This document shows positions 1 to 38,013 of a stretch of 38,013 nucleotides of DNA, piece after piece. The notes under the pieces were generated by a model. It did not search any database, was not told the origin of the DNA, and was given only the letters and a program-made list of their open reading frames with translations. The stretch is taken from IMG/VR virus record IMGVR_UViG_3300037010_001294, positions 1 through 38,013 of that record, one strand, 5' to 3'. Every line of letters begins with the position of its first letter. The first letter of the stretch is position 1. This DNA comes from a virus. The position numbers and the translations under genes were made by a program.

Positions 1-163
1 CGTCTTTTGAGCAATGCAAAAAAGCAGAACAGAAAGTGGAAATAGACGACCCGAACACCCGCGATACACGCGAGCTTATGGCTATCCTTATGAGGCTTGT
101 GGAAGCAAACCCGCGTCTGAGAGGTCACATACTGACACGCCGTACAGCGCTTTCCTCGTTTTC
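1..163. repeat. Terminal direct repeat, left copy
   Basis: Identical to 37851-38013 except t37 versus c37887. The junction lies within the portal gene. It most likely marks circular or circularly permuted DNA, so the genome is about 37,850 bp. Confidence 0.93.
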
Positions 164-1142
164 GTGGGACATTGTGCCGTATGAAGCCACCGATGAACAA
201 CGTGCTATTGATGCAAAAACACGCTTGCGTAAAACCATAGCGCGTATTGTTAGCAATCACACTGATTCCCCGCTTTTCGGCGCTATGGTGCTAGAAATGA
301 CGTGGGAGAAGCTACCACAGGGCAGTGTACCGACGAAAATCACACGGCTTTTGCCTGTGCAGATAGAACAGCCACAAACGGGGATTGAGATAGCGAAAGT
401 AAACCTTGAACCTGAAAAAGTACGCACACCGCTTGACATGCCGCAAAAATACATCATTGACACGTATTCGGACGGGAATGTAGGCGGAACGTTGCGCGGG
501 CTTATGCGTCAACAAGTATTGCTAGATATGCAGTACAAAGGCTATGCAGAGTTTAACAAGCGTTTGAAGGGGATTTTACGGGGAACATGGAAGGAAGCCA
601 CAGACGAAATCAACAAACAAACGACCTTAGATGCTATCAAAAACGTAGGCGTAAACGATTACGCCGCTACTGACGACAGTATTATCATTGAATTGATAGA
701 GGCTGTGAGCAAAGGCGGTCACGCCGCGTATAACGATTTGATTGATAGATTGAACGCGAACACAGCTATTGCCGTGCTGGGACAAGCAAACACCGCCGAA
801 CTAGGGAAGACAGGCTCTCGTGCTGCTTTGCAAGTGCTTAAAATGATAAGCGCGGATATTATGTACGAAGATATGCAGCGCGTGGAAAGCGTCATAAACG
901 AGCAACTTCTTACCTACGATTTCCAACTTAACTACGACATTAACGCATTGGAAGCTCCGTACAGGTTTGCGTTTAACTGGCACGAAGAAAATGACGTGCT
1001 GTCAGAAGCACAGGTAATCCGCGAGGTATTAGCGGCGGGCGTACCACTACCGAAAAACGAAGTGTACAATCGCATAGGGTACACCATGCCAGAAGCGGGA
1101 ACGGAAGTCATAGGCGCAACCACCCCGAATATCGCTATTTAA
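1..1142 (+). CDS. Portal protein, Mu gp29-like (3' part; start lies at 37811)
   Basis: This is the main part of the head portal protein, the ring through which DNA is packaged and to which the tail attaches. The window opens in frame inside the gene. On the circle it begins at ATG 37811 and runs through the join to 1142, giving 393 residues. The GTG at 36 is an internal valine, not a start. The run of conserved residues DPNTRD, the arginine-rich segment that follows and a C-terminal segment with LAAGVPLP fit the DUF935 portal family, whose Mu member is longer (about 500 residues). It directly follows the large terminase gene, the usual place for a portal. Family assignment is by recognition, not by search. 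Confidence 0.85.
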   Translation, partial: SFEQCKKAEQKVEIDDPNTRDTRELMAILMRLVEANPRLRGHILTRRTALSSFSWDIVPYEATDEQRAIDAKTRLRKTIARIVSNHTDSPLFGAMVLEMTWEKLPQGSVPTKITRLLPVQIEQPQTGIEIAKVNLEPEKVRTPLDMPQKYIIDTYSDGNVGGTLRGLMRQQVLLDMQYKGYAEFNKRLKGILRGTWKEATDEINKQTTLDAIKNVGVNDYAATDDSIIIELIEAVSKGGHAAYNDLIDRLNANTAIAVLGQANTAELGKTGSRAALQVLKMISADIMYEDMQRVESVINEQLLTYDFQLNYDINALEAPYRFAFNWHEENDVLSEAQVIREVLAAGVPLPKNEVYNRIGYTMPEAGTEVIGATTPNIAI

Positions 1143-1143
1143 C

Positions 1144-3051
1144 ATGGCAAACTACAAATTCAGGCACGATTTTAACCGTTTCGGGCGGCGCTGGCGTATA
1201 GAGATTATCACTGCCGACGTAAGCTACGCAGCGCCGACCACGACAATAGAGTTACCGTACAACGTCATTGCCGAAGAGCCGCTTGAATGGTCGTGCGGCT
1301 TTGACCATATACCAATCGGTTTACCTGACGCACCTACGCTCAAAATGGCATTTGATATGTCAGCGATGGAAGGGAGCACGGAATTACAGCATTTGCACGA
1401 CCGCTTGCTTAATCCGTACATCAAGCCCGAACCCGCTACCATAGCCACGATTGAACACGAGGCAACGACCATTTATACAGGATTCGGCACGATTGACATT
1501 CCCGCTTATACCGAAACGATTGTGGAAAGCGTAGATAACGTGCCATTGCTCACCAACGTTGTAGCGCTCTATTCCGACAGAGGCAACGCCGCTCTTGATG
1601 CGAATGATTTGCAATTAGAGGCGGTTTTTGCACAGGGGCTTTCGACCGAACCAACGGAATGGGATGTGGAAAAGCAAATTTTGGTTGTGGGGTTTTCGGA
1701 TATTTGGAAATTTACGTTGGAACAGGTTGCGACAAGTACGATAGCGGCGAAAATACGTGAGGTGATTACAGTTCGGACAAACCAACTGTACAATCACGTT
1801 TGGACACAAGCGGGCAAAAAGTTTTGGGTAGAAGCGCAAATTGAAGGCATTGATGAAGATAAGCGTATAGGGCTGTACGGCGCTGTGAACATATTCGAGA
1901 AGATAAAAGAGCAAGCTACGACGTTGGTGTATCGAATAACACGTACATTGCTTGGCGGCATGGGCGAATTGGACGCGGCGTATTTGCTGTACAGTAAGTT
2001 TTTCTATCAAAACCCGAACGCAGCCGACTACCCAGACAAGGGCGCGGCAATAGGAAGCCCTTACGAACTTCTTACACCAATCTCTATCGCAGCCGCTACC
2101 GAAACCGAAAACGTGTTTACAGAGGGCGGCTTGGCAGACACAGGCGGGTTTATTGAGGCGGAAACAGCGTTTGATTTCATCTATGACCAATTTGAGGGCG
2201 GCGTAATCGGTAGATACACAAATTCGGGGATTAAGGCGTATCGTTTGGCAGGGCGCGGGACTGAGATAAAAAGCGCTCACGTTTTGAAAGCTACAAACAT
2301 AGAAGTAACGAAACTGAGAATAGGCAAGAATCTGATTCGAGCTTCTGAGGTGACGGCGGACAATACGAAGCCTATTCGCAGCAAAAGTGCAGGGCAAACA
2401 AAAGGGCAAAAAGACCTTTCGGCAAATCTTACGTTCCATAACCACGCCTACGACATAGGCAAAATTGACCAACTTTCCGATGATTTCTTACGTGGGTACA
2501 AATTTAAGGAAGGCAAACTATTCTATTTAGAAGGCAGTTTTGCAGGCGGTGAGCCGTCTCCTTACGTGTCAGTTACGCCAGTGATGGAATTTGAAGTCTC
2601 AAAAAGTACGTGGTATTCGTTCCCGTCTGTGGCTAGTTCGTTCCCATCGTGGATTGCGGGCGCTGACGTTGACACCGAAGATTCGGCGAAAGCATTGAAT
2701 GAATATGCAAACTCTGTCAATAGCACGAACGGCATTGCACGTGTCATAGGAGCGGCAATCACAGTGTTCTACTCCGAGTGCAACAGCGTAACACTTGATT
2801 TCAAAGCCCACATCCAAGATTTGCCCATAGATTTCGGCTTTGCGGGCGAACTGATGCCAAACCGCGTTGCATTCCGGCACGAAATAGATTGGACTGGCAT
2901 AGTTTCGGCACGTATGGCAAGCAAACTTCCGAAATACGGAGCGCTCTTGAAATCTTCCTTTGACCTGAAAACGGGGATTATTACAGGCACGATGCTGTTT
3001 ACGTCAGACCCTAGCGACATAGTAATCTCACCAACTACGGATTTACGATAA
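1144..3051 (+). CDS. Large virion protein, probably tail tip or hub related
   Basis: A 635-residue protein that starts one base after the portal stop and whose stop codon overlaps the start of the next gene. It has no signal peptide or membrane segment and reads as a mostly beta-rich protein with mixed alpha regions. I do not recognise its family. The N-terminus (FNRFGRRWRIEI) and the length would suit a siphovirus tail-tip or hub protein. That role is otherwise missing from the tail cluster on the minus strand, which ends after the tape measure and completion genes. Its operon of terminase, portal and this gene is late and structural. The specific role is inference from position only. Confidence 0.6.
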   Translation: MANYKFRHDFNRFGRRWRIEIITADVSYAAPTTTIELPYNVIAEEPLEWSCGFDHIPIGLPDAPTLKMAFDMSAMEGSTELQHLHDRLLNPYIKPEPATIATIEHEATTIYTGFGTIDIPAYTETIVESVDNVPLLTNVVALYSDRGNAALDANDLQLEAVFAQGLSTEPTEWDVEKQILVVGFSDIWKFTLEQVATSTIAAKIREVITVRTNQLYNHVWTQAGKKFWVEAQIEGIDEDKRIGLYGAVNIFEKIKEQATTLVYRITRTLLGGMGELDAAYLLYSKFFYQNPNAADYPDKGAAIGSPYELLTPISIAAATETENVFTEGGLADTGGFIEAETAFDFIYDQFEGGVIGRYTNSGIKAYRLAGRGTEIKSAHVLKATNIEVTKLRIGKNLIRASEVTADNTKPIRSKSAGQTKGQKDLSANLTFHNHAYDIGKIDQLSDDFLRGYKFKEGKLFYLEGSFAGGEPSPYVSVTPVMEFEVSKSTWYSFPSVASSFPSWIAGADVDTEDSAKALNEYANSVNSTNGIARVIGAAITVFYSECNSVTLDFKAHIQDLPIDFGFAGELMPNRVAFRHEIDWTGIVSARMASKLPKYGALLKSSFDLKTGIITGTMLFTSDPSDIVISPTTDLR

Positions 3052-3617
3052 TGCCAGTAACCGAACCAATATCGCGGAATAGCCTCACGTCTAAGCACCT
3101 GAATATAGGCAAAAAAGGCGGCTCTACCACAGCAAGCGGCGGCGGAAGTGCAGGCGGCGCGGCTGGAATAGGCACAAACGAGATTCTAGCGCATTATGGC
3201 ATAGAAACCGCGCAAACACTGGTAATACCAAACGGCGCTTTCCCCGTGAACTACCCGCTCAATAAGCTGAATTTTCCACAAGTGCTGAAAAGCAGCACCG
3301 ATGTAACGTTGCTACCGTTCCGCTACCAAGCCACGACCGCAAAGGATGTGCAGATAAGCGTTTATATCGAATGTGCTGTCAATGCAAACCTTGATAGACA
3401 CGTTTTGCACGTGTTCCGGCGTAATGACGTGTCGGTAGAGGTTGCACATCAAACTGTGGCTGTGGTGGATGGTGCAACGCTCTCGCTCACCATAAACGAA
3501 ACGATACGCCTATCTGTTGACGACCAAATAGAGATAGGCGTATCGGTGCATAACAATAGCGTGACGAATCAAAACTTTGTGATTAACGTGGGGCAAGTGA
3601 AGATTAAGGCCGCTTAG
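3051..3617 (+). CDS. Small virion-associated protein with Gly/Ser linker and beta-rich C-terminus
   Basis: A 188-residue protein overlapping the previous stop codon by one base (TAATG). Residues 24-42 form a Gly/Ser/Ala-rich flexible linker. From about residue 50 onward the sequence alternates hydrophobic and polar residues as in a small beta-sandwich, somewhat like C1q/TNF-type jelly rolls found on phage tail tips. It is the last gene of the plus-strand late arm. A tail-tip decoration or receptor-binding role is possible but is inferred from domain style and position only. Its 3' end overlaps the convergent gene at 3604 by 14 bases, and no clear plus-strand terminator is visible until 4358. 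Confidence 0.55.
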   Translation: MPVTEPISRNSLTSKHLNIGKKGGSTTASGGGSAGGAAGIGTNEILAHYGIETAQTLVIPNGAFPVNYPLNKLNFPQVLKSSTDVTLLPFRYQATTAKDVQISVYIECAVNANLDRHVLHVFRRNDVSVEVAHQTVAVVDGATLSLTINETIRLSVDDQIEIGVSVHNNSVTNQNFVINVGQVKIKAA

Positions 3618-3792
3618 AGGCAATTTTATTTTTAGCATCTTCTATTTGCTTTATAGCCTCTATTATGGTTATTTCACCGCTTCTGATTTTTGCAGAAAAT
3701 ACAGTTTCATTTGATTTCCCCAATTTCTCCATTTGCATCTTTATCTCTGCATCATCCCAATTTATTTTGAATAACTCGTTAATTTGGCTCAT
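3604..3792 (-). CDS. Small hypothetical protein, 62 aa
   Basis: A small, charged, probably helical protein with no recognised domain. Its start overlaps the stop of the upstream DNA-binding gene (3789-4019) by four bases, so the two are translationally coupled and probably act together. It is convergent with, and overlaps, the end of the late gene at 3051-3617. I do not recognise it. Confidence 0.5.
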   Translation of the reverse strand: MSQINELFKINWDDAEIKMQMEKLGKSNETVFSAKIRSGEITIIEAIKQIEDAKNKIASKRP

Positions 3793-4019
3793 CCCACACC
3801 TCGTTTTTGTTTAATTTTTTGAATCGCACTATCGAAATAGTACAGTTTTGCGCGTCCGTTTTCGATGACGCGCTCATAATCGGATTCGTCTAGGATTGCG
3901 GGCGTTGACCATTCCACGTGTCCGTTCCGGCGAACGCTTGCGCCTTGTGCGTAACGTCTCAGTACCGTCTGCGAGATTTTGAACATATCGCAGACTTGTT
4001 TGGCTGTGTGTTTGTTCAT
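3789..4019 (-). CDS. Small helix-turn-helix DNA-binding protein
   Basis: A 76-residue protein whose N-terminal half (TAKQVCDMFKISQTVLRRY) reads as a MerR/excisionase-like helix-turn-helix: a first helix ending in a hydrophobic residue, a turn, and a recognition helix with arginines. The C-terminal half (LYYFDSAIQKI) resembles the short wing and helix that follow in HTH_17-type proteins. It is in a small minus-strand cluster between the late arm and the attachment site, so it could regulate that cluster, late genes, or excision. The upstream gene at 4060 is separated from it by a terminator hairpin, so it is reached by read-through or has its own promoter. DNA binding is likely; the target is unknown. 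Confidence 0.6.
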   Translation of the reverse strand: MNKHTAKQVCDMFKISQTVLRRYAQGASVRRNGHVEWSTPAILDESDYERVIENGRAKLYYFDSAIQKIKQKRGVG

Positions 4020-4033
4020 ATTTGCACGATAAA

Positions 4034-4051
4034 GCCCCGCCGAAGCGGGGC
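4034..4051 (-). terminator. Hairpin terminator with UUCG tetraloop
   Basis: On the minus strand GCCCCGC, loop TTCG, GCGGGGC form a perfect 7-bp stem closed by a C(UUCG)G tetraloop, followed by TTTAT. It sits between the genes at 4060-4305 and 3789-4019. The U tract is short, so termination may be partial. Confidence 0.65.
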
Positions 4052-4059
4052 GTGGTTAA

Positions 4060-4305
4060 TTATGCGTGGGCGAAAAACCCGTTTTCGATAATTTCATTCG
4101 CAACGTAGCGAAATTGTTTTTCTTGTTTTTCATCAAGAGCGGCATTGCCTTCTAGCTCTTGATTCGTATTGTAATGCGCAACAATTTCGTTAAGTAATTC
4201 GCTTTCTTCTGCATATTCACGGATATACTGCAAATTGTTTTGCAAGTAAATGCGGACTTCTGTGTTGAAAGACATTACGTCTTGTGCTGTGGTCAGATTT
4301 TCCAT
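4060..4305 (-). CDS. Small acidic hypothetical protein, 81 aa
   Basis: A short acidic, helical protein (many Glu, Asn and Gln, with no Cys and no membrane segment) preceded by a good ribosome site, AAGGTGA, before its ATG. It follows the candidate promoter at 4410-4441 and precedes the terminator at 4034-4051, so it is probably the main product of that promoter. No family is recognised. Small acidic proteins in phage control regions are often anti-repressors, DNA mimics or host-takeover proteins, but nothing in the sequence selects one of these. Confidence 0.55.
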   Translation of the reverse strand: MENLTTAQDVMSFNTEVRIYLQNNLQYIREYAEESELLNEIVAHYNTNQELEGNAALDEKQEKQFRYVANEIIENGFFAHA

Positions 4306-4328
4306 GTCGTCACCTTTTTGTAAATTGC

Positions 4329-4346
4329 GGTTCGTTTAATCGAACC
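4329..4346. other. Short inverted repeat in leader of the 4060-4305 gene
   Basis: GGTTCG, six bases (TTTAAT), CGAACC form a perfect 6-bp inverted repeat 24 bases upstream of the start codon at 4305. It has no following U tract and could be a leader hairpin or a protein-binding site. Its function is unknown. Confidence 0.35.
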
Positions 4347-4357
4347 AGTTTTGGAAT

Positions 4358-4398
4358 CAAGCGCGGTGTGAATTTGGTTGTTTGCCCGCGCTTGTTTT
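4358..4398 (+). terminator. Rho-independent terminator reading rightward
   Basis: CAAGCGCGG at 4358-4366 and CCGCGCTTG at 4386-4394 form a perfect 9-bp GC-rich stem with a 19-base loop, followed on the plus strand by TTTT. It would stop late rightward transcription from the portal arm before it reaches the attachment site and the lysogeny operon. Confidence 0.6.
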
Positions 4399-4409
4399 AA
4401 TTACTGAAT

Positions 4410-4441
4410 GCAATATACGTGTCATGTAGAACGTATGCAAA
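4410..4441 (-). promoter_or_regulatory. Candidate Bacteroidota-type promoter with operator in spacer
   Basis: On the minus strand TTTG (4441-4438), exactly 20 bases, then TATATTGC (4417-4410) resembles the Bacteroidota -33/-7 pattern TTTG and TAnnTTTG, with one T missing in the -7 box. The spacer carries an inverted repeat, ATACGT (4415-4420), ten bases, ACGTAT (4431-4436), which suits an operator. The promoter faces the gene at 4060-4305. The call is by pattern only. Confidence 0.45.
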
Positions 4442-4500
4442 TAAATAATGCAAAAATGTGAAAATAAATTTTAGTTTGTAGGTTTTATGCGGGTTACAGT

Positions 4501-4614
4501 CTATTCGTCTTTCGGGTCAAAAACACCTTTTCTTGCTGCTATCTGTAATAGGAGTGAGGTGAGTATTAACGAGATCACGATAATAGCGTCGTAAAACTCT
4601 TTACTGTGTGCCAT
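4501..4614 (-). CDS. 37-residue single-pass membrane microprotein
   Basis: An ATG at 4614 opens a 37-residue frame ending with TAG at 4501. The product starts MAHSKEFYDA, has one hydrophobic segment from about residue 10 to 25 (IIVISLILTSLLLQIAA), then a basic patch and an acidic tail (DPKDE), the layout of a bona fide small inner-membrane protein. It is alone in the gap between the attachment core and the 4060-4305 gene. Holin-like, stress or superinfection-exclusion microproteins look like this, but the sequence does not say which. The frame could also be chance. Confidence 0.4.
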   Translation of the reverse strand: MAHSKEFYDAIIVISLILTSLLLQIAARKGVFDPKDE

Positions 4615-4644
4615 ATTCAAAAATAGTATAGGAATGAAATACGT

Positions 4645-4863
4645 GCTACCAATATGCTACCAAAACAGCCTTTTTATTGCTACCAAAAGCAATACTTTCG
4701 GAGAAAGAAAAACCCCGCAGAAGGCTTATTTTCTGTGGGGTTTGTGGCGGGACCGACGGGACTTGAACCCGCGACCTCCTGCGTGACAGGCAGAAGTTTT
4801 ACGCCCTGTGTGCCGCTTGAATACTATTCCTCACTTGCCTCTGCTACCTTCTCGCTACCAAAA
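4645..4863. other. attP region: tRNA-Asp 3' core with flanking GCTACC arm repeats
   Basis: The core is the 3' end of a tRNA-Asp on the minus strand, from about 4793 down to the CCA at 4747-4745: the anticodon loop CTGTCAC (anticodon GTC), the anticodon 3' stem, the T arm and the acceptor strand. The D arm and 5' half are missing, so it is not a functional tRNA. Phages carry such fragments so that integration into the host tRNA gene rebuilds it. GCTACC occurs five times around it: 4645, 4656, 4679, 4843 and 4854. Three copies extend to GCTACCAAAA, and two of these sit in small palindromes. They are good candidates for integrase arm-type sites. The integrase gene ends at 4824, beside the core. 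Confidence 0.85.
4710..4743 (-). terminator. Terminator following the tRNA-Asp fragment
   Basis: AAACCCCGCAGAA (4710-4722), an 8-base loop, and TTCTGTGGGGTTT (4731-4743) pair over 13 positions with one G-U. On the minus strand a T-rich stretch follows. It lies two bases beyond the tRNA CCA, so it looks like the host tRNA gene's own terminator carried within the phage. In the phage it would also stop leftward transcription coming out of the integrase gene. Confidence 0.75.
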
Positions 4864-5888
4864 GCGACTTTTTTCAATCCTTTTCTAAGACTTTCGTGCG
4901 TAAACTTCGTGTAGTGCTTTAGCGTTGTTCTTACGTCAGCGTGTCGCATAAGGCGCATAGCAATTTCTGGTTGTACTTCTGCATCAAGTAACCGGTTGCG
5001 GAATGTTTTACGGAACTCCTTAAACGACCTTCCTTGCGCTGGTATGTTGCAAGCGCTCAATACATCGTTTAGCCATTTTCGTAAACGTGAAAGTGTGCTA
5101 TGCTTCCAACGCCAAACTTCCGGTCCTGTCCTATTTATTCGCTTTAATACCGCAAAAGCCGCATCGGAAAGCGGAATATTCTCTAGGGTTTTATCTACTT
5201 TATTGGAAAAATCTACTGTTTGGTCCGGCTTTATATGCGCCCATTCTAACGTGAGACAGTCCACAGGACGCGCACCCGTTTCTAACATGAACTCTATCAT
5301 TAAGCCCATTTCGCGGATGTGGGCTTTCTCGCTCTTACGGCAATACTCCACTATCGCAGCGCACTCGCTTTCGGTGTAGTTCCGTACTTCGGTGTTTTCG
5401 GCTTTCCTGTACTGCTTTGCAAATTCCGTGTGCTCTATCCATCCGCGTTTGTGTGACCACGTAAGAAACGTTTGGAAGTGCCGTAGATAATTGTTCCGCG
5501 TTACTTGGTTGTGTTTGCGTTGTTCGGCGCTTGCCAAATATGCCAGTACGTCTTTCTCTGCGTTTGCAGCCGTGAGCGGCTTATCTTCCTGAGCGATTGC
5601 CTTGTATGCGAATAAATACGCTTCTTTCGTTTTCTTGCTTTTTTGAGCGCAAAATATCGTGAGAAATTGAGCAAAAGCCACGTCGTAGGTTACTACGTCG
5701 TGGCTTTCCTTTTTGTCTATGCCTTTACTTTGCAGATAGAGGCGCTCTAACATCTGCTGTGCTAGTTTACGCCCCTCTTTGGTATCTTCTAAGCCTGTGT
5801 GGTGAACGCGCCCGTTATATTTGATAATGAGTTTGTTGCGCCCGCTTTGGGCGTAGATTGAACCGGGGATTGTTCTTGTACGTGGCAT
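4824..5888 (-). CDS. int: Tyrosine-recombinase integrase
   Basis: This 354-residue site-specific recombinase integrates the phage at tRNA-Asp. The N-terminal part (about 1-60) resembles an arm-binding domain, residues about 65-165 a SAM-like core-binding domain, and 175-330 the catalytic domain. Visible catalytic residues are Arg207 (TGARP), Arg293 (EFRKTF), His316 (RHADV) and Tyr326 (KHYTKF). The histidine of the usual HxxR motif is replaced by Lys290, a known type of variation. The gene starts three bases after the stop of the secreted-protein gene upstream, so it shares the repressor transcript. Its 3' end lies about 30 bases from the attP core. Confidence 0.93.
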   Translation of the reverse strand: MPRTRTIPGSIYAQSGRNKLIIKYNGRVHHTGLEDTKEGRKLAQQMLERLYLQSKGIDKKESHDVVTYDVAFAQFLTIFCAQKSKKTKEAYLFAYKAIAQEDKPLTAANAEKDVLAYLASAEQRKHNQVTRNNYLRHFQTFLTWSHKRGWIEHTEFAKQYRKAENTEVRNYTESECAAIVEYCRKSEKAHIREMGLMIEFMLETGARPVDCLTLEWAHIKPDQTVDFSNKVDKTLENIPLSDAAFAVLKRINRTGPEVWRWKHSTLSRLRKWLNDVLSACNIPAQGRSFKEFRKTFRNRLLDAEVQPEIAMRLMRHADVRTTLKHYTKFTHESLRKGLKKVAFGSEKVAEASEE

Positions 5889-5891
5889 GGG

Positions 5892-6494
5892 TTATTTGCC
5901 ATTTAGCATTTGTTCGTACTCTTTAACTGAATCGTCAAAGATTAGATTTATCCTGTCTCTATGGAACGCCTTGCAAAGTTCAATGTTCCTACTATCGCTA
6001 AAAAATGAGTCAAAAGACTCTCTTATTTCGTCGGGGTACTTGTCCCATAGAATTTTGATATATGTAATGAAATCGGTATTTGTGCCGAATAGCTTACCTT
6101 GCTTTGTTAGAATCAAGTAAGAGTTTTGCGTGGAAGGTATTTTTTTGTAATAATTGCTATTACTCATTGCGCTATAATTGAGAGCCGCAATAACTTTCAC
6201 TGTGTCGTATCTATCTAAGGTTACGCCCGCTTTTCTGTCATCTTTGAAAGACTTTAGTTCCATTTTGTTTCTTTTGTAGCTATCGGAGTAAGCATCCATA
6301 GAATTTTCTACAATGCCAATCAAAGGTGAATAAGCCAAGCAAGCGCACATCAAAGTATCGTAATATTTTGATTTTGCTTCAAGCTGCCAAATTTGCTTTG
6401 TTACATCGGTCTTGTGCCGTCTGATTTCAGCGAGATTATTTTGTGCATAACAGACACCACTTGTGAGCCATAGCAACACTAATATCGTTTTCAT
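5892..6494 (-). CDS. Secreted or periplasmic protein of the lysogeny operon
   Basis: A 200-residue protein beginning MKTILVLLWL with a clear signal peptide, cut probably after CYA before QNN. I chose the ATG at 6494 over an upstream TTG because the signal peptide starts there. The mature part is charged and mostly helical, with a Cys-Ala-Cys pair near residue 50 (MCACLAY) and no recognised domain. It lies four bases after the membrane-protein gene and three bases before the integrase, in the same operon as the repressor, so it should be made in the lysogen. A lysogenic-conversion or superinfection-exclusion role is inferred from this context. It is not shown by any domain. Confidence 0.7.
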   Translation of the reverse strand: MKTILVLLWLTSGVCYAQNNLAEIRRHKTDVTKQIWQLEAKSKYYDTLMCACLAYSPLIGIVENSMDAYSDSYKRNKMELKSFKDDRKAGVTLDRYDTVKVIAALNYSAMSNSNYYKKIPSTQNSYLILTKQGKLFGTNTDFITYIKILWDKYPDEIRESFDSFFSDSRNIELCKAFHRDRINLIFDDSVKEYEQMLNGK

Positions 6495-6498
6495 ACTT

Positions 6499-6996
6499 CT
6501 ATTTCTCCTCAATAGAAGTTACAGAACCGTTCATTATCTCTACATAACGCTTGAATTGGTTACGCGCAACACTAACCTTGCCTGTCTTTGATATGTTGTG
6601 TTTTTGCCCGTACTTCCAAATCTCTTTTATGCCGGAACTTGTTGTTTTCTTGTCAATATCCGAAGGTCTTCCCCAAGATAAACGGACAAATTCGGCGCTA
6701 TCTCCAATGACAATTTCCTTGCGCTTTAGACGTGCATAGCCGTCTTCGCCGTACTGCTTCTTTAACAAATCCTGCCTTTCTTCTATCTTTTCGCCCGCCG
6801 AAATAGCAGCCTTCTTTATGCCAGAAAAGAGTTTCGAGATAAGCCAAGCAATCGCATAGACAAAAACAATCGCCACTAAAGCCCCAACTACATTGTTGCT
6901 TTGGATTCCAAAAATCAAAAAGAATATCGAAAAAACGCTAGATAGGATAAACCAAGCCTGTTTATACACAGGCTTTACATTTACTTGCTCTTCCAT
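6499..6996 (-). CDS. Two-pass membrane protein of the lysogeny operon
   Basis: A 165-residue protein with two hydrophobic segments, about residues 14-31 and 36-57, then a basic amphipathic stretch and a soluble C-terminal domain (about 93-165). That domain has the cadence of SmpA/BamE-like small alpha-beta domains: IVIGDSAEFVRLSWGRP, an EIWKYG strand, and a final strand followed by NGSVTSIEE. It follows the repressor by 15 bases. Membrane proteins co-expressed with a phage repressor often exclude related phages or modify the envelope, but here that is inference. The BamE-like resemblance is by eye and could be wrong. Confidence 0.7.
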   Translation of the reverse strand: MEEQVNVKPVYKQAWFILSSVFSIFFLIFGIQSNNVVGALVAIVFVYAIAWLISKLFSGIKKAAISAGEKIEERQDLLKKQYGEDGYARLKRKEIVIGDSAEFVRLSWGRPSDIDKKTTSSGIKEIWKYGQKHNISKTGKVSVARNQFKRYVEIMNGSVTSIEEK

Positions 6997-7011
6997 TGCG
7001 ACCCGTCCTTA

Positions 7012-7710
7012 CTACGATTGAATGATAATTTGAACCACTACGCCAATAATCCGAACCTCTTCCGAGACCTCAATGGGCGCATAGCTCGTGTTTTTAGAAT
7101 CTGGATGGAGTAACCATTGTACGCCGTTCTTTTTAAGGCGTTTTACTGTATAGCCGCCGTCAATTTCAGCGAGGACAATATCATTATTTTTAGGCTCTTT
7201 TGATTCGTCTATCAAGAGCAAATCGCCGCTCTGAATCCGTGCGCCTGTCATGCTATCGCCGTGTGCCTCTACGAAATAGCTGTGTTCGTGATACAACTTG
7301 CTTATATCTATCTCTGCTCCGATGCTGTCACTTACCCATGACGCTAAACCTGCACGTGCTGGGGAAAGCATGATAGGTATTTTTCTTGGTAGTGGATTGG
7401 TCGTAGGAATAACCCGCACACCGCCATTTTGCATACTCGACATATCCTTGTCTCCGAATTTTTGTTTGAGAATTTGACCCTGTTCGTTATCTGCGAACAT
7501 AAAAATTGACTTGCCGCTTAGGTATTCAGGGTTAATACCAATTCTTAATATCCTTTCTCTCATATCAATACCTATGCGAGTTTTACCGTTTTCATAGGCA
7601 TACAAATCTTGCGGCTTTATCCCTAACATTCGAGCAAATGCAGATTTATTGCCTTTTGCCATGATTTTTATCGTGTTGATAAACCTTATCTTAGTATCTG
7701 CTGCTTCCAT
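7012..7710 (-). CDS. Phage repressor, HTH plus S24 (LexA/UmuD-like) autopeptidase
   Basis: A 232-residue lysogeny repressor. Residues about 10-60 form a Cro/CI-type helix-turn-helix (SAFARMLGIKPQDLYAYENG). The C-terminal half is an S24 peptidase very like UmuD: Ser153 in GDSM and Lys190 in YTVKRL, 37 residues apart as in LexA and UmuD, and a probable self-cleavage site at Ala120-Gly121 (ARAGLA). RecA-stimulated cleavage would induce the phage. The gene is divergent from the early operon across a 126-base control region, and the palindromes there are likely its operators. It heads an operon with two envelope proteins and the integrase. Confidence 0.93.
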   Translation of the reverse strand: MEAADTKIRFINTIKIMAKGNKSAFARMLGIKPQDLYAYENGKTRIGIDMRERILRIGINPEYLSGKSIFMFADNEQGQILKQKFGDKDMSSMQNGGVRVIPTTNPLPRKIPIMLSPARAGLASWVSDSIGAEIDISKLYHEHSYFVEAHGDSMTGARIQSGDLLLIDESKEPKNNDIVLAEIDGGYTVKRLKKNGVQWLLHPDSKNTSYAPIEVSEEVRIIGVVVQIIIQS

Positions 7711-7735
7711 TTTATTATTGTATCCTTAAATAAAT

Positions 7736-7767
7736 CTTGCAAGTTTAAGGATGTGTCCTTATATTTG
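7736..7767 (+). promoter_or_regulatory. Early rightward promoter with repressor operator
   Basis: CTTG (7736-7739), 20 bases, then TATATTTG (7760-7767) matches the Bacteroidota promoter pattern, with a perfect TAnnTTTG. The 16-bp palindrome TAAGGATGTGTCCTTA at 7746-7761 lies in the spacer and touches the -7 box. A further inverted half-site TCCTTAAA at 7723-7730 pairs with TTTAAGGA at 7744-7751. A repressor bound there would block rightward transcription. The early operon begins at 7837. Confidence 0.65.
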
Positions 7768-7783
7768 CATCACAATAAACATC

Positions 7784-7816
7784 TGTTTACACGGTAAACA
7801 TAACAAATAGTTGTTA
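7784..7816. promoter_or_regulatory. Two further palindromes in the early leader
   Basis: TGTTTAC, three bases, GTAAACA (7784-7800) and TAACAA, four bases, TTGTTA (7801-7816) are perfect inverted repeats directly next to each other, between the early promoter and the first early gene. The second has the same 6-4-6 layout as the TAAGGA/TCCTTA operator but a different core. They may bind a second regulator (Cro-like) or shape the leader RNA. Confidence 0.5.
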
Positions 7817-7836
7817 ATAAGCAAGGAGAAAAACGC

Positions 7837-8037
7837 ATGGGCTTACTAGAAATGTGCGGGGCAGACTTTGTACTGATAGGCACAAGAGTTTTCCGCCGCG
7901 AACAAATACTCGCAGCCTCTGTATATGAACACGAAGGCGAATACTGGGCTTTAGTCTGGCAAGTGGAGCAAAGATTTCACGACGAACCTTTACAAATCAT
8001 TCTTACCAAAGAGCAGTACAAAGCCCTTCGGCGCTAA
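7837..8037 (+). CDS. First early gene, small hypothetical protein, 66 aa
   Basis: The first gene after the early promoter, with a strong ribosome site (AAGGAG, nine bases before ATG). The product is a small mixed alpha-beta protein with no helix-turn-helix or membrane segment that I can see and no recognised family. As the first product after derepression it could act on the genetic switch or the host. Its last four bases overlap the end of the antisense gene at 8034-8258. Confidence 0.65.
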   Translation: MGLLEMCGADFVLIGTRVFRREQILAASVYEHEGEYWALVWQVEQRFHDEPLQIILTKEQYKALRR

Positions 8038-8258
8038 TCTTTTGAATCCTGCACAGTCGCAGAATCAACTTCGTAGCAGTATTCGATTTGGTTTATGGGT
8101 ATGAGGGCAATGGGTTTATTGCCTGCGTCTAGCGCTACTTCAACAAATGCTAAAACGCTGCCCTCTTTAGGTATCTCGTATCGCGTAGCTTTAATCGTTA
8201 GCACACTACCCAAGACAGTTTTCACAACAAAGGTTTTCATAAGACCACGAATAAACAT
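8034..8258 (-). CDS. Small antisense-strand protein in the early region, 74 aa
   Basis: The only leftward gene inside the early operon. The product (ATG at 8258, or the internal ATG at 8240) has a regular pattern of beta strands and one short helix and resembles small phage proteins with an IALIPINQI-type strand, but I cannot name the family. A promoter pattern lies just upstream at 8278-8308. Its transcript would run antisense to the first early gene and on toward the repressor gene, with no terminator visible between. That suggests a role in the lysis-lysogeny decision. This is inference. Confidence 0.55.
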   Translation of the reverse strand: MFIRGLMKTFVVKTVLGSVLTIKATRYEIPKEGSVLAFVEVALDAGNKPIALIPINQIEYCYEVDSATVQDSKD

Positions 8259-8277
8259 AGATAAACACCATTAAACA

Positions 8278-8308
8278 GCAATATATGGAAACACAAGAAA
8301 AAATCAAA
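8278..8308 (-). promoter_or_regulatory. Candidate leftward promoter inside the early operon
   Basis: On the minus strand TTTG (8308-8305), 19 bases, TATATTGC (8285-8278). The -7 box is identical to that of the candidate promoter at 4410-4417. It lies over the start of the 8285 gene and points to the antisense gene at 8034-8258 and beyond it the repressor. Pattern evidence only. Confidence 0.45.
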
Positions 8309-8470
8309 GATGCACGTGTTCACGCTGGATTCTCGCAATCCATGTCAGACAGAATACGCAAAGAGGCGAAACTACGGAACATCAAACCGCACAGGATGGT
8401 AGTCAGGGTAATGGGAAGATTCCTTGACAAAGCAGAAGCGAAACGCGAAGCCGCAACCGAACAACAGTAA
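8285..8470 (+). CDS. Small basic helical protein, possible ribbon-helix-helix
   Basis: A 61-residue basic protein. The region SQSMSDRIRKEAKLRNIKPHRMVVRVMGRFL reads as a beta strand, a helix and a second helix, the order seen in Arc/MetJ-type DNA-binding proteins, though the match is by eye. It overlaps the next start (ATGTA at 8470) by one base, so it is coupled to a second DNA-binding candidate. A regulatory role is plausible. Confidence 0.55.
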   Translation: METQEKIKDARVHAGFSQSMSDRIRKEAKLRNIKPHRMVVRVMGRFLDKAEAKREAATEQQ

Positions 8471-8748
8471 TGTACCTATCCGCACACGACATACACGCGC
8501 ATTTCAACGGCAAGTTATCGCTGTACACCATACGGCAATACATGGCTTGCGGCAAAATCCGCTCTCGCAAAATGGGCAATAAATGGCTCACAACGCAGCG
8601 AGATTTAGATGCCTACATTTTGTCGTGTGAGGTTTCCGTGTGCGCATTGGAGACAGTAGAGGCGCGTATTTCCGCGCCCAAACAGACCGCCAACATACCA
8701 GACTTCCGACAAAAATCAATTAAATCCATTCTTGCACAATTACACTAA
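8470..8748 (+). CDS. Helix-turn-helix protein, excisionase-like
   Basis: A 92-residue protein. Residues 1-52 (YLSAHDIHAHF, LSLYTIRQYMACGKI, NKWLTTQRDLDAYI) match the order of a MerR/excisionase HTH_17 domain: first helix, recognition helix, a wing with a basic loop, then a helix beginning with a D. The rest looks like a flexible tail. In an early operon of a temperate phage such a protein commonly directs excision or regulates early genes. Whether it is the excisionase of this phage is not shown. Confidence 0.65.
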   Translation: MYLSAHDIHAHFNGKLSLYTIRQYMACGKIRSRKMGNKWLTTQRDLDAYILSCEVSVCALETVEARISAPKQTANIPDFRQKSIKSILAQLH

Positions 8749-8752
8749 CACT

Positions 8753-8938
8753 ATGCCTACCGAATTACACCCGAAAAGCCCCGAAGCATGGCTATTCCTG
8801 CTCTTTAGCATCATTGCTCTTTCCGTCGCTCTTGGTCAAACCTTCGCTTGGTTTGTTGGCAAACTCCATGAGTGGCGCAACGAGAGAGCGATACGCCAAA
8901 TTTTAGAGCGTGATGACGAACCGCCTTACGCTATTTAA
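8753..8938 (+). CDS. Small single-pass membrane protein, 61 aa
   Basis: I take the ATG at 8753 rather than the upstream TTG at 8732, because the latter overlaps the previous gene and adds only a polar leader. The product has one hydrophobic segment (about residues 13-34, LFLLFSIIALSVALGQTFAW) followed by a charged tail with two DD/EE clusters. No family is recognised. It lies four bases after the previous stop codon. Confidence 0.6.
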   Translation: MPTELHPKSPEAWLFLLFSIIALSVALGQTFAWFVGKLHEWRNERAIRQILERDDEPPYAI

Positions 8939-8971
8939 CACACAATTTTTCACACAATACACTGCAAAAAC

Positions 8972-9130
8972 ATGAACGACGATTTGATGACTGACTTTCA
9001 GAAAATGCTTGCACGGCAAGCGGCAATGCTAAACGCACTGGCAAACAAGCGCAATAGCTACGGCAAAAATGGCGGTTCTGTTGCACGGCAAAAACGGCAA
9101 TCACGGAAGCGCCGGAATAAACAACGGTAA
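8972..9130 (+). CDS. Small very basic protein, 52 aa
   Basis: The frame from ATG 8972 to TAA 9130 encodes a small protein with a helical N-terminal half and a C-terminal tail dense in Arg, Lys and Gln (RQKRQSRKRRNKQR), giving a strong positive charge. This suits nucleic-acid binding. Its position between early genes of the same strand supports a real gene, although no clear ribosome site precedes it. Confidence 0.5.
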   Translation: MNDDLMTDFQKMLARQAAMLNALANKRNSYGKNGGSVARQKRQSRKRRNKQR

Positions 9131-9159
9131 ACCACACTAAAACCAAACGAGGTGATGAA

Positions 9160-9330
9160 ATGATTGAGAAAGCAGAATTACTCGAAAGGCTGCTAAATAC
9201 CTGCAAACAAGCGCAGAACAGCATACTCGCAAGTATGATGCTTGCTGGTGTTACCGATGAAAAAATTGCTGATTTGATTCAGAATCACAATGAGTTAATC
9301 CGCACCCAAAAAGAATTGGGAGCGCTCTGA
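9160..9330 (+). CDS. Small helical protein, 56 aa
   Basis: The ATG at 9160 follows a good ribosome site (GAGGTGA). The product is nearly all amphipathic helix (LLERLLNTCKQAQ, DEKIADLIQNHNELIRTQKEL), as in small phage accessory or coiled-coil proteins. The stop is one base before the next start codon (TGATATG), so it is in an operon with the 9332 gene. I do not recognise a family. Confidence 0.55.
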   Translation: MIEKAELLERLLNTCKQAQNSILASMMLAGVTDEKIADLIQNHNELIRTQKELGAL

Positions 9331-9331
9331 T

Positions 9332-9619
9332 ATGCAAATCTACATCCCAAATCTACACATAACAGGCGCTACATTCGATTGCGGCAAATATGGCAGTGCG
9401 GAGGTTACGCCCATAGAACGCCGCGAATGTTTGTACGATGTAGATGTACAGGTTTCCCCGTCGTACCGGAAGAGCCGCGAAGAGGCGCAAGACGTAAAGA
9501 GTATCATTGTTGAGGTTGTAGGCTTGCGCTTGGGAGATTGGATATTTAACGCAGACGGCACAACCAATATCGAATCCGACATTGAGGAACTGTACGAACT
9601 GGCATATCTGGAATACTAA
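9332..9619 (+). CDS. Early hypothetical protein, 95 aa
   Basis: An acidic mixed alpha-beta protein without signal peptide, membrane segment or known motif. It sits directly before the coiled-coil and RecT genes, in the part of the early operon that usually encodes recombination functions and their small accessory proteins. Role unknown. Confidence 0.6.
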   Translation: MQIYIPNLHITGATFDCGKYGSAEVTPIERRECLYDVDVQVSPSYRKSREEAQDVKSIIVEVVGLRLGDWIFNADGTTNIESDIEELYELAYLEY

Positions 9620-9657
9620 CAACCCATTTTTTTTTACACACCCTATCTACAAACCGC

Positions 9658-10668
9658 ATGGAAACGACAGAATTTACCAACGTTGAGGTACTAAACCTTA
9701 TCGAGCAAAACGGCGTACAGGTAGCGCCGAATCGAAATATCGTGGATTCATTTTTGAATTTCTTCGGCGAAGTTCGGAAGTGGCAAGCACAGGCACAAAC
9801 GCTCACTATTACGAGCATTGAGCAAACAAACGAAATGAAAATAGCACGGCAAGCGCGTTTGGCTCTCAAAAACATCCGTGTCGAGGTGGAACACACCCGC
9901 AAGCGCTTGAAAGAAGACAGCTTGCGTACAGGTCAAACCATTGATGCCGTCGCAAAGATACTCACGAATGAGATTTCGCCCATCGAAAAGCACTTGGAAG
10001 AGCAAGAGAAATTCGCTGAAATCCAAGAAAAGAAGCGCAAAGCACAATTACGAGCCGCACGGGAACTTGCTTTAGAGCCGTTTAGCGTTGACACGCAGCA
10101 CTATAACTTAGAAGATATGCCAGAAGATACGTTCCAATCACTCCTTTCTTCTATCGCTATTGCATACCAACAGCAAAAAGCCGCACAAGAGGAAGCCGAA
10201 GCCCGAAGAATAGCACAAGAAAAAGCAGAGGCAGAAGCGCGTGAGGCTATGCGCGAAGAAAACGAGCGCTTGAAAGCAGAAGCAGAAGTGGCAGAAAAAG
10301 CCAGAATCGAAAAAGAACGGGAAGCGCAAAAAGAACGGGAACGATTGGAAGCACAGGCGAAAGCGGCGGAACAAGAGGCGCAAAAGGAGCGCATTGCACG
10401 GGAGAAAATCGAAAAAGAACGTGCTGACAAAGAAGCCGCCGAAAGAGCAGCACAGGAGAAAGCCGAAAAAGCCCGCTTGAAAGCAGAGAAAGCGGAACGC
10501 AATCGCCCTGACAAAGAGAAACTACTTGCTTTTGCGCTGGAAATTGAGGCACTTGCTCAAAAAAGTATTGAGATTCAGAGTGAGGAATACGGCGCAATTA
10601 TGCAAAGAGCAAGAATTTCTTTGCGGGCTTTGTCGAACACACTGACAAGTGAAGCCAATTCGCTATAA
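9658..10668 (+). CDS. Long coiled-coil protein of the RecT cassette
   Basis: A 336-residue protein. Residues about 1-150 are helical. From about 165 to 285 there is a long highly charged coiled-coil, almost entirely Ala, Glu, Lys, Arg and Gln (repeats such as EKAEAEARE). A short helical end closes it. Phages with RecT and YqaJ often carry such a protein (DUF1351-type) just before them, where it is thought to help the exonuclease or annealing step. Assignment to that family is tentative. The Glu/Lys/Arg repeat makes the gene locally low in complexity. Confidence 0.7.
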   Translation: METTEFTNVEVLNLIEQNGVQVAPNRNIVDSFLNFFGEVRKWQAQAQTLTITSIEQTNEMKIARQARLALKNIRVEVEHTRKRLKEDSLRTGQTIDAVAKILTNEISPIEKHLEEQEKFAEIQEKKRKAQLRAARELALEPFSVDTQHYNLEDMPEDTFQSLLSSIAIAYQQQKAAQEEAEARRIAQEKAEAEAREAMREENERLKAEAEVAEKARIEKEREAQKERERLEAQAKAAEQEAQKERIAREKIEKERADKEAAERAAQEKAEKARLKAEKAERNRPDKEKLLAFALEIEALAQKSIEIQSEEYGAIMQRARISLRALSNTLTSEANSL

Positions 10669-10678
10669 AACAACAAAA

Positions 10679-10702
10679 GGGGCTTGGTAGTAGCCAAGCC
10701 CC
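10679..10702 (+). terminator. Perfect hairpin in the recT leader
   Basis: GGGGCTTGG, a six-base loop, CCAAGCCCC form a 9-bp perfect stem between the coiled-coil gene and recT. Only a weak GCTTTATC follows, so it is a poor terminator. It may partly stop transcription, protect RNA from decay, or set the level of recT. Confidence 0.5.
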
Positions 10703-10731
10703 GCTTTATCAAACATTATTTGTGTACGAAA

Positions 10732-11679
10732 ATGAGTGAAATGCAAAATACGAAATTGGCTGATACAGTCAAAACTGCCATGCAAAAAAGCGCCAATAAC
10801 GGCGGTAGTATGACGGCGCTAAAACGTTCTGATTTAGGCTCAATACTGGAATACATGAAGCCTCAGATTGCACAGGCATTGCCAGGCTACGTGAAAGCCG
10901 ACCAAATTATACAAATGGCTGTAACCCTTGCGGATAGAACGCCCGCAATCAAAGAGTGTACGCCTGAATCGTTTGTGGGCGCTGTTATGCAAGCCTCAAT
11001 TCTGGGCTTCCGTCCCGTTGCCGCGCTTGGCGAATGTTATTTCGTGCCGTATCGCAACAAAAACACAGGCAAAAGAGAAATTCAGTTCCAGATAGGATAT
11101 AAAGGCTACTTGTCTTTGGCACGGAAAAGCGGCGAAATCAAGTCTCTGTACGCCGAAGTTGTGCGTGTAGGTGATGTGTTTGATTACGAGCTAGGACTTG
11201 AAAGGAAGCTGGTACACAAGCCAAGCGGGAACTCTGACGGCGAAATAACACACGCCTACGCAGTCGCTCACTACCAAAATGGCGGCTTTAATTTCATGGT
11301 ATTGTCTCGCTCCGAGATTGAAAGCTATCGCAAGCGTTCCCCTGCACAAGGCGTTCTGCCGTCTGATGCTTGGAAAAGCGACTACGACCTTATGTCGAAA
11401 AAGACCGTCATTCGCCGCCTTGCGCCTTACTTGCCTGTTTCAATAGAGCGCTTGCAAGACAGAGACATAATACACGGCGCTTTGACCGATGGTGCTGTAA
11501 TACAACCGCAAGACTTCATGCCAGACAGAAGCGGCGCTTTGCAGGAAATCAACAACATTGAAGAGGCGGAAATCATTGACACGCCAAACGAGCCAGAACC
11601 CGCACCCGAACAAGAGCCACAACCCACCGAACCAGAAATTGCAAACCCTATGTTTGAACAACCGAAAGGAAAGAAATAA
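10732..11679 (+). CDS. recT: RecT-family single-strand annealing protein
   Basis: A 315-residue DNA annealing protein of the RecT/Redbeta superfamily. It pairs complementary single strands made by the partner exonuclease. The conserved RecT features are visible: the AVTLADRTPAIKECTP region, a GFRP motif, the FVPYRNK and FQIGYKG strands, and the YAEVVRVGDVFDY segment. I place the start at ATG 10732; the TTG at 10684 lies inside the hairpin leader. The C-terminal 40 residues are a Pro/Glu-rich tail (EPEPAPEQEPQP), as in other annealing proteins that use such tails for partner contacts. The exonuclease gene begins three bases later. Confidence 0.92.
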   Translation: MSEMQNTKLADTVKTAMQKSANNGGSMTALKRSDLGSILEYMKPQIAQALPGYVKADQIIQMAVTLADRTPAIKECTPESFVGAVMQASILGFRPVAALGECYFVPYRNKNTGKREIQFQIGYKGYLSLARKSGEIKSLYAEVVRVGDVFDYELGLERKLVHKPSGNSDGEITHAYAVAHYQNGGFNFMVLSRSEIESYRKRSPAQGVLPSDAWKSDYDLMSKKTVIRRLAPYLPVSIERLQDRDIIHGALTDGAVIQPQDFMPDRSGALQEINNIEEAEIIDTPNEPEPAPEQEPQPTEPEIANPMFEQPKGKK

Positions 11680-11681
11680 CC

Positions 11682-12584
11682 ATGACTGACACACAAGAAC
11701 TTATCATTCCCGCTTCTGTCTATGCGCAACGCAAGATAGGCGGTACAACAATGGCTGCGATTATGGGCTTAAACCCGTATTCAAGCGCCTATCAAGCGTG
11801 GCGCGAAATTGTAGAGCCAACGCAACGAGACGATAACAAGTACATGAGAGCAGGGCGCAAATTAGAGCGCATTGTTGCTGAATACTACGCAGAGGAAACC
11901 GAGCGCGAAGTTTGGATGCCAGAGAAACCGCTTTATGTGCATCCTGAGTACGACTTTCTTACGGCAATGCCAGACAGATTGACACGTGACACAAGCGGCG
12001 GAATACTGGTACTGGAGTGCAAAACGACGCAAAAGCACTTAGAAGAACCCGAACCAAGTTGGTACATACAGGCGCAGCACTATTGCAATGTACTAGGTTT
12101 GGAAGGCTGTGCGATTGCTTGGCTAGAGCGTGGTTTGGAGTTTCGTTATCTCGAATGCGAACGCAACGACGACATTATTTCTATGATGGTCGAATTTGCA
12201 AGCGCGTTTTGGCGGGACAACGTTCTGGGGGGAACGCCGCCAAAGCTCACCACTGCTGACGATGTTGTACTTGCTTTCCCGAAACACACGACGGGGAAAG
12301 CGATTGAGGCAACGCCCGAAGCATTGGAAGTCTATAACGCTTTACAAGGTGTGCAGCAAAAGATGAAAGAATTGGAAGAGAAAAAAGAGGATTTGCAAAC
12401 GTCGCTGAAATTGCTTTTGCGCGATAACGAAGCGCTCACCTTTGACGGCGAGGCGCTTGTAACGTGGAAAGCCGCGAAAGACAGCCTTGCTTTTGACGCG
12501 GATTCGTTCAAATCACAGCACCCCGAATTGTGGGCGCAATTTCAGAAACCGAAAAGCGGCTCACGTCGCTTTCTTTTGAAGTGA
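11682..12584 (+). CDS. YqaJ-family phage exonuclease
   Basis: A 300-residue nuclease of the lambda exonuclease / YqaJ type, partner of RecT. It degrades one strand of a double-strand end to create the substrate for annealing. Visible motifs: IGGTTMAAIMGLNPY near residue 20, AGRKLERIVAEYY (helix with conserved Glu), AMPDR at about residue 100 and LECKT at about 116, the acidic metal-binding DR...ExK core, then YIQAQHY at about 130 (the QxxxY motif). The C-terminal third is a coiled-coil with a KKEDLQTSLK helix. It starts three bases after recT, and its stop is followed by a small gene. Confidence 0.9.
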   Translation: MTDTQELIIPASVYAQRKIGGTTMAAIMGLNPYSSAYQAWREIVEPTQRDDNKYMRAGRKLERIVAEYYAEETEREVWMPEKPLYVHPEYDFLTAMPDRLTRDTSGGILVLECKTTQKHLEEPEPSWYIQAQHYCNVLGLEGCAIAWLERGLEFRYLECERNDDIISMMVEFASAFWRDNVLGGTPPKLTTADDVVLAFPKHTTGKAIEATPEALEVYNALQGVQQKMKELEEKKEDLQTSLKLLLRDNEALTFDGEALVTWKAAKDSLAFDADSFKSQHPELWAQFQKPKSGSRRFLLK

Positions 12585-12593
12585 GGTCAAGCC

Positions 12594-12773
12594 ATGACAG
12601 AATTTGAGTTTTACGCGCTTGTCGAAAGGATGCGGCAAGCGCAAAAGGATTTCTTCGGTGAGCGTCATGCAAACGCCTTAGAGACCGCCAAGCGCTTAGA
12701 GCGTGAAGTGGATAAAGCGATTAAGGATTACAAACTAGCTCCGACAATGAATTTATTTGAGGTGACGAAATGA
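12594..12773 (+). CDS. Small helical early protein, 59 aa
   Basis: The frame from ATG 12594 to TGA 12773 encodes a helical protein rich in charged residues (RMRQAQKDFFGERHANALETAKRL) with no known motif. It starts nine bases after the exonuclease stop and ends overlapping the next start codon (ATGA), so it sits in the operon. Function unknown. Confidence 0.6.
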   Translation: MTEFEFYALVERMRQAQKDFFGERHANALETAKRLEREVDKAIKDYKLAPTMNLFEVTK

Positions 12774-13051
12774 GAAACTGCAAACAATGTAGCAAACCGC
12801 TACCACGAACAGCCGGACACAGGGCGCTCTATTGCTGTGGACATTGCCGAAACCGCGCAAGCTACTTGCGCAACGTTCACGCTTGCAATGCAAAAGATAT
12901 TCGCAGCGAAGCGGATAGATACAAACTCGTGAAACGTCTTGAAAGCGAGGCTATTACAGCACGGCACTTACGAGAGCTACGACCTGTAACGGAGCGCTAC
13001 AATTATCCGACACCAACGCCGTATTTGGGCGCTGAATTTCAGATAATATGA
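12770..13051 (+). CDS. Small zinc-ribbon protein, 93 aa
   Basis: The N-terminus has Cys4 and Cys7 (CKQC) and then Cys22, Cys23 and Cys27 (YCCGHCRNRA), the spacing of a treble-clef or zinc-ribbon finger, followed by an Arg-rich segment. It is likely a nucleic-acid-binding accessory protein. It overlaps the genes on both sides by four bases. No further family assignment is possible by eye. Confidence 0.65.
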   Translation: MRNCKQCSKPLPRTAGHRALYCCGHCRNRASYLRNVHACNAKDIRSEADRYKLVKRLESEAITARHLRELRPVTERYNYPTPTPYLGAEFQII

Positions 13052-13302
13052 TGAACGAGTACAAAGTCATATCGCACGTGACTGGTGAGGTTTTCGCGGT
13101 GCTGGTAATCGAAACCGAAATGAGTTTTTACGCCAAGCGCATAGATAAAGACCCTGACACATTACCGCACCGCAAAAGCCTTGAAAGCCGCATGAATACT
13201 CAGTATAACAAATACCCCAAGTCAGGCGTAATGACACAAATGGCTGCACTAGAGTTGTTTGGTCTTGTCTGGATTGGGGAGAATAAGAAGGTAAAGGCAT
13301 GA
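13048..13302 (+). CDS. Early hypothetical protein, 84 aa
   Basis: A mixed alpha-beta protein with no recognised motif. Its start overlaps the zinc-ribbon gene's stop and its stop overlaps the initiator gene's start, so it is translated with the replication genes. Function unknown. Confidence 0.6.
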   Translation: MMNEYKVISHVTGEVFAVLVIETEMSFYAKRIDKDPDTLPHRKSLESRMNTQYNKYPKSGVMTQMAALELFGLVWIGENKKVKA

Positions 13303-14165
13303 ATTACATCCACCTTATTAACCGCTTCTGGCAATGTCACCGTGAGAACCGTTTTACATCGTCGGCTATTACTCTGTATTTCTATTTATTAGATACCTGT
13401 AACCGCTCACATTGGACGTTCCCGATACGACATTCCGACAGATATATTGCATTTGATGTAGATATGTCAGTGAACACGGTAAGGAAGGCAAAGAATTTAC
13501 TAAAACAGCGCGGACTTATTGATTTCAAGAGCAATCCGAAGGGCGGTAGAGGCATAGAAAACTCTACTTCGTACACGTTAAACGTAGCAAAAATTGACAC
13601 GTATAGTGATACGTTTAGTGATACGTTCTCTGACACGTATAGTGATACGTTTAGTGGTGACACTATAAAACATAAACATAAACGTAAACATAAAGAAGAT
13701 GCTAACGCATCTCCCACGAAACGTACCGTTTCGCGGAAAGAGATTGAACTTTCTGAGAGCGCACAAAAATTTGCAGACTGGTTTCGTGGATTACTACCAC
13801 CAGACCGCGACACGACCGACAGCGATTTACGAGCGTGGGCGAAAACCTACGACGATTTGGCAACGATTGACAAACGCGAAAAAGCGGAAATCAAAGCGGT
13901 TGTGCTATGGGCGCGTCAGGATAATTTCTGGCAATCGAATTTCCTCAGTGCAACCAAGCTCCGGCACAAAGACAAGACAGGCACAAAATACTACGACGTT
14001 TTTTTGAATAAGATGAAAGCGGAACACGATGCAAACACTGGCACAAACGGGAACGGCGCTAATGGAAACGCTCTCACGCCGTACCAACAGCGACAGCACA
14101 ACGGACAACGAAGCGTTGCAACCCTTGTCGAGAACGCACGAGATTTCGCCGCTTCGCTCACTTGA
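13299..14165 (+). CDS. Replication initiator, lambda O-like, with origin in its coding sequence
   Basis: A 288-residue protein. Residues about 1-90 form a winged-helix domain like that of phage replisome organisers and lambda O (ITLYFYLLDTC, VDMSVNTVRKAKNLLKQRGLI, wing GGRGIENS). Residues 100-118 are a repeated YSDTFSDT motif, which is the translation of the 12-bp iterons at 13596-13655. A basic stretch (KHKHKRKHK) follows. The C-terminal part (from about 150) is helical with WFRGLLPPD, then a Gly/Asn-rich tail. In this family the N-terminal domain binds the iterons and the C-terminal part recruits a helicase or its loader. The overlap of the origin with the gene supports this role. Confidence 0.82.
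   Translation: MNYIHLINRFWQCHRENRFTSSAITLYFYLLDTCNRSHWTFPIRHSDRYIAFDVDMSVNTVRKAKNLLKQRGLIDFKSNPKGGRGIENSTSYTLNVAKIDTYSDTFSDTFSDTYSDTFSGDTIKHKHKRKHKEDANASPTKRTVSRKEIELSESAQKFADWFRGLLPPDRDTTDSDLRAWAKTYDDLATIDKREKAEIKAVVLWARQDNFWQSNFLSATKLRHKDKTGTKYYDVFLNKMKAEHDANTGTNGNGANGNALTPYQQRQHNGQRSVATLVENARDFAASLT
13596..13694. other. Replication origin: five 12-bp iterons and an AT-rich element
   Basis: Five contiguous 12-bp units run from 13596 to 13655: GACACGTATAGT, GATACGTTTAGT, GATACGTTCTCT, then exact copies of the first and second. A stretch of A-rich hexamers follows (CATAAA, CATAAA, CGTAAA, CATAAA, about 13671-13694), which suits an unwinding element. Iterons plus an AT-rich block inside the initiator gene is the layout of the lambda origin. 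Confidence 0.82.
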
Positions 14166-14865
14166 AATCCGACCTATGCAGCCCGTCGCTGTGGTTGCAC
14201 TGATCCCCGCGCTTCGCTTGCGCCCTGAAACATTTGCGGCGGCGCTTGCAAAAATTGGCGCAAACTACGGCGTTGACTACACAGCCAAAGACGCGCAAGG
14301 CAATCCGACAGAGAACCGCGCTAAAGCGCTTGCACTCTGGGAAACGCTCAAATCTGACGGATGGACTGAGAGCGATTTCACGGCACAAGTGCATACGTTT
14401 TTGAAGCGGCAATCATTCGATAGGTGGACAATAGCGGACTTTTTGAATGGCAAAACACCGCCGGAACTGCACTCGCACGTTTGGGCGGCACAAGAGCAGA
14501 AGAAAGACGCTACGGCACAAAGCAGGATGGAAGCGTACCAAGTGTGCGAAAAAACATTGTGGCGCTACATACCCGAAGACGAAACCGCAATAGAAGGTTT
14601 GCAGCGCGTTTTTTTTCGTGGTGCTTGGCAGAATATCGAATCATTGACAAAAATGCAGCCTGTGGCGAATGGCACGGCAAAAACCGAAGTTCTACAACCA
14701 AACGAGGACACAAATTTTGCTTCGTTGTGGGCAAAGAGCGAAAAGAAGGTCGTGGAATTGGAAGAAAGGTTACAGCGCATGGCACGGGAAAACGACCGAT
14801 TGCGCCGTGAGCGTGATGAAAACGCAGCCTGTTTGGCGAACTGTATTCTGAGTGAGGTTGCATAA
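14029..14865 (+). CDS. Second replication protein, possibly a helicase-loader equivalent
   Basis: A frame of 278 residues from ATG 14029, overlapping the end of the initiator gene by 137 bases in another frame. A start at ATG 14062 or at ATG 14176, just after the initiator stop, would avoid the overlap, and which is used is not clear. The product is helical throughout (TESDFTAQVHTFLKRQ, EGLQRVFFRGAWQNI, a Glu/Arg coiled-coil KVVELEERLQRMARENDRLRRE). It has no zinc site, Walker motif or signal peptide. In lambda-like phages the gene after O encodes the helicase loader (P or DnaC-like), so a similar role is possible. No family motif confirms this. Confidence 0.65.
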   Translation: MQTLAQTGTALMETLSRRTNSDSTTDNEALQPLSRTHEISPLRSLEIRPMQPVAVVALIPALRLRPETFAAALAKIGANYGVDYTAKDAQGNPTENRAKALALWETLKSDGWTESDFTAQVHTFLKRQSFDRWTIADFLNGKTPPELHSHVWAAQEQKKDATAQSRMEAYQVCEKTLWRYIPEDETAIEGLQRVFFRGAWQNIESLTKMQPVANGTAKTEVLQPNEDTNFASLWAKSEKKVVELEERLQRMARENDRLRRERDENAACLANCILSEVA

Positions 14866-15149
14866 TGCCGAAACGCACAGACGCAAACCAAACCGCAATC
14901 GTGAGCGCGTTCCGCAAGTGTGGCGCTACCGTAGCGATAACGTCAGGGCTTGGCAAAGGCTTTCCTGACTTGGTTGTAGGCTATCGCAGCCGGAACTTTC
15001 TCGTTGAAATTAAAGACGGTTCAAAACCGCCGTCGGCACAAAAACTAACGCCCGACGAAAGCGCTTGGCATGGGAAGTGGCGCGGGCAAATTGCAATCAT
15101 TCGCAGCGTTGATGATGTTTTGGCGCTGCTTAACGAAAAGGGAAAATAA
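14865..15149 (+). CDS. VRR-NUC nuclease
   Basis: A 94-residue nuclease of the VRR-NUC type, a small PD-(D/E)xK fold used by phages probably to cut DNA structures at replication or packaging. The core is visible: Gln9 (ANQTAIV), GFPDLVVG with the catalytic Asp, then LVEIKDG with the E-x-K pair, a KLTPDESAWH helix and a final GQIAIIRSVDDV strand. Length is typical of phage members. The gene overlaps its neighbours on each side by one base. Confidence 0.85.
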   Translation: MPKRTDANQTAIVSAFRKCGATVAITSGLGKGFPDLVVGYRSRNFLVEIKDGSKPPSAQKLTPDESAWHGKWRGQIAIIRSVDDVLALLNEKGK

Positions 15150-15385
15150 TGGAACAATTAACAGCAATGCGAGCTAACACCTACGCAATGAACGATATGT
15201 TGATGCTAGAGGCAATTCTAGTGACAACACGCATAGAATACAACACAGAAGGCAAGCCGTGCAAGCGGGCAAGGACACACCGAATAAACATTCCCGCTAA
15301 TGCTGTGCAAGGCGTTGTAGATTTTTTCAGCGCGTTTCTTGACTTAGAAGAAATTACCAAACAAGCAAAAGCGGAGGGAGTATGA
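15149..15385 (+). CDS. Early hypothetical protein, 78 aa
   Basis: Starts overlapping the nuclease stop (TAATG) and ends overlapping the next start. The product has a strand region (ILVTTRIEYN, THRINIPANAV) and a helix (VVDFFSAFLDLEEITKQAK), with no recognised motif. Operon position supports a real gene. Confidence 0.6.
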   Translation: MEQLTAMRANTYAMNDMLMLEAILVTTRIEYNTEGKPCKRARTHRINIPANAVQGVVDFFSAFLDLEEITKQAKAEGV

Positions 15386-15543
15386 CAAAAAATAAAAGAA
15401 AGGTTGTTGCTCTTAAAGCTAAAATCATGCAGTGGCGTGAAGAGCGCTCAGAACATTTGAAAAAAGCAGATGAATTATATGAGGCTATCCTTTTGGCAAT
15501 GGAGGAAATGAGGGAAATTATTGACAATAAGGAGCAAAAATGA
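15382..15543 (+). CDS. Small coiled-coil protein, 53 aa
   Basis: ATG 15382 follows a strong ribosome site (GGAGGGAG). The product is one long charged amphipathic helix (KIMQWREERSEHLKKADELY). It overlaps the genes before and after by four bases (ATGA). Function unknown. Confidence 0.6.
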   Translation: MTKNKRKVVALKAKIMQWREERSEHLKKADELYEAILLAMEEMREIIDNKEQK

Positions 15544-15746
15544 GATGCCCCTTAATTCTATTCATCTACACCACTTGCGTCGCTCTCTTAGTCGCTACCG
15601 TCATGCACGATAAGCGCTGGTTTGTTTGCATGATGCTGTTTTCCTTCGCCTACAATGCGTGGGAAGATAGCAATTATCCGTTCTGGAAGGGCTTTGTGAT
15701 TTTTTGCATTGCCTTTCTTACTACAATTTTCATCATTCAAGGCTGA
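15540..15746 (+). CDS. Small membrane protein, 68 aa
   Basis: Two or three hydrophobic segments: about residues 4-20 (PLILFIYTTCVALLVAT), about 27-41 (FVCMMLFSFAYNAW) and 50-66 (GFVIFCIAFLTTIFIIQ). It could be a holin-like or accessory membrane protein, but the position in the early operon, far from the lysis genes, argues against a main holin. No family is recognised. Confidence 0.6.
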   Translation: MRCPLILFIYTTCVALLVATVMHDKRWFVCMMLFSFAYNAWEDSNYPFWKGFVIFCIAFLTTIFIIQG

Positions 15747-15749
15747 ACT

Positions 15750-15926
15750 ATGGAATGTCCAAAATGCGGAGATACACAGCGCCGAGTCACACACACACGA
15801 CAGCGTTGGAACACGATTAAACGGTATTGCGAGTGTCTGACGTGCGCTTTCCGGTACATCACGATAGAGCGCATTGTTCCTACCTCGCAAAAATCCATTC
15901 TCGCCGTTGACAGAGGTGCAAAATGA
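15750..15926 (+). CDS. NrdR-like zinc ribbon, 58 aa
   Basis: The product resembles the N-terminal zinc ribbon of NrdR: MECPKCG, then a Val-x-x-Thr-Arg segment, an Arg-rich stretch, and CLTCAFRYITIERI in place of the second Cys pair and RFTTYE strand of NrdR. The ATP-cone of NrdR is missing, so it is a free-standing ribbon. It may bind DNA, as does the zinc ribbon of NrdR. The gene overlaps the minor head gene start by four bases (ATGA). Confidence 0.7.
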   Translation: MECPKCGDTQRRVTHTRQRWNTIKRYCECLTCAFRYITIERIVPTSQKSILAVDRGAK

Positions 15927-16537
15927 GTATCGCCGCATTTTTGGACGCTGTGGACGCGATAGTAGAGCGCAACATAGCAGCAAACACGCCCGAAAAAATA
16001 CCGTCCGAACTGGATAATCTGATTTCACGAAGCGGTGTAATTCGAGACTATGCCTCTGGTTTGATTTCGAGCGCGGGTAGCTTTGTTACGGACAACACAA
16101 CGCAGCCAGAACAAGAGGTTTTCGGCACGATAGCCAAACAAGGTGAAGCGGATTTTGCAAAGACGGTCAAAGGCGTGATGAAAGACGTATCGCAAGACGT
16201 TGTGCGGCTTCTGAGGCAAGACAAGAGCATAAAGGAAGTTTCTGAGCGGCTTCAATTACGGTATGGTCGACTACGCAACGTTGCGGACACAATTGCTCTC
16301 ACCAGTCGTACAGCACTCTCTAGGGCAAACCGTATCAACAAAGCAGAGAAAGCGGGCGTAAAGCGGTTAAAATACTTCGGAGCGCCCGCCGAAAGAGACT
16401 TTTGCGTGGAACATTTGGACAACATTTACACGATTGAGCAAATACGACAAATGGATAACGGGCAAGGGCTTGAGGTTTTATACTACATGGGCGGTTTTCG
16501 TTGCCGTCATTCGTGGTTGCCAGTGTTAGATGTCTAA
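15923..16537 (+). CDS. Minor head protein, SPP1 gp7 / Mu gp30-like
   Basis: A 204-residue head morphogenesis protein. Residues about 95-204 carry the family features: helical region LRQDKSIKEVSERLQLRYG, the TIALTSRTALSRANR segment, then a Cys-His site with DFCVEHL and a final GFRCRHSWLPV motif. Such proteins sit inside or beside the portal at the start of head assembly. It is shorter than Mu gp30. Unusually it lies at the end of the early operon, about 21 kb of circle away from the portal gene's end in the reading direction. It is convergent with the next gene and overlaps it by 12 bases. Confidence 0.8.
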   Translation: MSIAAFLDAVDAIVERNIAANTPEKIPSELDNLISRSGVIRDYASGLISSAGSFVTDNTTQPEQEVFGTIAKQGEADFAKTVKGVMKDVSQDVVRLLRQDKSIKEVSERLQLRYGRLRNVADTIALTSRTALSRANRINKAEKAGVKRLKYFGAPAERDFCVEHLDNIYTIEQIRQMDNGQGLEVLYYMGGFRCRHSWLPVLDV

Positions 16538-17056
16538 TTGCGCACCATCCGTTATCGTCTGGATCAAAGTAGCGTCTTTCAATTCCTCTTCTCGCAACCC
16601 TAAGAAGCGGCGCAACACACGGCGTTTTCCCGCACCTGACACGTGATGATAAAATGCCTTACGCGCCGCTTCTTGGTTATCGAATGTGAGAACGACCGCG
16701 TTTTCGCCTACTGCTTTTGCTTGTAGCGAACCCATCATTTGCCCCGTGAGCATAAGATTTGGTACGCCCGTGTTCCCTTTGGCATTGGTAAAAACAGCGC
16801 GTTTCAATTCAGCATAGCCGCCTTGTACGACCATCCACAATTTGCCCTTGCGTTTGAAGTAGCTCAACTTTCCCGCACCTTGCAACGCCTTTCGCGCCCG
16901 CTTCGTAGCCATACCAGACGGCACGGCAAGCGGGTTTGTGCTGTAACTGGCAAATTTGCCGTCTAAGCCCTCGCCTTTCGCCGTGCGCTCTTGGATAAGC
17001 TGAATTGCACGATAACCAAAGCGTAAAAGCGCGTCTTGTGAGATTTTTAGCTTCAT
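16526..17056 (-). CDS. Virion morphogenesis / tail completion protein
   Basis: A 176-residue protein whose C-terminal half fits the HK97 gp10 / Mu gpG group: LMLTGQMMGSLQAKAV, a strand, then a YHHVSGAGKRRVLRRFLGL segment like the HQ-G...RxFLG signature, where a tail or head-tail completion protein sits at the neck. N-terminus is helical. It is the last gene of the minus-strand late arm. Convergent overlap with the minor head gene suggests no terminator between. Confidence 0.72.
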   Translation of the reverse strand: MKLKISQDALLRFGYRAIQLIQERTAKGEGLDGKFASYSTNPLAVPSGMATKRARKALQGAGKLSYFKRKGKLWMVVQGGYAELKRAVFTNAKGNTGVPNLMLTGQMMGSLQAKAVGENAVVLTFDNQEAARKAFYHHVSGAGKRRVLRRFLGLREEELKDATLIQTITDGAQLDI

Positions 17057-17241
17057 TCCGTTGGTTTGTTTATTTGCTCAAACATTACTAACGTGTACTT
17101 TACGACAAGTTTTACGGCGTATTCGTGTTTAAGCCGCTTTTTATACTTGCGAGGCAAACGCTTTTGCCCTTCAAAATGCGATTTGTACCACTCGCTTTCG
17201 GCGGTAAAATCTAGCGTAGGCATTTGAGTTTCTATTGTCAT
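17053..17241 (-). CDS. Small hypothetical tail-region protein, 62 aa
   Basis: A basic helical protein (RLPRKYKKRLKHEYAVKLVVKY) overlapping both neighbours by four bases in the tail operon. Function unknown; it lies between a completion-protein gene and a larger tail gene. Confidence 0.55.
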   Translation of the reverse strand: MTIETQMPTLDFTAESEWYKSHFEGQKRLPRKYKKRLKHEYAVKLVVKYTLVMFEQINKPTE

Positions 17242-17690
17242 AGTAAAACCTTTTCAAGAATTAAAGAACAAGTTTCCTCTGCATCTTCCTTTTGCACATC
17301 CCCGCCTTCAAATCCCTTTACCCACACAGGGCAATTCTCCACAAACGCCCGTCGTGTCGGTATCTCGTAATCGTTTCCCGCTTCGTAGCGAGGGAGCGTA
17401 CTTTCTTTGATTCGGAGCGGCTTATCTTCCGTGAGAAAGTCTATAAGCGCGTCCAAATCCCCGCTATGTTGTGCAGTAGCGGAAAACAGTGTCGAGAACG
17501 GATACACTTCCAAATGAAATTCGTCAGTCCATTTGTTGCGCCCGCCGCCTTTGTTGTACTTGACTAAGTTCTCCACAACAGGCTTGCGAGGCATAGCGAG
17601 GCAATTAAACGTGATGCTTTCCAGTCCCGCTGAAAACGCCCAATTATCGGACTTTTCGAGGGTTACGGTGTAAACGGTTGTGTCAGTCAT
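17238..17690 (-). CDS. Hypothetical tail-region protein, 150 aa
   Basis: Directly follows the tape measure gene, overlapping its stop. The product is beta-rich with a repeated strand-turn pattern and no signal peptide. In siphoviruses the gene just after the tape measure is usually a distal tail or tip component, and the size would suit a small distal tail adaptor. That role is inference from order. Confidence 0.6.
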   Translation of the reverse strand: MTDTTVYTVTLEKSDNWAFSAGLESITFNCLAMPRKPVVENLVKYNKGGGRNKWTDEFHLEVYPFSTLFSATAQHSGDLDALIDFLTEDKPLRIKESTLPRYEAGNDYEIPTRRAFVENCPVWVKGFEGGDVQKEDAEETCSLILEKVLL

Positions 17691-20600
17691 TAGTGAAGCG
17701 CCTTTCGTTCTTTGATAGTAGTTGCCAAGTTCGGGTCTTTCGTGGAAATCACAACGTCTGTGCGTTTCCTCTCGTAACTGTACATTTGCGCCGCGCCGTG
17801 CATTTCGCTTTCTAGCGATACCAAGCGGCTTTCCAGTCTATCGGTTTGGTCGTACACAGCACGTTCTACACGCCGCAAACCTTCTCGCAAAACGCCCTCT
17901 TCATCTACGAACAAGTGCGTATCTATTGGCGCTTGCGGTGAGCGCTCACGGACGTATTGCTCTACTGTGATGTTCCGGCGGTTAATTTCCGTGAGTGCCG
18001 TAAGGTTGCGTTCCGTAGCGCGGTGATTAACAACAAACTCAGGCGCCACTTCGTTTATCCGAATGAGTTTGCCCGTCGTGCCGTCGTGTTTGCCGCCTGT
18101 GACAAGACCACCCTCACGGAAGCCCGCCGCGCTTCGTGCTATTGCAATGAGAGCGGTAAAGGCTGCGATACTTGCGCCGCTTGCGATTGCACCGCCCACC
18201 GGCCCGAGTTGCGCGAAAGATTGCCCGAAGATTTGCGCCACGAGTACAGGTACAAGGCTGTTAAGCGTGTCAAATGCTACGCCCAAAATTGCCTTGCTTG
18301 CGTCTTTGCCCTGCAAAACAGCCTGTGCAAGCGTAGCGCCCGCCGCTACACCGATACGCAAAAATGATTGTTCTCCGATGTCAGCGAAACTTTTTACGCC
18401 CGCAATAGATTCTGCAAAAGCCGCTCTTTGCTGTGCTGCGATGCCGCCGAACACGTCCGCCGCGCTATCGCCAAGCGCTTTGAATGTACCACCCGCGCCA
18501 AGTTCAGCATCCAATTTCTTCTTATCTTCAACGTACTTTTTCTCTATCTCACGGCGTTTCTTCACGTTCTTTCCGACAGCCGCAAGCTCTTCATCGAGGC
18601 GCTTTTTGAGCGCCGTAGCTTGCGTGTCGTAATCTTCGGAGCGTTTGGCGAATGTACCGCCAAGCCCCGCAAAGCCTTTGGTCAAAGCGCCAAGCGTAGA
18701 ACCTAGCGCCGTTACTTGTTCCCGTGCAATCGTTCCCGTCGCTTGGAATTGCTCTACTTGTAAAGCCTGTTGTTTCGCTGTGTACGCCTGTGCAATGCCA
18801 AGTTTCGCGGATTCCAAGCCTTCAAATTCTTGCAAGGAAGCGGCTTGCGTTGCCGCCAATTCCGCAAGCTGCTTTGCTCTCACGTCAGGTGCAAGCGTCG
18901 CATTGTTCTCAATAGCAAGGCGTTTGGCTGCGAAGTCCGCTTGTATTGCCGTCTTGCGGACTTCGGCAATTTCCAGCTGCAAAAGGTCACTACGGTACTT
19001 GTCCGTGAGTTGCGCTTGTTCGGTTTGAAGCCGCTTTTGCGTCTCGTTGGTGACGGTTTGCGTGATTGCGCGGAGTTGGTCTTGCAAAGCAGCCGCAATA
19101 GAGCCGCTTTTCAAGCGGGCTTCAATGGCTTTCGCCGCCGTGTCAAACTCCGATGTGGTTTTCTTGGTGACTTCGGCGTTTTGTGCCTCTATTGCCGCGC
19201 TTGTTTCCTTGACTTTGGTTGTGATTTCATCTATTTGCGCTTTGGTGAGTTGCGCGTTTTTCGTCAGGAAATCACCGATTTTCTCCGGCGTAAGATTCGC
19301 GGTCTTATTCGTAAACTCTGCTATGGAAGCCGCACCGAGCTTGGTTGCTTTGTCCAAGAGCGCCGCCAAATCCGCACCGATAGTAGCTTGGCGCTTTTTG
19401 CTTTCCTCTTCAACGGCTTGCGTCGCTGTTTTCTTGCGCTCTTCCAATATCTGCTTTTCGATAGCGATAGTTTGTTGCAAGCGCTCTGTACTGCTCAAAA
19501 GTTCGTTCTTTTCAAGAGCGGCTTTTGCATCTTCTAGGGCTTTAATGCGACCTTCGGCTATGCTCTTATTCGTTGCCGCTTCTATTTCTTCACGAAGTTT
19601 CACCTGTTTTGCGATGAAATCCGTGTAGGATTTTTCTATTGTTTCGCCCTCTTTAGCGGACTTGTCTTTGCCGTCTGTGCCTTTCTTGAAACTTTTGAGT
19701 AAGGTTTGTATCTCGTTTTCGAGTGAGCTTGCGTCTATAAGCGAGATTTTACCTTGCTTCTGCGTTTTGTTCACATTATTGAAAAGGTTTTTCAAGTCCC
19801 GCGAAACCTGTGTAGTATTTGCGCCGTTTGCAAGGTCGGTCTTGATTTTCCCGAACACCTGACGCAAGGCTTCAAGTGCAGAAGCCGTTTTCTCTGTGTC
19901 AGGCGGCTTTACTTCAACATCACCGATACTTGCCGCGCCCGTCTGTGCAGTCTTTTTCGCATCTTCCCACGTCTGATTCCAACGACCTGTAAACGCTTTT
20001 TGGAAGTTGTCAAAGAAGCCCGAAACGTTGATTTTACCCCATTCCGAAGGGTTTAATAGGTTCGTTGCGATACTGGAAAGCGTTTTCCCCAACACTTCCA
20101 AACCGCCCGCCAAGCCCGCAACAAAAGCGCGAACGTTGACCAAGCCCGCACGGACACTGCCAAGTACACCCTCAAAACCTTTCAAGCCCGCGCTTGCGCT
20201 ATCGGTTGCGCTTGTGGTTTTGAACAGCGAGGAAACAAACGAAGCCGCCGCCGAACCGATAGAGCGGAAAAAGCCCGCTACGGGACTGAGAACGACCGAC
20301 AACTTTTCAAATGCCAGAATAAGCAAGCTGCCTACGGCGCTACCAACGCCGCGAATAATATCAAATGCACCATTCAAAGCGCCTACGAACGTGTCTTTGA
20401 TGAAGCCGCCAATATCGGAGAACAGTTTGCCAAGCTCCGCAACGACAGGCTTTGCGTCGTTAAATGCTTTCACAATTCCCGCCCAAACACCGTCAACAAA
20501 GTTTCTGAATGGCTCAAAATTCTTGTACAACAGCACAGCCGCAACACCCACAGCCGCAATACCAGCTACGACCAAACCAACGGGACCGGTTACAGCCGTC

Positions 20601-22198
20601 CAAGCTGCCGTCGCTGCTGTGCTAAGCCCTGCAAACGACAAAGCACCCGCCGCGTTAGTCACTACCAATGTTGGTGCAATTCGGGCAATAGCAGGCAAAA
20701 TTGCCTGTGTTATATTCCCTGCGAAAGAGGCTATGCCAATACGTGCCGAAAGCACCGTACCGCCAAAGTCTTTGAAAGCGCCAACAAACGCACCGCCAAG
20801 CGCTTTTGCGTTGGATGCGAGGCTTGTAAATACCGATTCTGGTATAAGTTGCTTAATGCCAGTAACGGCGCTAATCGTGGGCGCAAGTTTGGATATTGCG
20901 CCTATCGCTACCGTTGCGCCGTCGCCAAGTTTCGAGAACGCAGCGACAAAGCCACTATTCACGGTATTGATAAGCACTTTCATTCGATTTTCGATAGAAC
21001 CCGCTTGCACGTCAACGCCCGCCGCTACCGTGCCACGTGCTGTGATACCTTCTAAATCCTCAAAAGCTACTTTTGCATTTTTACCAGAGAGCGAAAGAAC
21101 AGCGCTCGCCGCTTCAACAGAGCCGAAGATGTTTGTTACTTCCTTGCCTTGCTTTGCAGCGACTTTGCCAATTCCCGCCGCCACGTCTTGCAAGGTGATG
21201 TTGCCGTCTTTCAAGTTCTGTTGGAGTGTCCTTGTTTTGTCATAAGCCCTCCCCGTACTTGCGATTACGCCCTCTTGCTTGGCAAAATCATTCTGCAAAT
21301 CTGCCAAGACAGGTGCAAGTTTGTCTTTCCCCGCAAGCAATTCTTGAATAAGCCCGCGTATTTGCGTCGTTGCTACGCCAGTTTGCTTGCCTTGTTTCGT
21401 CATGGTTGCAATCGCCGCGCCTACTTGGTCAATGCCTACGCCCGCCGTAGCTGCTAAGCCCGTCACATTCGAGAGATTGCTTGCCAAATCGGAAACCGTC
21501 GTAACGCCAAGATTGTATGTGTTGAAAAGTACATCCGAAACGAAAGCCGCTTTCTTTGTCGTATCTCCATACTTGTCTAAGCTGTCACCGTAACTGTTCA
21601 TCACAGAAGCCAAGCCGCTTGTAGCTTTACCAATATCCGTAGCGCCCGCAAGTGCCAGTGATGAAGCCTGTTCCGCAAAGCCTTTCGCCTGTTGGATAGA
21701 GATTTTCCCCGCTTGGTCGGTCTTGATAATACCACTACCGACAGCATCCGCAACGGCGTTTGCGATAGTTGCCGCGTTGTCAGGGAATGTGCGAGACAGT
21801 TCCAAAGCAGCGTCTCCGAACTCTGCAAAGTTCTTCACGCCCAATGTACCGATAGCACGAAGCCCCGAATCAAGTTCCGCAAACGGCTTGGAAAGCCCCT
21901 CTATGTTGTTTGCAAGTGAGGTAATTCCCGCCGTCTGCAAACCAATTTTTGAGAATTTATCCAGTAACGAACCCGCGCCCGTTGCCGCTTGCTTTGCCGC
22001 GTCGTCTATGCTCTTTGTGGCTGTGGCTGTGTCTTTAGCGCTCTTTGCCGCATTATCAAACGGTTTCGAGATAGCCGTTTCATCTATCCGCAAGCCCCCG
22101 CCAATGTTGGATATACTACTCTTCACAGCATCAATAGCACGTTGCGCCGTGCCAGTTTCCGCCGTGAGCAAGATTTTTAATTCAAGAGTTTGTGCCAT
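17690..22198 (-). CDS. Tape measure protein
   Basis: A very long (1502-residue) Ala-rich, helical protein with many coiled-coil stretches and hydrophobic segments (about 540-565 and further ones in the last third), the hallmarks of a tape measure that sets tail length. It matches the TP901-type core: TSLANNIEGLSKPFAEL near the N-terminus. I choose ATG 22198 over the GTG at 22225, because the GTG is within a terminator hairpin. The reach of about 0.15 nm per residue would imply a tail of about 220 nm. The gene follows the frameshifted chaperone genes, as expected. Confidence 0.9.
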   Translation of the reverse strand: MAQTLELKILLTAETGTAQRAIDAVKSSISNIGGGLRIDETAISKPFDNAAKSAKDTATATKSIDDAAKQAATGAGSLLDKFSKIGLQTAGITSLANNIEGLSKPFAELDSGLRAIGTLGVKNFAEFGDAALELSRTFPDNAATIANAVADAVGSGIIKTDQAGKISIQQAKGFAEQASSLALAGATDIGKATSGLASVMNSYGDSLDKYGDTTKKAAFVSDVLFNTYNLGVTTVSDLASNLSNVTGLAATAGVGIDQVGAAIATMTKQGKQTGVATTQIRGLIQELLAGKDKLAPVLADLQNDFAKQEGVIASTGRAYDKTRTLQQNLKDGNITLQDVAAGIGKVAAKQGKEVTNIFGSVEAASAVLSLSGKNAKVAFEDLEGITARGTVAAGVDVQAGSIENRMKVLINTVNSGFVAAFSKLGDGATVAIGAISKLAPTISAVTGIKQLIPESVFTSLASNAKALGGAFVGAFKDFGGTVLSARIGIASFAGNITQAILPAIARIAPTLVVTNAAGALSFAGLSTAATAAWTAVTGPVGLVVAGIAAVGVAAVLLYKNFEPFRNFVDGVWAGIVKAFNDAKPVVAELGKLFSDIGGFIKDTFVGALNGAFDIIRGVGSAVGSLLILAFEKLSVVLSPVAGFFRSIGSAAASFVSSLFKTTSATDSASAGLKGFEGVLGSVRAGLVNVRAFVAGLAGGLEVLGKTLSSIATNLLNPSEWGKINVSGFFDNFQKAFTGRWNQTWEDAKKTAQTGAASIGDVEVKPPDTEKTASALEALRQVFGKIKTDLANGANTTQVSRDLKNLFNNVNKTQKQGKISLIDASSLENEIQTLLKSFKKGTDGKDKSAKEGETIEKSYTDFIAKQVKLREEIEAATNKSIAEGRIKALEDAKAALEKNELLSSTERLQQTIAIEKQILEERKKTATQAVEEESKKRQATIGADLAALLDKATKLGAASIAEFTNKTANLTPEKIGDFLTKNAQLTKAQIDEITTKVKETSAAIEAQNAEVTKKTTSEFDTAAKAIEARLKSGSIAAALQDQLRAITQTVTNETQKRLQTEQAQLTDKYRSDLLQLEIAEVRKTAIQADFAAKRLAIENNATLAPDVRAKQLAELAATQAASLQEFEGLESAKLGIAQAYTAKQQALQVEQFQATGTIAREQVTALGSTLGALTKGFAGLGGTFAKRSEDYDTQATALKKRLDEELAAVGKNVKKRREIEKKYVEDKKKLDAELGAGGTFKALGDSAADVFGGIAAQQRAAFAESIAGVKSFADIGEQSFLRIGVAAGATLAQAVLQGKDASKAILGVAFDTLNSLVPVLVAQIFGQSFAQLGPVGGAIASGASIAAFTALIAIARSAAGFREGGLVTGGKHDGTTGKLIRINEVAPEFVVNHRATERNLTALTEINRRNITVEQYVRERSPQAPIDTHLFVDEEGVLREGLRRVERAVYDQTDRLESRLVSLESEMHGAAQMYSYERKRTDVVISTKDPNLATTIKERKALH

Positions 22199-22207
22199 AT
22201 CTTTAGT

Positions 22208-22247
22208 AAAAAAGCCCGCCCGCACCTGTAATGATGCAAGCGGGCTT
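22208..22247 (-). terminator. Terminator or attenuator before the tape measure gene
   Basis: On the minus strand AAGCCCGC, a 20-base loop and GCGGGCTT form an 8-bp stem followed by TTTTTT, just upstream of the tape measure ATG at 22198. Partial termination here would keep the very large tape measure message below that of tube and capsid. Confidence 0.65.
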
Positions 22248-22272
22248 GAGCGTAACGGGGGATTTCATTTGT

Positions 22273-22960
22273 TTACCATGACGCGGCTTTTTTCAGTCCG
22301 TAGAACTCCCACACTTGCGAGAGCGGAACGTCTTGATAAAGCCGTGTAACTTCCGACGGTACGCCGTCAGCGACTAAGTAACATATCATTTTGTGGTATG
22401 CTTCCTGTCCTTTGGCGTGTCCGTGTGATTCGACCGTCGGAATGAGATTGAATGTGTGCCAACGTGTTTTAACGATTTTCGCGTTTCCGGCACCGTCCTT
22501 TTGACGGGGCTTCACACGAAATGCCATCCAATTTTTGATTGATTCGGCGCTTTTGTGCTGCTTAACCAAGCAATCCGCGAAAGTACGCCAGAAAACGCCG
22601 CACTTCCGACAGGTCTTGTGAGCGCCAAAAGTGCATATTTGCGTCCGAATCAAACAGCACCTTATCTTCGGTTGTGAGGTCTTTACGCAGTGCAATCTTT
22701 TGAACAAGTTCAACGTCATGCGCAAACGTAATCGCCGCAACCCTGCGTTTTAGCTCAAATTGCGCCTGAATCGCTTGCGGGTCGTTGTTCTTGAAACGTT
22801 CTTCTAACGTCTTTTCCTCTGCGATAAGCGGCGTAAGCGCTTTCATGCGCTTTTCATCTATTGCCGTAACGTCGTCGGAAGCCGCCATTGAAGCCGCCCG
22901 CGCATCTAAGGATAGATTGCGCGGGGTTTCTTCGGTGCCAAAATTTAGTGTGATGTTCAT
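22273..22960 (-). CDS. Tail assembly chaperone, frameshifted long form
   Basis: The second frame is open to a stop at 22273 and overlaps the first frame's 3' end. Joining the frames near 22579-22594 gives about 230 residues, with an extension containing HTFNLIPTVESHGHAKGQEAYHK. In phage tails the genes before the tape measure make a short chaperone and a frameshifted long form. The second frame is +1 (equivalently -2) relative to the first. A -2 shift is known for Mu; the rest use -1. Two TTT-C sites (22594-22591 and 22582-22579) would permit a +1 slip by tRNA-Phe. An alternative is a separate gene starting at ATG 22527. Confidence 0.6.
22562..22960 (-). CDS. Tail assembly chaperone, short form
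   Basis: A 132-residue helical protein between the tail tube and tape measure genes, in the position of gpG-type chaperones. These coat the tape measure during tail assembly. The product starts with a beta strand (MNITLNFG), then long helices (EEKTLEERFKNND, FELKRRVAAITF, HFWRSQDLSEVRRFLAYF). No motif other than position and size supports the call. Confidence 0.7.
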   Translation of the reverse strand: MNITLNFGTEETPRNLSLDARAASMAASDDVTAIDEKRMKALTPLIAEEKTLEERFKNNDPQAIQAQFELKRRVAAITFAHDVELVQKIALRKDLTTEDKVLFDSDANMHFWRSQDLSEVRRFLAYFRGLLG

Positions 22961-22966
22961 AGTTGC

Positions 22967-23599
22967 TTATGGAATTGCGAGGTGATAATCTTCGGACATA
23001 TAGTCTTTGCGGAATGTGAGCGCCGCCGTTGTTACAAGCGAATCATCAAGAGCCGTTGCCGGAACAGTGATTTGCACTTTTGCCGCTTCACCGACGAACT
23101 CTACCGACGGCATAACAAGTTCGCCCGCTTGGTATGTGCGCGAACCGCTTGTATTCTTGAATGTGCCTACAACGACCGTAACCAAAACTTCGTCGTTTTC
23201 GTCAGGTGAGCCGTAATCCACGACCAAGAATTTTGCGTTTGAACCAGACGAACCACCACCGATTTTACGCCCATCTTCTGCCGTTTTCTCGTTGCGTGTT
23301 GCGCCGCCTGCCGTCTGTTTTTTCGGACAAGCGATGTCGAGAAACGCCGAAAAATCTTTGTCGGAACGTGATTGGTTGTAGGTGAATGTCGGAATACCGC
23401 TATCATCATACGCAATCTGCGATTGCTCTACAATCACGTCACCTGACGTTGCGCCAAGCTGAAAAGCATCCGTAAACGCGGTCGTTGGCGTTGTGAGTGC
23501 TGTGTCGTCCCAAGCGAACAAGCCGCCTGTATGGTCTGTTTTGAGACGGTAAATGTGCTTAATTGCACCGCCGCCCCAGCGTGCTGCTGCTCCTGCCAT
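22967..23599 (-). CDS. Major tail (tube) protein
   Basis: A 210-residue beta-rich protein placed just before the chaperone and tape measure genes, the standard place of the tube protein. It has Gly/Ser-rich loops (KIGGGSSGSNAKF) and a strand-rich C-terminal half with a GELVMPSVEFVGEAAKVQITV segment of tail-tube style. Identity is from position and fold style; sequence-family match is not certain. Confidence 0.7.
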   Translation of the reverse strand: MAGAAARWGGGAIKHIYRLKTDHTGGLFAWDDTALTTPTTAFTDAFQLGATSGDVIVEQSQIAYDDSGIPTFTYNQSRSDKDFSAFLDIACPKKQTAGGATRNEKTAEDGRKIGGGSSGSNAKFLVVDYGSPDENDEVLVTVVVGTFKNTSGSRTYQAGELVMPSVEFVGEAAKVQITVPATALDDSLVTTAALTFRKDYMSEDYHLAIP

Positions 23600-23632
23600 A
23601 GTTGTATTTCGTTATGTGAAAGAAAGTGAAGT

Positions 23633-23824
23633 TTATTCTTGTGTGAGTGTCCATGTGAACGGCTTATCACGGTTTTTCCAGTGTGCGTTTGCTTCTTCTT
23701 CGGGAACCGAAACATTGAAATACTGCGTAATGTTGCCGTTTTCGTCAACAAGTCCCGTTTGGAGTTGCACCGTGTCTGGTATGTTTCCTGCGACAAGAGC
23801 CGCGATTTTTGCTTTGATTTTCAT
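23633..23824 (-). CDS. Small structural-region protein, 63 aa
   Basis: A small beta-rich protein (VQLQTGLVDENGNITQYFNVSV) between a fibre gene and the tail tube gene. It may be a tail accessory protein. No family is recognised. Confidence 0.5.
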   Translation of the reverse strand: MKIKAKIAALVAGNIPDTVQLQTGLVDENGNITQYFNVSVPEEEANAHWKNRDKPFTWTLTQE

Positions 23825-23840
23825 GGTTTTACGTGTGAAA

Positions 23841-25730
23841 TTATGAGATTAGCCCTAGCGCTATAAGAGCGTTTCGGACGCTGGTTATGTCGTTTGTTGT
23901 TGAAGGTTTATTGACTGGTGTTGCATCAAAAAAACCGATTTTGTTCGTGCCGCCTTGAATCCGTAAACCTGTGCCACTTTGCGAAGTGTATATCGAAAAA
24001 TCACCGCTCCCGCCCGAACCGATGAACGGATTTGAGCCGTCAGCGTTGATAACGATATTCCCCGAATTGTACAGTAGTTGCAACCTGTTATTGATAACGG
24101 TTGTATCTGTGGAAGGGAAAACGTTGTGTTGAATTAAGTTTGTCGCTACCCATGCACTACCATCGTAATACATGGTTTGCCCTTGCGTTGCGCTTGGCAA
24201 GCCCGAACTTGGCAAACCTACCCACGTTCCCGCACCGCTCAAATACTGTGTAGTTACGCCGCTCAATACAGGCATAGCGCCCGCGCTTCCCGTCGTAGCG
24301 ATAGCCAAAGAAACGCTATTCGTACCGACTGTCAAGCCATTGCCAGACGTGCCAACAAGACCGCCGCCCGCGCCCGAAATAGTCACAATGCTTCCCGAAA
24401 CCGATACACCCGCACCTGTGAACGAAAGCCCCGTGTAGCTTCCCGTGCCGTTAATTGAAATTCCAGAAAGCCCGCCGCCGCTTGCGCCCGCTATGGTTAT
24501 TTCCATGCCTACGCCATTAGCGACTGTTACGCCCGCGCCTTTGAAATTCAGAATTGCGGCTTGTCCGATGGTGATTCCTTCGCTGCGGACTTCCACAGTA
24601 TTCGCGCTTGCCGCTACCGAGAGGTCAAATTGGTTCAGAGTCGAGCTTGTGAGGATACCGCCTTGATATGTGCCTACTGGAATACTGAGTATGCGCGTCG
24701 CAGGATTCCATGCGCTTCCAAGCGTGGTGCTTTGACCATTCGGCGTAACCACCACCCCGCCCGTCGTAGGCGAAACAGCAAGCGCCGTAGGATTGCCACT
24801 CGTTACCGATGTAACCGCGCCGCCGCCGCCACCGCTTGGTGGAGTTGCCCATGCACCAACACCATTCAAGAAAAGATTTGCATTGTTTGGCAGTGTTGGC
24901 ATAGCGCCCGCACTGCTTGTATTTGCGAGAGCAAGCGTCACCGTGTTTGCCGTGACCGTAAGACCGTTCCCACTGTTACCAGTGAGAGAGCCGCCGCCGC
25001 CACTTGGCAAAGTGAATGATTGCGCCGTGATACCTGTAACGCTACCGATTGCGTCCGTAACGATAGCAGGTACGGTGAGAACGTTCCCAGTGAGCGACGG
25101 CATGAAATTTTGCGGGGTATATGCAGGGTGTGTGTAACCCGCGCCCGCCGCAAGGGAAATCGTAAAACGAGAGCCGCCGCCTAAGTCGGTTTGTGTGATA
25201 TTTATTCCCGTTCCCGCTTGCATTTGCTCTACAAAGTTGTCCGTGATATTCACCGTAGATTGTACAGCGCCGAAGGTGTTAACAAGTTGCGACCGCCAAC
25301 CATTCATCGTGCCACCACCGCCACCACCGCCAGAAGGCGGAATTGCCCAAAGCCCGTCACCACGCAGGAAAAGAAACGTGGCGTTAGAGCTAGGATAAGC
25401 AGGCATAGCGCCCGCACTCAATGTGGTTGCCTGTGCAAGCGATACCGAATTTGCACCGACGGTTAAGCCGTTGCCACTTGTACCTGTCAAAGAACTGGAT
25501 GCAACGTTAATTGTCATACGCTTTCCAGACACGGAAGCCGTTGCGCCCGCGCCTGTGACGTTGATTTCTGACACACGACCAAGCAAGCCGCCCGTTTGGT
25601 ATGCACCTACGGGGAATTGCGCCACGTAGTTTGTGCCGTCAAATTGCGGCACATGGTCGAGTACAGCTGCGCCCGCAAGAATTTGCGTAAGCGGGTGTTT
25701 CTCTATCTGCGTGTAGTCTGTTTTTTCCAC
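23841..25730 (-). CDS. Repetitive tail fibre protein
   Basis: A 629-residue fibre protein that starts with GTG immediately after the TAA of the previous gene. It contains three copies of a module with SGNGLTV, LA-x-A-x-T-x-SAGAMP, a FL-x-G-x-G-x-W strand and PPSGGGGG linkers, near residues 77-140, 245-305 and 455-510. The repeats are separated by Gly/Ser/Thr-rich beta segments, and the protein ends in a helical tip (INKPSTTNDITSVRNALIALGLIS-like segment, residues about 600-629). This is the composition of a trimeric phage fibre. The adhesive part is not identified. Confidence 0.75.
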   Translation of the reverse strand: MEKTDYTQIEKHPLTQILAGAAVLDHVPQFDGTNYVAQFPVGAYQTGGLLGRVSEINVTGAGATASVSGKRMTINVASSSLTGTSGNGLTVGANSVSLAQATTLSAGAMPAYPSSNATFLFLRGDGLWAIPPSGGGGGGGTMNGWRSQLVNTFGAVQSTVNITDNFVEQMQAGTGINITQTDLGGGSRFTISLAAGAGYTHPAYTPQNFMPSLTGNVLTVPAIVTDAIGSVTGITAQSFTLPSGGGGSLTGNSGNGLTVTANTVTLALANTSSAGAMPTLPNNANLFLNGVGAWATPPSGGGGGAVTSVTSGNPTALAVSPTTGGVVVTPNGQSTTLGSAWNPATRILSIPVGTYQGGILTSSTLNQFDLSVAASANTVEVRSEGITIGQAAILNFKGAGVTVANGVGMEITIAGASGGGLSGISINGTGSYTGLSFTGAGVSVSGSIVTISGAGGGLVGTSGNGLTVGTNSVSLAIATTGSAGAMPVLSGVTTQYLSGAGTWVGLPSSGLPSATQGQTMYYDGSAWVATNLIQHNVFPSTDTTVINNRLQLLYNSGNIVINADGSNPFIGSGGSGDFSIYTSQSGTGLRIQGGTNKIGFFDATPVNKPSTTNDITSVRNALIALGLIS

Positions 25731-27068
25731 TTAGTTAAACCTCAGTCGTAGTGCAGGCGGCCAGCCGACAACTTGCGTCGCTGTTATCCGAATCCTGCGA
25801 TACAAGTAATATCCTGCGTTTGATGTTACAGGGTAGTTGTATTGCGAGTTTGCAGCAAGAACTTGGTTTGTGCGACTGTCTAGCGTTACCCATGTAGTGC
25901 CGTCGTTTGATGCTTCGTAAAACCAGTTCTTCGGCAAATAGTTCGTACTCAAGTTCGGCGTGAAAATCGTGTAGGATGCTTCTTTGAAGCGTAAGCCGCA
26001 CTGAATCTGCAAATACTCTGTGCCGTTTTGCGTGACACCGAAGTAGTAATTTGCTGCGTTCAGCGTAAACGCTCTCCAAGCCTCTTGTCCTGCGTTGTTC
26101 GCGTTGCCGCTTGCTGTGTAAGGAATCGTATTAAATGTTGTCGTTGTTGCCGTCATTTCCCGCCCGCTTCGTGGCATAGGCAGAATAGTATCAAGTGAGA
26201 TACTACTTGCTGACGTTGCCGTGCCGAACGGCGTAACGACCTGTACCGTTCCCGCCGTGCCTGTATCTGCTATCGTTGCCGTGATTTGCGTAGGCGAATT
26301 GACAACGAAAGAAGCCGCATTTGTACCGCCGAATCTTACTTGCGTCGCACCTGTAAAGTTCGTGCCTGTAATCACTACATCGTTTCCGATTGCGCTCAGG
26401 GTTGTGGACAGCGCCGTAATTGTCGGCGTTGGGTCGAAATACACAAAACCGTTGAGTGTTGCCGCGCCGCTTGCGGTAATAACTACGACGCTGTTTGTCG
26501 AATACGTTCCGGCTCCGAGGGTGACGGTTATCTGTGTGGCGCTGTCCACGGTGTAGGTTGTTTGCACAACGCCACCGACAGTAACCGATTGCACCCCGAA
26601 AAAGCCCGTTCCTGTGATAACTAACGTACCACCGACAGAAGCCGAAGAGGGCGCAAAGCTTGTGATAGTGGGGGGCGTAATAACGTCGTCTGTGTAGTAT
26701 TCCGCTTCTGGAATCCAACCAACAGGGATGGAATAACCGCCGCCCGCTATTGTGATGTTTTTCCCCGCTACGGTGAAGTCCGATGAAAGCGAGGAATGTG
26801 TGAGATTGCGCACAGTAAGTTTTACCACTGTGTTCGGGCGCGGCGTGTAGCTTAATTGTGAAAGAACATTCGTTGCCGAAACCGTAAGTTTCTCACGAAA
26901 CGGCGGCGAACCGCTACCACCACCCGAAGGTATATCAAGCGTAAGCGTACCGTCTGGCAATATCCGTACATAGCCTGCGCCGCTCGGCAATAGTTCCGCC
27001 AACAGCGCAAGAATAGTGCGCGTGTCGGTGTTACCTTGCTCTGTGGCGTTTATGTACGTTGTTGCCAT
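25731..27068 (-). CDS. Tail fibre or adhesin with IPT/TIG domains and a discoidin-like end
   Basis: A 445-residue protein. After a Gly/Ser/Pro-rich linker and a beta segment (about 1-140) come two IPT/TIG immunoglobulin-like domains (starting at PTITSFAPSSASVGG and at PTITALSTTLSAIGN), each with the VxITGTxF and F/VGG signatures. The last 150 residues look like an F5/8 (discoidin) galactose-binding sandwich: AWRAFTL, WFYEASNDGTTWVTLDS and YLYRRIRIT. Such a layout suits binding of surface sugars by the tail. The gene lies between the lysis and fibre genes. Confidence 0.78.
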   Translation of the reverse strand: MATTYINATEQGNTDTRTILALLAELLPSGAGYVRILPDGTLTLDIPSGGGSGSPPFREKLTVSATNVLSQLSYTPRPNTVVKLTVRNLTHSSLSSDFTVAGKNITIAGGGYSIPVGWIPEAEYYTDDVITPPTITSFAPSSASVGGTLVITGTGFFGVQSVTVGGVVQTTYTVDSATQITVTLGAGTYSTNSVVVITASGAATLNGFVYFDPTPTITALSTTLSAIGNDVVITGTNFTGATQVRFGGTNAASFVVNSPTQITATIADTGTAGTVQVVTPFGTATSASSISLDTILPMPRSGREMTATTTTFNTIPYTASGNANNAGQEAWRAFTLNAANYYFGVTQNGTEYLQIQCGLRFKEASYTIFTPNLSTNYLPKNWFYEASNDGTTWVTLDSRTNQVLAANSQYNYPVTSNAGYYLYRRIRITATQVVGWPPALRLRFN

Positions 27069-27526
27069 TACTCAGTGGGATTACCTGCATTGATAGTCAG
27101 CCCGACGCTGTTGCTTGTCACCGATTCACCAGATTGCGGCTTCGGGATAATCTGCTTTACCACGTCAGCGACTTTGCCCGCGTCTTGCGCTTGCAACAAG
27201 CCGAAGAGTATGCCAAGTGCGGCAATGATGTTGCCTACGCCACTGCCAATATCACCAGCGATAAGAGCGCCTACGCCAATAATGAAAAGCGGCGCGGCGG
27301 CAACGATGCCAGCAAGCGAGGTTTTCGGGGATGCAATAATTGGATTCATTGTGTTTTCCTGTTGATGTTGTAAAAAAATGTCGTTTGCGTGTTCTGCCGC
27401 CGTGCGATAGTGCTGAATATCAATATCGTTTTTAGGCGGTTTAATAGTCGGTTTCATCAAATCCACTGGCTCGATTTTTGCCGCTTCTGGCTTTTGACTG
27501 GAAAGATTCTCCGAAGTTGTGCTCAT
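27068..27526 (-). CDS. Holin-like small membrane protein
   Basis: The C-terminal part, from ATG 27349 (MNPIIASP), has two hydrophobic segments (GIVAAAPLFIIGVGALIAG and VGNIIAALGILFGLL), the layout of small class II or III holins, then a charged tail. The frame extends back to ATG 27526, giving 152 residues, but this upstream part overlaps the end of the next gene in another frame by 86 bases. Starts at 27457 and 27349 are alternatives. Its position beside membrane and lysozyme genes supports a lysis role, not proven. Confidence 0.6.
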   Translation of the reverse strand: MSTTSENLSSQKPEAAKIEPVDLMKPTIKPPKNDIDIQHYRTAAEHANDIFLQHQQENTMNPIIASPKTSLAGIVAAAPLFIIGVGALIAGDIGSGVGNIIAALGILFGLLQAQDAGKVADVVKQIIPKPQSGESVTSNSVGLTINAGNPTE

Positions 27527-27959
27527 CTTTCATTCCTAACAGCGGATGTGGCTTGCGCTCTTCTGGTGATAAAAACTCTATTTCAGGATTCGATTTTTCG
27601 TTAAGTGCCTCTACCATTACCACGCTTCCGGATAGGTCTTGCGGCGGCGGTTGTATCGCTTCGAGCTTGCCTTGCGCCTTGCCTAGTTCCGTTGCCATTT
27701 TGACCAAATGCGTATAAATCTCTTTTTGCTCTTTGCGTAGTTCGGCGTTCTCCGTTTGCTGCATTTGCGCGGCTTGCAAGACGAGGCTTTCACTTGACAT
27801 TGCGTTAGTGTCCTGCATATTCGCACGGTTCACCGATGAGGAAATACGCGGCTTTGCTACCCTGTTGGCAACATAGCTAACGCCGCCCTTGAACAACCAA
27901 GCCGCGACCATTCCAAGAATAGACACGACCGCCGTAGCTATGTCGAATTTTACTGGCAT
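27441..27959 (-). CDS. Single-pass membrane protein with coiled-coil
   Basis: A 172-residue protein with an N-terminal hydrophobic segment (about 8-24, ATAVVSILGMVAAWLFKGG) and a helical stretch (about 55-100, QQTENAELRKEQKEIYTHLV), then a charged, Pro-rich tail. This N-in, single-pass form suits a spanin-like or holin-partner protein, and the position in the lysis region agrees. No motif defines it. Confidence 0.55.
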   Translation of the reverse strand: MPVKFDIATAVVSILGMVAAWLFKGGVSYVANRVAKPRISSSVNRANMQDTNAMSSESLVLQAAQMQQTENAELRKEQKEIYTHLVKMATELGKAQGKLEAIQPPPQDLSGSVVMVEALNEKSNPEIEFLSPEERKPHPLLGMKDEHNFGESFQSKARSGKNRASGFDETDY

Positions 27960-27962
27960 CCA

Positions 27963-28676
27963 TTAGTGGCGAATTTTGAGTTTATGTGCCATGTGCGCAA
28001 CAATCAAACGGAACTCGTTTCGCAGCGATTCTTCCAAATCGAACACGACACGGATTTCGTCAAAGATTGCCATTGCAAACGCCTCTTCACGTGAGAGAGA
28101 CGGGAACATAGATTCACGCATAAGCACAAGTGCCTGTAAAATTGAGATAGCCACGAACACAAAGCAGAGAGGCAAAACGTATTCAAAAATTACACGTGCA
28201 ATGATGGTCGTTTCTCCGATGTAGGCAAAGAACAGCGAGACAAAGACAAACAACCACGTTGCCGTAGCGAACATTGTCGCTTCAATTCGAGCCTGTATGT
28301 TGTTTCGGTGCAATACCGCGTACATCTGATAAAAGCCCGCCGCCAACATCGCGCCTACAAACCACGTGGTACGCATGGTGATTACACCCTCAAAAAGCAG
28401 CGCCGTAGCGACTTTCCCCGCCAAAAGCGAGAGCAAGCCAAGAGACGAAACCCATTCCAGAGAGGTATGCACGTGCAATCGTACTACATGGTCAAAGAAC
28501 GAATCGGTGAGCCAAAGCACCATTTTACGGGCAAACTCACGAAGCGAAAACGAGCCGGAGCTATGTACTGCTTTCGCTGCCATGATTGCCATAGCGAAGA
28601 AAGACAGTATAAGTGGAAATAGCACTGCTAGGGTGCTATGCCAAGCCATTTTCATCATCATCTTCCTCGTTATCAT
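27963..28676 (-). CDS. Polytopic membrane protein in the lysis region
   Basis: A 237-residue protein with about five hydrophobic segments (near residues 16-36, 74-97, 103-121, 132-154 and 158-186) and a soluble helical end (about 190-237). It lies between the lytic transglycosylase and two smaller membrane proteins, overlapping the end of the former by 41 bases. It is larger than ordinary holins. It may be a lysis or exclusion membrane protein, or a carried accessory gene. No family is recognised. Confidence 0.65.
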   Translation of the reverse strand: MITRKMMMKMAWHSTLAVLFPLILSFFAMAIMAAKAVHSSGSFSLREFARKMVLWLTDSFFDHVVRLHVHTSLEWVSSLGLLSLLAGKVATALLFEGVITMRTTWFVGAMLAAGFYQMYAVLHRNNIQARIEATMFATATWLFVFVSLFFAYIGETTIIARVIFEYVLPLCFVFVAISILQALVLMRESMFPSLSREEAFAMAIFDEIRVVFDLEESLRNEFRLIVAHMAHKLKIRH

Positions 28677-29262
28677 TCATTGCTACGGTTTCATTTGGGA
28701 TTACCGCGCTTGCCATTCGGCGTTCCCATAGTGTGACAAATTCGGCACACGTTGTAACCCGCACACCGCTTGGGATGTTGGCTTTGACGTTGCGCTTTGT
28801 TTCGTCTGGCAAATCGGATATGCTCAAACCTTTTGCCGCGCCGCGTAAAATCATGCTTGCACCGCCCGCGCCTTGTTGGTGAGCGAGGTACAGCGTACCC
28901 ATGCTCACTTTGAAACCGCGTGAATCCAGTACGCGCACGTTCCCTTTTGTGAAGCTGATAGTCCACAGCGTGTTGTGTCCTGCATTGAACGGGTTAAAGT
29001 CTGGGTTGTCTTCCCATTCTTCCACGCAGTTGAACGGCATGATTTGAAACAAGCCCGCCGCGTGACTGGCTTTGTTCATGGCAAGCGGATTGAAGTGGCT
29101 TTCGATGAACGCTTTCCGCGTCATGTATTCGCCGAAGGTGACGTTTTCTTGCTCACAAAGGCGGCGTATAAGCCCCGCTACTTGCGAGGGTCTTGGCTGC
29201 GTTTGGCTTTGCGCCTCTTCTCGCAAGTCGAGTAATTTTTCTATTGCCTGAGAGCGTGTCAT
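28636..29262 (-). CDS. Lytic transglycosylase (endolysin)
   Basis: A 208-residue SLT-type murein transglycosylase. I take ATG 29262; the TTG at 29286 gives an odd leader overlapping the preceding gene. Key features are the catalytic Glu in AFIESHFNP, then AAGLFQIMP and TLYLAHQQGAGGA, which correspond to the ES, GLFQ and AYNxG motifs of goose-type/SLT lysozymes. It has no signal peptide, so it needs a holin to reach the wall. The tail has an acidic run (NDNEEDDDEN). Confidence 0.85.
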   Translation of the reverse strand: MTRSQAIEKLLDLREEAQSQTQPRPSQVAGLIRRLCEQENVTFGEYMTRKAFIESHFNPLAMNKASHAAGLFQIMPFNCVEEWEDNPDFNPFNAGHNTLWTISFTKGNVRVLDSRGFKVSMGTLYLAHQQGAGGASMILRGAAKGLSISDLPDETKRNVKANIPSGVRVTTCAEFVTLWERRMASAVIPNETVAMNDNEEDDDENGLA

Positions 29263-29266
29263 GGTA

Positions 29267-29746
29267 TTATTTCTTAGGGGCTGCAAAGCCGTGTGAAATC
29301 ATTAGTTCCGCAAAATCTTCGTCGTCAACAATGACGTATCGGAGCAGTCGAGTATAAATGTCGTGATTCGGAGCGCGTTTCTTGCCCCTGTGCAGGACAA
29401 CGAGCTTGCCTTGTAATAGCTCTTTAGCCGCCTTCTTTGCATTATTGCCAATTTCAAGAGCGCGTGTCGGTAGTATTCCGGCACGTTTCGCTTGGTCGTT
29501 AAGGCGTTCACCGTTGCGTGATTCAAAGGCATCAAAGCCCAAAACGCGGACTTTTACCGTGTCACCGTCTTTGGCTGCGTAAAACGTATCGCCGTCAACG
29601 ACGCGCACAACAACGACCTCGCACGTATCGTGCTGGTCGATAGCTTGCGCAAAGGCAGGCATACACGATGCAATCACAAGCAGCGCAAGGACAATAAGCC
29701 ATGTTACGGCACTGTCAAGTCTTGGGGTAAAAGAGAAAGTTTTCAT
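29267..29746 (-). CDS. Secreted staphylococcal-nuclease-type nuclease
   Basis: A 159-residue SNase-fold nuclease with an N-terminal hydrophobic signal segment (about 13-34, ending MPAFAQA). Key residues of the active site are present: Asp51 and Asp53 in VVDGDT, Arg67, Asp72 and Glu75 (equivalents of Arg35, Asp40, Glu43), and Arg133 in YTRLLRY (Arg87 of SNase). Such enzymes cut DNA and RNA with Ca2+. A secreted form in a lysis cassette is unusual: it could clear DNA outside the cell or degrade DNA entering from a rival phage. The start codon directly follows three AT-rich repeats. Confidence 0.82.
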   Translation of the reverse strand: MKTFSFTPRLDSAVTWLIVLALLVIASCMPAFAQAIDQHDTCEVVVVRVVDGDTFYAAKDGDTVKVRVLGFDAFESRNGERLNDQAKRAGILPTRALEIGNNAKKAAKELLQGKLVVLHRGKKRAPNHDIYTRLLRYVIVDDEDFAELMISHGFAAPKK

Positions 29747-29770
29747 AGTTTTATAGTTTTATAGTTTTAT
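29745..29770. repeat. Triple 8-bp direct repeat at the nuclease start
   Basis: ATAGTTTT occurs three times in tandem at 29745-29768. On the minus strand the copies form the ribosome-binding leader and their end joins the start codon of the nuclease gene, and the previous gene's stop codon is in the outermost copy. Copy number changes by slippage could alter nuclease translation. Confidence 0.6.
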
Positions 29771-30726
29771 GCTGTTCTGAATACAGGTGAGTTAAATCCA
29801 GTTATTGCCGAACCATTGATTGCGCCCGTGAGAGAATCTATCACGGTAATTTTGTTCGCCGTCTGTTCTGCTATATAGACAAAATTTGCGTCCGCTACAC
29901 AGCCGCTTGGCGCTAACAAACCAGATTGCGCTATAACAACTGCTGCGTTTGCTTCATCAACGCTTTTCAATGTTGCGTTTGTTTGCTGCGTAAGCCAAAA
30001 TTTCCCGTCTGAATAGGCAATTGCGCCAAAAATATTCGGGAAACTTAGCAGTCCGCCAATAGTCGCAAAATTTGTCTTATCTACAAGCCGCGCCGTGCCG
30101 TCATTTGCTACAACCAAAAGCCCCATGCTGCCAACGGATATTTGGCTAAGATTCGACGAACCCGCTACGGTTTGCCTGTCTATTACCGTTTCCGTTGTTA
30201 TATCCAGAACAGTAACGTTTCGCGCAATAGTACCACCAAAAGCAGACGAAATGTAAATCCTGCCGTTTGAAGTGTCTATGACACTATCGAGCGGCGGAAC
30301 TTCGTTTGCGAGCAATGTGCCATTAGTCCACGTGTCCGTAGTTTGGTTGTACGTTCCGAACCGTATGCCAGTTGAACCGACAATACAGAATTTACCGTTA
30401 TATGAATGTATGCGGTACGCCGTCCCTGCTTGATGGACTGCGTTTGTAATAGTGGATTTCACCGCCCAACTTTCATCAATAACACGTATATCCGCGTCAC
30501 TAAAACCAATAAACCAACGCGCCCCTTGATAAGTAGGCATCCAAGCCCGCGAACCAATAAACGGCGTTGTACCGTCCATTACACGCGTCGTTTTGTTACC
30601 TGCTTTGAAGTTGCCGCCAAACTCTTGTTGCACGATAACAAAATTACCACTTGTGTTTGTGCTTGGCGTTGTCGGATTTGTAGCGACAGGCGTTTGCAGC
30701 ATGGAAGCAAATTGTATTATTGCCAT
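29767..30726 (-). CDS. Beta-propeller-like virion protein
   Basis: A 319-residue protein whose repeated strand pattern (RIYISS, LLVVANDG, FWLTQQT, FVYIAEQ-type segments about 40-45 residues apart) reads as a six- or seven-bladed YVTN/NHL-type beta-propeller. No signal peptide. It is in the fibre region, so it is probably a tail-tip or fibre-associated protein binding a host surface. The fold call is by eye. Confidence 0.6.
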   Translation of the reverse strand: MAIIQFASMLQTPVATNPTTPSTNTSGNFVIVQQEFGGNFKAGNKTTRVMDGTTPFIGSRAWMPTYQGARWFIGFSDADIRVIDESWAVKSTITNAVHQAGTAYRIHSYNGKFCIVGSTGIRFGTYNQTTDTWTNGTLLANEVPPLDSVIDTSNGRIYISSAFGGTIARNVTVLDITTETVIDRQTVAGSSNLSQISVGSMGLLVVANDGTARLVDKTNFATIGGLLSFPNIFGAIAYSDGKFWLTQQTNATLKSVDEANAAVVIAQSGLLAPSGCVADANFVYIAEQTANKITVIDSLTGAINGSAITGFNSPVFRTA

Positions 30727-30727
30727 A

Positions 30728-31897
30728 TTACACCGTTACTAGGGGTTGATGAGTAACAGACCACGTTGCACCATCCCACAGCAAAGCGAACAATTTCCGT
30801 TCATTTGCTGTGAATGAAACCGCGCCCGCCGAAGGCATACGGAAACCAGTCGGGAATGTGAGCGCCCGCCCCGCCGTAGCGTCTGCGAGTACTTCCAACA
30901 AGCAAACTTGACCACCGATACGACCTGCTGTAACAGGAGCAGTGAGCGTGAAGTTACCGCCAAGAGTGCCGCTTATGCGTACAATCTCTGAGGTTAAGTC
31001 CGCCGTTGCACTGATGCCATTTGTTGCCGTCGTGTCCGATAGGAACGTAGCGGAAACAGCGACAGGCGTACTCTTGTTCGTGTATTTTTTAAGGAAGCCG
31101 TCAGAACTATATGTAGAGACGATAACATTTGTAGCAACCACTCGCCAAGCCGTGCCGTCCGAAACGAGTTGGATAACGTGACCGTTTGCCGTGAGCGTCT
31201 GTGTTGCGGGGCTTGTAATGACCGTTCCCGCACCCGCGTCCACTTTTTGAATGGTTACGGTAAATCCCGTGTTTCCTGCTGCTGCTGGTAACGTTGCCGT
31301 GATTGCTGCTGCTGCTGTGGTAACGGGGTAGTACATACCGTTTTCCGTTGCCGCTACCGTGAAATTTGCCGCTTTTGCGGCAATGCGTTTCAAATGAGAG
31401 CCTAACATCACATTCACGTTTGCCGCTGTAATATCCGTAGGCGCAGCCGTAGCGCCCGTGCTATTCCCTTTAAGCGTTGTAGCTGCCATTGTTGACAGCA
31501 TTGCGTTTGTAACGCTACCTGCCAAAGGACTTGATGAAGCAACAAGCCGCCCCAAGTCGTCAAACACGCCGTCACCGTTCATGTAGTTGTTCGGCAAAAG
31601 TTGACCGCGCTTTATTTCCCGCTTATTGACTCCGCTTTGCAGCGATACAATAGCTGTCAACGTTCCGCCTGTGTTGTTGAATACAACGAAGTCCTCCACT
31701 ATGCGACGGAAGCCAGTCGCGGGCGCTGTAACCATTGTTACAAGCGTCGTGCCGTTGGTCACGCCGTCCTCGCCTTTTGCTACTTCGGATTGCGCTGTTT
31801 TTGCCTGTTCTGAGTATGCCACAGAAAACGGGATTGTGCCAGCCGTCGTAAGCTCTACAACAAGGGAAGTAGTTGTTTTATCAAGTGTGATTTTCAT
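30728..31897 (-). CDS. Tail fibre or spike-like protein, 389 aa
   Basis: A beta-rich protein with Ala/Thr-rich segments (TNAMLSTMAATTLKGN, TLPAAAGNTGFTVTIQK), a pattern seen in phage fibre and spike proteins with repeated beta-helical or globular units. No membrane segment. It follows a strong terminator (31925-31954), so it may be read by partial read-through or its own weak promoter. The specific role is unknown. Confidence 0.62.
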   Translation of the reverse strand: MKITLDKTTTSLVVELTTAGTIPFSVAYSEQAKTAQSEVAKGEDGVTNGTTLVTMVTAPATGFRRIVEDFVVFNNTGGTLTAIVSLQSGVNKREIKRGQLLPNNYMNGDGVFDDLGRLVASSSPLAGSVTNAMLSTMAATTLKGNSTGATAAPTDITAANVNVMLGSHLKRIAAKAANFTVAATENGMYYPVTTAAAAITATLPAAAGNTGFTVTIQKVDAGAGTVITSPATQTLTANGHVIQLVSDGTAWRVVATNVIVSTYSSDGFLKKYTNKSTPVAVSATFLSDTTATNGISATADLTSEIVRISGTLGGNFTLTAPVTAGRIGGQVCLLEVLADATAGRALTFPTGFRMPSAGAVSFTANERKLFALLWDGATWSVTHQPLVTV

Positions 31898-31924
31898 TTT
31901 GATTTCCTAGTTTCGGTAAAAGCA

Positions 31925-31954
31925 AAGCACCGCTAGAAATGCCTAGCGGTGCTT
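31925..31954 (-). terminator. Strong hairpin terminator in the late arm
   Basis: AAGCACCGCTAG (31925-31936), six bases, CTAGCGGTGCTT (31943-31954) form a perfect 12-bp stem. On the minus strand TTTGCTTTT follows the stem. It separates capsid and first fibre genes from the later part of the arm and could produce more capsid message than tail message. Confidence 0.8.
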
Positions 31955-31964
31955 ATCTCAGTCA

Positions 31965-32933
31965 TTATCCAACAATAACCACACGGAAGCCAGTTACAGC
32001 CGTACCAAAAGCGAGTGTAACGTCGTCAACGGTTGTAGTTGTTACATCACAGAAAACGAGGTCGTCACCGTCATAAACGGAAACCTGTACGTTTTTCGTG
32101 CCAAGTTGGTGATTAACAACGTGTGTGGTATTGGAAGCGCCAAGCGTAAAATTGAATTTACGCGCTACATCAAACATGAGTGCGTTTGTGCCAACGCGCC
32201 ACAGTTTAGAAATTTCATTCCAAACGATACGCGCAAAACCTTCCGGCGCTGTACCCCTGTCGACTTCAATTCCCGCCGTACCTGCCGAAACGCCCGCGCC
32301 CGTCTCACCTTTGTTCACAGTGATAACGTTGTCGGTGATTTCCAAATCGGTAGTATTGACAACCGTTTTTACGCCCTGCACAGTCAAGTCACCCGTGATA
32401 ATAACGTCACCTGCAAACGTGGCGTTGTCCGCCTGTACGTCTGCAAATGCGTTGTCTGCTGCGTTACGAACCTGTACGCCTGTGGCAAACGCTTTGATAC
32501 GTGCTGACACGGTATTCAGTACGTTACGGAACAACAAGCCCGTGTCGCTAGTGGATTGAGCCACACGCGGCGCTGCTGCTGTATTCGAGAGGTCTTCTGC
32601 GAGTTGTACTGCGTTATCGGACACGTTTTTAAGTTGCGACGGTGTAACTGCGAGTGTTGCGCCCGTAGCGCCCGTGTCAGTTCCCGCCGTAATTTCCGTA
32701 GCGTCTGCAATTTCTACCGAACCCGCTACCGTAGTGGAAGCGTTCGGGGTTGCGGTTGCGTCACCTTCCATAAGGAAGCGTTTAATGACGCTGTTTACGT
32801 TACCGTAAAAGCCTTCACCAGAACCGCCCGCGCCGTTCTGATAACCCACTGCGCCCTTGCCTTTGGCAGTGAGAGACGCTGTAATTTCTGCGAATGTTTG
32901 CAGTAAGAACTGCAATACTTGATAGAGTTTCAT
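31965..32933 (-). CDS. Tail fibre protein, 322 aa
   Basis: A beta-rich fibre protein. Residues about 60-110 (AGSVEIADATEITAGTDTG, then AVTPSQLKNVSD) match the repeated motif of many tail fibre shafts, and residues about 180-215 (FAGDVIITGDLTVQG) look like fibre beta units. The C-terminal part (VNHQLGTKNVQVSVYD) looks like a fold found at fibre tips. It is close to the capsid genes, ahead of the strong terminator, so it is highly expressed. Confidence 0.72.
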   Translation of the reverse strand: MKLYQVLQFLLQTFAEITASLTAKGKGAVGYQNGAGGSGEGFYGNVNSVIKRFLMEGDATATPNASTTVAGSVEIADATEITAGTDTGATGATLAVTPSQLKNVSDNAVQLAEDLSNTAAAPRVAQSTSDTGLLFRNVLNTVSARIKAFATGVQVRNAADNAFADVQADNATFAGDVIITGDLTVQGVKTVVNTTDLEITDNVITVNKGETGAGVSAGTAGIEVDRGTAPEGFARIVWNEISKLWRVGTNALMFDVARKFNFTLGASNTTHVVNHQLGTKNVQVSVYDGDDLVFCDVTTTTVDDVTLAFGTAVTGFRVVIVG

Positions 32934-32949
32934 TGTGTGTTTGTTTTAG

Positions 32950-33525
32950 TTACCGAAGAATGAGTTGTCCCGCCGTTGGCGCTCCAAAATCTACTATTAC
33001 GCTGGTAGTTGTCGCTCTTATGTCCGCTTGTATCTGATTCCCAAGTACATCCAATAACGTCACGTCTGGTATGCGCCCGTATGTATGCGGTTGCACCCAT
33101 TGAAGCGCCGGAGTAGAGAACAAGAAAGAAGCATCGTTTTGATTTTCAATATCTACTTTGCCGTCATTGTTCTTGTCATAGACAGACTTATCCAGTTTCG
33201 TTGCCGTTGCTACCGCTACTTTTGCCGTTACAAGCGCATCAAGAACTGCGGGGTCAACGCCTACGGGAAGCCCTACCGTTTCCAAGACCGTGTAACGATA
33301 AGCCAGAACGTCCAAGAACAATTCAAACGCTACCACTACCGTTGAGGGCGCGCCAATCGCTGCAAGTGCCGTCATAACTGATGCAGTGTCAAGTGTGTAT
33401 GGGTCTGCGTTAGTACCTAAGATATTAGGCTCTAACAATGTCCGATTCACATTCAGATAACCTATTGCCAATTCGGAAATAGGTACAAGCCGTGCGGCAA
33501 GCTGTAAACGTGGGTAGTCAATCAT
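32950..33525 (-). CDS. Structural protein with a calcium-loop-like motif, 191 aa
   Basis: A protein directly after the capsid gene, a usual place for head-tail connector or decoration proteins. It has helical N- and middle parts, and a short loop at 117-128 (DKNNDGKVDIEN) that looks like an EF-hand or dockerin calcium loop, with Asp or Asn at the expected positions 1, 3, 5 and 9 and Asn at 12. Connector function is inferred from position; calcium binding is inferred from the motif. Confidence 0.6.
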   Translation of the reverse strand: MIDYPRLQLAARLVPISELAIGYLNVNRTLLEPNILGTNADPYTLDTASVMTALAAIGAPSTVVVAFELFLDVLAYRYTVLETVGLPVGVDPAVLDALVTAKVAVATATKLDKSVYDKNNDGKVDIENQNDASFLFSTPALQWVQPHTYGRIPDVTLLDVLGNQIQADIRATTTSVIVDFGAPTAGQLILR

Positions 33526-34565
33526 TATGCGTAAAGGCGAATGCCAGAGATACGTGATATTGATTGTGGATTGGCAAGGGAAAGTCCCGCTTGCAATTCT
33601 ACACGTGTCGTAAGGAAATTGTCTTTCACTTTCACACCGTCAACGTAAACGCCAACGTTGGTGTTGAATGTCAAGTCCGCTTCCTCGTTGAACGTAGCAA
33701 AGTACATTGAAGTACAATCCGTTGATGTGCCTACGGTCTCGTTTGTAGGTATGACGTCAGATGCAAGGTCGTGCGTTTTGCCTGTACGAATAACAGGATA
33801 ACCTTTCCACGTACCTATTTGCAAAGGTTGGCTAAGCAAGTCGAGTGTGTTGGAAAGCTGCAAATACGGCAATCCAAGAGAAGCCAAGCGATAAGCAAGA
33901 GCTTCATTCATAAACACTACCTTCGTGCCACCGCCACTTGAAACGGTTGCGCTATCTACTTGGTCTGCCAATTCGAGGAACTGACGGACAATTTTTTTAG
34001 AAGCGCTTGAATCGTCATTTGGCAATGCAGAACCATTCGCACCACCAAACGGCACGGTACGAGTACCAGAACCACCCGCAAGCGCCAATTCAGGGGAAGG
34101 GGTAGTGAGTGCGGTAAGGCGTTTTAAGCCAGTCCAACGGCGCGCATCTGCTGGTAAAGCTGCTGGGTCGTCATTGATAAATCGGTCTGTGAAATTGCGT
34201 CCCATTGCCTGTGCATACGTTTCAAGATTGCGCTGGTGATACGCAGCGAGATTTCCCGGATTTTGAAATTCGTAGGCAATATCGGACTGAATTTTCGCAT
34301 GGAAAATGCGCAAGCCAGTCGTGATGTAATTCGGCGGCGGCGGTTGCACGGCGCTTGGCTCTGTGTTAATATCACGAATAGCAAGATTAGTGATATTGTT
34401 TGGCGTTGCTTGGATAAGCTGTATGGCGTTCCCTGCGTGTGCAAAGAAGCGTGCATAACTGAGCATGGGAGCGGCAGAAATCATGTTGTTCAACACGACC
34501 GCGCGCATTGACGTATCGGTAGAAGAACCGAAGAACGTTCCCGAAAATGCAGATAGTAAAGGCAT
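33525..34565 (-). CDS. Major capsid protein (HK97-fold, probable)
   Basis: A 346-residue protein placed after the scaffold gene. Its end (LTFNTNVGVYVDGVKVKDNFLTTRVELQAGL region) and the middle part (KGYPVIRTGK) resemble the E-loop, A-domain and P-domain segments of HK97-like capsids. The gene overlaps the next start by one base. The call rests on position after scaffold, length and style. Confidence 0.8.
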   Translation of the reverse strand: MPLLSAFSGTFFGSSTDTSMRAVVLNNMISAAPMLSYARFFAHAGNAIQLIQATPNNITNLAIRDINTEPSAVQPPPPNYITTGLRIFHAKIQSDIAYEFQNPGNLAAYHQRNLETYAQAMGRNFTDRFINDDPAALPADARRWTGLKRLTALTTPSPELALAGGSGTRTVPFGGANGSALPNDDSSASKKIVRQFLELADQVDSATVSSGGGTKVVFMNEALAYRLASLGLPYLQLSNTLDLLSQPLQIGTWKGYPVIRTGKTHDLASDVIPTNETVGTSTDCTSMYFATFNEEADLTFNTNVGVYVDGVKVKDNFLTTRVELQAGLSLANPQSISRISGIRLYA

Positions 34566-34586
34566 AGTTATATAGGGTTAATGGGA

Positions 34587-35174
34587 CTAATTGAATTGCA
34601 ATGCTGCGCGGATTTCAGATAAACTGCTCTCTCGCGCTTGTTCAATAGGTGTAACCCCCGCTACGCCTTGTGATGTAGTTGTTTTTGTGCTTTCTGTTGG
34701 CTTCTGTTCTGGTTTATATGCTGCGCTCTTCGGAAGCCCGTCAACGACAAGTTTCCCCGTCTCGAAGTTTGCTTCCAAAAGTGAGCGATAGAGATTCGCT
34801 TTCTCTTCGTTCTTCGCTTCTATGCGCCCGTCCGCTTGCGCGTCAGCTATAATTTTAGCGATTTCCGCTTTGCGCGTCTCTTGTTGCTGTCTTTCGATTG
34901 CGGCTTGTGTTGCTGCTCTTTCGGCTTCGTAGGCGGTCACCGCCTTGTCTTTTTCCGCGAGTTGCGCCGTGAGTTGCGCTATTTGTTGCGCTTGCTTTTC
35001 TTGCGCCTGCACAAGTGTTTCAAGGGCGCTTCTGTTATGCACAAGAGCGGAAATATCTATTCCCTGCGATTGCACGGGCGCTGGTTGCGGCGGCTTCTCT
35101 GTGCCGTCTGACAGCAAGTCTATTTCAGCCGTCTTGTCAGGGTAGAGGCTTTTGAGCCATTCTTTGAGTGTCAT
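34587..35174 (-). CDS. Head scaffolding protein
   Basis: A 195-residue protein, first of the minus-strand late arm. Residues about 50-110 form a long Gln/Ala/Glu coiled-coil (AQEKQAQQIAQLTAQLAEK), followed by a helical DGRIEAKNEEKANLYRSLLE segment as in Mu-type scaffolds, and a flexible Thr/Ser-rich tail ending in a helix (SLSEIRAALQF). No protease motif is present. It is directly before the capsid gene, so it is likely the scaffold that shapes the procapsid and leaves. Confidence 0.75.
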   Translation of the reverse strand: MTLKEWLKSLYPDKTAEIDLLSDGTEKPPQPAPVQSQGIDISALVHNRSALETLVQAQEKQAQQIAQLTAQLAEKDKAVTAYEAERAATQAAIERQQQETRKAEIAKIIADAQADGRIEAKNEEKANLYRSLLEANFETGKLVVDGLPKSAAYKPEQKPTESTKTTTSQGVAGVTPIEQARESSLSEIRAALQFN

Positions 35175-35355
35175 TGCTTTTGTCCGATGTGGGAGAAAGT
35201 TCGCTGTAAACGAAAGGCAATTTTACAAGAAAAATGGCAAATTTATTATGCCACTAATGGCACTGTGCCATATGTAGCACTATTTATTTTCCGACGAATA
35301 CTTAACTTGTCCGCATAGATTTTGCAATAAACAGACACTTTTCTTACTGCTTTTT
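35175..35355. promoter_or_regulatory. Divergent late control region with overlapping palindromes
   Basis: The 181-base gap between the two late arms. It holds TGCCACTAATGGCA (35249-35262) overlapping TGGCACTGTGCCA (35258-35270), and a further TGGCA at 35235. The outer positions form a cluster of four TGGCA/TGCCA half-sites, a likely binding site for a late regulator. I could not find a confident -33/-7 promoter on either strand, so a dedicated activator is plausible. Confidence 0.6.
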
Positions 35356-35721
35356 ATGCCTTTCATAACAAAAACGGAGTTTGAACGATACGCTTCACAG
35401 CAAATGGTAGGTGTATTGGAAGCAGACCCCGAATCATTCAACCAAGCGGAATTTGGCGCTTCACAGACGGTAACACGTATTACAGGCGTTACACCACCTG
35501 TTGACGTGGCAGATTCGCCCGCTTGGTCAAAACAGCCTATGCACTGGCTAGTGATGGACATAATGATAGATTCGCTTCCGAATGTGAACGAGAACCACAT
35601 ACAGAGAGCCAGAGACAACAGGCGCAAGGCTATTGAAGAGCTAGAAGGGTGGAAACGCGGTGACGCACCGCCAACAGTAGGCGCGGCGGAAACGGGAAAG
35701 GTTTTGAGTGAGCTATGGTAA
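35356..35721 (+). CDS. Head-tail joining protein, Mu gp36-like
   Basis: A 121-residue helical protein, first of the plus-strand late arm. Helical layout (TKTEFERYA, a long loop, HWLVMDIMIDSL, HIQRARDNRRKAIEEL) resembles DUF1320-type connector proteins (Mu gp36). Assignment by eye from layout and position next to the tail-terminator candidate and terminase. Confidence 0.55.
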   Translation: MPFITKTEFERYASQQMVGVLEADPESFNQAEFGASQTVTRITGVTPPVDVADSPAWSKQPMHWLVMDIMIDSLPNVNENHIQRARDNRRKAIEELEGWKRGDAPPTVGAAETGKVLSELW

Positions 35722-36125
35722 GGACATTCTCAGAGACATGGGATTATATCGAATCACTATTCCAAGCGAACGCCGCGACGCTAGGCATTGATGCAGGCGC
35801 TATAAAATTAGGTGATAGAGAAACGCCCGCCAGAGCGCCTTTCCTCACTGTCTATCTGATACCCTCTAGCATAATGAAAGCAGAGAGCGGAGCGGGCGGA
35901 CACTTTCGCGCAACGTGTATTGTGTTTGCAGGGGTAAAGCCCGCAAAAACCCTAGCGGACAGCATCAAGAGCGCTGTTGATTTGGCGGGAAAAGTTTTGA
36001 GTGTATTGCGTACAGACCGCACACTTACTACGTTTATGTATGATTCGCCTGTCGAATTTGACGAAGATAGCAGCATTTACACAGCGACGAGCATCACGTT
36101 TGAAGTTCCGTACAAGTTGCTCTAA
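35715..36125 (+). CDS. Tail terminator-like protein
   Basis: A 136-residue alpha-beta protein overlapping the previous stop. The pattern of a first helix (WDYIESLFQ), a strand pair (PFLTVYLIP), a GHFRATCIVF strand, a long helix and a final YTATSITFEVPY strand fits tail terminator proteins (Mu gp37, lambda gpU), which stop tail growth and join the tail to the head. Not confirmed by search. Confidence 0.6.
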   Translation: MVRTFSETWDYIESLFQANAATLGIDAGAIKLGDRETPARAPFLTVYLIPSSIMKAESGAGGHFRATCIVFAGVKPAKTLADSIKSAVDLAGKVLSVLRTDRTLTTFMYDSPVEFDEDSSIYTATSITFEVPYKLL

Positions 36126-36157
36126 AAACGACCTGAAATTGTAACATTTGTAACGTC

Positions 36158-36550
36158 ATGGAAGATAAGCACACGCATTTTTTAGACGCTTTAAGGCGCA
36201 AGCATGGCAACATTACAGCCGCTTGCGAGGCTGTGCGAGTTTCCCGAATGGCTTATTATCGTTGGTTAGAGAATCCAGAGTTTGCGGAGGCTGTTGACGA
36301 TGTGTACGAATCGTTCCTTGATAACGCAGAGAGCAAGCTACAAGAATTGATAAGCGGTACGCTGGTAGAGCGCGAAACTGGTGACGATGTGCAGATATAC
36401 ACGAAGCCACCTGACTTTAACGCTATCAAATACTACCTATCCACCAAAGGCAAGAAACGTGGCTATGTAGAGAAAATCGAAAGCGAGAACACGAACAAGA
36501 ACGATAACACCATCAAGATAGTGATTGACTATGGCGAATCTGAGAGCTAA
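36158..36550 (+). CDS. terS: Small terminase subunit
   Basis: A 130-residue DNA-recognition subunit of the packaging motor. The N-terminus (GNITAACEAVRVSRMAYYRWLENPEFAEAV) is the HTH of phBC6A51-type small terminases, followed by helical oligomerisation segments (ESFLDNAESKLQELISG). The gene overlaps the large terminase by 20 bases, which is typical of a coupled pair. Confidence 0.82.
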   Translation: MEDKHTHFLDALRRKHGNITAACEAVRVSRMAYYRWLENPEFAEAVDDVYESFLDNAESKLQELISGTLVERETGDDVQIYTKPPDFNAIKYYLSTKGKKRGYVEKIESENTNKNDNTIKIVIDYGESES

Positions 36551-37808
36551 TGCGTGGTGCAAACCGCTCTTTACGAACCAAGACCGCTACTTAGTAGCGT
36601 ATGGCGGCGCTGGTAGCGGCAAAAGCGTCATGGCTGCACAGAAAGCCATTTTGCGGACGCTCACGGAAGAAAAGCAGCGCGGGTTAGTCATTCGTCAAAC
36701 GTTCAACAGCATACGAAACAGCACGTTCCACCTATTGCGTGTGGTTATATCGGATTTGGGCTTGCAAGAGCATTTCACGTTCAATAAGTCGGATTTGTCT
36801 ATCCGGTGCATACCTAGCGGTTCTGAGATATTGAGCGTCGGTCTTGATGATGTAGAGCGCGTGAAATCTATCTCTGGCATTGGTTGGATGTGGATTGAAG
36901 AGGCAAGCGAGGTAAAGGAAGCCGACTTTGACCAACTTGATTTGCGGATGAGGGGCGAAACGCCCGCGTACAAACAAGTGATGCTGACGTTTAACCCTAT
37001 ATCGAAAGAACACTGGTTAAAGCGTCGTTTCGTGGATTTACCGCCTGAATCCTGCACAGTTCGCCGCACAACGTACAAAGACAACAGGTTTATAGACGCT
37101 GACTACGTGCGGGTTCTGGAATCACTGAGAGACAAAAACCCTGAATACTACGCCGTGTACGCTATGGGCGAATGGGGCGAACCAGTAGAGGGTTTCATCT
37201 TCAGACGTGAGTTTTACCAAGAGTACGATGTTTTGCCCGAAGATGCGCGGGGCGTAATCTATTGCGACCCGAACTTATCCAAGCGCGGGCAAGGTGACAG
37301 TACGGCAATCGTGAAACTGCTCTTTTCACCGTCAACAGGTAAATTCTATATCGCAGATGTGGTTTGCCGCTCTTTCTCTGATAGCAACGACCTTTTGCAA
37401 TCGGTTTTGAAAATGAAAGACGCGAAAGTACGTGCTGTCGGATTCGACGGCAACGTTACGCAGGAATCGCAGTGGACAAATAACGTGCGTAACTGGTGTA
37501 GGCTTCATCAAGTCCCATTCCCCGTTGTGGAATACAAGCGCTATCGCGTTGATGACCTCGCAAAAAACACACAGTTAGCGTATGCAGACAACGCAATACT
37601 ATTCCCTCGCAATTTCAGAAGTACAGTCGAAGGTGAACGTTTTGCAGCGCAAGTATTCAGTTTTTCGGGCAAAAAAGCGAAAATGCCAGACGACGCACCC
37701 GACGCGCTTATTTGCTCTTTTGAGTTTCTGCATGAACGCTCTCTAGCAAAACGCTCTTATACAAACACTATTCCAACAATGCCAGAACTAGGCACTATCA
37801 ACTGGTAA
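36531..37808 (+). CDS. terL: Large terminase subunit
   Basis: A 425-residue motor and nuclease that cuts and packages phage DNA. I start at ATG 36531; the TTG at 36525 is less likely. Walker A is GGAGSGKS at residues 25-32, Walker B has Glu123-Glu124 in WMWIEEA, and an adenine-binding/coupling segment follows (MLTFNPIS). The C-terminal nuclease has YCDPNLSK and GDST near 250 and a VGFDGN motif near 300, with PDDAPDAL near the end. This is of the PBSX/Terminase_3 type. The gene is followed two bases later by the portal start. Confidence 0.93.
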   Translation: MANLRANAWCKPLFTNQDRYLVAYGGAGSGKSVMAAQKAILRTLTEEKQRGLVIRQTFNSIRNSTFHLLRVVISDLGLQEHFTFNKSDLSIRCIPSGSEILSVGLDDVERVKSISGIGWMWIEEASEVKEADFDQLDLRMRGETPAYKQVMLTFNPISKEHWLKRRFVDLPPESCTVRRTTYKDNRFIDADYVRVLESLRDKNPEYYAVYAMGEWGEPVEGFIFRREFYQEYDVLPEDARGVIYCDPNLSKRGQGDSTAIVKLLFSPSTGKFYIADVVCRSFSDSNDLLQSVLKMKDAKVRAVGFDGNVTQESQWTNNVRNWCRLHQVPFPVVEYKRYRVDDLAKNTQLAYADNAILFPRNFRSTVEGERFAAQVFSFSGKKAKMPDDAPDALICSFEFLHERSLAKRSYTNTIPTMPELGTINW

Positions 37809-37810
37809 TT

Positions 37811-38013
37811 ATGCCATATCTACCGTCATTCCTAAAAGAAAACCTCTACCCGTCTTTTGAGCAATGCAAAAAAGCAGAACAGAAAGCGGAAATAGACGAC
37901 CCGAACACCCGCGATACACGCGAGCTTATGGCTATCCTTATGAGGCTTGTGGAAGCAAACCCGCGTCTGAGAGGTCACATACTGACACGCCGTACAGCGC
38001 TTTCCTCGTTTTC
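37811..38013 (+). CDS. Portal protein, N-terminal part (continues at 1)
   Basis: ATG 37811, two bases after the terminase stop, begins MPYLPSFLKENLYPSFEQC and runs off the window in frame. The same frame enters at base 1 of the window. Residue 26 of the full protein is Ala here and Val in the opening copy, because the two ends differ at one base. Confidence 0.88.
   Translation, partial: MPYLPSFLKENLYPSFEQCKKAEQKAEIDDPNTRDTRELMAILMRLVEANPRLRGHILTRRTALSSF
37851..38013. repeat. Terminal direct repeat, right copy
   Basis: The right copy of the 163-bp terminal repeat. The one mismatch changes a valine codon (GTG) to alanine (GCG) in the portal frame, so it may be a real polymorphism or an assembly error. 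Confidence 0.93.

Follow-up and report, generated by a model that had tools for sequence, protein, structure and literature searches.

A probably exchangeable accessory cassette between the repressor and integrase genes of a putative Kapabacteria temperate phage

The window, that is, the whole stretch of 38,013 nucleotides analysed here, is an IMG/VR virus record whose first and last 163 bases are the same but for one mismatch (1–163 versus 37851–38013), which indicates a circular or circularly permuted genome of ~37.85 kb. Its lysogeny region carries four open reading frames on the minus strand, encoding in this order a repressor (7012–7710), a two-helix membrane protein (6499–6996), a secreted protein (5892–6494) and an integrase (4824–5888). 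The genes are separated by gaps of 15, 4 and 3 bases, as in the tight four-gene operon described in an earlier note on this DNA, and the two middle genes show the operon-like spacing and shared strand of an accessory cassette placed between repressor and integrase. Judged by sequence comparison, this repressor–cargo–integrase layout is not a product of chance, the same one-strand order being found again in related prophages. The spacing makes a single transcript for the four genes likely, and the cargo is probably expressed together with the repressor, given the recurrent gene order, the layout and intergenic gaps too short to house promoters. In a motif search for a separate integrase promoter, the TAnnTTTG element is absent from the minus strand of 4700–8300, and sigma-70-like matches in the region number 15, versus 9.7 in shuffles. 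A weak 5-bp hairpin followed by a T-run (6007–6020), of a strength indistinguishable from chance, lies inside the second cargo gene and could attenuate transcription of the integrase gene.

The identities of the two outer genes, also as previously proposed, are borne out by database matches. The repressor (232 aa) is of the S24-type CI/LexA-like kind with an N-terminal HTH (Pfam Peptidase_S24, E value of 4.7e-24; PHROG ‘transcriptional repressor', E value of 6e-35). Motifs read from its sequence, namely an Ala-Gly cleavage-site motif (PARAG), a GDSM serine and a VKRLKK lysine, are the Ala-Gly and Ser/Lys features expected of a repressor cleaved in the SOS response, which suggests that transcription of the operon may change on induction; the AG site is also present in the relatives L004 and L079. 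L004 belongs to contig 3300036715_004470 (loci L002, L004 and L007), a close relative that is an integrated provirus. The N-terminal ~86 residues of the window repressor (7012–7710) and that of L004 (5519–6214) are identical while their C-terminal halves have diverged, so the two phages probably share immunity despite their differing cargo. Upstream of the repressor gene, a divergent control region (7711–7836) contains four short palindromes (7746–7761, 7776–7789, 7784–7800 and 7801–7816) that are candidate repressor operators, and its 3′ part, with two of the palindromes, is unchanged in L004. Just across this region a second patch without homology to L004 (7834–8184) shows that the operators are flanked by mosaic sequence on both sides. 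On the far side of the control region, L002 encodes a long pentapeptide-repeat protein (1057–1746; ANLSGADLSG...); the ORF list of the window holds no such ORF at the corresponding place.

The integrase (354 aa) is a tyrosine recombinase with ETGAR, MRH and KHY motifs (Phage_integrase, E value of 1.5e-12; PHROG integrase, E value of 4e-32). Its gene is directly followed by the 3′ half of a tRNA-Asp gene (anticodon GTC; 4744–4793, minus strand), identified as the attP core by BLAST to tRNA-Asp genes and by the intact tRNA-Asp at the L007 provirus junction. Five GGTAGC repeats on the minus strand (at 4859, 4848, 4684, 4661 and 4650, within 4645–4859) flank this core and are candidate arm-type sites for the integrase, those at 4859 and 4848 falling inside the 3′ end of the integrase gene itself. 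Beside the tRNA half lies a strong terminator-like hairpin (4695–4765; AAACCCC...GGGGTTTTTC) with predicted RNA folding energies of −21.4 kcal/mol on the minus strand and −27.2 kcal/mol on the plus strand. Comparison of window 4645–5888 with L003 470–1700 shows that the first 76 residues of the two integrases are nearly identical and that the rest has diverged. L003 has a different tRNA at its att core, again as a 3′ half (anticodon GAC, read by eye), and the set and order of arm sites are the same in spite of this change; we take this to mean that integrase core and attachment site were swapped as modules.

A peptide-pattern search for the window integrase in the genome collection gave no match, and the host was therefore sought through the ruvC gene beside the att site of the relative. 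On the far side of the provirus in 3300036715_004470, an intact tRNA-Asp is followed by tRNA-Ala and then by ruvC, the product of which shares 99% identity with that of one Candidatus Kapaibacterium MAG and 86–98% with those of others labelled Kapaibacterium or Ignavibacteria. From this relative integrated at tRNA-Asp beside ruvC, we infer that the host lineage is Kapabacteria/Ignavibacteria.

The first cargo gene (6499–6996, minus strand) encodes a 165-aa protein with two TM helices (residues about 13–31 and 36–58), a helical stalk reaching residue 91 and a BamE/BLIP-like domain (residues 92–165). The earlier reading of a two-pass membrane protein with a BamE-like C-terminal domain holds, since two N-terminal hydrophobic helices are found and the domain is supported by sequence relatives (best E value of 1.2e-6), a structure model (pLDDT 86) and structure alignment. 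With VIA-align, the C-terminal domain matches BamE 7txx with a Z score of 6.6 (24% identity over 67 residues), and E. coli BamE 5d0o and OsmE with Z scores of 6.3 and 6.2, respectively; BamE, OsmE and BLIP together span about 5–6.6, and the top match is an SCP-protein chain (Z score of 7.2). As BLIP and SCP-protein chains align at similar Z, what is assigned is a fold superfamily, and neither BamE alone nor a function. Profile searches yield no SmpA_OmlA/BamE match in Pfam, where only DUF2845 appears (E value of 0.046), no Pfam or PADLOC family, and in PHROGs only a weak match to an unnamed family (E value of 0.0018). Residues 90–165 are predicted to share the alpha+beta fold of BamE/SmpA-OmlA-like proteins (BamE, OsmE and BLIP) but fall outside the family profile; and whereas BamE is lipid-anchored, the window protein is anchored by two TM helices, probably with its domain on the cytoplasmic side. 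A role as a periplasmic lipoprotein of the BAM complex was considered and does not fit these helices or the lack of a lipobox.

The topology estimate rests on basic residues that follow the second TM helix: by the positive-inside rule they suggest that the BamE-like domain is cytoplasmic, as also seems to be so in the viral relative L108, and this weakens a BamE-like role at the outer membrane. Most relatives of the domain are, unlike this estimate, exported. In the host class, the best-matching relatives are mostly proteins with a signal peptide and a C-terminal ...GMTxExxRxSWGxPDKI...W.YG... domain, which is also seen in viral contigs, and many secreted proteins of that class carry a BamE-like domain. 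A relative is also encoded next to the integrase of Marinobacter phage AS1, beside a putative lipoprotein.

The second cargo gene (5892–6494, minus strand; G+C content of 36.5%) encodes an orphan protein of 200 aa, starting at ATG 6494; an alternative start at TTG 6512 was rejected. That it is secreted, as had been claimed, is supported by a typical signal peptide recognized by eye at residues 1–17 (MKTILVLLWLTSGVCYA, followed by Q), which a hydropathy rule did not flag. It has no convincing relative in Pfam, PHROGs, PADLOC, viral contigs or phage records, and its structure model is unusable (pLDDT 39). For both cargo proteins, a single-sequence search of viral contigs returned no direct relatives, and tblastn against 50,697 phage records returned none. 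A sequence-profile search of the PDB gave coiled-coil noise only. The pair was also considered as a toxin–antitoxin system, and this was rejected for want of family support in Pfam or PADLOC.

These two proteins might serve the phage's own biology, through membrane-linked control of the lysis–lysogeny decision or as an abortive system of the Rex type with an intracellular trigger. Such a role would suit a two-TM protein with a probably cytoplasmic domain and a position in the repressor operon like that of rexAB and bstA (PMC8585504), but it sits poorly with the secretion of the second protein and with cargo that is unconserved even between phages sharing the same operator-binding half of the repressor, and we consider it improbable.

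The limits of the cargo are sharply drawn by comparison with L004. The two sequences are homologous as far as the repressor stop codon (window 7011) and again from the second base of the integrase start (5887); the repressor genes are 81% identical at the DNA level and the integrase genes 99.6%, and the cargo between them is without homology except at short junctions. In place of the window pair, L004 carries genes for a YbjQ-like protein, a one-TM protein, a 78-codon ORF, a DUF2335 membrane protein and a small TM protein, so that in otherwise similar phages the cargo is replaced by unrelated genes at exact gene boundaries. The leader before the first cargo gene (AAGGACGGGTCGCAATG; 6994–7010, minus strand) is a probable exchange junction: the leader sequence AAGGACGGGTCGYAATG heads the first cargo gene in the window but an unrelated membrane-protein gene in L004. 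Use of this leader as a wider anchor was rejected, because none of its three other viral matches lies near a repressor or integrase gene and all three appear to be fortuitous. At the other end, the cargo stop codon is linked to the start of the integrase gene by the sequence TAACCCATGCCACGTAC (5878–5894, minus strand); the window, L003 and a relic within L004 have the junction TAACCCATGCCACGYAC at that start in common. This relic, a 26/26-base copy of an L003-type integrase start inside the L004 cargo block, is in our reading the scar of an earlier junction, left when a second cassette was added. Taken together, the interval between repressor and integrase is very probably a swappable lysogeny cassette.

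Breakpoints of this kind and the relic integrase start speak of frequent illegitimate exchange, and the cargo could on that account consist of passenger genes caught by recombination at the repressor–integrase boundary, with no selected function. That some relatives do without cargo fits this explanation, which we nevertheless hold to be very improbable, as the genes are open, well spaced and provided with good ribosome-binding sites, and envelope-directed proteins occur in every cargo-bearing interval.

The latter observation comes from integrases of the window family found in Kapabacteria/Ignavibacteria genomes, whose surroundings were read. Eleven intervals, including that of the window, show a recognizable repressor–cargo–integrase arrangement on one strand (the others are L004, L079, L084, L085, L087 and L115–L119), and four relatives (L082, L083, L086 and L098) have no cargo between repressor and integrase, so that the slot is optional. 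A lipoprotein is the sole cargo in L085, L116 and L119, with a CAP domain in the last. Elsewhere the slot holds a secreted SNase-like protein (L079; weak PADLOC SNc+LTD match, E value of 1.8e-4), a TM protein and a PIN protein (L084), DUF4747 and a multi-TM protein (L087), a secreted protein and one with a secretion sorting tail (L115), a signal-peptide protein and an HSP90-like ATPase (L117), or an outer-membrane barrel (L118). The cargo is A+T-rich, and its proteins show no convincing relationship among themselves (E value of 0.013 for the best cross-match). Membrane, lipoprotein or secreted products are encoded by 15 of the 26 cargo genes and in 11/11 intervals, against a background of 22% among mixed 110–350-aa ORFs, which gives naive binomial P values of ~9e-5 (genes) and ~3e-5 (intervals) for a post hoc comparison. 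A single hydropathy rule was applied throughout, a crude one that fails to flag the signal peptide in the window itself, and only intervals with a recognizable repressor were taken. Because the comparison is post hoc and the rule crude, the enrichment is a strong suggestion and no proof.

Several of these occupants would also fit lysogenic conversion of another sort, in which envelope proteins aid the host through stress resistance, surface change or competition and exclude no phage. The CAP-domain lipoprotein, the outer-membrane barrel and the protein with a secretion sorting tail point that way, as does the BamE/BLIP fold, a general binding fold used also by inhibitors and an immunity protein. 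The PIN and SNase-like proteins, however, suit defence better, and in dairy phages the known occupants of this position are exclusion proteins (PMC7693887, PMC3952083). On balance, conversion of this sort appears somewhat unlikely.

The reading that we favour, with a probability of roughly 0.45, is that the lysogeny operon of a Kapabacteria temperate phage carries, at 5892–6996, an accessory cassette of the lysogenic-conversion type that can be exchanged, with exclusion as its likeliest job. Read-through from the repressor promoter would supply the membrane protein, with its BamE/BLIP-like binding domain, and the secreted protein throughout lysogeny; both would alter the host envelope such that incoming phages could not eject their DNA, in the manner of Sie2009 and Ltp. 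The pair shares with these proteins a membrane-anchored or surface-exposed character (TM helices; signal peptide by eye). No relation of the window proteins to a known Sie family appears in Pfam, PHROGs or PADLOC, an absence that weighs little since Sie proteins are diverse. Lysogeny modules of dairy phages contain extra genes between integrase and repressor, some of them proven exclusion genes (DNA-entry blockers such as Sie2009 and Ltp; PMC7693887, PMC3952083), but three genes cloned from the repressor–integrase position of phage Dub35A gave no resistance (PMC7693887). This null result calls for caution, and superinfection exclusion, although the leading function for the cassette, is accordingly put forward only tentatively and at much lower confidence than the swappable cassette itself.

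Closest in organization are the lactococcal P335 modules, which carry Sie2009 (Tuc2009, LC3) or orf2/orf3 (TP901-1) and encode small membrane-associated proteins, with slot genes that vary by phage as they do here (PMC7693887). P335 phages infect Gram-positive hosts and their exclusion is shown, whereas in the window the second protein is secreted, no sequence relation was found and exclusion is proposed. The envelope-exposed Ltp of Streptococcus thermophilus phage TP-J34 likewise comes from a lysogeny-module gene that is transcribed from the prophage (PMC3952083), but it is a lipoprotein with its own fold, as opposed to an inner-membrane protein with a BamE-like domain and a secreted orphan. 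Anti-phage genes are carried in prophage repressor operons in lambda (cI-rexAB) and BTP1 (cI-bstA), bstA being presumably on the repressor's promoter (PMC8585504); these differ from the window in acting by abortive infection, in lacking a link to the integrase and in encoding unrelated proteins. Other phage hotspots hold anti-phage genes too (PMC9122126). The kind of module is thus known. The lysogen-expressed envelope module put forward in the earlier note is plausible, and the 11/11 intervals strengthen it; the layout is not novel. Nor is an integrase at the end of a repressor operon unusual, given lactococcal and streptococcal precedents (PMC7693887, PMC3952083). As far as could be established, the novelty lies in the proteins, the host lineage and the apparent bias of a diderm lineage to envelope proteins, and the part of the literature on Kapabacteria prophages that was covered, with most subscription journals outside its scope, gives no sign of a description of this slot.

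That related viruses fill the slot with quite different envelope proteins suggests that it serves for the exchange of genes that would protect the dormant host. A stronger proposal, which we regard as unlikely, is that the interval is reserved, in prophages of the diderm Kapabacteria, for exclusion genes acting on the envelope and that the window pair forms a new exclusion system, DNA entry being stopped jointly by a BamE/BLIP-like domain anchored in the inner membrane and a secreted partner. Most known exclusion genes in this position come from dairy phages, whose hosts are Gram-positive; if rotating envelope proteins occupy the slot in diderm Kapabacteria too, position alone would become a search rule for unknown exclusion proteins, covering every gene between repressor and integrase whose product is a small secreted protein, lipoprotein or membrane protein, and a set of unnamed protein families would become directly testable.

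A separate observation concerns L080: upstream of a related integrase, and close to a potassium-channel-like gene, it encodes a probable lipoprotein (9436–10224) with a stretch that by eye resembles a DNA/RNA non-specific endonuclease.
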